A stretch of 34,498 nt of DNA from Thermoleophilaceae bacterium. GTDB lineage: Bacteria; Actinomycetota; Thermoleophilia; Solirubrobacterales; Thermoleophilaceae. Positions 1 through 34,498 of the stretch are shown here, piece by piece; the first letter of the stretch is position 1; every line of letters starts with the position of its first letter. A program made the position numbers and the translations under genes. The notes beneath the pieces are model-generated. The model did no database searches. It worked only from the letters and a program-made list of their open reading frames with translations, and had not been told where the DNA came from. The stretch covers positions 101,352 through 135,849 of the forward strand of contig JAUJNZ010000001.1 in assembly GCA_030447905.1 (NCBI GenBank). The letters are read 5' to 3'.

Positions 1-27
1 GCCCTCGAGGCCGCGGCGAGCCTCTGA
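1..27 (+). CDS. 3' end of an upstream reading frame (partial)
   Basis: The first 27 bases read as an Ala/Glu/Leu-rich tail (ALEAAASL) closed by TGA. The frame enters from outside the window. Nothing about its function can be told from eight residues, and it may be chance. Confidence 0.25.
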   Translation, partial: ALEAAASL

Positions 28-55
28 CCCGCGGCCCGCCGCCGCCCGACCCCTG

Positions 56-61
56 TAGGCT
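56..61 (+). promoter_or_regulatory. TAGGCT -10-like hexamer
   Basis: TAGGCT ends 12 bases before the ATG at 74. The same hexamer at a similar distance precedes other genes in this window (2014, 2410, 9125, 25799), so I read it as a -10 box of a leaderless promoter. No clear -35 box is seen. It now drives only a truncated frame. Confidence 0.4.
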
Positions 62-73
62 CGCGCACCGCCC

Positions 74-150
74 ATGCGCTTCCTCGAGTACGATCCCCGC
101 CGCATTTTCGAGCACACCGGGGTGGCGTTCACCCGGTCGCAGATCTCAGC
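74..150 (+). pseudogene. Truncated N-terminus resembling an ATP-grasp succinyl-CoA-ligase beta subunit
   Basis: The ATG at 74 opens a frame beginning MRFLEYDPRRIFEHTGV. This resembles the first strand and helix of succinate-CoA ligase beta / ATP-grasp proteins (pattern M-x-L-x-EYxAK-x-IFxxxGIP). The resemblance stops after about 25 residues. The frame then runs through low-complexity GC-rich sequence to a stop at 262 while a cupin begins in another frame. I infer that a deletion joined the start of one gene to the body of the next. A family of this type normally has about 370-400 residues. The match is short, so the family name is tentative. Confidence 0.3.
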
Positions 151-230
151 TCCTCCTCGGTGCCCTGCGCGCGCCGGGCGGGCGTCCGTCGGAGACGCGC
201 GGTCCGCGGGCCGCCATCGGGCCGCGGCCT

Positions 231-799
231 CTCGCGAGCTCGTACCCCTACACGATCGATAACGGCGCCGGCGAGCAGATGACCTTCGAGGGGCGCCGGC
301 GCGACGAGCACGGCGAGTACCTCGAGGTGCGCAACTCGGTCGCGCCGGGCGCGGGGCCGCCGATGCACGTCCACCACCTCCAGGAGGAGGCGTTGACGGT
401 CGAGCGCGGGACGATGGCCTATCAGGTCCTCGGCGAGGATGAGCGCCGGGCCGAAGCGGGCGAGTCGGTGACTTTTGCGCCCGGAGTCGCGCACCGCTTC
501 TGGAACGCGGGCGACGACGAGCTGGTCGGCTCCGGCCACATCCGGCCCCCCGACAACGTCGAATACTCCTGACGCAGGTCTTCTCCTCGACGCGGCGAGG
601 CGGAGGCAAGCGTCCCGGTCTCTTCGACGGCGCCTACCTCTCTCACCGCTACCGCAGCGAGTTCGAGCTGACGGAGGTGCCCCTCCGGCGGTTCGTCTTC
701 CCGGCCGTCGCCGCCGTCGGGAGGCTCTTCGGGCTCCACCGGCGCTTCGCCGGAGCGCCCGAGCCGGTAACCCGGCCGCGCCCCGGAGGACGCGTGTAG
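231..799 (+). pseudogene. Cupin-domain protein, start lost and one frameshift near 565
   Basis: The frame read from 231 (first ATG at 279) holds a single cupin domain: the metal-binding motif PMHVHHLQEE, then a turn, then FAPGVAHRFWNAG carrying the distal histidine. It stops at 570-572 after the motif PPDNVEYS. The next frame (572-799) continues the same protein: TQVFSSTRRGGGKRPGLFDG, then a hydrophobic C-terminal helix and HRRFAGAPEPV. Restoring one T in TACTCCTGACG (giving TACTTCCTGACG) rebuilds EYFLTQVF, so this is a one-base loss. No plausible start codon lies in frame upstream. Cupins of this kind are often small-molecule-binding or dioxygenase-like proteins, but no substrate can be assigned. 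A second, unrelated cupin near 31.6-32.1 kb carries a similar single-base lesion. Confidence 0.65.
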
Positions 800-969
800 G
801 CGGCCAACGACGGACGAACTACCGCTGGCGCTGACGTTCCGCAGTCGAGCGGAGCGCTGACCAGCGTCGTCCGTTGAGGATCCTCTCGTCGAAGTAGCCG
901 TGGTGGTGATCCAAGGGCCACGGGCGGGCGTATCAGTGGGTGAGACGAGCAGTTTCGGTCTCCCCTCCC

Positions 970-1003
970 GCGAGAGCCGCCGCTCCCCCTCGGCGGCTCT
1001 CGC
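970..1003 (-). terminator. Strong hairpin downstream of tRNA-Met
   Basis: Bases 970-982 and 991-1003 form a perfect 13-bp GC-rich stem with an 8-base loop. It lies 45 bases beyond the 3' end of the minus-strand tRNA, which suits a transcription terminator. No U-tract follows on either strand, so this would be an atypical (U-less) terminator or a processing signal. Confidence 0.5.
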
Positions 1004-1047
1004 CTCTTGGGGGGCGCTCGCCGGGCTCCCGCCATGGGCGCCCTTCA

Positions 1048-1120
1048 TAGCTCCGGGTGGATTCGAACCACCGACCTCACCATTATGAGTGGTGCGCTCT
1101 AACCGCTGAGCTACGGAGCC
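1048..1120 (-). tRNA. tRNA-Met (anticodon CAT)
   Basis: On the minus strand the sequence folds as a 73-base cloverleaf. The acceptor is GGCTCCG/CGGAGCT with a G-U first pair. The D-arm is typical (TAGCTCAGCGGTTAGAGC). The anticodon stem CACCA/TGGTG is perfect around loop CTCATAA, so the anticodon is CAT. The T-arm loop is TTCGAAT. The discriminator base is A and CCA is not encoded. The acceptor and the GTAGCTCAG context look like elongator tRNA-Met. A lysidine-modified tRNA-Ile2 also has a CAT anticodon and cannot be excluded by eye. An initiator tRNA is unlikely because the three consecutive G-C pairs at the base of the anticodon stem are absent. Confidence 0.93.
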
Positions 1121-1130
1121 ACGGCATCCA

Positions 1131-2105
1131 GTGTATTCCTCACCCATCCTCCTGACCGTGCCCAACGCCAGCGCCGGACGCCAAGAGCACATCGTCGCCG
1201 ATATCGCTCGCGTGCTGGCCCCGGCGGGGGGTTCGGGTCCGAGCTTGCTGGACGTCCACCGGGACCCCGACCACGACCGCAGCGTCTTCACGGTCGCCGG
1301 TCGCCAGGGTGAGCTGGCGGAGGCTCTCCTGCGGGGCGCGACCGCGGTCGTGGACCGCGTGGACCTCCGCGCCCAAGAGGGCGTGCACCCGCGCGTCGGC
1401 GCGCTCGACGTGGCGCCCGTCGTCTATCTCGACGAATCCGACCGCGGCGCCGCGTGCGCCGAGGCGCTCACCGCCTCCGCGCTGATCGGCGAGGATCTCG
1501 AGGTCCCCGTCTTCCTGTACGGCGACCTCGCCACCGCCCCCGACCGCCGCGAGCGGGCGGACCTGCGGGCCGGTGGGCCGCAAGCCCTCGCCGAGCGAAT
1601 CGAAAGCGGGGAGCTGCGCCCCGACTACGGCCCGCCCCGCGCCCATCCCTCCGCGGGCGCGACGCTCGTAACCGCCCGCCCTCCGCTCGTCGCCTTCAAC
1701 CTCGAGCTCGACAGCGACGACGTCGAGCTCGCGCGACGGATCGCGGCCTCGGTTCGCGAGTCGGGTGGCGGCTTTCCGGGCGTCCGGGCGCTCGGGCTAC
1801 CGCTCGCCGAGCGGGGTCGTGTGCAGGTCTCGCTCAACGTTCATGACCACCGGGCCGCGCCCCTCTCCGAGCTCGTGGCGGCGGTGCGGGCCGACGCGCC
1901 CGTGGCCTGCGCCGAGCTCGTCGGCCTGGCTCCGACGGCGGCCTTCGAGAACTTCCCGGAGGACATCGCGGTGCGCGGGTTCGACCCCGCCCGGCACCTG
2001 ATCGAGAACGCGTTAGGCTCACTCGGCAACCATGGCGAAGACCAAAGCCAAGCGCCGCCGCAAGCACCGCGGCACCCAGGCCGGCACCGTCGAACGGCGG
2101 ACTGA
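1131..2105 (+). CDS. ftcD: Glutamate formiminotransferase
   Basis: This 324-residue protein matches the formiminotransferase domain of FTCD, which moves the formimino (or formyl) group between glutamate and tetrahydrofolate in histidine breakdown. It has the N-terminal PNASAGR motif followed by a ferredoxin-like fold. EGVHPRVGALDVAPVV carries the expected catalytic histidine, and PPLVAFNLELDSDD begins the second subdomain. There is no cyclodeaminase domain, as usual for bacterial single-domain versions. Translation probably starts at the GTG at 1131, just outside the tRNA. The frame overlaps the next gene by 74 bases. Its last 20-odd residues (Gln/Pro/Arg-rich) look like a shadow of that gene, so the ancestral stop may have been lost near 2030. 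Confidence 0.85.
   Translation: MYSSPILLTVPNASAGRQEHIVADIARVLAPAGGSGPSLLDVHRDPDHDRSVFTVAGRQGELAEALLRGATAVVDRVDLRAQEGVHPRVGALDVAPVVYLDESDRGAACAEALTASALIGEDLEVPVFLYGDLATAPDRRERADLRAGGPQALAERIESGELRPDYGPPRAHPSAGATLVTARPPLVAFNLELDSDDVELARRIAASVRESGGGFPGVRALGLPLAERGRVQVSLNVHDHRAAPLSELVAAVRADAPVACAELVGLAPTAAFENFPEDIAVRGFDPARHLIENALGSLGNHGEDQSQAPPQAPRHPGRHRRTAD
2014..2019 (+). promoter_or_regulatory. TAGGCT -10-like hexamer
   Basis: TAGGCT lies exactly 12 bases before the ATG at 2032, inside the 3' end of ftcD. It is one of the repeated TAGGCT-start pairs in this window and is consistent with a leaderless promoter for the small membrane protein. Confidence 0.45.
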
Positions 2106-2412
2106 GGGACGAGCTCGCGGTTCCGGCGCGAGCCCGGCGAAGACCGAAGGCAAGGCCGAGCGCCGCGAGGCCGCCCGCGCGCGGCGGCTCGAGCGCCTCG
2201 ACCGCCCGCCGACCTGGCGCAGCGCGTTCAATCGCGCCGCCATCGCCGCGGTGGTGGTGGGCGTGGTGGCCGTGCTCGCACTCGGGAACACACCGCTGCA
2301 GGCGGTGGTCCTCGCCGGGGTGATGCTCGCCATCTACGTCCCGCTCGGCTACGCCTTCGACACCTTCGTCTACCGCCTGCGCCAGCGCCGCAAGGCGCAA
2401 CGGGGCCGATAG
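2032..2412 (+). CDS. Small basic protein with two membrane segments (unknown function)
   Basis: The protein has 126 residues. Residues 1-65 are Lys/Arg-rich (MAKTKAKRRRKHRGTQAG), like a nucleic-acid- or phospholipid-binding tail. They are followed by two hydrophobic helices (about 72-88 and 92-110) and a short basic C-terminus. Topology is probably two transmembrane helices with both termini in the cytoplasm. I do not recognise a named family. Thermoleophilia carry similar short proteins next to hisS (from memory). The stop is followed 12 bases later by the next start, so it probably shares a transcript with the hydrolase and hisS. Confidence 0.65.
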   Translation: MAKTKAKRRRKHRGTQAGTVERRTEGRARGSGASPAKTEGKAERREAARARRLERLDRPPTWRSAFNRAAIAAVVVGVVAVLALGNTPLQAVVLAGVMLAIYVPLGYAFDTFVYRLRQRRKAQRGR

Positions 2413-2415
2413 GCT
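2410..2415 (+). promoter_or_regulatory. TAGGCT -10-like hexamer
   Basis: TAGGCT overlaps the TAG stop of the preceding gene and ends 9 bases before the ATG at 2425. It fits the leaderless-promoter pattern and could give the hydrolase-hisS-aspS run its own promoter. Confidence 0.45.
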
Positions 2416-2424
2416 CGGCCGACC

Positions 2425-3063
2425 ATGGACGTCCGCTCCTTCACCGTCGGCCCCGCGCAGGAGAACTGCTACCTGGTCCGCCGCGAGGGCTCCGACCGGG
2501 CGGTCATCTTCGACCCCGGCGACGAGCCCGACCGCCTCCTGAACGCGATCGAGCGACTCGGGCTCACCCTCGACGGCATCCTCCTCACCCACACCCACTT
2601 CGACCACGTCGGCGCCGTAGCGCCGGTGGCGCGCGAGACGGGCGCCGAGGTGTGGGTCCCGGAGATCGAGCGCGGCGTCCTGGCCGACATCAACAGCTAC
2701 GTGCCGTTCCCCGGGTTCGGGCCGTTCGAAAGCTACGAGGCCGAGCACAGCCTGGTCGGCGGCGAGCGACTCGAGCTCGCCGGCCTCGAGATCGACGTTC
2801 TGTTCACGCCCGGCCACAGCCCGGGGCACGTGAGCTTCTCGATTCCCGACGAGCTGGCGCTCTTCTCGGGCGACGTGCTCTTCCAGGGATCGGTGGGGCG
2901 TGTCGACCTTCCGGGTGGAGACTGGGAGACGCTGCTGGCCTCGATCGCCTCGCTGGTCGAGGCCCTCCCGCCCGAGACCGCGGTCCACCCGGGGCACATG
3001 GGCAACACCACGCTCGGCGCCGAGCGTGCCTCGAACCCCTTCCTGGCCGAGCTCGCGGGCTGA
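2425..3063 (+). CDS. MBL-fold metallo-hydrolase (glyoxalase II-like)
   Basis: This 212-residue protein is of the metallo-beta-lactamase superfamily, in the hydroxyacylglutathione-hydrolase-like group. The first metal motif is THTHFDHVG (about residues 55-63, HxHxDH). TPGHSPGHVSF gives the next histidine, SGDVLFQGSVGR the bridging Asp, and VHPGHMGNTTLG the last His. It would bind two metal ions and hydrolyse a thioester or a related ester. Its place immediately before hisS (stop at 3061-3063, next ATG at 3065) is an arrangement seen widely in bacteria and may reflect translational coupling only. The true substrate is unknown. Confidence 0.85.
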   Translation: MDVRSFTVGPAQENCYLVRREGSDRAVIFDPGDEPDRLLNAIERLGLTLDGILLTHTHFDHVGAVAPVARETGAEVWVPEIERGVLADINSYVPFPGFGPFESYEAEHSLVGGERLELAGLEIDVLFTPGHSPGHVSFSIPDELALFSGDVLFQGSVGRVDLPGGDWETLLASIASLVEALPPETAVHPGHMGNTTLGAERASNPFLAELAG

Positions 3064-3064
3064 C

Positions 3065-4366
3065 ATGGCGGCCTCGCGGTCGCAGGCGCGCGCCCTCGAG
3101 GCGCCGCGCGGCACCTTCGACGTGCTCCCCGGCGACGGACGGCCCCGGCGGGCGCTGGGGCACCTCGCCGAGGAGATTTTCGAGCGGGCGGGCTACGGCT
3201 ACGCCGAGACCCCCGCCTTCGAGAGTGCCGACCTCTTCGCCCGCGGAGTGGGGGAGGCGACCGACATCGTCCAAAAGGAGATGTTTGCGTTCGAGGACCA
3301 GGGCGGCCGCGCGCTCGCGCTGCGCCCGGAGAACACCGCCGGCTTCTGCCGCGCATACGTCGAGCACGGCATGCACAAGCGCCCGCAGCCGGTCAAGCTC
3401 TGGTACGAGGGACCGTTCTTTCGCCACGAGGCTCCCCAGGCGGGGCGCTTTCGCCAGTTCGCCCAGATCGGCGCCGAGGCCCTCGGCTCCGACGACCCTT
3501 CGCTCGACGCCGAGCTGATCGTGCTGCTCGCGGAGCTCCTCGACCGCGCCGGAGTGGGGGAGGTGCGGCTGCGGCTGTCGAGCCTGGGGACGGCCCCGAC
3601 CCGCCACGCCTACGCCGAGGAGCTGCGCGACTACCTGCGCACCCGCGAAGGCGAGCTCTCCGAGGAAGTGCGCGCGCGGCTCGACCTCAACCCGCTGCGC
3701 GCCTTTGACTCATCCCATCCGGGGACGCGAGCGGCGCTCGTCGAGGCGCCAAAACTGCTCGACCGCCTCGAGCCCGAGGATGCCGAGCACTTCGCCGCCG
3801 TTCGGGAGCTGCTCGACGACGCGCGAGTCCCCTACGAGGTGGATCCCGCGCTGGTGCGCGGCCTCGACTACTACACGCGGACGGTGTTCGAGTTCACGAG
3901 CGATCGGCTCGGGGCTCAGAGCGGGGTAGGAGGTGGTGGGCGCTACGACGGGCTCGTCGAGCAGCTCGGCGGGCCGCCGACGCCCGCGGTGGGCTGGGCG
4001 GCCGGCGTGGAGCGGATCCTGCTCGCGGCCCAAGGCGAGGACGGGAGCAGCGGCGACGGCCGCCTCGGCGACGGCGTGCGGCGCGAGCCCGTGATCTTCG
4101 TCGCACTCGAGTCCGAAGCCGGCACGCGCGCCGGCTTCTCGATCCTGCGCACGCTCTGGCGAGCGGGAGCGCGCGCCGAGATGGAGCAGGCCGGTCGCTC
4201 GCTCAAGGGCCAGCTCAAGCAGGCCAGCCGCGCCGGCGCGCGGGCGGTCGTCATCGTGGACGACGCCGGGATGCGCGTGCGCGACATGCGGAGCCGCGAA
4301 GAGCAGCTCGCCGCCGATCCCGGGCAGGCCGTGGAGCTGGCGCTCGGCCTGACAGGGGCCCTGTGA
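3065..4366 (+). CDS. hisS: Histidyl-tRNA synthetase
   Basis: This 433-residue class II aminoacyl-tRNA synthetase charges tRNA-His. The frame is open for another 55 codons upstream, but those overlap the hydrolase. The ATG at 3065 directly after its stop, followed by RGTFDVLPGD, is the natural start. Motif 1 and the ATP/His pocket include LALRPENTAG. Motif 2 is WYEGPFFRHEAPQAGRFRQF. The His-specific signature is VRGLDYYTRTVFEF, then GGGGRYDGL. Motif 3 is AVGWAAGVERIL, and an anticodon-binding domain fills the last 90 residues. All catalytic signatures are present. Its stop overlaps the aspS start as GTGA, so the two synthetases are translationally coupled. Confidence 0.97.
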   Translation: MAASRSQARALEAPRGTFDVLPGDGRPRRALGHLAEEIFERAGYGYAETPAFESADLFARGVGEATDIVQKEMFAFEDQGGRALALRPENTAGFCRAYVEHGMHKRPQPVKLWYEGPFFRHEAPQAGRFRQFAQIGAEALGSDDPSLDAELIVLLAELLDRAGVGEVRLRLSSLGTAPTRHAYAEELRDYLRTREGELSEEVRARLDLNPLRAFDSSHPGTRAALVEAPKLLDRLEPEDAEHFAAVRELLDDARVPYEVDPALVRGLDYYTRTVFEFTSDRLGAQSGVGGGGRYDGLVEQLGGPPTPAVGWAAGVERILLAAQGEDGSSGDGRLGDGVRREPVIFVALESEAGTRAGFSILRTLWRAGARAEMEQAGRSLKGQLKQASRAGARAVVIVDDAGMRVRDMRSREEQLAADPGQAVELALGLTGAL

Positions 4367-6138
4367 GGCCCCCTCGCGCGAACCGCTTCCGCGACGCCTG
4401 GGCCGGCACGCTCCGCACCGACCGCACCGGCGAGCGCGTGCGCGTGGCCGGGTGGATCCACCGCCGCCGCGACCACGGCGGCCTGATCTTCGTCGACCTG
4501 CGCGACCGGACCGGGCTCCTCCAGCTCGTCTTTCGCCCCGAGGAGGCGCCCGCCGCCCACGCCGCCGCTGCGGCCCTGCGGCCGGAGGACGTCGTCACCG
4601 CCGCCGGAGAGCTCGTACGCCGCGAGGAGGGCACGGTGAACCCCGGCCTCCCGACCGGAGAGGTCGAGCTCAACGTCGTCGAGGTCGAGCAGCTCGCCGA
4701 CGCCGAGACCCCGCCGTTCCCGATCGACGAGGACTCCCCCGTCGGAGAGGAGACGCGCCTGCGCTATCGCTACCTCGATCTTCGGCGCGAGCGGATGGCG
4801 GTGGCGCTCGAGCTGCGCCACCGCGTCGTCCAGGCCATGCACCGCTTCCTCCACGAACGCGGCTTCCTCGAGCTCGAGACGCCGATGCTCACCCGCTCGA
4901 CCCCCGAGGGCGCGCGCGACTTCCTCGTCCCGAGCCGGATGCAGCCGGGCGACTGGTACGCGCTCCCCCAGTCGCCCCAACTGTTCAAGCAGCTCTTCAT
5001 GGTCGCTGGCTTCGAGCGCTACTACCAGGTCGTCCGCTGCTTTCGCGACGAGGACCTGCGCGCCGACCGCCAGCCCGAGTTCACCCAGCTCGACATGGAG
5101 CTCTCGTTCGTCGAGGAGGAGGACGTGATCGAGGTCTGCGACGAGCTCCTCCGCGACGCCCTAGCCGCCGGCGGGGTGGAGCTCGAGCTCCCACTCGACC
5201 GCCTGACCTACGACGAGGCCATGCTCCGCTACGGCACCGACCGTCCCGACCGGCGCCCCGGACTGGAGATCGCCGACCTCGGCGAGGCGTTCGCGGGGTC
5301 GGAGTTCCGGGTCTTCGCCGACGCGCTCGGCGGCGGCGGCGTGGTGCGGGGTTTCAGAGCGCCCGCCGGGACGGTCGAGCTTCCGCGCCGGCGCCTCGAC
5401 GAGCTGACCGAACACGCGCGGCGGCTGGGCGCCAAGGGCCTCGTGTGGGCGGTCCTCGAGGAGGGAGGGGCCTGGCGGTCGCCGGTCGCGAAGTTCCTCT
5501 CGGAGGAGGAGATGTCGCGCGCCGCCGCAAAGCTCGCGGCCCGCCCCGGCGACACGCTGCTGATCGTCGCTGACGGGGAGGCGGTCGCGGCGAGCGTCCT
5601 CGGCGAGCTGCGCCTCGCCGTGGGCCCGCCATCGCGGGGCCATGACCTCCTCTGGGTGGTCGACTTCCCGATGTTCGAGTGGAGTGAGGACGAGCGGCGG
5701 TGGGATTCCCTCCACCACCCGTTCACCGCGCCGGTCGGCGACCTCGACGCCAGCCCGGGCGCCTGGCGCAGCCGCGCCTACGACATCGTCATGGACGGGC
5801 TCGAGATCGGGGGTGGATCGCTCCGCATCAACCACCCCGATATCCAGCGCAGGGTCTTCGACGCGCTCGGCATCCCTCCCGAGGAGGCGCAGGCGCGCTT
5901 CGGCTTCCTGCTCGAGGCGCTGCGCTACGGGGCACCGCCCCACGGCGGCATCGCCTTCGGGCTCGACCGCCTGTGCGCGCTGCTCGCCGGGCACGACTCG
6001 ATTCGCGACGTGATCGCCTTTCCCAAGACGGCGAGCGGGGCGGACCCGCTCACCGGGGCGCCGGCGGCGGTGGACGCGCGCCAGCTGGGTGAGCTCGGCG
6101 TCCGGCCCGCGCCCGCGCCGAGCGCTCCGCGCCAGTAG
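4363..6138 (+). CDS. aspS: Aspartyl-tRNA synthetase, probably the non-discriminating (Asp/Asn) type
   Basis: This is a 591-residue bacterial-type AspRS. It has an N-terminal OB-fold anticodon domain (GWIHRRRDHGGLIFVDLRDR), a class II core with motif 2 FRDEDLRADRQPEFTQLD, a bacterial GAD insertion at roughly residues 300-420, and motif 3 GIAFGLDRL. The start is the GTG at 4363 overlapping the hisS stop. In the anticodon domain, His follows RRRD and Gly occupies the REEGTVN loop. These are the residues found in relaxed enzymes such as that of Pseudomonas aeruginosa, where Escherichia coli has Leu and Lys. I infer that it also charges tRNA-Asn with Asp, so Asn-tRNA would be made by the GatCAB amidotransferase. 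Confidence 0.96.
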   Translation: MRPPRANRFRDAWAGTLRTDRTGERVRVAGWIHRRRDHGGLIFVDLRDRTGLLQLVFRPEEAPAAHAAAAALRPEDVVTAAGELVRREEGTVNPGLPTGEVELNVVEVEQLADAETPPFPIDEDSPVGEETRLRYRYLDLRRERMAVALELRHRVVQAMHRFLHERGFLELETPMLTRSTPEGARDFLVPSRMQPGDWYALPQSPQLFKQLFMVAGFERYYQVVRCFRDEDLRADRQPEFTQLDMELSFVEEEDVIEVCDELLRDALAAGGVELELPLDRLTYDEAMLRYGTDRPDRRPGLEIADLGEAFAGSEFRVFADALGGGGVVRGFRAPAGTVELPRRRLDELTEHARRLGAKGLVWAVLEEGGAWRSPVAKFLSEEEMSRAAAKLAARPGDTLLIVADGEAVAASVLGELRLAVGPPSRGHDLLWVVDFPMFEWSEDERRWDSLHHPFTAPVGDLDASPGAWRSRAYDIVMDGLEIGGGSLRINHPDIQRRVFDALGIPPEEAQARFGFLLEALRYGAPPHGGIAFGLDRLCALLAGHDSIRDVIAFPKTASGADPLTGAPAAVDARQLGELGVRPAPAPSAPRQ

Positions 6139-6142
6139 CTGC

Positions 6143-6162
6143 CCCCGTCGCTTCGGACGGGG
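6143..6162 (+). terminator. Hairpin after aspS
   Basis: CCCCGTC (6143-6149) and GACGGGG (6156-6162) pair perfectly around a six-base GCTTCG loop, four bases after the aspS stop. Only a weak T content follows. It is a plausible terminator separating aspS from the convergent transposase remnant. Confidence 0.5.
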
Positions 6163-6176
6163 CATTCTGAGTGAGC

Positions 6177-7401
6177 TCACCGCAGCGAGGGCTTGCTGTC
6201 TCGATCGGTGACGGCGCGGCGGAGCACCGCTGGGCGGCCCTGGTTGGCCTCGAGCCACCCTCGAATGCTGTTCGCGTAGGCACGCTCGTCGTCCTGGCGG
6301 TTGGCGTGCAGCTGCATCAACAGCAGCAGCCGGTTCGTGCGCTTGCGGTTCTTGAGGCCATAACGCCGCGCGCGGACCGTGTCGCGGATCGGAGCGATGA
6401 GGCCGTCCATCGGCGAGGTCGAGAGGGGCATGTCGGCGGATCGCAGGCTGCGCAGGCCCCGGCGATAAAACTGTTCCTCGACCACGCGGCCAGCGCCCTC
6501 GAGCCAGCTCTGAAGCCGCGGGATCTCGGCTGCGTGAGCGTCGCGGATAAACGGCTTCCAGAACGCCGGTCCGGTGAAGGCCGCCTCCACGCGCGGCAGG
6601 AGTGCATCGATGGCGGCCCGGTGCTCAGGCTCTCGTGCGGATCTTGGCCATCAGCCGCTCCAGCGCGTGGCGCAGGTGCCACTCGCAGAGGTAGAGCTCG
6701 GCGTCGGGGAAGACGGCTCGCACGGCCCCGTTGAGGCCATAGTGGTTGTCGCAGACTACGCGCGGCGGAGCGCCCTCCAGGGCGCGCAGGAAGGTCTCCC
6801 AGTTGGCCTGGGAGGCGTCGGGGAACGCCTCGACGCGCCAGAGTTTCGGGCGTCCTGCCTCAAAGCCGGCCGCGCAGAAGACCCTGAAGGCGATCCGAAA
6901 GCGCCCGGTGGCCGGGTCGCGCACCGAGAAGGGCAGATCGTCGAGCAAGAGCGACCCGGCCGTCGGCCAGGCGATCGGGCGGTGAGGCTCAAAGACGACC
7001 GGTGCGAAGACCTCGACCCAGTCTCCGACCAGCTGCCCGTGGCGCGTCGTGCGCAGCTCGCCCGTCTGCGAGTCGGCGCGCAGCCGCCGCGCTCGCTCCC
7101 GTGCGACCAGGGCCGCCTGGCGGTAGCTCGTCCCGACTCCCACAGCCGCAACGCCTCGGCGATCCCGCGCGCCACGAACTGGTACCGGCGCGAGCGTGCG
7201 GGCCCTCGTGCAGGGGGACCGGCCGCTCGCAGGCCTCGCAGGCGTCGTGCTCTCGGTGAAGCGGTGCGGCCGGTCGCCGTCGGCGGGCACGCACCGATAA
7301 AGCTGGCGGCGGTGCCCCGCCTTGCCGTACTGGCCGTCGAAGCGCACGCGCGACCCCGCGTGCTCGGAACGCGGACAGGCCGCTCGCGCCTCGCTCCATG
7401 T
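6177..7401 (-). pseudogene. Broken transposase with Mutator/IS256-like signature
   Basis: The pieces of one protein lie in successive frames on the minus strand. Near 7401-7260 is a zinc-finger-like head with FDGQYGKAGHRRQLYRC. Then come CEACERPVPLHEGPHA in a second frame and VARGIAEALRLWESG in a third. From about 7130 to 6640 a long stretch resumes with SYRQAALVARERARR, LLLDDLPF and VVCDNHYGL, followed by the D..C..H signature PDAELYLCEWHLRHAL typical of Mutator-like DDE enzymes. A last shift near 6635 leads into EPEHRAAIDALLPRVEAAF and the C-terminus with SPMDGLIAPIRD. At least four frame changes make it inactive. No terminal inverted repeats were recognised. It sits directly before the iscU-mnmA fusion, in the place where a cysteine desulfurase gene is common in other genomes. 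Confidence 0.75.
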
Positions 7402-7641
7402 CTTCCCCCTCGTCGCCACGGCGAGCGACAAAGCTACGGGCGAAGGCGGACAGAATGCTCCAGCGAGAAGCGACGGGGGGGCCGCTGCTAGCCTCGGCCG
7501 TGGCTCGAGCCTGTACGCCAGCCGTGTTGATTTGAGCCAACACACTGGGATCGGGAGCCTGGATCAGGGGCGCGCCGTGGCTCGCTCCGCTGGGCACCCA
7601 CTTGCGACAGCAAGGTTCAAATCCCTGACGGCAGCGGCAGG
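7402..7641. other. Gene-free stretch between transposase remnant and mnmA
   Basis: I see no convincing gene here. The stretch contains a tRNA-T-arm-like string (GGTTCAAATCCC at about 7614-7625) without the rest of a cloverleaf. It probably also includes the outer end of the insertion element. No TAGGCT-like promoter is visible before the TTG start at 7642. Confidence 0.4.
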
Positions 7642-9171
7642 TTGGGGCCACCACTCCCTCCCACCTCGACTCCCGGAGCACGCACCACGTCCCTCTCGGC
7701 CTTCGAGGACCATCTCACGGCACCGCGCGGGCGCGGACGCCTGGCCACAGCGCGGCACGCCGGTGCCGCCGGCGGAGCGCCGTGCGGTGACCTCGTGCGG
7801 GTCGCCGTCCGGGTCGCGGGCGATCGAATCGCCGAGGCCGGGTACGAGGCTCGCGGGTGTGGAGCCGCCCAGGCCGCCGGCAGCGCGGTCGTGGAGCTCG
7901 TCGAGGGAGCGCCGCTGCTCACCGCCGCGCGCGTCGGCGCGGACGAGATATCGACGGCGCTCGGGGGGCTGACCCCGGGAAAGCGCCACGCGGCGACCCT
8001 CGCCGCCGATGCGCTCCACCGCGCGCTCGGCGCGGCGTCTGTCGACGCGCGGCTCGACGAGGGACCGCGCCGCACGCTCGTGGCCATGAGCGGCGGAGTC
8101 GACAGCGCGGTCGCGGCGCAGCTGGTCCGGGCTGATGGCGACGAGGTCGTGGCCGTGACCCTGGAGCTGTGGTCCGATCCCGCCAACGACGGCGAGCGCT
8201 CCTGTTGCTCTCCCCAGGCGGTGACCGGCGCGCGAGCCCTCGCCCACGCCATGGGCCTGCCTCACCTCACCCTCGACCTGCGCGAGCGCTTCCGACGCGA
8301 GGTGGTCGACGACTTCCTGCGCGAGCACGCCGCCGGAGGGACGCCCAACCCGTGCGTGCGCTGCAACGGCTTCGTCCGCTTCGATGAGATGCTCGCCCTG
8401 GCGCGACGCCTCGGGGCCCGACGGCTCGCCACCGGGCACTACGCGCACATCGTCCGCGATGCCGAGGGCCCCCTGCTCGCTCCGGCCGCCGACGCCGGCA
8501 AGGACCAGACCTACATGCTCGCGCGGCTCGAGCCGGCCGCCCTCGAGCGACTCCACTTTCCCCTCGCCGCGCGCACCAAGCTCGAGGTCAGAGCTGCCGC
8601 GCGCGAAGCCGGCCTCCCCGTCGCCGACCGCGCGGAGAGCCAGGATCTGTGCTTTCTGGCCGGGGTCGGCAAGCGCGGCTTTCTGCTTCGGCACGGCGAG
8701 CGTGCTCGCACCGGCGCGGCCGGGGGCCTCCGTCCCCGCGGCGAAATCGTCTCGGTCTCGGGCGCGGTGGTGGGCCACCACGAGGGCCAGGAGGGCTACA
8801 CGGTGGGACAGCGCCGCGGTCTCCGGGTCGCCGCCCCAGAGCCCCTGTACGTGCTCGCCAAGGACGCCGAGGCCAACCGGCTCACCGTCGGTCCGCGGGA
8901 GGCGCTCGCCAGCTCGACCGTCGCCCTCCGCGACGCCGTCCTCCACCGCGACGGCGCGCGGGTGGACCGCGTCAAGCTGCGCTATCGCTCGGCTCCCGTC
9001 CCCTGCCGCCTGGACGGCGCCCCGCTCCGCGGGTCGCACGCGCGTGCCTCGCTCACCCTCGCCCAGCCGACCGACGCCGCCGCCCCCGGCCAGACCGCGT
9101 GCCTCATGGCCGGCGACCGTGTCGTAGGCTGCGCCACAATAGGTGGAGATGACCGCGCCCCCCTCTCCTGA
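7642..9171 (+). CDS. mnmA: IscU/SufU-like scaffold domain fused to tRNA 2-thiouridylase MnmA
   Basis: The protein has 509 residues and two domains. Residues 18-130 are IscU/NifU-like: HLTAPRGRGRL at the start, then GGAPCGD with Cys48 and Asp50, RGCGAA with Cys73, and KRHAATLAADAL with His116. The third scaffold cysteine (IscU position 106) is Ala117 here. From about residue 145 a complete MnmA follows: PP-loop SGGVDS (150-155), a Cys188-Cys189 pair, NPCVRCN with catalytic Cys238, ATGHYAH, and SQDLCF with the second catalytic Cys337, then the barrel domains (GYTVGQRRGL). MnmA places sulfur on U34 of Glu, Gln and Lys tRNAs, using sulfur from a cysteine desulfurase relay. The fused scaffold could serve as the sulfur or cluster donor. 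The TTG start is a guess and the first 17 residues look non-native, possibly altered by the insertion element upstream. The end overlaps the next gene by 29 bases. Confidence 0.9.
   Translation: MGPPLPPTSTPGARTTSLSAFEDHLTAPRGRGRLATARHAGAAGGAPCGDLVRVAVRVAGDRIAEAGYEARGCGAAQAAGSAVVELVEGAPLLTAARVGADEISTALGGLTPGKRHAATLAADALHRALGAASVDARLDEGPRRTLVAMSGGVDSAVAAQLVRADGDEVVAVTLELWSDPANDGERSCCSPQAVTGARALAHAMGLPHLTLDLRERFRREVVDDFLREHAAGGTPNPCVRCNGFVRFDEMLALARRLGARRLATGHYAHIVRDAEGPLLAPAADAGKDQTYMLARLEPAALERLHFPLAARTKLEVRAAAREAGLPVADRAESQDLCFLAGVGKRGFLLRHGERARTGAAGGLRPRGEIVSVSGAVVGHHEGQEGYTVGQRRGLRVAAPEPLYVLAKDAEANRLTVGPREALASSTVALRDAVLHRDGARVDRVKLRYRSAPVPCRLDGAPLRGSHARASLTLAQPTDAAAPGQTACLMAGDRVVGCATIGGDDRAPLS
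9125..9130 (+). promoter_or_regulatory. TAGGCT -10-like hexamer
   Basis: TAGGCT sits inside the 3' end of mnmA, 12 bases before the GTG at 9143. It is the same spacing as at 56 and 2014. It may start a leaderless message for the anti-sigma-like gene and the sigma factor. Confidence 0.45.
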
Positions 9172-9556
9172 CGTCGAGCTGGTCGAGCTCGAGACCCCGA
9201 TCGGGTCCGAGTGGGAGCCCGTGTTCCGGCTCGTCCTCGGCGGGGTGGCCGATCGCCTCGGGCTCGGCTTCGAGGAGCTCGACGACCTCCAGCTCGCCGT
9301 CGAGCGCCTGCTCGCCGAGGCGGGCGCCCAGCGCTCGGTGAAGCTCGCCTTCGAGCTCGCCCCCGACCACGTGCGCACCCACGTCGGCCCGCTGAGCGAG
9401 GCCCCGATCGCCAAAGCCCTCCAGGGATCGCCCCCGGGCCCCGGCGAGCTCGGGCTGCGGCGGGTGCTCGAGACCGTCGTCGACTCCTTCGGCGTCGAGG
9501 AGTCCGACGGCGGAGAGCTCGTCGTGCGGCTCGAGAAGCGGGTCGGCCCGCGTTGA
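9143..9556 (+). CDS. RsbW-like protein with degenerate ATP site (possible anti-sigma factor)
   Basis: This 137-residue protein has the layout of an RsbW/SpoIIAB-type histidine-kinase-like ATPase. LETPIGSEWEPVFRLVLGGVADRLGL matches the family's first strand and helix. FEELDDLQLAVERLL matches the N-box helix, and LGLRRVLETVVDSFGV matches the last helix. The N-box Asn (normally E..xNA) and the glycine-rich ATP lid are not visible, so kinase activity is doubtful. Its TGA overlaps the TTG start of a SigB/SigF-family sigma gene, the classic place for an anti-sigma factor. GTG 9143 (12 bases after TAGGCT) or ATG 9149 could be the start. I infer a sigma-binding role, not shown by sequence alone. Confidence 0.6.
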   Translation: MEMTAPPSPDVELVELETPIGSEWEPVFRLVLGGVADRLGLGFEELDDLQLAVERLLAEAGAQRSVKLAFELAPDHVRTHVGPLSEAPIAKALQGSPPGPGELGLRRVLETVVDSFGVEESDGGELVVRLEKRVGPR

Positions 9557-10311
9557 CCACCTCGGCGCCCGCTCCCGGCCCATCGGGCGGCCCCGACCGC
9601 GAGCTGTTGCGCCGTTACCACGAGCACGGCGACGTCAGCGCCCGCGAGCAGCTCGTCGAGCGCCACCTTCCGCTGGTGCGCTCTCTGGCGCGCCGCTACG
9701 CCGGGCGCGGCGAGGCGCTCGAGGACATCGAGCAGGTCGGCACGATCGGCCTGATCAAGGCCATCGACCGCTACGAGCTCACCCGCGACGTCGCTCTGAC
9801 CACCTACGCGACGCCGAACGTAGTCGGAGAGATCAAGCGCCACTTCCGCGACCGCGGGTGGACGATCCGCATCCCGCGTGCGCTCCAGGAGCTGAACGTG
9901 AAGATGTCGGGTGCCGTCGAGCGGCTGACCGTCCGGCTCGCGCGCTCGCCGACGATCGCCGAGCTCGCAGTCGAGCTCGACGCCACGCCCGAGCAGGTGC
10001 TCGAGGCCGTCGAGGCGGGATCCGCCTACTCGCCGGTCTCGCTGTCGGCGAGCCCCGGGACCGAGGATGATCTCGATCTTATGGAGGTGATCGGGTCCGA
10101 GGACGAGGGGTTCGCGCGGACCGACGATCGCACCTCGCTCGAGCCGGCGCTCGGGGAGCTTCCCGAGCGCGAGCGGCGGATCCTGCGCATGCGCTTCGAG
10201 GAGGGGCTCACCCAGACCCAGATCGCCGACCGGGTCGGGCTCTCGCAGATGCACGTCTCGCGGCTCATCCGGCGCTCGCTCGAGAACATGCGCGAGGCGC
10301 TGTCGGGGTAG
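9553..10311 (+). CDS. RNA polymerase sigma factor, SigB/SigF/SigG family
   Basis: This 252-residue sigma-70 group 3 factor starts at the TTG overlapping the previous stop (TTGA). Region 2 is seen in EDIEQVGTIGLIKAIDRYEL and the -10-recognition helix LTTYATPNVVGEIKRHFRDRGWTIR, region 3 in PTIAELAVELDATPEQVLEAV, and region 4 in LPERERRILRMRFEEGLTQTQIADRVGLSQMHVSRLIRRSL. It has no N-terminal region 1.1. In this family the factor is held by an RsbW-type anti-sigma protein and released by an anti-sigma antagonist that a SpoIIE/RsbU phosphatase activates. A candidate phosphatase is encoded at 23781-24899, but no antagonist gene is in the window. Confidence 0.92.
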   Translation: MTTSAPAPGPSGGPDRELLRRYHEHGDVSAREQLVERHLPLVRSLARRYAGRGEALEDIEQVGTIGLIKAIDRYELTRDVALTTYATPNVVGEIKRHFRDRGWTIRIPRALQELNVKMSGAVERLTVRLARSPTIAELAVELDATPEQVLEAVEAGSAYSPVSLSASPGTEDDLDLMEVIGSEDEGFARTDDRTSLEPALGELPERERRILRMRFEEGLTQTQIADRVGLSQMHVSRLIRRSLENMREALSG

Positions 10312-10395
10312 CCAATCCGGTGACGCGCCCGTCTCGCCGTCCGGGTAGCCGCGTGAGCGCAGTATCGAGCGCGAAGAGAGGAGCACGCCGCGCAC

Positions 10396-10660
10396 GACGG
10401 TCTCGCGCAGGCGGGCGCCCCGACCTCGGTGAAGACGCGCTGCGAGACGTCGACGTTCCGACGCTCCTGATCGTGGGCGGCCGCGACGCGCCGGTGATCG
10501 AACTCAACCGCGAGGCGCTCGAAGCGCTCTGCGCACGCACCCGGCTCGAGATCGTCCCGGGGCGACCCACCTGTTCGAAGAGCCGGGGGCGCTCGACGAG
10601 GTCGCTCGCCTCGCCGGCGACTGGTTCCTCGGCCACCTGACAAGCGAGAGCGGCCCTTGA
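10396..10660 (+). pseudogene. C-terminal remnant of an alpha/beta (dienelactone-type) hydrolase
   Basis: AGGRPDLGEDALRDVDVPTL, then LIVGGRDAPVIELNREALE, is the last third of the hydrolase often encoded with, or fused to, phosphoribosyltransferases. It includes the Asp-containing strand VGGRD. The frame breaks in a G-run at about 10558-10566. In the next frame it continues as THLFEEPGALDEVARLAGDW, with the catalytic His in the THLF motif, and ends at TGA 10658-10660. Adding one G restores PGATHLFEEPG. The nucleophile half (GxSxG) is absent. The stop overlaps the phosphoribosyltransferase start as TTGA. Confidence 0.7.
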
Positions 10661-11316
10661 CCTACCGCGACCGCTACGACGCCGGCCGCCGACTGGCCGC
10701 TCGCCTAGCCCACCACGCCGGCGACCCGAGCGTCCTCGTACTGGGACTCCCTCGCGGCGGCGTGCCCGTCGCCGCGGAGGTGGCGAACGCGCTCGGCGCC
10801 CCGCTCGACGTCTACGTCGTGCGCAAGCTCGGCGTGCCCGACCAGCGCGAGCTCGCCATGGGGGCGGTCGGCTCGGGTGGAGTCCGGCTGATGAACGAGC
10901 GGGTCGTCCGCGCCTCCGACGTGGCGCCGGAGGCGATCGAGGAGGTGATCCGCGAGGAGGAGCGAGAGCTCGGCCGGCGCGAGCGGGACCTCCGCGGCGA
11001 GCGACCCGCTCCCGAGGTCGAGGGACGGACGATCGTCCTCGTCGACGACGGGATCGCGACCGGCTCGACCATGCGCGCGGCGATCGCGGCCCTGCGGGCC
11101 CGCGGCGCGCGCAAGGTCGTCGTCGGCGTGCCGATCGCGGCGTCTGAGACCTGCGCCGAGCTCGCCGAGGAGGTCGACGAGGTCGTCTGCGTGGCCACAC
11201 CCGACCCCGTCCGGGCGATCAGCCTCTGGTACGACGACTTCGAGCAGACGACCGACGCCGAGGTCCGCCGGCTCGTCGAGGGCGCCGCCGCGGCGAGCCC
11301 CCTGGACCCCTCCTAG
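10657..11316 (+). CDS. Phosphoribosyltransferase-family protein
   Basis: This 219-residue type I PRTase fold has a hood/N-terminal segment with VLGLPRGGVPVAAEVA and VVRKLGVP. The PRPP-binding loop is IVLVDDGIATGSTM (about residues 126-139), with the two acidic residues and the TGST turn intact. The start is the TTG at 10657. Proteins of this group occur beside dienelactone-type hydrolases and their substrate is unknown. The partner hydrolase is broken here. The Arg/Glu-rich stretch at about residues 88-120 replaces the usual flexible loop. Confidence 0.85.
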   Translation: MTYRDRYDAGRRLAARLAHHAGDPSVLVLGLPRGGVPVAAEVANALGAPLDVYVVRKLGVPDQRELAMGAVGSGGVRLMNERVVRASDVAPEAIEEVIREEERELGRRERDLRGERPAPEVEGRTIVLVDDGIATGSTMRAAIAALRARGARKVVVGVPIAASETCAELAEEVDEVVCVATPDPVRAISLWYDDFEQTTDAEVRRLVEGAAAASPLDPS

Positions 11317-11319
11317 ACT
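11314..11319 (+). promoter_or_regulatory. TAGACT -10-like hexamer
   Basis: TAGACT overlaps the TAG stop of the preceding gene and ends 7 bases before the GTG start of alaS. It suits a -10 box with transcription beginning at or beside the start codon. Confidence 0.4.
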
Positions 11320-11326
11320 TCTCCGC

Positions 11327-13993
11327 GTGAAGGCCGCAGAGATCCGCGAGACCTACCTCTCGTTCTTCGAGGCGCGCGACCACCGCCGCATGCCGTCGGC
11401 GTCGCTGGTCCCCCCGACGCACGACCCCTCGGTGCTCCTCACCACCGCCGGCATGCAGCCCTTCAAGCCCTACTTCCGGGGCGAGGAGCGCCCGCCGCAC
11501 CCACGCCTCACCTCGTGCCAGAAGTGCTTTCGCACGCCCGACGTCGAGAACGTCGGCTCGACCGCGCGTCATCTGACCTTCTTCGAGATGCTCGGCAACT
11601 TCTCGATCGGCGACTACTTCAAGGAGCGCGCCGTCGGGTACGCGCTCGAGCTATCGACCCAGGATTTCGGCTTCCGGGCCGAGGACATCTGGATCACCGT
11701 CTTCGGCGGCGACGAGGCGCTCGGCCTGGGGCCCGACGAGGAGGCGATCCAGCACTGGAGGACGATCGGTGTGCCCGACGAGCGCATCGTCCGCCTCGGG
11801 CGCGCCGACAACTTTTGGCAGGCCGGTCCGACCGGGCCGTGCGGGCCGTGCTCGGAGCTCTATCTCGATCGCGGCCCCGCGTACGGCCCCGACTCAGACC
11901 GTCCCGGCGACGACACCGATCGCTTCATCGAGTTCTGGAACCTCGTGTTCATGCAGTACGAGCTGTACGAGGACGGCCGCCTCGACCCGCTGCCCGCGCG
12001 AAACATCGACACCGGCGCCGGTCTCGACCGCGTGGCCATGCTCGCCCAGGGCGTCGACTCGGTGTTCGACACCGACTACCTGCGCTCGCTGATCGCAGTT
12101 GGGGAGGAGCTCTCGGGGCGCGCCTACGAGGGCGCCGACTTCGAGACCACGCGCGCGCTGCGCATCCTCGCCGACCACGGGCGCGGCATGAGCTTCCTGC
12201 TCGCCGACGGCGTCGTCCCCTCGAACGAGGAGCGCGGCTATGTCCTGCGGCGCATCATGCGCCGGGCGATCCTGCAAGGCCGCGTGCTCGGCATCGAGGC
12301 GAGCTTTCTGCCGCGCCTCGCCGAGCGGACGATCGAGATCGCGGGAGCGGCCTACCCGGAGCTCGGTCGCGAGGCCGAGACGATCGCCATGTGGGCGCGC
12401 TCCGAGGAGGAGGCGTTCGTCCGCACGCTGGAGCAGGGCGAGCGCCTGCTCGCCGAGGTCGTCCGACGCGCCCGCGACCAGGAGACGAGCTGGGTCTCCG
12501 CGGCCGACGCCTTTCGCCTGCACGACACCTACGGCTTCCCCTATGAGCTCACCAAGGAACTGCTCTCGGAGGAGGGGCTCGCCGTCGACGACCAGGGGTT
12601 CGCCGAGCTGATGGACGAAGCTCGCGAGCGCGCTCGGGCGGGTCGCCCGGTCGAGGTGAGCGGCCGAGCGGAGGCGCGTGCCGGCGGCGGCTCCGGCGAC
12701 GTCATCGCTCACGAGCGCGTGCTCGACTTCGTCCGCAGCGCCGCCTTTCCAACGCGCTTCCTGGGTTACGAGACGACCGAGGTCGACACCGTGCTCGGCG
12801 CGCTCGAGCCCGCCGATGGGCGCCTGTTGGCCAAGCTCGAGGAGAGCCCCTTCTATCCCGAGGGCGGCGGCCAGGTCTCGGACGCAGGCTTCGTCGAGCT
12901 GCCGTCGGGCGCGCGGCCGCGGGTGACCGGCGTCTTCCGCCTCGGCGACGACCAGGCGCTCGAGCTCGAGGTCCTCGACGCAGCTGGTCCGCCGCCGGCA
13001 CGCGGCGACCCCGTGCGCGCCCTCGTCGACCGCTCGAGCCGCCTCGCCACCATGGCCAACCACACGGCCACCCACCTGCTCCACGCCGCCCTGCGCGAGC
13101 GGCTAGGGACCCACGTCCGCCAGGCGGGCTCCTACGTGGGCCCCGACAAGCTGCGCTTCGACTTCACGCACGGCGAGCGCCTGAGCGATCGGATGCTTGC
13201 CGAGGTCGAGGAGCGGGTGACGAGCTGGGTCTCGGGCGCCCACCCGGTCCGCGCCGTGCACACAACCCGCGACGAGGCCGAGCGCCTCGGCGCCATGGCG
13301 CTCTTCGGCGAGAAGTACGGCGACTGGGTGCGGATGGTCGAGATCGAGGGAGTCTCGCGCGAGCTGTGCGGCGGCACTCACGTGACCTCGACCGCCGAGG
13401 TCGGCCTGTTCCACGTCACCGCGGAGACGTCGAGCGCCTCGAACGTGCGCCGCATCGAGGCCGTCACGGGACCCGGGGGAGCCGAGGCCTTCCGCGCGCG
13501 GACCGAGGCCCTGCGCGAGATCGCCGCGCTCCTGCGCGTACCCGAGCGCGACGCGCTCGCGGCCGTGCAGCGGCTGACCGAGCGAGTGCGCGAGCTCGAG
13601 CGCCGCCCGCGCGAGTCGGGTCGCGAGCTCGCCGAGGGACTCGTCGCCCGGGCGGTGGAGCTCGGAGGCGTCCGCGTGGTCACCGAGCCCGTCGAGGGCG
13701 TGGATCCCAAGGCGCTGCTCGAGCTCTCCGACCGGGTCAAGCAGACCCTCGGGGAGAGCGCGGTGGTGCTCGGCTGCACCCTCGACGGGCGGGCCCACCT
13801 GGTGGCCAACGTGTCGCCCGGTGCGGTCGAGCACGGAGTGCGCGCGGGTCAGGTCGTGCGTGCGGCCGCAGCGGCCGTGGGCGGGGGCGGGGGCGGGCGC
13901 GACACCATGGCCCAGGCCGGGGGCCGAGACCCCGAGAGGCTCCCCGAAGCGCTCGCGGCGGCCCGGCTGGCGGTCGAGCAGTCGCTCGCATAG
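11327..13993 (+). CDS. alaS: Alanyl-tRNA synthetase
   Basis: This 888-residue enzyme of full family length charges tRNA-Ala and edits mischarged Ser/Gly. The GTG at 11327 begins KAAEIRETYLSFFEARDHRR, the usual opening. The class II core shows LLTTAGMQPFKPYF, SCQKCFRTPDVENVG, RHLTFFEMLGNFS and GPCGPCSELY. The helical tRNA-binding part follows. The editing domain carries zinc motifs NHTATHLLHAAL (about 578-589, HxxxH) and LCGGTHV (about 679-685). The last part is the C-Ala domain with a DHHA1-like tail, including a glycine-rich GGGGGGR loop near residue 860. It is intact, with no frameshifts. Confidence 0.97.
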   Translation: MKAAEIRETYLSFFEARDHRRMPSASLVPPTHDPSVLLTTAGMQPFKPYFRGEERPPHPRLTSCQKCFRTPDVENVGSTARHLTFFEMLGNFSIGDYFKERAVGYALELSTQDFGFRAEDIWITVFGGDEALGLGPDEEAIQHWRTIGVPDERIVRLGRADNFWQAGPTGPCGPCSELYLDRGPAYGPDSDRPGDDTDRFIEFWNLVFMQYELYEDGRLDPLPARNIDTGAGLDRVAMLAQGVDSVFDTDYLRSLIAVGEELSGRAYEGADFETTRALRILADHGRGMSFLLADGVVPSNEERGYVLRRIMRRAILQGRVLGIEASFLPRLAERTIEIAGAAYPELGREAETIAMWARSEEEAFVRTLEQGERLLAEVVRRARDQETSWVSAADAFRLHDTYGFPYELTKELLSEEGLAVDDQGFAELMDEARERARAGRPVEVSGRAEARAGGGSGDVIAHERVLDFVRSAAFPTRFLGYETTEVDTVLGALEPADGRLLAKLEESPFYPEGGGQVSDAGFVELPSGARPRVTGVFRLGDDQALELEVLDAAGPPPARGDPVRALVDRSSRLATMANHTATHLLHAALRERLGTHVRQAGSYVGPDKLRFDFTHGERLSDRMLAEVEERVTSWVSGAHPVRAVHTTRDEAERLGAMALFGEKYGDWVRMVEIEGVSRELCGGTHVTSTAEVGLFHVTAETSSASNVRRIEAVTGPGGAEAFRARTEALREIAALLRVPERDALAAVQRLTERVRELERRPRESGRELAEGLVARAVELGGVRVVTEPVEGVDPKALLELSDRVKQTLGESAVVLGCTLDGRAHLVANVSPGAVEHGVRAGQVVRAAAAAVGGGGGGRDTMAQAGGRDPERLPEALAAARLAVEQSLA

Positions 13994-14013
13994 AGCGGGA
14001 AAAAAGACCGCTC
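13993..14013 (+). terminator. Hairpin after alaS
   Basis: GAGCGG (13993-13998) pairs with CCGCTC (14008-14013) around an A-rich nine-base loop, starting on the last base of the alaS stop. There is no T-tract afterwards, so termination may be partial. Confidence 0.4.
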
Positions 14014-14064
14014 CGAGCGAGAATTCCGTCGCCTCGGCCTTGCCTTTGCCGCCGGGACGGGCGC

Positions 14065-14070
14065 TACGCT
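14065..14070 (+). promoter_or_regulatory. TACGCT -10-like hexamer
   Basis: TACGCT ends 9 bases before the ATG of a 15-codon leader frame at 14080. A TTGCCT at 14040-14045 is a weak candidate -35 with a long 19-base gap. It may drive leader-ruvX-mltG-aroE. Confidence 0.4.
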
Positions 14071-14079
14071 CGCCGCGCG

Positions 14080-14127
14080 ATGCTCGCGGCCTCCACAGAC
14101 CCCGCCGCACGCCTCACCGACCGTTGA
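14080..14127 (+). CDS. Possible leader peptide coupled to ruvX
   Basis: This short frame, ATG to TGA, encodes 15 residues (MLAASTDPAARLTDR). Its stop overlaps the ruvX start codon as TGATG (14125-14129), so ribosomes finishing the leader could restart on ruvX. It begins 9 bases after a TACGCT hexamer, and ruvX itself has no Shine-Dalgarno-like sequence close by. I infer a leaderless coupling peptide. A short frame like this could also be chance. Confidence 0.35.
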   Translation: MLAASTDPAARLTDR

Positions 14128-14555
14128 TGCGGGTTCTCGCCCTGGACCACGGATCCGCCCGCTGCGGCGTGGCGATCTCCGACCCGACCGGCACCCTGGC
14201 CACCCCCCTGGCCGCCGTCGAGCGGCCCGAGAGCCGCCGGGGGCTCGCCGCCCTAGCCCGCCTGGCGGCCGAGCGCGGGGTCGAGCGCGTGGTCGTCGGG
14301 CTGCCGCTCACCCTCCGTGGAGAGGAGGGCGACCAGGCCGGCGAGGCGCGCGCGTTCGCCGCGCGGCTCGAGGCGCGCCTCACCGTCCCGGTCGAGCTCC
14401 TCGACGAGCGGCTGACCACGCGCCAGGCGATGCGGACCGGCGGGGCGGCCGACCTCGACTCGCGCGCCGCCGCCCACCTGCTCGAGGCCTACCTCGCGAG
14501 GCGCCCCGGGACACGCGAGCTCGCCGGCGACGCCGCGGAGGCGAAGCGGCCTTGA
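14127..14555 (+). CDS. ruvX: RuvX/YqgF-type Holliday junction resolvase
   Basis: This 142-residue protein with an RNase H-like fold is the conserved pre-16S rRNA nuclease / putative Holliday junction resolvase. The acidic residues are in place: Asp7 in LALDHGSARCG, Glu in LLDERLTT and Asp in DLDSRAAAHLLEAYL. VVVGLPLTLRGEEG is the family's second signature. The ATG at 14127 overlaps the stop of a 15-codon leader frame. The stop overlaps the mltG start as TTGA. The neighbours mltG and aroE form a very common bacterial order. Confidence 0.93.
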   Translation: MRVLALDHGSARCGVAISDPTGTLATPLAAVERPESRRGLAALARLAAERGVERVVVGLPLTLRGEEGDQAGEARAFAARLEARLTVPVELLDERLTTRQAMRTGGAADLDSRAAAHLLEAYLARRPGTRELAGDAAEAKRP

Positions 14556-15889
14556 GCGCCCCCGAGCCCTTCGGCGCCGAGGCCTTCGACTCCCGGGCGG
14601 TTCCCGACGAGGATCGAACCGGCCGCGACCGCGAGGCGGCCCGCCGCGAGCGCGCCGCCCGGCGCGCCGCCCGCGGCTCCACCCTGGCGCCGCCTCAGCC
14701 CCCGGCCGGGCGCTCGACCCCGGGCCAGGTGTCCGGGCGCGACGGGAGGGCCGCTCGTCCGCGCATCGGCGGAGGAGGCTCGGGCGGCGACGGGCCGCCG
14801 CGGCGCCCGGGTGGGCGCCCGCCCGCACCCGCACGAGAGCCGCTGCGCCGCCGTCGCCTCGGCCTTGCCGTCGTCCTGGCCCTCGCCCTGGTGATCGTGA
14901 TCTGGATCGTCGCCGGCTTCTGGGCGCCCTTCGCCGGCCAGGGTGACGAGCCGGTGCGCGTCCGAATCCCGCAGGGGGCGGGGACCCAGGAGATCGCCGG
15001 CATCCTCGACGAGCGCGGAGTAGTGGCCAGTGGAGCGGTGTTCAGCGCTCGCGTCCGGCTCTCGGGCCGAGGCGCAGAGCTCAAGCCCGGCAGCTACACC
15101 CTGCGCAGCGGCATGGGCTATGGAGCCGCGATCGCCGAGCTCGCGGAGGGGCCGGCGCGCAACGTGACCAACGTGACCGTCCCGGAGGGGCGCGCGCGTG
15201 GCGAGATCGCGCCGGTCGTCGAAGCGGCTGGACTCGAGGGCAGCTACGCGCGGGCCAGCCAGGACTCGCCCCGGCTCGATCCCGCCGACTTCGGCGCCGA
15301 GAACGCCGAGAGCCTCGAGGGCTTCCTCTTCCCCTCGACCTACGAGCTGCGCCGCGGCGCGTCGGCCAGCGAGCTCGTCTCCCGCCAGCTCGACGCCTTC
15401 AAGCGGGAGTTCCGCCGGGTCGACCTGAGCGGGGCCCGGCGGCGAAATCTCTCCGCCTACGAGGTGCTGACCATCGCCTCCATGGTCGAGCGCGAGGCCC
15501 AGCTCGACCGCGAGCGGCCGCTGATCGCCTCGGTGATCTACAACCGCATCGCCCGGGGTGAGCCGCTCGGCATCGACGCCACGATCCGCTTTGCGACGGA
15601 GAACTGGGAGCGACCCCTGACCCAGTCGCAGCTGGCCGTCGACTCGCCCTACAACACGCGCGAGAACGCCGGTCTTCCGCCCGGGCCGATCGGCAACCCC
15701 GGCCTGCCCTCGATCCGGGCGGCGGCCAAGCCGGCGCGGAGCAACTACCTGTTCTACGTCGTCAAGCCCAACACGTGCGGCGAGCACGCCTTCTCGCGCA
15801 CAGCCGGCGAGTTTGCCCGCGACAGCCAGGCCTACAACTCGGAGCGCGCCGCCCGTGGCGGCCGGTCGCCCGACGACTGCCCGGAGTAG
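14552..15889 (+). CDS. mltG: Endolytic murein transglycosylase MltG (YceG-like)
   Basis: The protein has 445 residues. It begins with a disordered, Arg/Pro/Gly-rich cytoplasmic tail of about 105 residues, then a single membrane helix (about 108-128), then a LysM-like subdomain (VRIPQGAGTQEIAGIL) and the YceG catalytic domain. ESLEGFLFPSTYEL, LTIASMVEREAQLD (catalytic Glu in MVERE) and VIYNRIARGEPLGIDATIRFA are diagnostic. The C-terminal NYLFYVVKPNTCGEHAFSRT is also typical. It cleaves nascent peptidoglycan strands at the outer face of the membrane. The start is the TTG overlapping the ruvX stop. The long N-terminal tail is common in actinobacterial versions. Confidence 0.93.
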   Translation: MSAPEPFGAEAFDSRAVPDEDRTGRDREAARRERAARRAARGSTLAPPQPPAGRSTPGQVSGRDGRAARPRIGGGGSGGDGPPRRPGGRPPAPAREPLRRRRLGLAVVLALALVIVIWIVAGFWAPFAGQGDEPVRVRIPQGAGTQEIAGILDERGVVASGAVFSARVRLSGRGAELKPGSYTLRSGMGYGAAIAELAEGPARNVTNVTVPEGRARGEIAPVVEAAGLEGSYARASQDSPRLDPADFGAENAESLEGFLFPSTYELRRGASASELVSRQLDAFKREFRRVDLSGARRRNLSAYEVLTIASMVEREAQLDRERPLIASVIYNRIARGEPLGIDATIRFATENWERPLTQSQLAVDSPYNTRENAGLPPGPIGNPGLPSIRAAAKPARSNYLFYVVKPNTCGEHAFSRTAGEFARDSQAYNSERAARGGRSPDDCPE

Positions 15890-15931
15890 CGCTCCCCAAG
15901 CGGGCGCTCAGCGACCCCGTCGCCTCGTCGG

Positions 15932-16726
15932 GTGACTCCCCTCGCGGGGGTCCTCGGCTACCCCGTCGCCCACAGCCGCTCGCCGGCGATGCACAACGCC
16001 GCCTTCGCGGCGGTCGCCCTCGACTGGCGCTACGTGAAGCTGCCGGTGCCCCCGTCTCTGTTCGTCGAGACCGTCCGCGCCCTGCCGGGCTCGGGGTATC
16101 GCGGCGCCAACGTGACCATCCCCCACAAGCTCTCGGCCCTGGAGGTCGCCGACAGCGCCACCGCGGCCGCGCGGGGAGTGGGCGCCGCCAACACCCTGAC
16201 CTTCGCGGCGGAAGGGGCGATCGAGGCAGACAACACCGACGCGGGCGGCTTCCTCGACGCCCTCGGCGAGTCGCCGCGCGGCCGGCGCGCGCTCGTGCTC
16301 GGCGCGGGCGGGGCGGGGCGGGCGGTGGCGTGGGCGCTGCGGGAGGAGGGCGCCGGCGAGGTCCTGATCTGGAACCGCACGCCGGAGCGGGCCGAGGATC
16401 TCGCGCGCGAGCTCGACCTCGACGCCGTGGTCGCGCCGAGAGGCGCCGACATCGTGGTCAACGCGACCTCGGTCGGCCTCGATGCGGTGGAGCCCGCCGA
16501 GGCCGTGTGCGCGCTGGGGCTCGAGCCCCTCGACGCGCCGGCGGTCGTCGTTGACCTCGTCTACGCCGAGCGGGCGACTCCGGTCGTCGCCTGGGCAGAG
16601 CGGGTCGGTGCCCGGGTGGTCGACGGGCTCGAGGTGCTCGTGCGCCAGGGAGTTCGTAGCTTCGAGCGCTGGACCGGCCAGGCGCCACCGCTGGACGTCA
16701 TGCGCGCCGCCGCACGCGAAGGCTGA
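15932..16726 (+). CDS. aroE: Shikimate dehydrogenase
   Basis: This 264-residue enzyme carries out NADPH-dependent reduction of 3-dehydroshikimate. The substrate domain has VLGYPVAHSRSPAMHN (Ser pair), GANVTIPHK (catalytic Lys) and ADNTDAGGF (catalytic Asp). The cofactor domain has LVLGAGGAGRAVAWAL and WNRTPERAEDLA with the NADP-preferring Asn-Arg-Thr turn. The start is the GTG at 15932, 42 bases after mltG. In this genome aroE marks the left border of the decayed pilus/signalling block, and the other four aro activities lie on its right border at 25.8-29.0 kb. Confidence 0.95.
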   Translation: MTPLAGVLGYPVAHSRSPAMHNAAFAAVALDWRYVKLPVPPSLFVETVRALPGSGYRGANVTIPHKLSALEVADSATAAARGVGAANTLTFAAEGAIEADNTDAGGFLDALGESPRGRRALVLGAGGAGRAVAWALREEGAGEVLIWNRTPERAEDLARELDLDAVVAPRGADIVVNATSVGLDAVEPAEAVCALGLEPLDAPAVVVDLVYAERATPVVAWAERVGARVVDGLEVLVRQGVRSFERWTGQAPPLDVMRAAAREG

Positions 16727-16762
16727 GCTCCTCAACTTCCTCGGCCCCTGCCGATAGAAACC

Positions 16763-17323
16763 ATGGCGATCTCCCCCCCCCCTCTGCTCTTCGCTCTGAT
16801 AGCAGCGCTGGCGCTTCTGGCCGTGGTGACGGGCATGCGCCTCATGGGCGGCGGTGGGGAGGAGGAGCAGACCTCAAGGCCCCCCTCGGGCCAGACCAGC
16901 ACCTCGATGACCGCCACCCCCTCGGGTCAGGCGTCTGCGCCTCCATCTGCGTCACGCTCGGCCCGTCCCCGCCGCGCGACCGCGGCGAAGCGAGCCCGCG
17001 ACGAGGCGAAGGGATCCGACCCTCAGCGCGCGTCCTGCGCGCGCTCGCGCAGCGCAAGGTCGTGGTCCTCTTCTTCGGGCAGTACCTCGGCGCCGACGAC
17101 CGGGCGACCCGCCGAGCCGTTCGCGCGATCGGCCGCACGCGCGGCGTGGACGTGTTTGCGGACTCCATCAAGGATGTCGCGGACTACCCGCGCGTCGCAT
17201 CGGGACTCGGCATCCAGCAGAGCGTCGACCGCGGTCATCGATCAGCAAGGCCGCGCGCGCGTCGTGGAGGGATTTCTCGACGAAGGCTCGCTCAGTCAGC
17301 TCGTCGCCGACGCTCGGTCTTAA
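16763..17323 (+). pseudogene. Membrane-anchored thioredoxin-like protein, two frameshifts and a 10-C tract
   Basis: The ATG at 16763 starts a signal-anchor (PPLLFALIAALALLAVVTGMRL) and a Ser/Thr/Pro-rich linker. Ten consecutive C bases lie at 16773-16782, in codons 4-7. At about 17015 the frame shifts to ALAQRKVVVLFFGQYLGAD, GVDVFADSIKDVADYPRVAS and LGIQQS. Near 17220 it returns to the first frame with STAVIDQQGRARVVEGFLD and a final SLSQLVADARS. The joined parts look like a thioredoxin-fold module: strand, helix, a cis-Pro-like turn before STAVID, and a C-terminal helix, but without a CxxC motif. Its position just before pilB suggests a pilus-linked role, which is inference. Confidence 0.6.
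16773..16782 (+). repeat. Ten-base C homopolymer at a 5' coding end
   Basis: A run of exactly ten C bases lies ten bases after the A of the start codon of the secreted thioredoxin-like gene. It is the longest homopolymer I noticed in the window. Slippage here would switch the reading frame. Confidence 0.85.
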
Positions 17324-17392
17324 GTCCGCACCGTGGGTGCCGATAGCTACCAGGCGATGATCGATCTTCGCCCGCCCGCCTTTGCCCCGGTG

Positions 17393-17467
17393 TCCGGGGC
17401 CCCGGATGCCCTGAACGAGCCGGCCCGGCCGCGGTCATGCAACCGGGTGTCCGGATCGCCCGGTTGC
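17393..17467 (+). promoter_or_regulatory. Structured leader before pilB: 14-bp palindrome and 9-bp inverted repeat
   Basis: Bases 17393-17406 form a perfect 14-bp palindrome (TCCGGGGCCCCGGA). GCAACCGGG (17439-17447) pairs with CCCGGTTGC (17459-17467). Together they lie just before the Shine-Dalgarno sequence at 17481. They could be an RNA leader structure, an operator pair, or a terminator for the gene upstream. No riboswitch consensus was recognised by eye. Confidence 0.4.
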
Positions 17468-17480
17468 GAACACGCCGCCC

Positions 17481-17487
17481 AGGAGGT
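17481..17487 (+). promoter_or_regulatory. Strong Shine-Dalgarno (AGGAGGT) for pilB
   Basis: AGGAGGT lies six bases before the ATG at 17494. It is one of very few strong ribosome-binding sites in the window and decides the pilB start over the GTG/ATG codons upstream. Confidence 0.7.
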
Positions 17488-17493
17488 ACGGCC

Positions 17494-19015
17494 ATGACCG
17501 GACTCACGTTCGATGCGGTCTCGAACGGCTCGACCGAGGAGCAGTCACGGTCCATCGAGACGCCAGCGCCCGAGGCGCCGGCGGGCATCACTCCTCCGCG
17601 CCACCGGGGCCGGTCCTCGGCTCCGCTCGCCGAGGTCCTCGTGGAGCTCGGCTTCACCTCGCGCCAGCGCGCCGACGCCGCGATCGAGGAGAGCCGCAGG
17701 ACCGGTACCGAGCCCGAGCGGATCCTGCGCACCGCCCACGCGGTGACCGCCGATCAACTCACCCGGGCCGTCGCGGAGCGGCTCGGCATCGACTTCGTCG
17801 ATCTCTCCGTCTCCAAGGCGGACCTGGCCGCGGCGAAACATGATCAGCGCCGAGGCCGCCAAGCGCTACGGGGCCGTACCGATCGGCTTCGACGAGGGCG
17901 GGCGACTGCTGATCGCCATGGCCGACCCCGCAAACGTCCTGGCCTTCGACGACCTGAGGCTCGTAACCGGCCACGAGGTGCGTCCGGTCACCGCCTCCGC
18001 CGACGACATCGAGTCGGTGGTCGGCCGCATGAGCCGTTTCGACGAGGCGGTCGCCTCGGCGCTCGAGGAAAGGAGGAAGAGCTCCCCGTCGTCCCCGAGA
18101 TCCGCGAGTCCGCCGAGGACGCGCCCGCGATCCGGCTCGTCGCGTCGGGCTCAAGGTCGAGAAGCGGCCGGTCGACGTGCGCGTCGTGACCATGCCCTCG
18201 GTGCACGGCGAAGGAGTGGTCATGCGCCTCCTGACCAAGGACCACGGGCTCCTCAACCTCGATGGCCTCGGGATGCGTCCGGTGCCCTTCGAGCGCTTCG
18301 AGCGCTCGATCGACCAGCCCTACGGAGCCATTCTCGTCACCGGACCCACCGGCTCGGGGAAGACGACGACCCTGGATTTCGGCGCTCAGCGAGGTCAACG
18401 ACGTGGGGCGCAACATCATCACCATCGAGGATCCGGTCGAGTACCAGATCTCCGGCGTCACCCAGCTCCAGGTGCAGCAGCGGAGTGGGCTCACCTTCGC
18501 GACCGGCCTGCGGTCCATGCTTCGCGCCGACCCCGACGTGATCATGGTCGCTGAGATCCGCGACGCCGACACCGCGCGCATGTCGAGGCTGCTCACCGGC
18601 CACCTCGTGCTCTCGCCGCTCCACACCAACGACGCGGCCTCGGCGATCACGCGCCTCACCGAGATGGGGGTCGAGCCCTTCCTGACCGCGTCCGCACTCG
18701 ACCGCGTGGTCGCTCAGCGACTCGCCCGGACCCTATGCGTGCACTGCAAGGCGCCCCACGTGCTGAGCGCCGACTACCTGGAGAAGGTCGGCTACCCGGT
18801 GGGCGTCGACCTCGAGGTATACGAGCCCAAGGATGCGCCCGCTGCGCCCACTCCGGCTACAAGGGCCGCCTCGGCCTCTACGAGGTGATGGCTCTCTCCG
18901 AGGAGATCCGCGCGATGTGCGTGGACCGCGCATCGGCGGCGGTCATTCGCGACAAGGCGGTCGAGCAGGGACCTCCATCCTCGAGCCGGTGATGATCGTC
19001 GACCAGATCGAGTAG
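17494..19015 (+). pseudogene. pilB: Type IV pilus/type II secretion assembly ATPase (PilB/GspE), broken
   Basis: The order of a PilB/GspE protein is complete, but it is split over six frame changes. The N-terminal MshEN-type domain has AEVLVELGFTSRQRADAAIE. A second N-terminal part from 17840 has AEAAKRYGAVPIGFDEGGRL. PEIRESAEDAPAIRLV then jumps at about 18145 straight to GLKVEKRPVDVRVVTMPS, which drops some 60-70 residues normally containing the ASDIHxEP motif. Walker A is [11 protein letters not shown] (about 18340-18372). After a shift come the Asp box [12 protein letters not shown], Walker [13 protein letters not shown], the His box LHTNDAASA, and the zinc cysteines CVHC and CARC in yet another frame. 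The protein would normally power pilus extension at the inner face of the membrane. As read it cannot work. Confidence 0.85.
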
Positions 19016-19102
19016 AGACGTTGTGGCTCCGCGTGAAGTGTCAGTCGCCCGCGCGAGTTGGGGTTCGCTCAAGTTTCTCGCATCTGAGCCGATCACCATT
19101 GC

Positions 19103-19461
19103 ATGGAAACGCACTACCTAAACCGCCGCCCGTCGGAGGAGGCGGCGGCACACCACCGCTGGCTGGGCGTCGGGGAGTCGCTCGAGTCGGATTCCCGCGA
19201 GGCCGGGCGGGCGGCGGCTCGCCAGGCGCTCGAAAGCAGAGACCCGAAGCTCCTGCTGCTCTTCTGCTCGGATGCCCACGACCTGGACGGCCTTCTGGCC
19301 GCGATCAACGAGGAATCCAAGGGTGCGCCGCTCTAGGACGGGTCGCACAGCACGGGCGCGGCGCGCCGGTGGCGGGGTTCTACACCTACGGCGAGATCGC
19401 CCGCACGCGGGGCGTGACGGGCTTTCACAACCAGACCCTGGTGGTCCTGGCGCTCGGTTGA
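19103..19461 (+). pseudogene. FIST sensory-domain protein with most of its body deleted
   Basis: The ATG at 19103 begins WLGVGESLESDSREAGRAA, then DPKLLLLFCSDAHDLDGLL, the start of a FIST N-terminal domain. After about 75 residues (INEESKGAPL) the frame stops. From about 19345 another frame gives GAPVAGFYTYGEIARTRGV and GFHNQTLVVLALG, which is the end of the FIST_C domain. A whole protein has about 380 residues, so roughly 270 are missing. The two edges share a short GCGCCG. FIST proteins are ligand sensors often encoded beside GGDEF/EAL proteins, and this one stops five bases before such a gene. Confidence 0.7.
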
Positions 19462-19465
19462 TCCG

Positions 19466-22171
19466 ATGAATCCGCTCGGGCAGTGGGCCACCGAGCAGCT
19501 GACCGCGTTCGCCACGTCGGTCTCGGCCGCCTCCAGTCGGGAGTCGGCCCTGCGCCGTGGAGTCGAGGGGGCGGCCGAGGCCCTTGAGGCAGAGGTGGCG
19601 GCGATGGTCGACGGCCACTCGGTGGTCATGTCGGTGGGCTTCTCGCCGGGACAGGTGCCCGAAGGCGCACTCGTCCTGGTCGGGGAGGGTCGAGCCAGCC
19701 GCTTGGAGATCCCCGGCGCCGGCAGCTGCCCCGCCACCTGCGCTTCCCTGGAGGACGGCAAATCCCGGAAGAGCCTCGTCCTCGCTCGCTCGGGAAGCGA
19801 GGGCTTTGCCACCGAGGAGGCCCACCTCCTCCGCGGCTTCGCGCGCGTGCTCGCACTCACGCTGCGGACGCTGGTCGTGCTCGACGAGGAGAGAGAGCTG
19901 CGAAAGACGACCGAGCGCGAGGTTCATGAGCGAGTGCTGGCCGAACAAGCGCTGCGAGAAAGCCAGGAGCGGGCCCAGCTGATCGTCGACACGGCGCACG
20001 ACGCGTTCGTATCCATGGACGCCGACGGCCTGATCACCGCCTGGAACCCGGCTGCCGAGCGCACGTTCGGTTGGCGTCGGTCGGAGGTGGTCGGACGGCC
20101 TATTGAGACGGTCATCCCCCCACGCCTCCGCAAGGCGTACCGTCGAGGCCTCGAGCGCTTCCTCGCTCCGGGGGAGGGAAAGCTGCCGGAAGGGCAGCTC
20201 GAGCTCGTTGCCCTCCACCGCGGGGGTTATGAGTTTCCGGTGGAGCTGACGATCACGGCCCTGCAGACAGCCGAGTCCTGGGTGTTCCACTCCTTTCTCC
20301 GCGACATCACCGCGCGCCGGCGCGTCCAGCGAGATCTGGAGCAGCGCGCTGCTCAACAGGCGAGCGTCGCCGCGCTCGGGCGAAAGGCGCTCGAGGGGAT
20401 CCACCTGTCGCAGTTGATGAAGGAGACGGCGCGTGGCTTGGCCGAGACCCTGGGAGTCGAGTACACCGCCATCCTGGAGCTTCTCCCCAACGGCACGGAA
20501 CTGGTGCCTCGGGAGGGGATCGGCGTGCGCAAGGACACGCGGATATCCGCCGGAGCGGGCTCCGCGGCGGGCTACACCATCCGCTCCGCCGCTCCCGTGG
20601 TGGTCGAGGACTGGCGATCCGAGTCCCGGTTCGCTGGCGGCCCGCTTGCAGAGCAGGATGGGCTCGCGAGCGGCATGAGCACCGTTATCCGCGGCAGGGA
20701 GCGACCCTTCGGCGTGCTGCTCGCCCAGACGCGCACCGCGCGCAGTTTCTCTCCCGACGACGTGAACTTTCTCGAGGCCACGGCCAACGTCCTGGCCGAC
20801 GCGATTGAGCGCCAGCGGGTGGAGGAGGAGATCCGCCACCAGGCCCTGCACGACCCCCTTACCGGGCTCCCGAACCGGATGCTGTTCTTGGACCGCCTAA
20901 GGCACGCGAACGCCCGCTCGCGGCGCTCTCGCGCGTCGGTTGGGGTGCTGTTCATTGACATCGACCGCTTCAAGGCGATCAACGACAGCCTGAGCCACGA
21001 GGCCGGGGACGAGCTGCTGAGGGCGCTCGGGCCACGGCTCAACGAGGCGCTTCGCGTCGAGGACACGCTCGCGCGCTTTGGGGGCGACGAGTTCGTCGTC
21101 CTCTGCGAGGAAATCAACGACGAGCGCGACGCCGTGGCGGTCGCCGAGCGCGTCGTGACGGCGTTTGCCCGCCCATTCATCATTCACGGTGTCGAGTACC
21201 CCGTGACCGCCAGCGTGGGCGTCGCGCTGGCGACTGCCGGTAGCCGGGATCCCGAGGAGCTCATCCGCGACGCCGACGCAGCGATGTACCAGGCCAAGCA
21301 GCTCGGCGGCGGACGCTACGAGCTCTGCGACGAGCGCATGAGGGTCCGCTCCCTCAGCCGCCTGCATAACGAGGAAGAGCTGCGTCTGGCGATCGAACGG
21401 CACGAGTTGCGTGCCTACTACCAGCCCATCGTCAGCGCCGAGCGCGGCGAGGCCCGCGGCTTCGAGGCTCTTCTGCGCTGGGAGCACCCCACACGGGGAC
21501 TGCTGCCGCCCGCGGAGTTCATCCCGCTGGCCGAGAGGAGCGGCCTGATCTCGCCCATCGGGAGGTGGATGCTCGAGCAGTCCTGCCGGCAGACGGCTAG
21601 ATGGATCGCGGACCACCCCTCCTGGTCAAACTTGCGGATAAGCGTGAACCTGTCCCCGTGCCAGGTGGCCAAGCCCGATTTCGCGGAGATGGTGGCCGAT
21701 GTCCTCGACCGCACCGGAGTCAAGCCCGGGAACCTCGCCCTCGAGATAACGGAGAGCGTCCTGATCGAGGACACCGAGTCCTCGCTCGAGCGCCTGTACG
21801 CACTCAAGGCGCTGGGCGTGTCGCTCGTCCTCGACAATTTCGGTACCGGTTACTCGTCGCTCAAGTACCTGGAGCGCTTTCCGATCGACGAGCTCAAGGT
21901 GGATCGCTCGTTTGTCGCAGGGCTCGGTAACAACGCAAGCGCCGCTGCGATCGTGACCGCGGTGGTGTCCATGGCCGGGGCCCTCGGGATCACCGTCGTG
22001 GCCGAGGGGGTCGAGACTGCCGACGAGGAGTCTCGAGGTTGGACGCTCGGTTGTCAGTTCGCCCAGGGATACCGCTTCGCCCGGCCACTGTCCGCGAAGG
22101 ATGCCGAGGCATGGCTCTTCTCGAACGGTAGAAACCGCTCGACGCTGCCCTTGGTGGCCCATGACCGCTAG
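19466..22171 (+). CDS. PAS-GAF-GGDEF-EAL cyclic-di-GMP signalling protein
   Basis: The protein has 901 residues. Order: an N-terminal GAF-like region (about 1-140) with a short coiled coil (about 140-168), PAS (about 170-290, DAFVSMDADGLITAWNPAAE), GAF (about 305-450, ETLGVEYTAILELL), GGDEF (455-620) and EAL (635-885). The cyclase site reads FGGDEFV (538-544), so synthesis of c-di-GMP is plausible. The EAL site has GFEALLRWEHP, SVNLSP, EITES, LKVDRSF and VAEGVET. The metal-binding pair usually written DDFGTGYS is D790-N791 here, a change at the second Asp that could weaken hydrolysis. No membrane helix is seen. It is the only long intact gene between aroE and the phosphatase at 23.8 kb. Confidence 0.93.
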   Translation: MNPLGQWATEQLTAFATSVSAASSRESALRRGVEGAAEALEAEVAAMVDGHSVVMSVGFSPGQVPEGALVLVGEGRASRLEIPGAGSCPATCASLEDGKSRKSLVLARSGSEGFATEEAHLLRGFARVLALTLRTLVVLDEERELRKTTEREVHERVLAEQALRESQERAQLIVDTAHDAFVSMDADGLITAWNPAAERTFGWRRSEVVGRPIETVIPPRLRKAYRRGLERFLAPGEGKLPEGQLELVALHRGGYEFPVELTITALQTAESWVFHSFLRDITARRRVQRDLEQRAAQQASVAALGRKALEGIHLSQLMKETARGLAETLGVEYTAILELLPNGTELVPREGIGVRKDTRISAGAGSAAGYTIRSAAPVVVEDWRSESRFAGGPLAEQDGLASGMSTVIRGRERPFGVLLAQTRTARSFSPDDVNFLEATANVLADAIERQRVEEEIRHQALHDPLTGLPNRMLFLDRLRHANARSRRSRASVGVLFIDIDRFKAINDSLSHEAGDELLRALGPRLNEALRVEDTLARFGGDEFVVLCEEINDERDAVAVAERVVTAFARPFIIHGVEYPVTASVGVALATAGSRDPEELIRDADAAMYQAKQLGGGRYELCDERMRVRSLSRLHNEEELRLAIERHELRAYYQPIVSAERGEARGFEALLRWEHPTRGLLPPAEFIPLAERSGLISPIGRWMLEQSCRQTARWIADHPSWSNLRISVNLSPCQVAKPDFAEMVADVLDRTGVKPGNLALEITESVLIEDTESSLERLYALKALGVSLVLDNFGTGYSSLKYLERFPIDELKVDRSFVAGLGNNASAAAIVTAVVSMAGALGITVVAEGVETADEESRGWTLGCQFAQGYRFARPLSAKDAEAWLFSNGRNRSTLPLVAHDR

Positions 22172-22377
22172 CCGACGCCGCACGACGCCAGGCTCGGCCT
22201 CGCTCAAGCGTCGCACCAGCCTGGCAGGGCGCCCTTGAGGCGGTGGGAGATCCTCGGTTGGCACTCCGAAAGGCGATCGCTCGGGCGATGCAGGGGTCTT
22301 CGCTGTAGCTTTCGCGGCCGTGGCGCTTACTCGAGTCCCCACGCGGGTGAAGTGTCCGCCCCACCGCGCCAGAGGTC

Positions 22378-23681
22378 ATGAGCCGGTGGGAACTGGCCGG
22401 TAGGAAGGGAATCCGAAGGCCCGTGCTATCGCCTTCTCAACCTTCACCTACACGGCTCCCGGGTCCGTTGCTTGATCCGTTGCCCCAGCCGGCCTTGTTG
22501 CTCGAGGCCGACGGCCATATTGCCGATTTGAACGATCTGGCGTCCGTGATGTTCAGAGCTGCCCCGGCCGATCTTCGCGGCTCGAGGGCCCGAGCACTGC
22601 TCGGTGACGTCGCGCCCCTGATGCAGTGGCTGGCCAGCGATCGCCGTCCCGTGGTTTTCCGTCAGCGCCTCGAGGCCCGCCGGTCGAACAACGTTCCGTT
22701 CACCGTCGACCTGAGCGCGCGCCGCTGCGGTCGCGAAGGCGCGAGGCAGGGGCTCTGCTTGCTCTCCGAGCTCGGCGAGGATCGACTGACGGCCGAAGCT
22801 CAGCTCTACTTGACATCGCCTTCGAGACGGCCCCGATCGGCATGGCCCTCTTCAACACCGACGGGCAGTACCTCCGCGTCAACTCTGCGCTCTGCGGTCT
22901 GCTCGGGCGCGATGCGGAGGACCTCTTAGGTCGCCGCGACCAGGAGCTCACCCATCCCGACGACCGCCAGGCGGACGTCGAGGCTGCCTGGCGGGCCCTC
23001 AGAGGAGAGATCGATACGTTTCAGTGCGAGAAGCGCTTCCTACGGCCCGACGGCGCTCAGGTCTGGGCGATCGCGAACCTCTCTTTCCTGCGCACCTCAG
23101 AAGGCCATCCCCTGAGCTGGGTCGGGCAGTTTCAGGACGTCACCGAGCGCAAGGACCGGGAGGCGTACCTGCAAGAACTACTCCGATCGAGACCCCTTGA
23201 CGGGCGTCTACAACCGACGCTGTCTAGAGAAGAGGCTCGAGCAGATGATCGAGCGAGGCCGCAAGGGTGCCGTGCTCGTGGTCGACCTCGATCGCTTCAA
23301 GGAGATCAACGACTCCTACGGCCACCGCGCTGGCGACCTGGTGCCATCGGCGTGAGCTCGGCGCTGCGTGAGACCCCGAGAAGCGACGACATCATCGCCC
23401 GGATCGGCGGCGACGAGTTCGCGCTCGTGCTCGCCGACGCCAGTGAGCCGGAAGCGGCCGACCTCGTCGGACTCGTCACCGAGGTGGTCGAGGCTCAGCG
23501 ATTCGCGTTCGACTCCTCCGCGTCCGTCTCCGCGAGCGTCGGCATGACTTGCTTCGGGCCTAGGCGACTGGTCCGTGCAGAAACCGCCCTCGCGCGGGCC
23601 GATCGCGCGATGTATCGGGCAAAGACCAGCGGCCGCGGCCGGTGGGGCGACGGGACGTCGACCACCGTTACCGCACCTTGA
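22378..23681 (+). pseudogene. PAS-PAS-GGDEF diguanylate cyclase, at least three frame breaks
   Basis: The first frame (22378 to about 22805) carries a PAS-like segment (LLLEADGHIADLNDLASVMF). A second frame then gives a clear PAS/PAC: AFETAPIGMALFNTDGQYL, then [16 protein letters not shown]. At 23191 a third frame holds the start of a GGDEF domain ([26 protein letters not shown]) until a stop at 23354. The second frame then resumes with IIARIGGDEFALVLAD (motif at 23406-23420) and RADRAMYRAK. Some bases are missing around 23345. With all breaks repaired it would be a cytoplasmic diguanylate cyclase. As read it cannot be made. Confidence 0.8.
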
Positions 23682-23742
23682 ACCTCCCGCTCGACCCTTT
23701 AGCTCGTACTTGGCGGTTTAGCTCGCCCTTGCGCGGCTCGGT

Positions 23743-23748
23743 TAGGGT
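23743..23748 (+). promoter_or_regulatory. TAGGGT -10-like hexamer before the SpoIIE phosphatase
   Basis: TAGGGT ends six bases before the GTG at 23755, which opens a nine-residue frame overlapping the phosphatase start. It resembles the TAGGCT boxes elsewhere but differs at one base. Confidence 0.3.
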
Positions 23749-23754
23749 GAGCGT

Positions 23755-23784
23755 GTGGGTCAAACCGCTTTCCAACGCCGGTGA
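23755..23784 (+). CDS. Possible leader peptide coupled to the SpoIIE phosphatase
   Basis: GTG to TGA encodes nine residues (MGQTAFQRR). The stop overlaps the GTG start of the phosphatase as GTGA (23781-23784). The arrangement mirrors the leader before ruvX. The frame is very short and chance is possible. Confidence 0.25.
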   Translation: MGQTAFQRR

Positions 23785-24899
23785 CCCGCGCGCGGGCGGG
23801 CCTCGTTGGCCCGTACGGGCGGCGGGCGATCGTGGTCGTCGTTCTCTTGGCCGCGGTGTTCGGGATGCGCGCGGTGATCAGCGATCCCGTTATCGGAGTG
23901 GGCTTCCTCTACGTCGTGCCGGTGCTCACCGCCGGGGTCTGGTTCGGCCCTTGGGGCGGGCTCGGGGTCGGCGCCGCGGCGACGGGCTTGTTCGCCCTGG
24001 GTTTCCTCGTACGGCCTCAGGACCACCTGCTCGCATCGACGCTCCTGCGGCTCGCGATCTTCTGCTCGGTTGGCGTCGCCTTCGGCGTGCTCGTCCGGCG
24101 TGAGCGCCACGCGAGCGCAGGGCTCGCCGACCAGGAGAGTGAGCTCGCCGATCTGCGGGCACTACGCAGCGCGCTCGTGCCGCCCGAAGTCCCCGACCGG
24201 CCGGCGGTCGAGCTCGCGACGTGCTTCGTACCCGCCCAGGAGCGGGTGGCAGGCGATTTCTACGTGGTCAACGAGGGTCCCGATGACAGTACGGTCGTCG
24301 CGGTTGGGGACGTCGTCGGCAAGGGCCTCGAGGCCGCGCGGCGGGCGGCGTTCGTACGCGCGGCGCTCGCCGCGTACGCCCCCTACAACGACGACCCCTG
24401 CCGCCTGCTCGAGCTGGCCAACGCCGCGCTGGTCGAGCGGGCGGGCGCCTCGGAGGAGTTCGTCACCGCGGCGTGTGTGGTGTACCGGCCCGCCGATCAC
24501 TCGCTCTCCTGGGCGCTCGCCGGGCATCCACCACCGATGCTCCTCGACGACGGCCGCCGGCTGAACGGGATACCGCCGGGCCTGCCGCTCGGGGTCGGCC
24601 AGCGAGTCGAGTGCGGCCGCGCCGACCGAGCCCTCGACGCAGGCGACGGGATCCTGCTCTTCACCGACGGCCTGACCGAGGCCAGGCAACCGTTCTCCGA
24701 CGGGGTCGCGTCCGGCCGTGCCCACGAACGTCCCCGCCCCGAGCTATTCGGAAGCGACCGGATCGCCGCCGTTCTCGCCGAGCACGCGGGCGAGGAGCCC
24801 GGGGACGTGGTGCGGGCACTGCGGGCCGCGGCCGAGCGGTTCACCGGCGGAGACCTCGCCGACGACCTGTGCATGGTGGCGGTGCGCGCGCGGGACTGA
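23781..24899 (+). CDS. Membrane-anchored SpoIIE/RsbU-type serine phosphatase
   Basis: The protein has 372 residues. The first 105 hold about four hydrophobic helices (IVVVVLLAAVFGMRAV, GVGFLYVVPVLTAGVWF and others), then a short linker coil. The PP2C-like SpoIIE domain follows: ERVAGDFYVV and VVAVGDVVGKGLEAA supply metal-binding Asp residues, LAGHPPPMLL the core, LLFTDGLTEARQ the third motif and DLADDLCMVAVR the last. Such enzymes dephosphorylate an anti-sigma-factor antagonist, which frees a SigB/SigF-type factor. A candidate target system lies 14 kb upstream (9143-10311). The membrane part may sense an external signal. GTG 23781 is the likely start. Confidence 0.9.
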   Translation: MTRARAGLVGPYGRRAIVVVVLLAAVFGMRAVISDPVIGVGFLYVVPVLTAGVWFGPWGGLGVGAAATGLFALGFLVRPQDHLLASTLLRLAIFCSVGVAFGVLVRRERHASAGLADQESELADLRALRSALVPPEVPDRPAVELATCFVPAQERVAGDFYVVNEGPDDSTVVAVGDVVGKGLEAARRAAFVRAALAAYAPYNDDPCRLLELANAALVERAGASEEFVTAACVVYRPADHSLSWALAGHPPPMLLDDGRRLNGIPPGLPLGVGQRVECGRADRALDAGDGILLFTDGLTEARQPFSDGVASGRAHERPRPELFGSDRIAAVLAEHAGEEPGDVVRALRAAAERFTGGDLADDLCMVAVRARD

Positions 24900-25027
24900 G
24901 CCGGCGGCGCGCCGCTCGGGTCTCGGCGAGCCTCGACGGCGAGTCCGCCGCTCCGAGACCGGTCCGTCTACGGGGCGGAGAGGCCGAGGAGAGGGCATTG
25001 CGTGACCCTGGTTGCACCGATGGACGA

Positions 25028-25658
25028 ATGACCTACTCAAGGCGGAGGGTGGGAAGAACCTCGGCTGGCGCCGGGCCCGGCGGGGACTCCTCCAACCGCC
25101 CGCCCGCTCGGGTTCGGGCTCAGGCGGCTCCGGCCGCGATGGCGCCGCCGGCGGCTCCGGCGACCCAACTCGACCGCCACCTGATCCACAGTCTTCGAGT
25201 ACGTCACCCAGGTCGAGTTCGGCCGCATCGGCGCAGAGGAGCTCTACCGCGATGTCCGCGCTCTCGACGCCCTACCGAGCGAGCGCAACCCGGTGATCGT
25301 CTACCTCAGCCAGACACGCGCAAACGAGTCGGCTTTCCTCGTCAACCAGGCGATTCGCCAGGGCGGCGAGAGCGATTGCGTACCTAACCGCAGCAGCTGC
25401 AGCATCGTCTACCTGCGGCCGGAGAGGACCCAGGACGATCATTACTTCATCACTGGACCGCCCGAGGGCTGTAAGCCCGACAACTGCTACCTGAAGCTGA
25501 TCGCCGTGAGGCGCAAGCTCGACGGTCGCGAGGCCTCTGCGCGCTCCCGGGACGAGAGCGCGTTCCGGCCACGGGTCGCGGGCGCGGACTCGACGCGTAA
25601 GGTTCGGCGTACCGCCTTCGACTTCCGCATCCCGTTGATCGCCGGTCGGCGAGGCTGA
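25028..25658 (+). pseudogene. Ala/Pro-rich protein of unknown function, one frameshift near 25190
   Basis: From the ATG at 25028 one frame reads a short basic head and an Ala/Pro linker (AQAAPAAMAPPAAPATQL). At about 25190 the sense continues in another frame: VFEYVTQVEFGRIGAEEL, ERNPVIVYLSQTRANESAF, four cysteines (SDCVPNRSSC, EGCKPDNC), and an Arg-rich tail ending at TGA. The C-terminal part looks like an ordered beta-rich domain with two possible disulfides. I do not recognise a named family. From memory, proteins of this shape sit between pilO and aroC in related genomes, which would make it the right end of the lost pilus cluster. That is inference. Confidence 0.5.
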
Positions 25659-25798
25659 GCAGGGCTGCGGGCGCGCGTCTCCCAGCTCGAACGGACACGC
25701 CCGCGAAGGCCAGAGCTCACAGCCGTTCCGGGTCGCGTCCGCTCGCGGCCGGGGCCGCGGAGCCGAGCAGCTGAGCCTCCGGGCGGATCCGGCGCCGG

Positions 25799-25804
25799 TA
25801 GGCT
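25799..25804 (+). promoter_or_regulatory. TAGGCT -10-like hexamer
   Basis: TAGGCT ends 11 bases before the ATG at 25816 and only 5 before the GTG at 25810. By comparison with the other boxes this favours the ATG as the aroC start and a leaderless transcript for the aro operon. Confidence 0.45.
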
Positions 25805-25815
25805 CCTCGGTGAAG

Positions 25816-26979
25816 ATGGCACTCCACTTCACAACCGCCGGCGAGTCGCACGGGCCGGGTCTCGTCGCCATCCTCGAAGGCCTGCCGGCGGGCCTCGACC
25901 TCGAGGCCGACGACATCGACCGCGACCTCGCTCGCCGCCAGCTCGGCCACGGACGCGGCGGGCGCATGAAGATCGAGTCAGACCGCGCGACCGTCACCGC
26001 CGGCCTGCGCCACGGCCGCACGCTCGGGAGCCCGGTGGCGCTGCGGGTCGACAACCGCGACTACTCCAACTGGGAGGAGCGCATGAACCCGTGGCCGGTC
26101 GCCGCGGAGGTCGCGGAGGTCCACCTCCCACGCCCCGGCCACGCCGACCTCGCCGGCGTCCAGAAGTACGGCTTCACCGACGTCCGCAACGTGCTCGAGC
26201 GGGCGAGCGCGCGCGAGACCGCGGCGCGGGTGGCCTGCGGGGCGCTCGCCAAGGCCTACCTGCGTCGCCTCGGCGTCGAGGTCCGCAGCCACGTGCTGAG
26301 CATCGGCGCAGTGGAGGCGGCGTCGATGAACGGCCTCGCCCCGGAGGACTTCTCCGGCGTGGACGCCTCGCCGGTTCGCTGCCTCGACCCCGGCGCGAGC
26401 GATGCGATGGTCGCGGAGATCGACCGGGCGCGCAAGGCCAACGAGTCGCTCGGCGGCGTCTACGAGGTCCGCGTGTTCGGGCTCGTGCCCGGGCTCGGGT
26501 CGCACGTCTCCTGGGAGGAGCGCCTCGACGGGCGCCTCGCCGCCGCCGTGATGTCGATCCAGGCCATGAAGGGCGTCGGGATCGGCGACGGCTTCGAGCT
26601 CGCCGAGCGCGACGGCTCGGCCGCCCACGACGAGATCTTCTGGTCCCCGGAGCGGGGCTTCTTCCGCGAGACCAACCGCGCGGGCGGCCTCGAGGGCGGG
26701 ATGACGACGGGCGAGCCGCTCGTGGTCAGCGGCGCCATGAAGCCGCTTCCGACCCTGACCAAGCCGCTTCGCTCGGTCGACCTCGCCACCAAGGAGCCGG
26801 CGCAGGCCCTGCGCGAGCGCACCGACTCGTGCACGGTGCCCGCGGCCGCGGTCGTGGCCGAGGCGATGGTCGCGCTCGTGCTCGGCTCGGCCTACCGGGA
26901 GAAGCTCGGCGGCGACCACATCGACGACGCCCTCGCGGCGCTGCGCGCCTACGAGGAGCGCATCGGTTGGGTCCGGTAG
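25816..26979 (+). CDS. aroC: Chorismate synthase
   Basis: This enzyme of 387 residues (389 if the GTG at 25810 is used) makes chorismate from EPSP with reduced FMN. Signatures: FTTAGESHGPGL (first family motif with its His), RRQLGHGRGGRMKIESD, then VDNRDYSNW, RASARETAARVACGALAK, GGMTTGEPL, DSCTVPAAAVVAEAM and the C-terminal KLGGDHIDDALAALRAY. All three family signatures are intact. It begins a tight run aroC-aroKB-aroQ-pepP in which every gene overlaps the next by 4-13 bases, so one operon is likely. Confidence 0.96.
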   Translation: MALHFTTAGESHGPGLVAILEGLPAGLDLEADDIDRDLARRQLGHGRGGRMKIESDRATVTAGLRHGRTLGSPVALRVDNRDYSNWEERMNPWPVAAEVAEVHLPRPGHADLAGVQKYGFTDVRNVLERASARETAARVACGALAKAYLRRLGVEVRSHVLSIGAVEAASMNGLAPEDFSGVDASPVRCLDPGASDAMVAEIDRARKANESLGGVYEVRVFGLVPGLGSHVSWEERLDGRLAAAVMSIQAMKGVGIGDGFELAERDGSAAHDEIFWSPERGFFRETNRAGGLEGGMTTGEPLVVSGAMKPLPTLTKPLRSVDLATKEPAQALRERTDSCTVPAAAVVAEAMVALVLGSAYREKLGGDHIDDALAALRAYEERIGWVR

Positions 26980-28562
26980 GGGCGAGCGCGAGCGCCGCCC
27001 CGGCCTCCGCCGGGTCCGCGCCGGCCACCGGGCGCCGTTCGATCGTCTTCGTCGGGTTCATGGGCGCGGGGAAGTCGACCGCCGCGGCGCTCGTCGCCGA
27101 CGCGCTCGGAGAGCCCGGGCTCGACACCGACCAGCTGCTCGAACGGGAGCTCGGCGAGACGATCGAGTCGTTCTTCGACCGGGAGGGCGAGGAGGCCTTT
27201 CGCGCGCGCGAAGAGGAGCTCGTCCTGCGCGCGCTCGCTCGGCCCGGCGGCGGCGTGATCGCACTCGGGGGCGGAGCGCTCGGATCGGAGCGCGTGCGAG
27301 CGGCGCTGGGCGAGCACGTCGTCGTGTGGCTCGAGGTCGGGGCCGATGAGGCTTGGCGGCGCGTAGCGCGGGGCGCGCGACCGCTCGCGCGCGATCGCGA
27401 GCACTTCGCGCTCCTGCACGAGGAGCGCCAACCGGTCTACGCGGAGGTCGCAGACGCCGTGGTCCCCGCCGGTGGGCCCCCCGCTGCGGTTATCGCCGCC
27501 CTTCCCGCTCTGCGGGCGCTGCGGGGGGAGCTCTCCGGAGACGGGGAACGGCTGCGGCTCGTATGGGCGGCCTCGGCATCGAGCAGCTACCCGGTGTTCG
27601 TCGGCCGGGGAGCGCTCGGGCGAGGGATCTTCCATCCCGCCGACGGTCGCCGCTTCGTCGTCGCCGACGAGCGGGTGGCGGCCCTGCACGAGCTGACCGG
27701 CGACTGGTCCCTGTCGGTGCCCGCCGGGGAGGCCGAGAAGACCCTCGGCCGGGCCGAGGACGTCCTGCGGATCATGGCGCGCGCCGGCGTGAGCCGCGAC
27801 GACCTCGTCGTCGCCCTCGGCGGCGGCGTGGTCGGCGACCTCGCCGGGTTCTGCGCAGCGGTCTACCAGCGCGGCGTGCGCTGCGCGCAGGTACCGACCA
27901 CGCTCGTCGCCCAGGTCGACTCGGCTTACGGCGGCAAGACCGGGGTCGATCTGCCGGAGGCCAAGAACTACGTCGGCGCCTACCACCAGCCGGCCGCGGT
28001 ACTCGTCGACCCCGACGTGCTCGCGACGCTCCCGCCCGAGGAGGTGGCGGCGGGGTACGCGGAGGTGGTGAAGACCGCGCTCATCGCCGGGGGATCGCTG
28101 TGGGAGCGGGTGCGCTCCGGAGAGGATCCGACGGCCGAGGAGGTGATCCTCGGATGCCTGGGCACCAAGCTCGCCGTCGTGGCCGAGGATGAGCGAGACG
28201 AGGGGCGCCGCCAGGTCCTGAACCTCGGTCACACGGTCGGTCACGCGCTCGAGGCCGCGACCCGGTACAGACGCCTGCGCCACGGCGAGGCGGTGGCGCT
28301 CGGCCTGCTATGCGCCCTGCGCCTGTCGGGGCGCGAGAAGCTGCGCGACGAGGTCGCGGCGCTGTTCTCCAGGCGCGGGTTGCCCGTGCGCCTCGAGGGC
28401 ATCCGGCCCGGCGAAGTAATGGAGCTCGTCGCACGCGACAAGAAGCGGCGGGGTGGCTCCGTGCCCTTCGTGCTCGTCTCGGGGCCCGGCTCGGTCTCGC
28501 CGGGGCACGCGGTCGCCGAGCACGAGCTGCGCGCGGCGGTCGAGGAGGTCGTCGGCGGATGA
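26967..28562 (+). CDS. aroKB: Fused shikimate kinase / 3-dehydroquinate synthase
   Basis: One uninterrupted frame encodes both enzymes (531 residues from the TTG at 26967, which overlaps the aroC end by 13 bases). The kinase part (about 25-185) has Walker A GFMGAGKST (30-38), LDTDQLLERELGETI, GGGAL and the lid RPLARDREHFALLHEERQPVY. A linker of about 15 residues leads at about 198 into dehydroquinate synthase: NAD/substrate motif LGGGVVGDLAGFCAAV, VPTTLVAQVDSAYGGKTGVD, then the zinc ligands in AEVVKTALI, NLGHTVGHALE and LRHGEAVALG, and catalytic Lys in DKKRRGG. Both active sites look complete. No stop or start codon suited to separate translation is evident at the junction. Confidence 0.93.
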   Translation: MGPVGASASAAPASAGSAPATGRRSIVFVGFMGAGKSTAAALVADALGEPGLDTDQLLERELGETIESFFDREGEEAFRAREEELVLRALARPGGGVIALGGGALGSERVRAALGEHVVVWLEVGADEAWRRVARGARPLARDREHFALLHEERQPVYAEVADAVVPAGGPPAAVIAALPALRALRGELSGDGERLRLVWAASASSSYPVFVGRGALGRGIFHPADGRRFVVADERVAALHELTGDWSLSVPAGEAEKTLGRAEDVLRIMARAGVSRDDLVVALGGGVVGDLAGFCAAVYQRGVRCAQVPTTLVAQVDSAYGGKTGVDLPEAKNYVGAYHQPAAVLVDPDVLATLPPEEVAAGYAEVVKTALIAGGSLWERVRSGEDPTAEEVILGCLGTKLAVVAEDERDEGRRQVLNLGHTVGHALEAATRYRRLRHGEAVALGLLCALRLSGREKLRDEVAALFSRRGLPVRLEGIRPGEVMELVARDKKRRGGSVPFVLVSGPGSVSPGHAVAEHELRAAVEEVVGG

Positions 28563-29008
28563 GAAACCGGGTGGCGATCCTCCACGGCGTGAACCTCGAC
28601 ACGCTCGGGCGCCGCGACCCCGTCCACTACGGAAGCCTCACCCTGCCCGAGCTCGAGGTTCAGGTCCGCCGCTTCGCCCGCGAGCTCCGGCTCGAGCCGA
28701 GCTTCTTCCAGACCAATCACGAGGGGGAGTTCTGCGAGGAGCTCCACGCCGTCGCCGACTACGCCGACGCGCTGCTGCTCAACCCGGGCGCGTGGACCCA
28801 CTACTCGTGGGCGATCCGCGACGCGCTCGAGGTGAGCGGTCTACCGGCCGTGGAGGTCCACATCTCCGCGGTCGAGGACCGCGAGGACTGGCGACGCGTG
28901 TCGGTGATCCGCGACCTGTGCCTCGCCACCGTCCAGGGCAAGGGCGTCGAGGGCTATCGCGAGGCGCTCGAGCTCGCCCACGATCACCTGGCGGAGGCGG
29001 CACGGTGA
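28559..29008 (+). CDS. aroQ: Type II 3-dehydroquinate dehydratase (divergent)
   Basis: The protein has 149 residues and its start overlaps the aroKB stop (ATGA). It has the type II layout: ILHGVNLDTLGRRDPVHYGSLTL with the catalytic Tyr and Arg, NHEGEFCEELHA, LLNPGAWTHYSWAIRDAL with the catalytic His, and VEVHISAVEDREDWRRVS. Differences from the textbook pattern are NGPNLN to HGVNLD and HISN to HISA. The residues known to act in catalysis (Arg, Tyr, Asn, His, His) are kept, so it is probably active. It supplies dehydroshikimate for AroE. The GTG of the next gene overlaps the stop (GTGA). Confidence 0.9.
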   Translation: MRNRVAILHGVNLDTLGRRDPVHYGSLTLPELEVQVRRFARELRLEPSFFQTNHEGEFCEELHAVADYADALLLNPGAWTHYSWAIRDALEVSGLPAVEVHISAVEDREDWRRVSVIRDLCLATVQGKGVEGYREALELAHDHLAEAAR

Positions 29009-30096
29009 GCGGCGCGGATCGCGCGCCCGCGCCGAGCCGCGCCGATCGCCTCGCGGAGCTTCTCCGCGAGCGCGACCTCGACGCCCTGCTCGTCACCAAC
29101 CTCGTCAACCTGCGGTACCTGACCGGGTTCACCGGGACCAACGGCCTGGCCCTCGTCCGCGCCGACGGCGAACGTGCCTTTCTGACCGACTTCCGCTACC
29201 TCGACCAGGCCGAGGCTCAGGTTCCCGGCGAGTTCGAGCGGATCCGGGGCAAGGAGAGCCTGCTCGAGGACGCGGCGCCGCGCCTCACCGGCCGGGTCGG
29301 CTTCGACGACGAGCACATGACCGTGAAGGCCCACGAGCGACTCGGGGCGCACGTCGGCGAGGACGTCACGCTGGTCGCCGCGGGCGGGCTGGTGGAGGAG
29401 CTGCGCGCGGTCAAGGAGCCGGGCGAGGTCGTGCGCATCGCTCGGGCGGCGAAGATCGTCGACGAGGCCCTCAGGGCGCTCGCGGAGGCCGGGCTGACCG
29501 GGCGGACCGAGCGAGCGGTCGCGATCTCGCTGGAGCGCGACCTGCGCGAGCGCGGGGCCGAGGGGCCGTCGTTTCCGATCATCGTCGCCGGCGGTGCCCA
29601 CGGCGCGCTGCCGCACGCCGGCCTGCGCGACGAGCCGATCCCCGCGGACGCGCTGGTGATCGTCGACCTCGGCGCCATCGTCGAGGGCTCCTGCTCGGAC
29701 TGCACGCGGACCTTTGCCACCGGGGCGCTCGACGGAGAGCCCGCGGAGGTCTACGCGCTCGTGCTCGCCGCCCAGGAACGGGCGCTCGAGGCCGTGCGCC
29801 CGGGCGCGGGGGTGGTCGAGGTCGACGCCGTCGCGCGGGAGGCGATCGCCGACGGCGGCCACGGCGAGCGCTTCGGCCACGGGCTCGGCCACGGAGTCGG
29901 ACTGGAGATCCACGAGCGCCCGCGGCTGTCGCCCCGCGGCGAGGGCACGCTGGCCGCCGGGAACGTAGTGACGGTCGAGCCGGGGGTGTACGTCAGCGGT
30001 GCCTTCGGCGTCCGGATCGAGGACCTCGTGGTGGTGAGGGAGGAGGGGCCTGAGGTCCTGAGCCGGTTCCCAAAGGCGCTCGTCACCGTGGAGTAG
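29005..30096 (+). CDS. Xaa-Pro aminopeptidase / dipeptidase (M24B)
   Basis: This 363-residue protein has a creatinase-like N-terminal domain (DLDALLVTNLVNLRYLTGF) and a pita-bread catalytic domain. The dinuclear metal ligands are visible: Asp in VIVDLGAIVEG, Asp in CSDCTRTFATG, His in GHGLGHGVGLEIHE, Glu in VTVEPGVYVSG and Glu in VRIEDLVVV. It removes residues ahead of proline. The last gene of the aro run, it starts at GTG 29005 and is coupled to aroQ. In many bacteria an elongation factor P gene follows, but here the next gene is a convergent transporter. Confidence 0.92.
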   Translation: MSGADRAPAPSRADRLAELLRERDLDALLVTNLVNLRYLTGFTGTNGLALVRADGERAFLTDFRYLDQAEAQVPGEFERIRGKESLLEDAAPRLTGRVGFDDEHMTVKAHERLGAHVGEDVTLVAAGGLVEELRAVKEPGEVVRIARAAKIVDEALRALAEAGLTGRTERAVAISLERDLRERGAEGPSFPIIVAGGAHGALPHAGLRDEPIPADALVIVDLGAIVEGSCSDCTRTFATGALDGEPAEVYALVLAAQERALEAVRPGAGVVEVDAVAREAIADGGHGERFGHGLGHGVGLEIHERPRLSPRGEGTLAAGNVVTVEPGVYVSGAFGVRIEDLVVVREEGPEVLSRFPKALVTVE

Positions 30097-30194
30097 ATCG
30101 GCCGGCCGTCGGCCCGCTTCGTGCCTATGCCTCGACCTCCGCGAGCCAGTTCTCTACGCGCAGGCCGCTCACGCGGGCGAAGCGGCGATCGGTC

Positions 30195-31490
30195 TTACCC
30201 GGGCAGCCGTCGCAGGAGCACGAGCCCAGCGAGCGCGCTCGAGGCGAGCACGCACACCGCCACGCGGCTCGCGCCCAGAGTGGTCGTCAGCGACAGCACG
30301 TCGGCGAGCAGGGCGATCGTCCCGCCCCACAGCACGAGCGGCCCGAAGCCGTTCGACACCTTCCCGACGAGTGCATAGAGGCCGAAGTCCTCGCCTCGGC
30401 GCTCGGGCGGGACGAGGTGCAGGAGCAGCACCCGATCGCTCGCCGAGACGCTCCCCAGCCCCACGCCGACGAGCGGCCCGACAACCCAGAGCAGGTCGCT
30501 CGAGCCGGAGACCCCGGCGACGACGAGCGCCACGAAGACCCCCGCGAGGGTCCCGGTGAGGACGCGCTTCGGCCCGATGCGGGCGGCCAGCCACCCCGCG
30601 CCGACCGCACCGACGATGGCAAAGCCGGTCGAGAGCGCGAGCAGGGCGTCGAGCTCTGTGCTCGAGAAGTTGCCGGTCCGGCGCGCGTACACGGTCATGA
30701 ACGCGATCACCGTCGCGATCGCGTCGACGTAGAGAAAGCGCGCGAGCAGGAAGCGCCCGTGGGGCATCCCGGCCGCTCGGCGGACGCTGGCCACGAGCTG
30801 GGCGAGCGCGTGCGCCGGAATGCGGAGGAGGCTCGTCCCGCGCGCGGCTCCGTCCGCCGCAGCCCGGGAGCGGCGGTCGCGCACGAACAGCAGGCACGGC
30901 AGGGCAAAGAGCAGGTACAGGGCGGCGGTGGGAAGGAAGGCGCGTTGGTTGTCGCCCTCGCCTACGAGCTGTCCGAGGAGGACCAGCGCGACCAGCGCTC
31001 CGACGTAGCCGACGCCCACGCCGATCCCTGACACCCGGCTGCGCAGGCGCGGCGGGGCGACGCTCGCGAGCAGCGGGTGGTACTGGGCCTCGGCGCTGTT
31101 GAAGCAGAAGATGGCGATCCCCGCGACCACGAGGGCGAGCACCACCCCTTCGACGACGCCGAGCAGAGCCGTGCCCGTCACCGAGCTGAGCGTAAAGACG
31201 ACGAGCAGCGGCTTGTGGCGGGCAAGGCGGTCGGCGAGCACGCCGAGCGACGGCAGCGCGACCACGAGCGCGAACGCCACCGTCACCGACATGACCCCGA
31301 TGACGATGTCCGGCTGACCGCGCTCGATGACGACCCACTCGTTGAAGTAGCGCGTGAGGACGACGTAGGAGAAGATCGTCGTCGCGAAGTCGAAGACGAC
31401 CCAGCTGAGGATCGGCAGGCGGGCGACGCGCCCGGGCGGCGGATCGGACTCGAACGCCTCCGCAGGCTCGACGACGACGGACTCGCTCAT
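30195..31490 (-). CDS. MFS transporter, UMF1/Atg22-like
   Basis: This 431-residue protein has about twelve hydrophobic helices. WVVFDFATTIFSYVVLTRYF near the N-terminus and FNSAEAQYHPLLASV with RLRSRVSGIGVGVGYVGAL in helices 4-5 are typical of the UMF1 family, in which an Asn/Ser-rich motif replaces the usual MFS loops. The second half repeats the layout (VYARRTGNFSSTELDALL, PPERRGEDFGLYALVGKVSNGFGPLV). Substrate unknown. It is the only gene of its transcript and converges on the peptidase gene with a gap of about 100 bases. The frame is intact. Confidence 0.8.
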   Translation of the reverse strand: MSESVVVEPAEAFESDPPPGRVARLPILSWVVFDFATTIFSYVVLTRYFNEWVVIERGQPDIVIGVMSVTVAFALVVALPSLGVLADRLARHKPLLVVFTLSSVTGTALLGVVEGVVLALVVAGIAIFCFNSAEAQYHPLLASVAPPRLRSRVSGIGVGVGYVGALVALVLLGQLVGEGDNQRAFLPTAALYLLFALPCLLFVRDRRSRAAADGAARGTSLLRIPAHALAQLVASVRRAAGMPHGRFLLARFLYVDAIATVIAFMTVYARRTGNFSSTELDALLALSTGFAIVGAVGAGWLAARIGPKRVLTGTLAGVFVALVVAGVSGSSDLLWVVGPLVGVGLGSVSASDRVLLLHLVPPERRGEDFGLYALVGKVSNGFGPLVLWGGTIALLADVLSLTTTLGASRVAVCVLASSALAGLVLLRRLPG

Positions 31491-31617
31491 CGTTGGCGGT
31501 TACACCGCGGAAGGGGCTCCGGCTACGTGCTCGTCGCCTCGACGCGGTTGGTATCCAACGCCGTACCGGCTTGCGGGCCCCGTCACCCTCCTCCGCGCAC
31601 GCTCGGAGAGATGCCCT

Positions 31618-32129
31618 CTACATGGGATCCGACACGGCGAGCGGCGGCCCGACGACCTCCATGCCAACTTCGCCCCCGATGCTGCGGAAGGCGTCGGGAT
31701 CGACGGCCCCAGCCGGAAGGGAGGCGAACTCGTCGAAGAACCTCTCCATCCCCGCCGGGTTGAACATCACGAGGATGCGGGCCGGTAGGTCACCGACGTT
31801 CTGAAAGCAGTGAGCCGTGCCCGAGGCACGAACACGAACGAGCCGGCCGGCGCGCTGTGGATCTCGGCGTCGAGCTTGAAGCGGAGGTGACCGTCGAGTA
31901 CGTACCACGACTCATCCTCGTTGGCGTGGACGTGCAAGGGCGGGCCCTCGTCTGGAGCGACGGTGTTCTCGAGGACCGTCAAGGCTCCGTTCGTCTGGTC
32001 ACCGCGCACCTTGAAGGTTAGCGGCCCGCCCACCGGCCCCTGGATCGTGGCGCCTTCGTTCGGCCCTACGGTGAGAGGGCCTGCCTCGCCGGACTCCTTG
32101 TGTCGTTGGAGGAAGCTTAGGTGAGTCAC
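31618..32129 (-). pseudogene. Cupin-domain protein with one frameshift near 31825
   Basis: The first part has TVGPNEGATIQGPVGGPLTF, the metal motif PPLHVHANEDESWYVLDG and FKLDAEIHSAPAGSFVFVPR. Then the frame breaks. The second part has TAHCFQNVGDLPARILVMF, AGMERFFDEFASLP and the C-terminus SDPM. Restoring one G in the run after CCTCGGG yields VPRGTAHCFQNVG, the expected second cupin motif. I place the start at the GTG at 32129, which has a GGAGGGGA ribosome-binding sequence just upstream. An ATG at 32159 in the same frame overlaps the SOS box. The ligand is unknown. As read it would give a truncated protein. Confidence 0.65.
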
Positions 32130-32152
32130 TTCCCCTCCATCCGAATCGGGTG

Positions 32153-32166
32153 CGAACATACGTTCG
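32153..32166 (+). promoter_or_regulatory. LexA SOS box (CGAACATACGTTCG)
   Basis: The 14 bases match the Actinobacteria/Bacillus SOS-box consensus CGAAC-RNRY-GTTCG without mismatch. It contains a TACGTT hexamer (32159-32164) usable as a -10 box and ends two bases before the ATG of the Y-family polymerase gene. LexA bound here would block a leaderless promoter directly. It may also affect the divergent cupin gene. Confidence 0.85.
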
Positions 32167-32168
32167 TC

Positions 32169-33455
32169 ATGGTCGTCTGCGTCCTTGCTCCCCGCTTTGC
32201 CCTCCTTGCCGCGCTGCGGGCAGAGGCAGAGCGCCGCGCGAGCGCCGCGCCCCCGCCCACCTCCCTGATCTCCGAGCCTGTCGCGCTCGGGCCTCCACCC
32301 GGCGGCGTTCAGACCGTGGGGGATACCTCGCCGGCCGCGGAGGCGTTCGGCGTCGCGGCGGGGATGCGGGTGGGGGAGGCGCTGGCGCGCTGCCCCGAAT
32401 TGCGTCTCGTGCTCCCCGACCACGACGCCGTGCGGGCGCGGTGGGGAGAGGTGCTCGACCGCCTCGAGCGCATCGGCGCGGCACCCGAGTCAGACCGCGC
32501 CGGAGAGGCCTACTTCGACGCCGACGGCCTGCGCGGAATTCACGGCGGCCATCTGGAGGGCGTGCTCACGGCCGCCCGGCGGGCGCTCGAGCGCGGCGTC
32601 CGCCTCGGCGCCGGGCCGAGCCGCTTCGCCGCCTACGCCGCAGCGCTCGGCGCCCGCGCCCGGGGCGGGGCGAAGGTCGTTCCCGTCGGCGCGGTACGCG
32701 CCTACCTGGCGCCGCTCGAGGTCGACATGCTGCGCGCCCGGCCCGAGCTGTCAGAGCTCCCCGAGGTGCTCGAGCGCCTGGGCGTGCGCACGCTCGGCGA
32801 GCTCGCCGCCCTGCCCGCCCCCTCGATCTCGGAGCGCTTCGGCCATCCCGGCCTGCTCGCCCTCGACCTCGCCCACGGCCGCGACACCCCGCTCGCCCCG
32901 CGTCGGCCGCCCGAGCCCGTCGCCGAGCGGATCGAGCTGCCCGAGGCCGCCTCGGGGCCGCAGCTCGAGCGCGCGCTCGAGCTGCTCGTCGCGCGGCTGC
33001 TCGCCCGCCCCGAGCGCCGCGGGCGCACGGTACGCACGCTCGCGCTCTCGGCCCGCTTCGTCGAGGGAGGGAGCTGGCGCGCCGAGGCCACCCTGCGACA
33101 GGCGAGCGCCGACCCCGAGCGCCTGCGGCTCTCACTCGCCCCGCGCCTCGGCGAGCTGCCCGCGCCGGCGGAGTCGCTCGGCGTCGAGGTCGAGTCCTTC
33201 GGGCCGCCGGCGCACGACCAGGGGCGCCTCGTCCACGACGCCGCCTCGGCCGCCGCGGTCCGGCGAGCGCGGCTGGGTGAGGCGGTGCGCCACGCGCGCG
33301 CGGTAGCCGGCGAGGGAGCGGCGATGCGCACGCTCGAGGTCGACCCCGACTCGCGCGTGCCCGAGCGCCGCGCGGTGCTAGCGCCGTTTCCGGTCGAGCG
33401 AGCGCCCGGGTCGCGCGGGCGTGGGGGCGGGCGCTGGCAGGGCGGTGGGCGATGA
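32169..33455 (+). CDS. imuB: Y-family polymerase-like protein (ImuB/DinB type)
   Basis: This 428-residue protein starts MVVCVLAPRFALLAALRAE. FGVAAGMRVGEALARCPELRLV is the finger-region signature. SDRAGEAYFDADGLRGIHGG replaces the catalytic SxDE block. FAAYAAALGARAR, the helix-hairpin-helix LERLGVRTLGELAALP and a little-finger-like C-terminus follow. The first catalytic Asp (DxDxFxASVE) is missing, as in ImuB, which acts as an adaptor in error-prone repair with ImuA and DnaE2. The ATG at 32169 is just after a perfect SOS box. A GTG at 32121 with GGAGGA eight bases before it is an alternative, but it would put the SOS box inside the gene. No imuA or dnaE2 is visible nearby. Confidence 0.82.
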   Translation: MVVCVLAPRFALLAALRAEAERRASAAPPPTSLISEPVALGPPPGGVQTVGDTSPAAEAFGVAAGMRVGEALARCPELRLVLPDHDAVRARWGEVLDRLERIGAAPESDRAGEAYFDADGLRGIHGGHLEGVLTAARRALERGVRLGAGPSRFAAYAAALGARARGGAKVVPVGAVRAYLAPLEVDMLRARPELSELPEVLERLGVRTLGELAALPAPSISERFGHPGLLALDLAHGRDTPLAPRRPPEPVAERIELPEAASGPQLERALELLVARLLARPERRGRTVRTLALSARFVEGGSWRAEATLRQASADPERLRLSLAPRLGELPAPAESLGVEVESFGPPAHDQGRLVHDAASAAAVRRARLGEAVRHARAVAGEGAAMRTLEVDPDSRVPERRAVLAPFPVERAPGSRGRGGGRWQGGGR

Positions 33456-33700
33456 CGCCCGGCCTGCGGCGCCTCGGCGCCCCGCGCCCGGCCGCGGTGC
33501 GCGCGGGCCCGGGCGGTGTGCCGGCCCTACTCGGCCGCGCGCGCGTCGAGGCGGTACGCGAAGAGTGGGTTGTCGAGGATCGCTGGTGGACCGGCGAGCC
33601 GCTGCGGCGCCGCTACTTCGAGCTCGTCCTCACCGACGGGCGCGACGTGGTGGTGTTCCGGGAGCTGGGGGAGGGGAGGTGGTACGAGCAGCGAGGGTGA
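33452..33700 (+). CDS. DUF6504-like small protein
   Basis: This 82-residue protein overlaps the imuB stop as ATGA. Its core EAVREEWVVEDRWWTGEPLR, then RRYFELVLTDGRDVVVFREL, matches the short beta-strand protein usually found next to actinobacterial Y-family polymerases (DUF6504, recalled from memory). The function is not known. The coupling implies that it is SOS-induced together with imuB. Confidence 0.7.
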   Translation: MTPGLRRLGAPRPAAVRAGPGGVPALLGRARVEAVREEWVVEDRWWTGEPLRRRYFELVLTDGRDVVVFRELGEGRWYEQRG

Positions 33701-33712
33701 GGGATTCTCCGG

Positions 33713-33718
33713 TAAGCT
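33713..33718 (+). promoter_or_regulatory. TAAGCT -10-like hexamer
   Basis: TAAGCT ends six bases before the ATG at 33725 and overlaps the left arm of the inverted repeat there. It fits a leaderless promoter controlled by the antitoxin. Confidence 0.4.
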
Positions 33719-33743
33719 TTACTCATGAGGGAGCGAGTAAAGC
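33716..33743 (+). promoter_or_regulatory. Perfect 9-bp inverted repeat spanning the antitoxin start codon
   Basis: GCTTTACTC (33716-33724) and GAGTAAAGC (33735-33743) are exact inverted copies separated by ten bases, and the ATG at 33725 begins the spacer. MazE/AbrB-type antitoxins repress their own operon by binding such palindromes. In RNA the same arms could form a hairpin holding the start codon in its loop. Both modes are inference. Confidence 0.7.
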
Positions 33744-33979
33744 CCAGGCGGCGACGCGGGTACACGAGGATCTCGGGGAAGAACCAGGCGACGATTCCGG
33801 TCGAGGCCCTCGCCGAGGCGGGGCTTCGTCCGGGGGACGAGTTGAAAGTCGAAGTCGAAGGGGCGGGTCGCATCGCGCTCGTTCGCAGCGAGGACCCGCT
33901 CCTGCGGTATGCGGGCTCCCTGTCGGGCGTCTACCCACCCGGCTATCTCGAGGAGCTGCGCAGGGAGTGGGAGCGATGA
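33725..33979 (+). CDS. vapB: AbrB/MazE-type antitoxin (VapB-like)
   Basis: This 84-residue protein has a very basic head (MRERVKPRRRRGY) followed by the swapped-hairpin DNA-binding core TRISGKNQATIPVEALAEAG, then LRPGDELKVEVEGAGRIALV. The tail DPLLRYAGSLSGVYPPGYLEELRREWER is the toxin-neutralising arm. The ATG at 33725 lies in the spacer of a perfect inverted repeat. The stop overlaps the toxin start (ATGA), so the two are translated together. Confidence 0.88.
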   Translation: MRERVKPRRRRGYTRISGKNQATIPVEALAEAGLRPGDELKVEVEGAGRIALVRSEDPLLRYAGSLSGVYPPGYLEELRREWER

Positions 33980-34398
33980 CTTCGACACCCGCCGACAGAC
34001 CGGACCGGGTGCTCCTCGACTCAAGCGTGACCATCGCCTTCCTCGAGATCGGGGATGCTCTGCACAGCCGGGCGCGGGCGGCGCTCGAGCGTCATGCCGG
34101 AGCCCATATGCTCGTCTCCGTCCTCACCTACGCCGAGACACTCGTGCGTCCGCTGACATATGGAGGCTCTGTCCTCGAGATCGTCGAAGGCTTCATGCGC
34201 GAGGCGATCCATCGCATCGAGCCGGTGACGCCGGCGATCGCGCGCCGAGCGGCCGGCATGCGCTCGACGAATGGAGGACTGCGCCTCGTCGACGCCCTGA
34301 TCGTCGCGACGGGCGAGGAGCTCGCGGCCGACCGCATCTTGACCGCAGACGCGCGGTGGGCGTCGGCCAGCGATCGAGTGGAGCTCGTCGTCGGGTAG
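33976..34398 (+). CDS. vapC: PIN-domain ribonuclease toxin (VapC-like)
   Basis: This 140-residue PIN domain has Asp in VLLDSSVTIAFLE, Glu in LTYAETLVRPL, Asp in LRLVDALIVATG and Asp in LTADARWA, which together build the Mg-binding acidic site. All four are present, so activity as an RNA endonuclease is likely (family knowledge: VapC toxins cut tRNA or rRNA). ATG 33976 overlaps the antitoxin stop. The gene is intact. The pair lies next to the SOS-inducible imuB group but has its own promoter signals. Confidence 0.9.
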   Translation: MTSTPADRPDRVLLDSSVTIAFLEIGDALHSRARAALERHAGAHMLVSVLTYAETLVRPLTYGGSVLEIVEGFMREAIHRIEPVTPAIARRAAGMRSTNGGLRLVDALIVATGEELAADRILTADARWASASDRVELVVG

Positions 34399-34464
34399 GT
34401 CGGGCTGGCAACTTCGGATGAGCCATGATCCCTCACACGCACCGCTCCGCTGCAGATCCCGAAA

Positions 34465-34498
34465 ATGGGTGCCCGCATCGACCTCGAGGACGCCGAAG
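34465..34498 (+). CDS. Possible start of a gene running off the window
   Basis: The ATG at 34465 opens MGARIDLEDAE, in frame with LQIPK before it. There is no stop before the window ends. It is too short to assign. Confidence 0.2.
   Translation, partial: MGARIDLEDAE

What the first reader, a model, noticed from the sequence alone, without database searches (positions are those of the whole stretch)
7642..9171. IscU-like scaffold fused to MnmA, with the third scaffold cysteine replaced by alanine
One frame joins an IscU/SufU-type domain (residues 18-130) to a complete tRNA 2-thiouridylase. Cys48, Asp50, Cys73 and His116 of the scaffold site are kept, but the residue matching IscU Cys106 (persulfide acceptor/cluster ligand in the family) is Ala117. 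A dedicated, covalently attached sulfur or Fe-S donor for wobble-uridine thiolation would differ from the usual TusA/IscS relay, and the lost cysteine suggests altered chemistry. The MnmA catalytic cysteines (238, 337) and PP-loop are intact.
Basis: partly seen in the sequence, partly recalled or inferred. Interest (0 to 1): 0.78.

Follow-up and report, generated by a model that had tools for sequence, protein, structure and literature searches.

The report
Disarmed iron-sulfur scaffold fused to tRNA thiolase
In this bacterium and many related actinobacteria, a protein that normally builds iron-sulfur clusters has been fused to the enzyme that puts sulfur on the tRNA wobble base, and every fused copy examined has lost part of the site that would let it build clusters in the usual way, which points to a dedicated sulfur- or metal-handling attachment that nobody appears to have studied.

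Summary
The fusion is real. Window 7642-9168 (+) encodes a NifU_N/IscU-type domain (residues 23-129, E 1.2e-22) joined in frame to a complete MnmA (E 6.9e-96), the genome's only MnmA. It is not an assembly error: one match covers both parts in 110 of 199 genomes of the class, and the architecture recurs in other deep actinobacterial families. Ala117 at the IscU Cys106 position is confirmed and is a lineage trait. Of 96 fused proteins checked, none keeps the full Cys-Asp-Cys-His-Cys site. The window's order has CDCHA, others CDCHG or CDCxC, and some lineages are nearly or fully disarmed. All 27 separate nifU genes beside mnmA in other lineages are intact. In a Rubrobacter-like family, five unfused neighbours also carry CDCHA, so the loss goes with service to MnmA rather than with fusion itself. 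Best reading: a scaffold turned into an accessory module that keeps the mononuclear metal site but lacks the persulfide receptor, most likely relaying sulfur from SufS as SufU does. The mechanism is inferred and untested.

The parts
7642..9171 (+). fused NifU_N/IscU-type domain + MnmA coding sequence, 509 aa; TTG start uncertain
   Evidence: AlphaFold pTM 0.85
7708..8028 (+). NifU_N (IscU-type) domain, residues 23-129
   Evidence: PF01592 E 1.2e-22; closest NCBIfam models TIGR03419/TIGR02000/TIGR01999, above SufU; fold match to IscU Z 21.7
7783..7785 (+). Cys48 (IscU Cys37; SufU persulfide-acceptor position)
   Evidence: alignment
7789..7791 (+). Asp50 (IscU Asp39)
7858..7860 (+). Cys73 (IscU Cys63)
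7987..7989 (+). His116 (IscU His105)
7990..7992 (+). Ala117 in place of IscU Cys106 (persulfide receptor)
8071..9141 (+). MnmA (tRNA 2-thiouridylase) part, residues 144-500, with PP-loop SGGVDS
   Evidence: NF001138 321 bits, cut-off 284; 2hma Z 34
8203..8208 (+). Cys188-Cys189, the CC element of C-type MnmA
   Evidence: motif definition PMC11784392
8353..8364 (+). Cys238-x-x-Cys241 (E. coli Asp99 and Cys102 positions)
   Evidence: alignment to 2der
8650..8652 (+). Cys337 (E. coli Cys199 position)
   Evidence: alignment to 2der
7500..7652 (+). 6S (SsrS) RNA gene directly upstream, overlapping the TTG start by 11 bases
   Evidence: Rfam RF00013, 60.3 bits, gathering 46.4

Best explanation
The N-terminal part is a former Fe-S scaffold that became a dedicated accessory domain of a [4Fe-4S]-type MnmA. 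Shown: it has the IscU fold and ancestry; its nearest unfused counterparts sit in nifS-nifU-mnmA gene sets with an intact Cys-Asp-Cys-His-Cys site; and in this lineage it strictly keeps Cys48, Asp50, Cys73 and His116 (the Zn/Fe(II) ligand set of mouse ISCU) but has lost the ISCU persulfide receptor. Inferred: the domain holds one Zn or Fe ion and no longer builds clusters. It docks the cell's one clear cysteine desulfurase (SufS) onto MnmA and takes up persulfide on Cys48, the position that accepts sulfur in the Zn protein SufU. It then passes the sulfur in cis to the MnmA site (Cys238/Cys241/Cys337, expected to hold [4Fe-4S]), which puts it on U34 of the tRNA. It would thus work like SufU, although by descent it is NifU/IscU.
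For: Four ligands are kept and the receptor lost in 52 of 52 aligned proteins of the f1-4/f5/f22 families; these four are among only 11 of 109 domain columns conserved at 95% or more. In mouse ISCU, C35/D37/C61/H103 bind Zn and Fe(II), C104 does not, and C104 receives the persulfide (PMC6687725). In SufU the acceptor is Cys40/41, the Cys48 position (PMC10216065). Cys48 is the most persistent residue: in family f9 Asp50 and Cys73 are lost in 13 of 13 and the His/Cys pair nearly always, yet Cys48 stays in 13 of 13. The window's order (f1-f4) shows one clear cysteine desulfurase per genome (8 of 9 genomes with a single match, the ninth with a weak partial second). Here it is SufS (TIGR01979, 557 bits), beside a SufU gene (TIGR01994), and it carries the IHPH motif that holds the zinc-swapping His in B. 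subtilis SufS (sequence; motif position from memory). TusA is not found in two near-complete genomes of the order. All sampled MnmA partners are C-type.
Against: In family f7 the domain is a shortened remnant without the site cysteines (29 loci; hhalign E 1.7e-8), and some f8 members have no such domain at all, so MnmA can do without this relay in those lineages. ISCU and SufU use different acceptor cysteines, and this domain is nearer to ISCU/NifU than to SufU. The fused/broken association rests on few independent events (3 usable pairs, 2 concordant, not significant). No experiment.
Confidence: 0.4

Rival explanations
1. Pseudo-scaffold: the domain is mainly structural (folding, dimerisation, or a docking surface for tRNA or desulfurase). 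The metal site is left over or only stabilises the fold, and sulfur reaches MnmA directly, as from YrvO in B. subtilis.
For: Family f7 keeps a ~75-residue remnant without the site cysteines that is modelled with very high confidence (pLDDT 93-97). f9 has lost Asp50 and Cys73 and nearly always the His/Cys pair; f15 is degenerate. The domain has been lost at least three times in f8. Direct desulfurase-to-MnmA transfer is known in Bacillus (PMC11784392).
Against: In the window's own order and in f5 and f22 the four ligands are invariant in 52 of 52 aligned proteins within a domain that otherwise varies a lot, which is hard to explain without a metal-dependent role.
Confidence: 0.3
2. In-cis cluster maturation: the domain still loads Fe (or a cluster) and helps assemble or repair the oxygen-sensitive [4Fe-4S] cluster of the C-type MnmA. 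The persulfide is received by an MnmA cysteine instead of the lost Cys106.
For: The retained residues are the Fe(II) ligands of ISCU (PMC6687725). The partner is always C-type MnmA, the class with a [4Fe-4S] cluster in Thermus (PMC8584467). Ancestral gene order is nifS-nifU-mnmA. The CDCxC variants keep three cysteines plus Asp, a plausible cluster site.
Against: Loss of the receptor cysteine should cripple scaffold synthesis. SUF genes exist for general cluster supply. C-type MnmA without any scaffold domain is common, so the cluster can be obtained otherwise.
Confidence: 0.22
3. The fusion is an annotation, sequencing or assembly artefact (missing stop or frameshift).
For: In the Rubrobacter-like family f22 some genomes have nifU and mnmA as separate, closely spaced frames.
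Against: 96 individually checked fused frames from many assemblies, including isolate contigs such as Patulibacter (L010); 110 of 199 class genomes show one match across both domains.
Confidence: 0.01

Closest known systems
C-type (CC-CxxC-C) MnmA, e.g. Thermus thermophilus MnmA
   Same: Full MnmA domain set, PP-loop, CC-CxxC-C cysteine motif
   Different: Carries an N-terminal NifU_N domain
NifU/IscU Fe-S scaffold of nifS-nifU-mnmA gene sets (TIGR03419)
   Same: Same fold and descent; Cys-Asp-Cys-His kept here
   Different: Fused to MnmA; persulfide-receptor Cys replaced by Ala; scores far below the equivalog cut-off (73 vs 187.9 bits)
SufU zinc-dependent sulfurtransferase
   Same: Four-residue metal site; acceptor Cys position kept; SufS with the IHPH motif present in the genome
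   Different: Fourth ligand would be His rather than Cys; sequence and fold nearer to IscU/NifU (Z 21.7 vs 14.9-15.4)
B. subtilis YrvO-MnmA and E. coli IscS-TusABCDE-MnmA sulfur routes
   Same: Desulfurase-fed s2U34 synthesis by MnmA
   Different: Neither uses an IscU-like domain fused to MnmA (PMC11784392)

Membership tests
MnmA (tRNA 2-thiouridine synthase) | full-length match above the curated cut-off | tested here: met
   NF001138 321.2 bits vs 284; TIGR00420 259.9 vs 236.95
C-type MnmA | CC-CxxC-C motif | tested here: met
   Cys188-189, Cys238-x-x-Cys241, Cys337; definition PMC11784392
C-type MnmA | bound [4Fe-4S] cluster | not testable with these tools
   needs EPR/Mossbauer on purified protein
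NifU_N domain superfamily (PF01592) | profile match above gathering score and IscU fold | tested here: met
   80.8 bits vs 22; Z 21.7 to 4eb5_C
IscU/NifU cluster scaffold | Cys37, Asp39, Cys63, His105, Cys106 site | tested here: not met
   Cys106 position is Ala117; equivalog cut-offs not reached
IscU/NifU cluster scaffold | assembles a [2Fe-2S] cluster | not testable with these tools
   needs reconstitution
SufU | TIGR01994 equivalog score and four-ligand Zn site with C-terminal Cys | tested here: not met
   36.2 bits vs 92.5; the Cys128 position is not a Cys
SufU | Zn binding and persulfide uptake from SufS | not testable with these tools
   needs metal analysis and a transfer assay

The most novel reading that the evidence does not exclude
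A whole branch of actinobacteria repeatedly converted a general Fe-S scaffold into a cis-acting sulfur- or metal-delivery domain for wobble-uridine thiolation by deleting exactly one of two neighbouring ligands (Cys106 or His105). This would be a third way to feed MnmA, besides the Tus relay and the dedicated desulfurase.
Probability: 0.35. Interest if true: 0.75.

Novelty: new variant of a known kind. Interest (0 to 1): 0.6.

Why it matters
Whether MnmA works through a [4Fe-4S] cluster or a persulfide, and how sulfur reaches it outside the Tus relay, is disputed (PMC11784392). A natural fusion that keeps the scaffold's metal ligands, lacks its persulfide receptor, and comes in graded states of disarmament across relatives (including domain-free MnmAs) lets the two ideas be tested by mutation in one polypeptide. 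It also shows how a scaffold can be turned into a dedicated accessory domain.

Tried and rejected
Degraded nifS upstream of the gene: rejected. The 6138-7500 stretch reads as a minus-strand Mutator-type transposase fragment. SufU origin of the CDCxC variants: rejected; all score best to NifU models. 'Fusion causes Cys loss': weakened, since unfused f22 nifU genes also have HA. 'The mnmA-linked copy is broken wherever another NifU_N gene exists': mostly true, but with exceptions (G195 is the sole copy yet altered; G044 and G056 have extra copies yet are intact). Fold search for the f7 remnant: uninformative, because MnmA filled the list. Searches of other phyla with a genome centre failed because loci are not accepted as centres, so fusions outside Actinomycetota were not excluded. 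Literature: no paper on a NifU/IscU-MnmA fusion in the held open library; subscription papers were not searched. Domain-architecture databases (InterPro) could not be consulted.

Full report
Observation. The frame 7642-9168 (+) is open. It carries a NifU_N domain at residues 23-129 (80.8 bits, gathering 22) and a full MnmA at 145-500 (NF001138, 321 bits, cut-off 284). The AlphaFold model has mean pLDDT 85 and pTM 0.85. Residues 17-137 match A. fulgidus IscU at Z 21.7 and human ISCU at 19-20, with SufU at 14.9-15.4; residues 141-506 match MnmA 2hma at Z 34. The genome (2.58 Mb, 95% complete) has one MnmA, this one, and one other NifU_N gene.

The alanine at the Cys106 position is right. The MnmA cysteines are mis-assigned. 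Against E. coli MnmA (2der), Cys238 is at Asp99, Cys241 at Cys102 and Cys337 at Cys199. With Cys188-Cys189 this is the C-type CC-CxxC-C MnmA, as opposed to the D-type of E. coli (PMC11784392). The T. thermophilus CxxC-C enzyme carries a [4Fe-4S] cluster and is active only without oxygen (PMC8584467).

Distribution. One profile match runs across both domains in 110 of 199 genomes of the class (my count from the list). In a sample of 396 genomes of the phylum, fusions also appear in families f22, f54, f72, f15 and f71. The genomes bear codes, not names; named examples are Solirubrobacterales, Patulibacter, Miltoncostaeaceae and other Thermoleophilia MAGs. I call f22 Rubrobacter-like and f7 Gaiella-like only loosely; the Gaiella record L014 has the f7-type protein.

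The site. I extracted and aligned the domain from 96 fused proteins and the nifU genes lying next to unfused mnmA. Separate genes from families f6, f28, f50 and four other-phylum records (Dehalococcoidia, Bacillota, two Deltaproteobacteria) have C-D-C-H-C in 27 of 27. Fused proteins never do (0 of 96). The window's order has CDCHA (one CDCHG, one CDCHV). f5 has CDCHG. f22 has CDCHA/G. f54, f10, f11 and part of f8 have CDCxC, and one of the two f72 proteins does. The rest of f8, f15 and f71 are degenerate. f9 keeps Cys48 in 13 of 13, has lost Asp50 and Cys73 in 13 of 13, and keeps a His at position 116 in only one. In f7 (29 loci) the N-terminal stretch has shrunk to about 75 residues without the site cysteines but still aligns with the NifU profile (hhalign probability 95%, E 1.7e-8) and is modelled with pLDDT 93-97.

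Fusion is not the cause of the Cys loss. In f22 five genomes have separate nifU and mnmA genes, and all five have HA (the first also). What the altered copies tend to share is that another NifU_N gene (SufU or NifU) exists elsewhere in the genome. In f28, f50 and two f6 genomes the mnmA-linked nifU is the only copy and is intact. There are exceptions (G195, G044, G056).

History. On the MnmA tree, families are single clades with strong support, fused and separate states mix inside f22, and the domain has been lost at least three times in f8 (careful tree; quick tree). On the quick tree the site classes change at least 10 times, intact/broken at least twice, and fused/separate at least 5 times. 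Only 3 independent pairs on well-supported branches are available, so no significance is claimed.

Gene context. f6, f28, f50 and f22 have nifS directly upstream, that is nifS-nifU-mnmA. Searches also place nifS just before the fused gene in f10 and f11 (the 'up:no' flag for f10 reflects the weak SufS query, not absence). The window's order shows one clear desulfurase per genome, here SufS (557 bits) beside SufU. TusA occurs in the window's genome but is not found in two near-complete genomes of the order.

Mechanism. In mouse ISCU, Zn and Fe(II) are bound by C35, D37, C61 and H103; C104 is not needed for that and is the persulfide receptor (PMC6687725). The window's domain therefore keeps exactly the metal ligands and lacks the receptor. 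In SufU the persulfide acceptor is the first cysteine, Cys40/41, the Cys48 position here (PMC10216065). The persistence of Cys48 in f9 after the other ligands are lost, the SufS-only supply, and the IHPH motif in this SufS favour a SufU-like relay. The f7 remnants without site cysteines and the domain-free f8 members favour a structural role at least in those lineages. I put the relay at 0.40, pseudo-scaffold at 0.30 and cis maturation at 0.22. All three are inference beyond the sequence facts.

Novelty. No paper on this fusion was found in the open library searched. Each half is a known family, and the combination with systematic site loss looks like a new variant of a known kind. Domain databases were not available here, so the bare architecture may already be listed somewhere.

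Noticed in passing
window 7500-7652 (+); L123 2518-2672; L153 2855-3010; L150 3978-4131 (-); L103 3694-3849 (-): A 6S (SsrS) RNA gene lies just upstream of the fused gene and overlaps its TTG start by 11 bases. Of 17 related loci scanned, four also carry a 6S gene on the same strand upstream of nifU-mnmA, so the pairing may be conserved.
   Followed up: partly
window 6625-7545 (-), possibly on to about 6177: Remains of a Mutator/MULE-type transposase (weak, near-cut-off match) inserted between aspS and the 6S-mnmA unit; the reading is split over frames.
   Followed up: partly
L016 4777-6282 (+): In an Elusimicrobia record the nifU gene next to mnmA holds a long insertion starting at the first site cysteine; it looks like an intein (my reading, not tested).
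   Followed up: no
L134-L142, L204-L223: f7 MnmAs keep a ~75-residue shrunken NifU domain without the site cysteines, modelled with very high confidence (L014 model): a pseudo-scaffold worth structural study on its own.
   Followed up: partly
PDB 9hln_A / 9i7r versus 9hlv_A / 2hma: Some deposited MnmA chains nearly identical to S. pneumoniae MnmA have PNPC where 2hma has PNPD, probably an engineered Asp-to-Cys change that mimics the C-type seen naturally here (depositors' intent not checked).
   Followed up: no

Follow-up and report, generated by a model that had tools for sequence, protein, structure and literature searches.

Among described systems, the genes usfX/rsbW1 of mycobacteria are reported to form operons with sigF, which lies downstream (PMC10950880). 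In a study of Mycobacterium smegmatis, RsbW1 is described as binding SigF and as having shown no kinase activity, the kinase for the antagonist being RsbW2 (PMC7693655); UsfX structures with SigF and with RsfB are on record as solved (PDB 8jzt and 8ih8). For Bacillus, the residues of RsbW that touch RsbV are reported as Arg23, Asp42, Lys44/Ser48, Glu49 and Tyr118 (PMC7340262). A search of titles and the opening parts of abstracts in the open-licence literature found no description, for the class Thermoleophilia, of the protein discussed below, which is weak evidence of absence.

This protein, which we call alpha, is encoded in a window of 34,498 nucleotides (the whole stretch of DNA analysed) from a member of the Thermoleophilaceae; its gene runs into that of a sigma factor (Table 1). 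We propose, with a probability of roughly 0.55, that alpha acts as an anti-sigma factor without kinase activity, within a split partner switch comparable to that formed by RsbW1 and RsbW2 in M. smegmatis. The original prediction of an RsbW-like protein whose gene overlaps the sigma gene as TTGA was confirmed, both reading frames being as described. Use of the GTG at 9143 would give alpha 137 residues (9143-9556); the ATG at 9149 is the likelier start, since the two closest orthologues (L002 and L003) have an ATG there and lack any start codon where the GTG stands. The sigma start is taken as the TTG at 9553-9555, with a stop that ends at 10311, and the sigma protein scores above the curated SigBFG cut-off (234.35 bits for TIGR02980). 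In the 59 copies where sigma follows, the alpha stop is part of GTGA in 23, ATGA in 9 and TTGA in 2, all of them candidate sigma starts.

Table 1. Features of the alpha–sigma locus and its surroundings, in positions of the window
Feature	Positions	Strand	Basis
NifU_N domain fused to tRNA 2-thiouridylase (MnmA), upstream neighbour overlapping alpha	7642..9171	+	
alpha, degenerate RsbW-like protein	9149..9556	+	135 aa from ATG 9149; ORF, orthologue starts, fold
Arg27 codon, equivalent of RsbW Arg23 (antagonist contact)	9227..9229	+	alignment
N-box helix, residues 46-58 DLQLAVERLLAEA	9284..9322	+	alignment
Residues 79-82, VGPL in place of G1 box DxGxG	9383..9394	+	alignment
LGL in place of G2 box GxG	9449..9457	+	alignment
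TTGA, sigma start overlapping alpha stop	9553..9556	+	ORF positions
SigB/SigF/SigG-type sigma factor, 252 aa	9553..10311	+	TIGR02980 273.7 bits; Pfam regions 2, 3, 4
Phosphoribosyltransferase, downstream neighbour	10657..11316	+	
Alanyl-tRNA synthetase, conserved far neighbour	11327..13993	+	
SpoIIE-type phosphatase	23781..24899	+	PF07228 139.4 bits

An AlphaFold2 model of alpha (pLDDT 88.3, pTM 0.82) has RsbW, UsfX and SpoIIAB as its top structure matches: B. subtilis RsbW (6m37) with Z 14.7 and an rmsd of 1.9 over 108, mycobacterial UsfX (8ih8) with Z 14.4, and SpoIIAB (1l0o) with Z 13.7. As modelled, alpha is a GHKL/HATPase fold of the RsbW kind; the comparison with SpoIIAB/RsbW that had been suggested as a check was thus run and found the expected fold, and the notion that alpha is not a HATPase fold was rejected on the model and its matches. 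Profile scores are low. The RsbW model TIGR01924 gives 30.7 bits (residues 12-58) against a cut-off of 155.05, a cut-off that an intact RsbW from family f7 likewise fails to reach (95.9 bits), and HATPase_c_2 gives 12.1 bits against 27.4 – a gap that illustrates how HATPase models can miss regulators of this sort. Pfam detects no STAS domain in alpha or in the sigma protein of the window.

Loss of the ATP-binding signature within this fold, as originally predicted, is supported: aligned with B. subtilis RsbW, the N- and G-box residues of alpha differ, and the idea that the signature would emerge once aligned was rejected. The catalytic Glu49 corresponds to Arg53 and the N-box Asn53 to Glu57, while Asp42 is kept as Asp46; the Arg in place of the catalytic Glu is found in most alpha rows of the window's family, where it is nearly invariant. 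A single Gly (G102) remains of the G2 box. Among 60 non-tandem copies of alpha and 17 that follow an intact RsbW in tandem, N53 is kept in 2 and 0, respectively, and E49 in 9 and 1; Gly is present at the G102 place in 18 of the 60, and at RsbW position 86, in the G1 box, it falls outside the seven commonest letters. Intact RsbW copies have both N53 and E49 in 33 of 33, a figure that is partly so by construction, since copies were sorted by whichever of two profiles gave the higher score and four proteins that bear the N-box served as seeds of the intact profile. These residues speak against ATP binding and kinase activity of alpha. The docking face is partly kept. The Asp42 equivalent is retained in 59/60 non-tandem and 17/17 tandem copies, and Arg27 is invariant in the 20 rows of alignment A1; the residue-23 column holds Arg (40/60) or His (13/60) in non-tandem copies, with Arg at the aligned column in just 2 of the 17 tandem ones. 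Lys44 of RsbW is not conserved (Gln in 42/60), and the Ser48 column is mostly Glu or Asp.

Alpha occurs in many families of the class, although the count of 134/250 takes in places of intact RsbW (for example G042:C9 and G128:C322) and is an upper bound for alpha. The loci read in detail are a hand-picked share of the matches, and the residue and gene-order counts omit L176 (a 100-base fetch) and L177 (a weak partial match just behind a sigma gene). Within these limits, 59 of the 63 non-tandem copies of alpha have sigma as their immediate downstream neighbour (55/59 distinct, with four duplicate loci dropped); the orthologue at L079 has no sigma gene behind it, and alpha is not directly before sigma in L130, in one of the two L131 copies or in L164. 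Upstream stands mnmA in 49/63 and downstream alaS in 38/63, some loci stopping short of alaS. An intact RsbW domain precedes alpha on the same strand, at up to 400 nt, in 17 of 80 copies, and lies within 2 kb on the same strand for 9 of the 63 others. Three additional loci have the two fused (L059, 273 aa; L060, 280 aa) or encoded by overlapping genes (L061). Two f7 loci (L132 and L133) carry STAS, alpha, sigma and intact RsbW in one same-strand cluster.

A decaying pseudogene was rejected as an account of alpha. Compared with its two nearest orthologues, alpha has a dN/dS of 0.31 and 0.35 (overall range 0.26-0.35), and alpha matches are found in 21 of 25 genomes of the window's family, those without one (G002, G008, G013 and G021) all being 72-88% complete. 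A tree built without the motif columns separates most alphas from intact copies; the exceptions are four f9 alphas placed beside the latter and two general HATPases on long branches placed among the f8 alphas. Holding the 30 intact rows together was not rejected (p-AU 0.948, with four general HATPases and one long-branch alpha dropped), which is no proof of one origin. A mirror-tree comparison over 33 loci gave a partial r of 0.355 between alpha and sigma given alaS, against 0.394 for the alpha–alaS control given sigma, and so no specific alpha–sigma signal.

A further issue is the nature of the proteins with which alpha may work. A second RsbW, which we call beta, is intact in the four f6/f7 loci read, where its gene lies away from alpha elsewhere in the genome, as it does in the window's family. 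The N-box Asn is absent from beta-type copies, picked by sequence type, in all ten loci read in the window's family (the window's own genome included; omitted are L239 and L246, whose HATPases are of other types, as well as the copies that are intact in G004, G015 and G019) and in 13/13 of f8 (the beta-type share of 30 loci read; the remaining 17 encode other HATPases, which have the Asn). Some intact RsbW is retained in 3 of the 25 genomes of the window's family; low A3 scores there and in f8 are partly expected, since the intact profile A3 contains no solo protein from either family. A STAS relative was found in 39 of 40 genomes of these two families (E<=1e-12), and the phospho-Ser of the STAS antagonist is kept in 30/30 read. 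The original prediction correctly placed a SpoIIE phosphatase elsewhere in the window; its remark that no antagonist was obvious stands for the window alone and not for the genome, where a search found two STAS proteins, both encoded on contigs other than that of alpha, and eight SpoIIE-domain matches, the one in Table 1 among them. This genome also encodes further HATPase proteins, whose boxes read ELVTNSVRH or ELVSNAIRH; none is tied to the STAS antagonist.

Much is directly established: the fold, the lost catalytic and kept docking residues, the gene order, the conservation, and the beta-type, STAS and SpoIIE proteins of the genome. Many relatives share this arrangement, and some of them have an intact RsbW as well, either separate or fused, which points to a split anti-sigma switch. 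In the explanation that we favour, whose direction of control we infer, alpha and sigma would be made together from their overlapping genes, and sigma would be held by the partly kept docking face of alpha with no need for ATP. Release would follow when a STAS antagonist – the C24 STAS protein being the best candidate in the window's genome – docks on the same face. Another HATPase kinase, one that is intact, would phosphorylate the antagonist on its conserved Ser, and phosphatases of the SpoIIE type would reset it; it is possible that the SpoIIE-type protein of the window carries out this dephosphorylation. In several families the partner kinase may be intact beta; the beta-type protein of the window's genome has lost its N-box, so that the kinase there would have to be another HATPase protein. 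It does not follow, as suggested earlier, that a kinase-dead anti-sigma factor must be released in some way other than by phosphorylation-based partner switching: a dead kinase is compatible with such switching, since in M. smegmatis, as PMC7693655 presents it, RsbW1 showed no kinase activity and RsbW2 phosphorylates the antagonist.

Other readings of the same data must be weighed. Alpha could be an obligate part of an anti-sigma clamp that is heteromeric and replaces the SpoIIAB homodimer, the dead alpha serving sigma and beta serving the antagonist and catalysis. The tandem, fused and overlapping copies and the nine with an intact RsbW nearby all favour such a clamp, as do the reported binding of one sigma per SpoIIAB or RsbW dimer (PMC7340262) and the association of RsbW1 with RsbW3 recorded for M. 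smegmatis (PMC7693655); the position of the beta-type gene elsewhere in the genome, in the four f6/f7 loci and the window's family, counts against it, and we regard it as a tentative alternative. The adjacency of alpha to intact RsbW in some families would also suit a dead RsbW that poisons an active one and frees sigma, after the manner of RsbW3, which is reported not to have bound SigF, to bind RsbW1 and, when overproduced, to raise SigF-dependent expression (PMC7693655). However, alpha occupies the anti-sigma position upstream of sigma, like usfX/rsbW1, and is placed with sigma and not with an antagonist gene, both STAS genes being on other contigs; moreover the RsbW to be poisoned, beta, itself lacks the N-box in the window's genome. 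Such an anti-sigma antagonist is unlikely. Less plausible still is that alpha is no inhibitor at all, being a chaperone or co-factor of sigma (the co-factor was the alternative offered in the original prediction) or a relic kept for translational coupling: loss of the catalytic residues and overlap with the sigma gene would fit, but purifying selection, invariant docking-face residues and the spread of alpha over many families of the class make this quite improbable.

A broader and speculative extension, which we offer as possible though doubtful, is that the SigF-type sigma of this class is governed by an anti-sigma device of two parts: alpha, catalytically dead since early in the class, and beta, originally an active kinase that lost the N-box on two separate occasions, in f8 and in the window's family. 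A pseudokinase pair would surround sigma in these families, and the phosphorylation step would fall to other HATPase kinases. It might even be that alpha recognises the phosphorylated antagonist, inverting the usual switch, since in the window's family a nearly invariant Arg faces the antagonist's phospho-Ser.

Returning to the split switch that we favour, our data suggest that a second class of actinobacteria divides the tasks of anti-sigma factor and kinase much as mycobacteria do. The dead protein stands alone in some cases, lies beside a live one or is fused to it in others, and in others again both are dead; from this natural series it may be learned which half of an RsbW dimer does what, a question of division of labour that is hard to address in Bacillus, where one protein does all.

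Comparison with known systems places alpha as follows. With B. subtilis RsbW and SpoIIAB (6m36, 1l0o and 1til) it shares the fold, the docking Arg and Asp, and an operon with a SigB/SigF-type sigma; unlike alpha, these are active kinases with N, G1 and G2 boxes, and homodimers. RsbW3 of M. smegmatis resembles alpha as an RsbW relative reported to have shown no kinase activity, and differs in its reported lack of SigF binding, its position near rsfA and not upstream of sigF, and its action as an antagonist. Actinoplanes SipA/SsdA, as described in PMC10733313, is likewise a rewired actinobacterial variant of the RsbW–sigma pair, one whose anti-sigma protein combines a STAS with an RsbW-like domain in a fusion and whose sigma factor carries a fused STAS domain. 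UsfX/RsbW1 with SigF shares with alpha the RsbW fold and a gene directly upstream of a SigF-type sigma, and both UsfX (N-box DEVCTR in its PDB sequence) and alpha are without the N-box Asn. Unlike UsfX/RsbW1, alpha has in some families an intact RsbW next to it or fused with it. UsfX reportedly binds nucleotide, according to a 2008 paper. Because UsfX retains the N-box Glu, where alpha has an Arg in most rows of the window's family, it is a parallel and not an identical case.

Sequence models barely detect alpha, the RsbW-like protein encoded directly ahead of a sigma factor gene (sigma): HATPase_c_2 scores 12.1 bits, and RsbW 30.7 bits over residues 12–58. A profile of 20 alpha relatives reached B. 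subtilis RsbW (4e-8) and the mycobacterial anti-SigF factor (1e-3) in the PDB, and the AF2 model, built from 26 sequences, was confident. The structures closest to it were RsbW, UsfX, SpoIIAB and the RsbW domain of Rv1364c (Z 12.7–14.7), followed by LvrC (Z 11.8), SiaB (10.7) and DesK-type histidine kinases (8.6 and below). As for UsfX, the title of a 2008 paper reportedly speaks of nucleotide binding. The modelled fold of alpha is that of RsbW; the catalytic chemistry, to judge from the aligned residues, is gone.

In RsbW, Glu49 contacts the antagonist's Ser and Asp42 also contacts the antagonist (PMC7340262). When alpha is aligned to RsbW, Glu49 becomes Arg53, Asn53 becomes Glu57, and DxGxG becomes VGPL. 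Among the copies read, Asn53 was present in 33/33 intact RsbWs, 2/60 non-tandem alphas and 0/17 tandem alphas (those directly behind an intact RsbW); the corresponding counts were 33/33, 9/60 and 1/17 for Glu49, and 30/33, 59/60 and 17/17 for Asp42, the intact counts holding partly by construction, as intact and dead proteins were sorted by profile. The alphas have therefore lost the catalytic residues while holding part of the docking face. Comparison with the two nearest orthologues (dN/dS 0.31 and 0.35 for alpha, 0.23 and 0.25 for mnmA, 0.12 and 0.14 for sigma) shows a protein that is constrained, though less tightly than its neighbours.

The window lies on contig C19 of a 2.58-Mb assembly (95% complete), where mnmA, preceded by a NifU_N domain, is followed in turn by alpha, sigma, a phosphoribosyltransferase gene and alaS. 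The start of alpha is most probably ATG 9149, because its two nearest orthologues have the same ATG and are without the GTG; at the other end, the stop codon of alpha and the TTG that begins sigma overlap as TTGA. Sigma itself is a complete SigB/F/G-type factor. Among named relatives of the alpha protein, the nearest come from MAGs labelled Thermoleophilaceae (82% identity) and Solirubrobacterales (81%), labels that suggest the class Thermoleophilia. At E<=0.001, 23 of 41 near genomes have a match, including 21 of 25 in the window's own family (f1); across the class the figure is at most 134 of 250 genomes, some of these matches being intact RsbWs. Alpha has many relatives, in four ARRANGEMENTS, numbered (i)–(iv). 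The counts that follow cover 79 loci (25 named and 54 from the class search; 80 alpha copies). Non-tandem alphas make up 63 of the 80, with sigma directly downstream in 59 of 63, or 55 of 59 distinct cases once four second fetches of named contigs are discounted. For arrangement (iii), 13 of the 17 cases have a STAS gene no more than 2.5 kb away. The L086 set would make a good experimental cassette.

Arrangements of alpha and coordinates of features
Feature	Position	Content	Occurrence
Arrangement (i)		mnmA-alpha-sigma, then alaS where the locus extends that far	f1, f6, f7, f8, f12
Arrangement (ii)		alpha-sigma-intact RsbW	f9, parts of f7, L086; STAS genes nearby in L131–L133, L086
Arrangement (iii)		alpha immediately after an intact RsbW, as a fusion or an adjacent gene	f2, f3, f5, once in f1 (G015)
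Arrangement (iv)		alpha not directly ahead of sigma	L079, L130, one copy of L131, L164
Alpha orthologue	L079:4998-5773	after mnmA, no sigma gene next; other open frame extends to locus end
Compact set	L086:4983-7546	alpha, sigma, intact RsbW, two converging STAS genes
Second SigB/F/G sigma	L052:5803-6639	260.3 bits; no RsbW-like gene seen alongside	window's genome, C13
Sigma resembling that of L052		about 3.5 kb from fused intact-plus-dead RsbW (L060)	G015
Beta-type protein	L238:3426-3860, minus strand	144 aa	window's genome, C21
NifU_N-MnmA	window 7642-9171	one frame; tRNA 2-thiouridylase
Mutator-family transposase stretch	window 6625-7545, minus strand	PF00872 barely above cut-off
PAS-GAF-GGDEF-EAL protein	window 19466-22171	901 aa; near SpoIIE gene

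An intact-RsbW profile found matches at E<=1e-12 in 176 of 250 class genomes. Best E values of 1e-30 or lower were reached in 11/12 listed f6, 41/43 listed f7 and 13/13 listed f9 genomes, and in 1/12 listed f1 and 0/15 listed f8 genomes, the list leaving 54 match-less genomes unnamed and the profile containing no solo f1 or f8 protein. Within f1 (25 genomes), matches above 90 bits, all with the N-box Asn, occur only in G015, G019 and G004; the best in the window's genome scores 54.9 bits. In f7 an intact RsbW (beta) separates a two-component pair from trehalose synthase/OtsA genes (L155–L157; models run for L155); in an f6 locus (L154) the genes behind beta differ. At the corresponding place in the window's genome, family models put HK/RR genes on one side and trehalose synthase/OtsA on the other of an RsbW-like protein without the N-box Asn, and other f1 loci resemble this order by eye. 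Among rows chosen by sequence type, the Asn is found in 0/10 f1 beta-type proteins read and 0/13 similar f8 proteins, where the residue is instead Phe, Cys, Tyr, Leu or Ser (a grouping by sequence, with gene order not confirmed in every case). The beta-type protein of the window's genome, judged on these residues, has decayed too.

The window's genome contains two STAS proteins and eight SpoIIE matches, along with HATPase proteins carrying the boxes ELVTNSVRH or ELVSNAIRH. A relative of its C24 STAS protein occurs in 39 of 40 f1/f8 genomes, with the phospho-Ser position kept as Ser in 30/30 read; those of f8 are only 39–47% identical and perhaps not orthologous. Other f8 HATPase proteins with Asn occur at 17 loci, two of which (L249, L250), when read, have a STAS gene just upstream.

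By analogy with mycobacteria, alpha is most likely the half that holds sigma in a split partner switch. A mirror-tree test of alpha did not single out sigma. On a bolder reading, Arg53 would meet the phosphorylated antagonist in the switch. In mycobacteria, usfX/rsbW1 immediately precedes sigF (PMC10950880). SigF is bound by RsbW1, which has no kinase activity; phosphorylation of the antagonist RsfB falls to RsbW2, and a third protein, RsbW3, binds RsbW1, thereby freeing SigF (PMC7693655). The original prediction held that a kinase-dead anti-sigma factor would need release by means other than phosphorylation-based partner switching; given the RsbW1/RsbW2 division as described there, that need falls away, for the anti-sigma factor itself need not phosphorylate, and a split switch would therefore remove the dilemma. 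The N-box Asn is absent from mycobacterial UsfX, as it is from alpha, and usfX/rsbW1-sigF is the nearest worked-out case to the alpha system.
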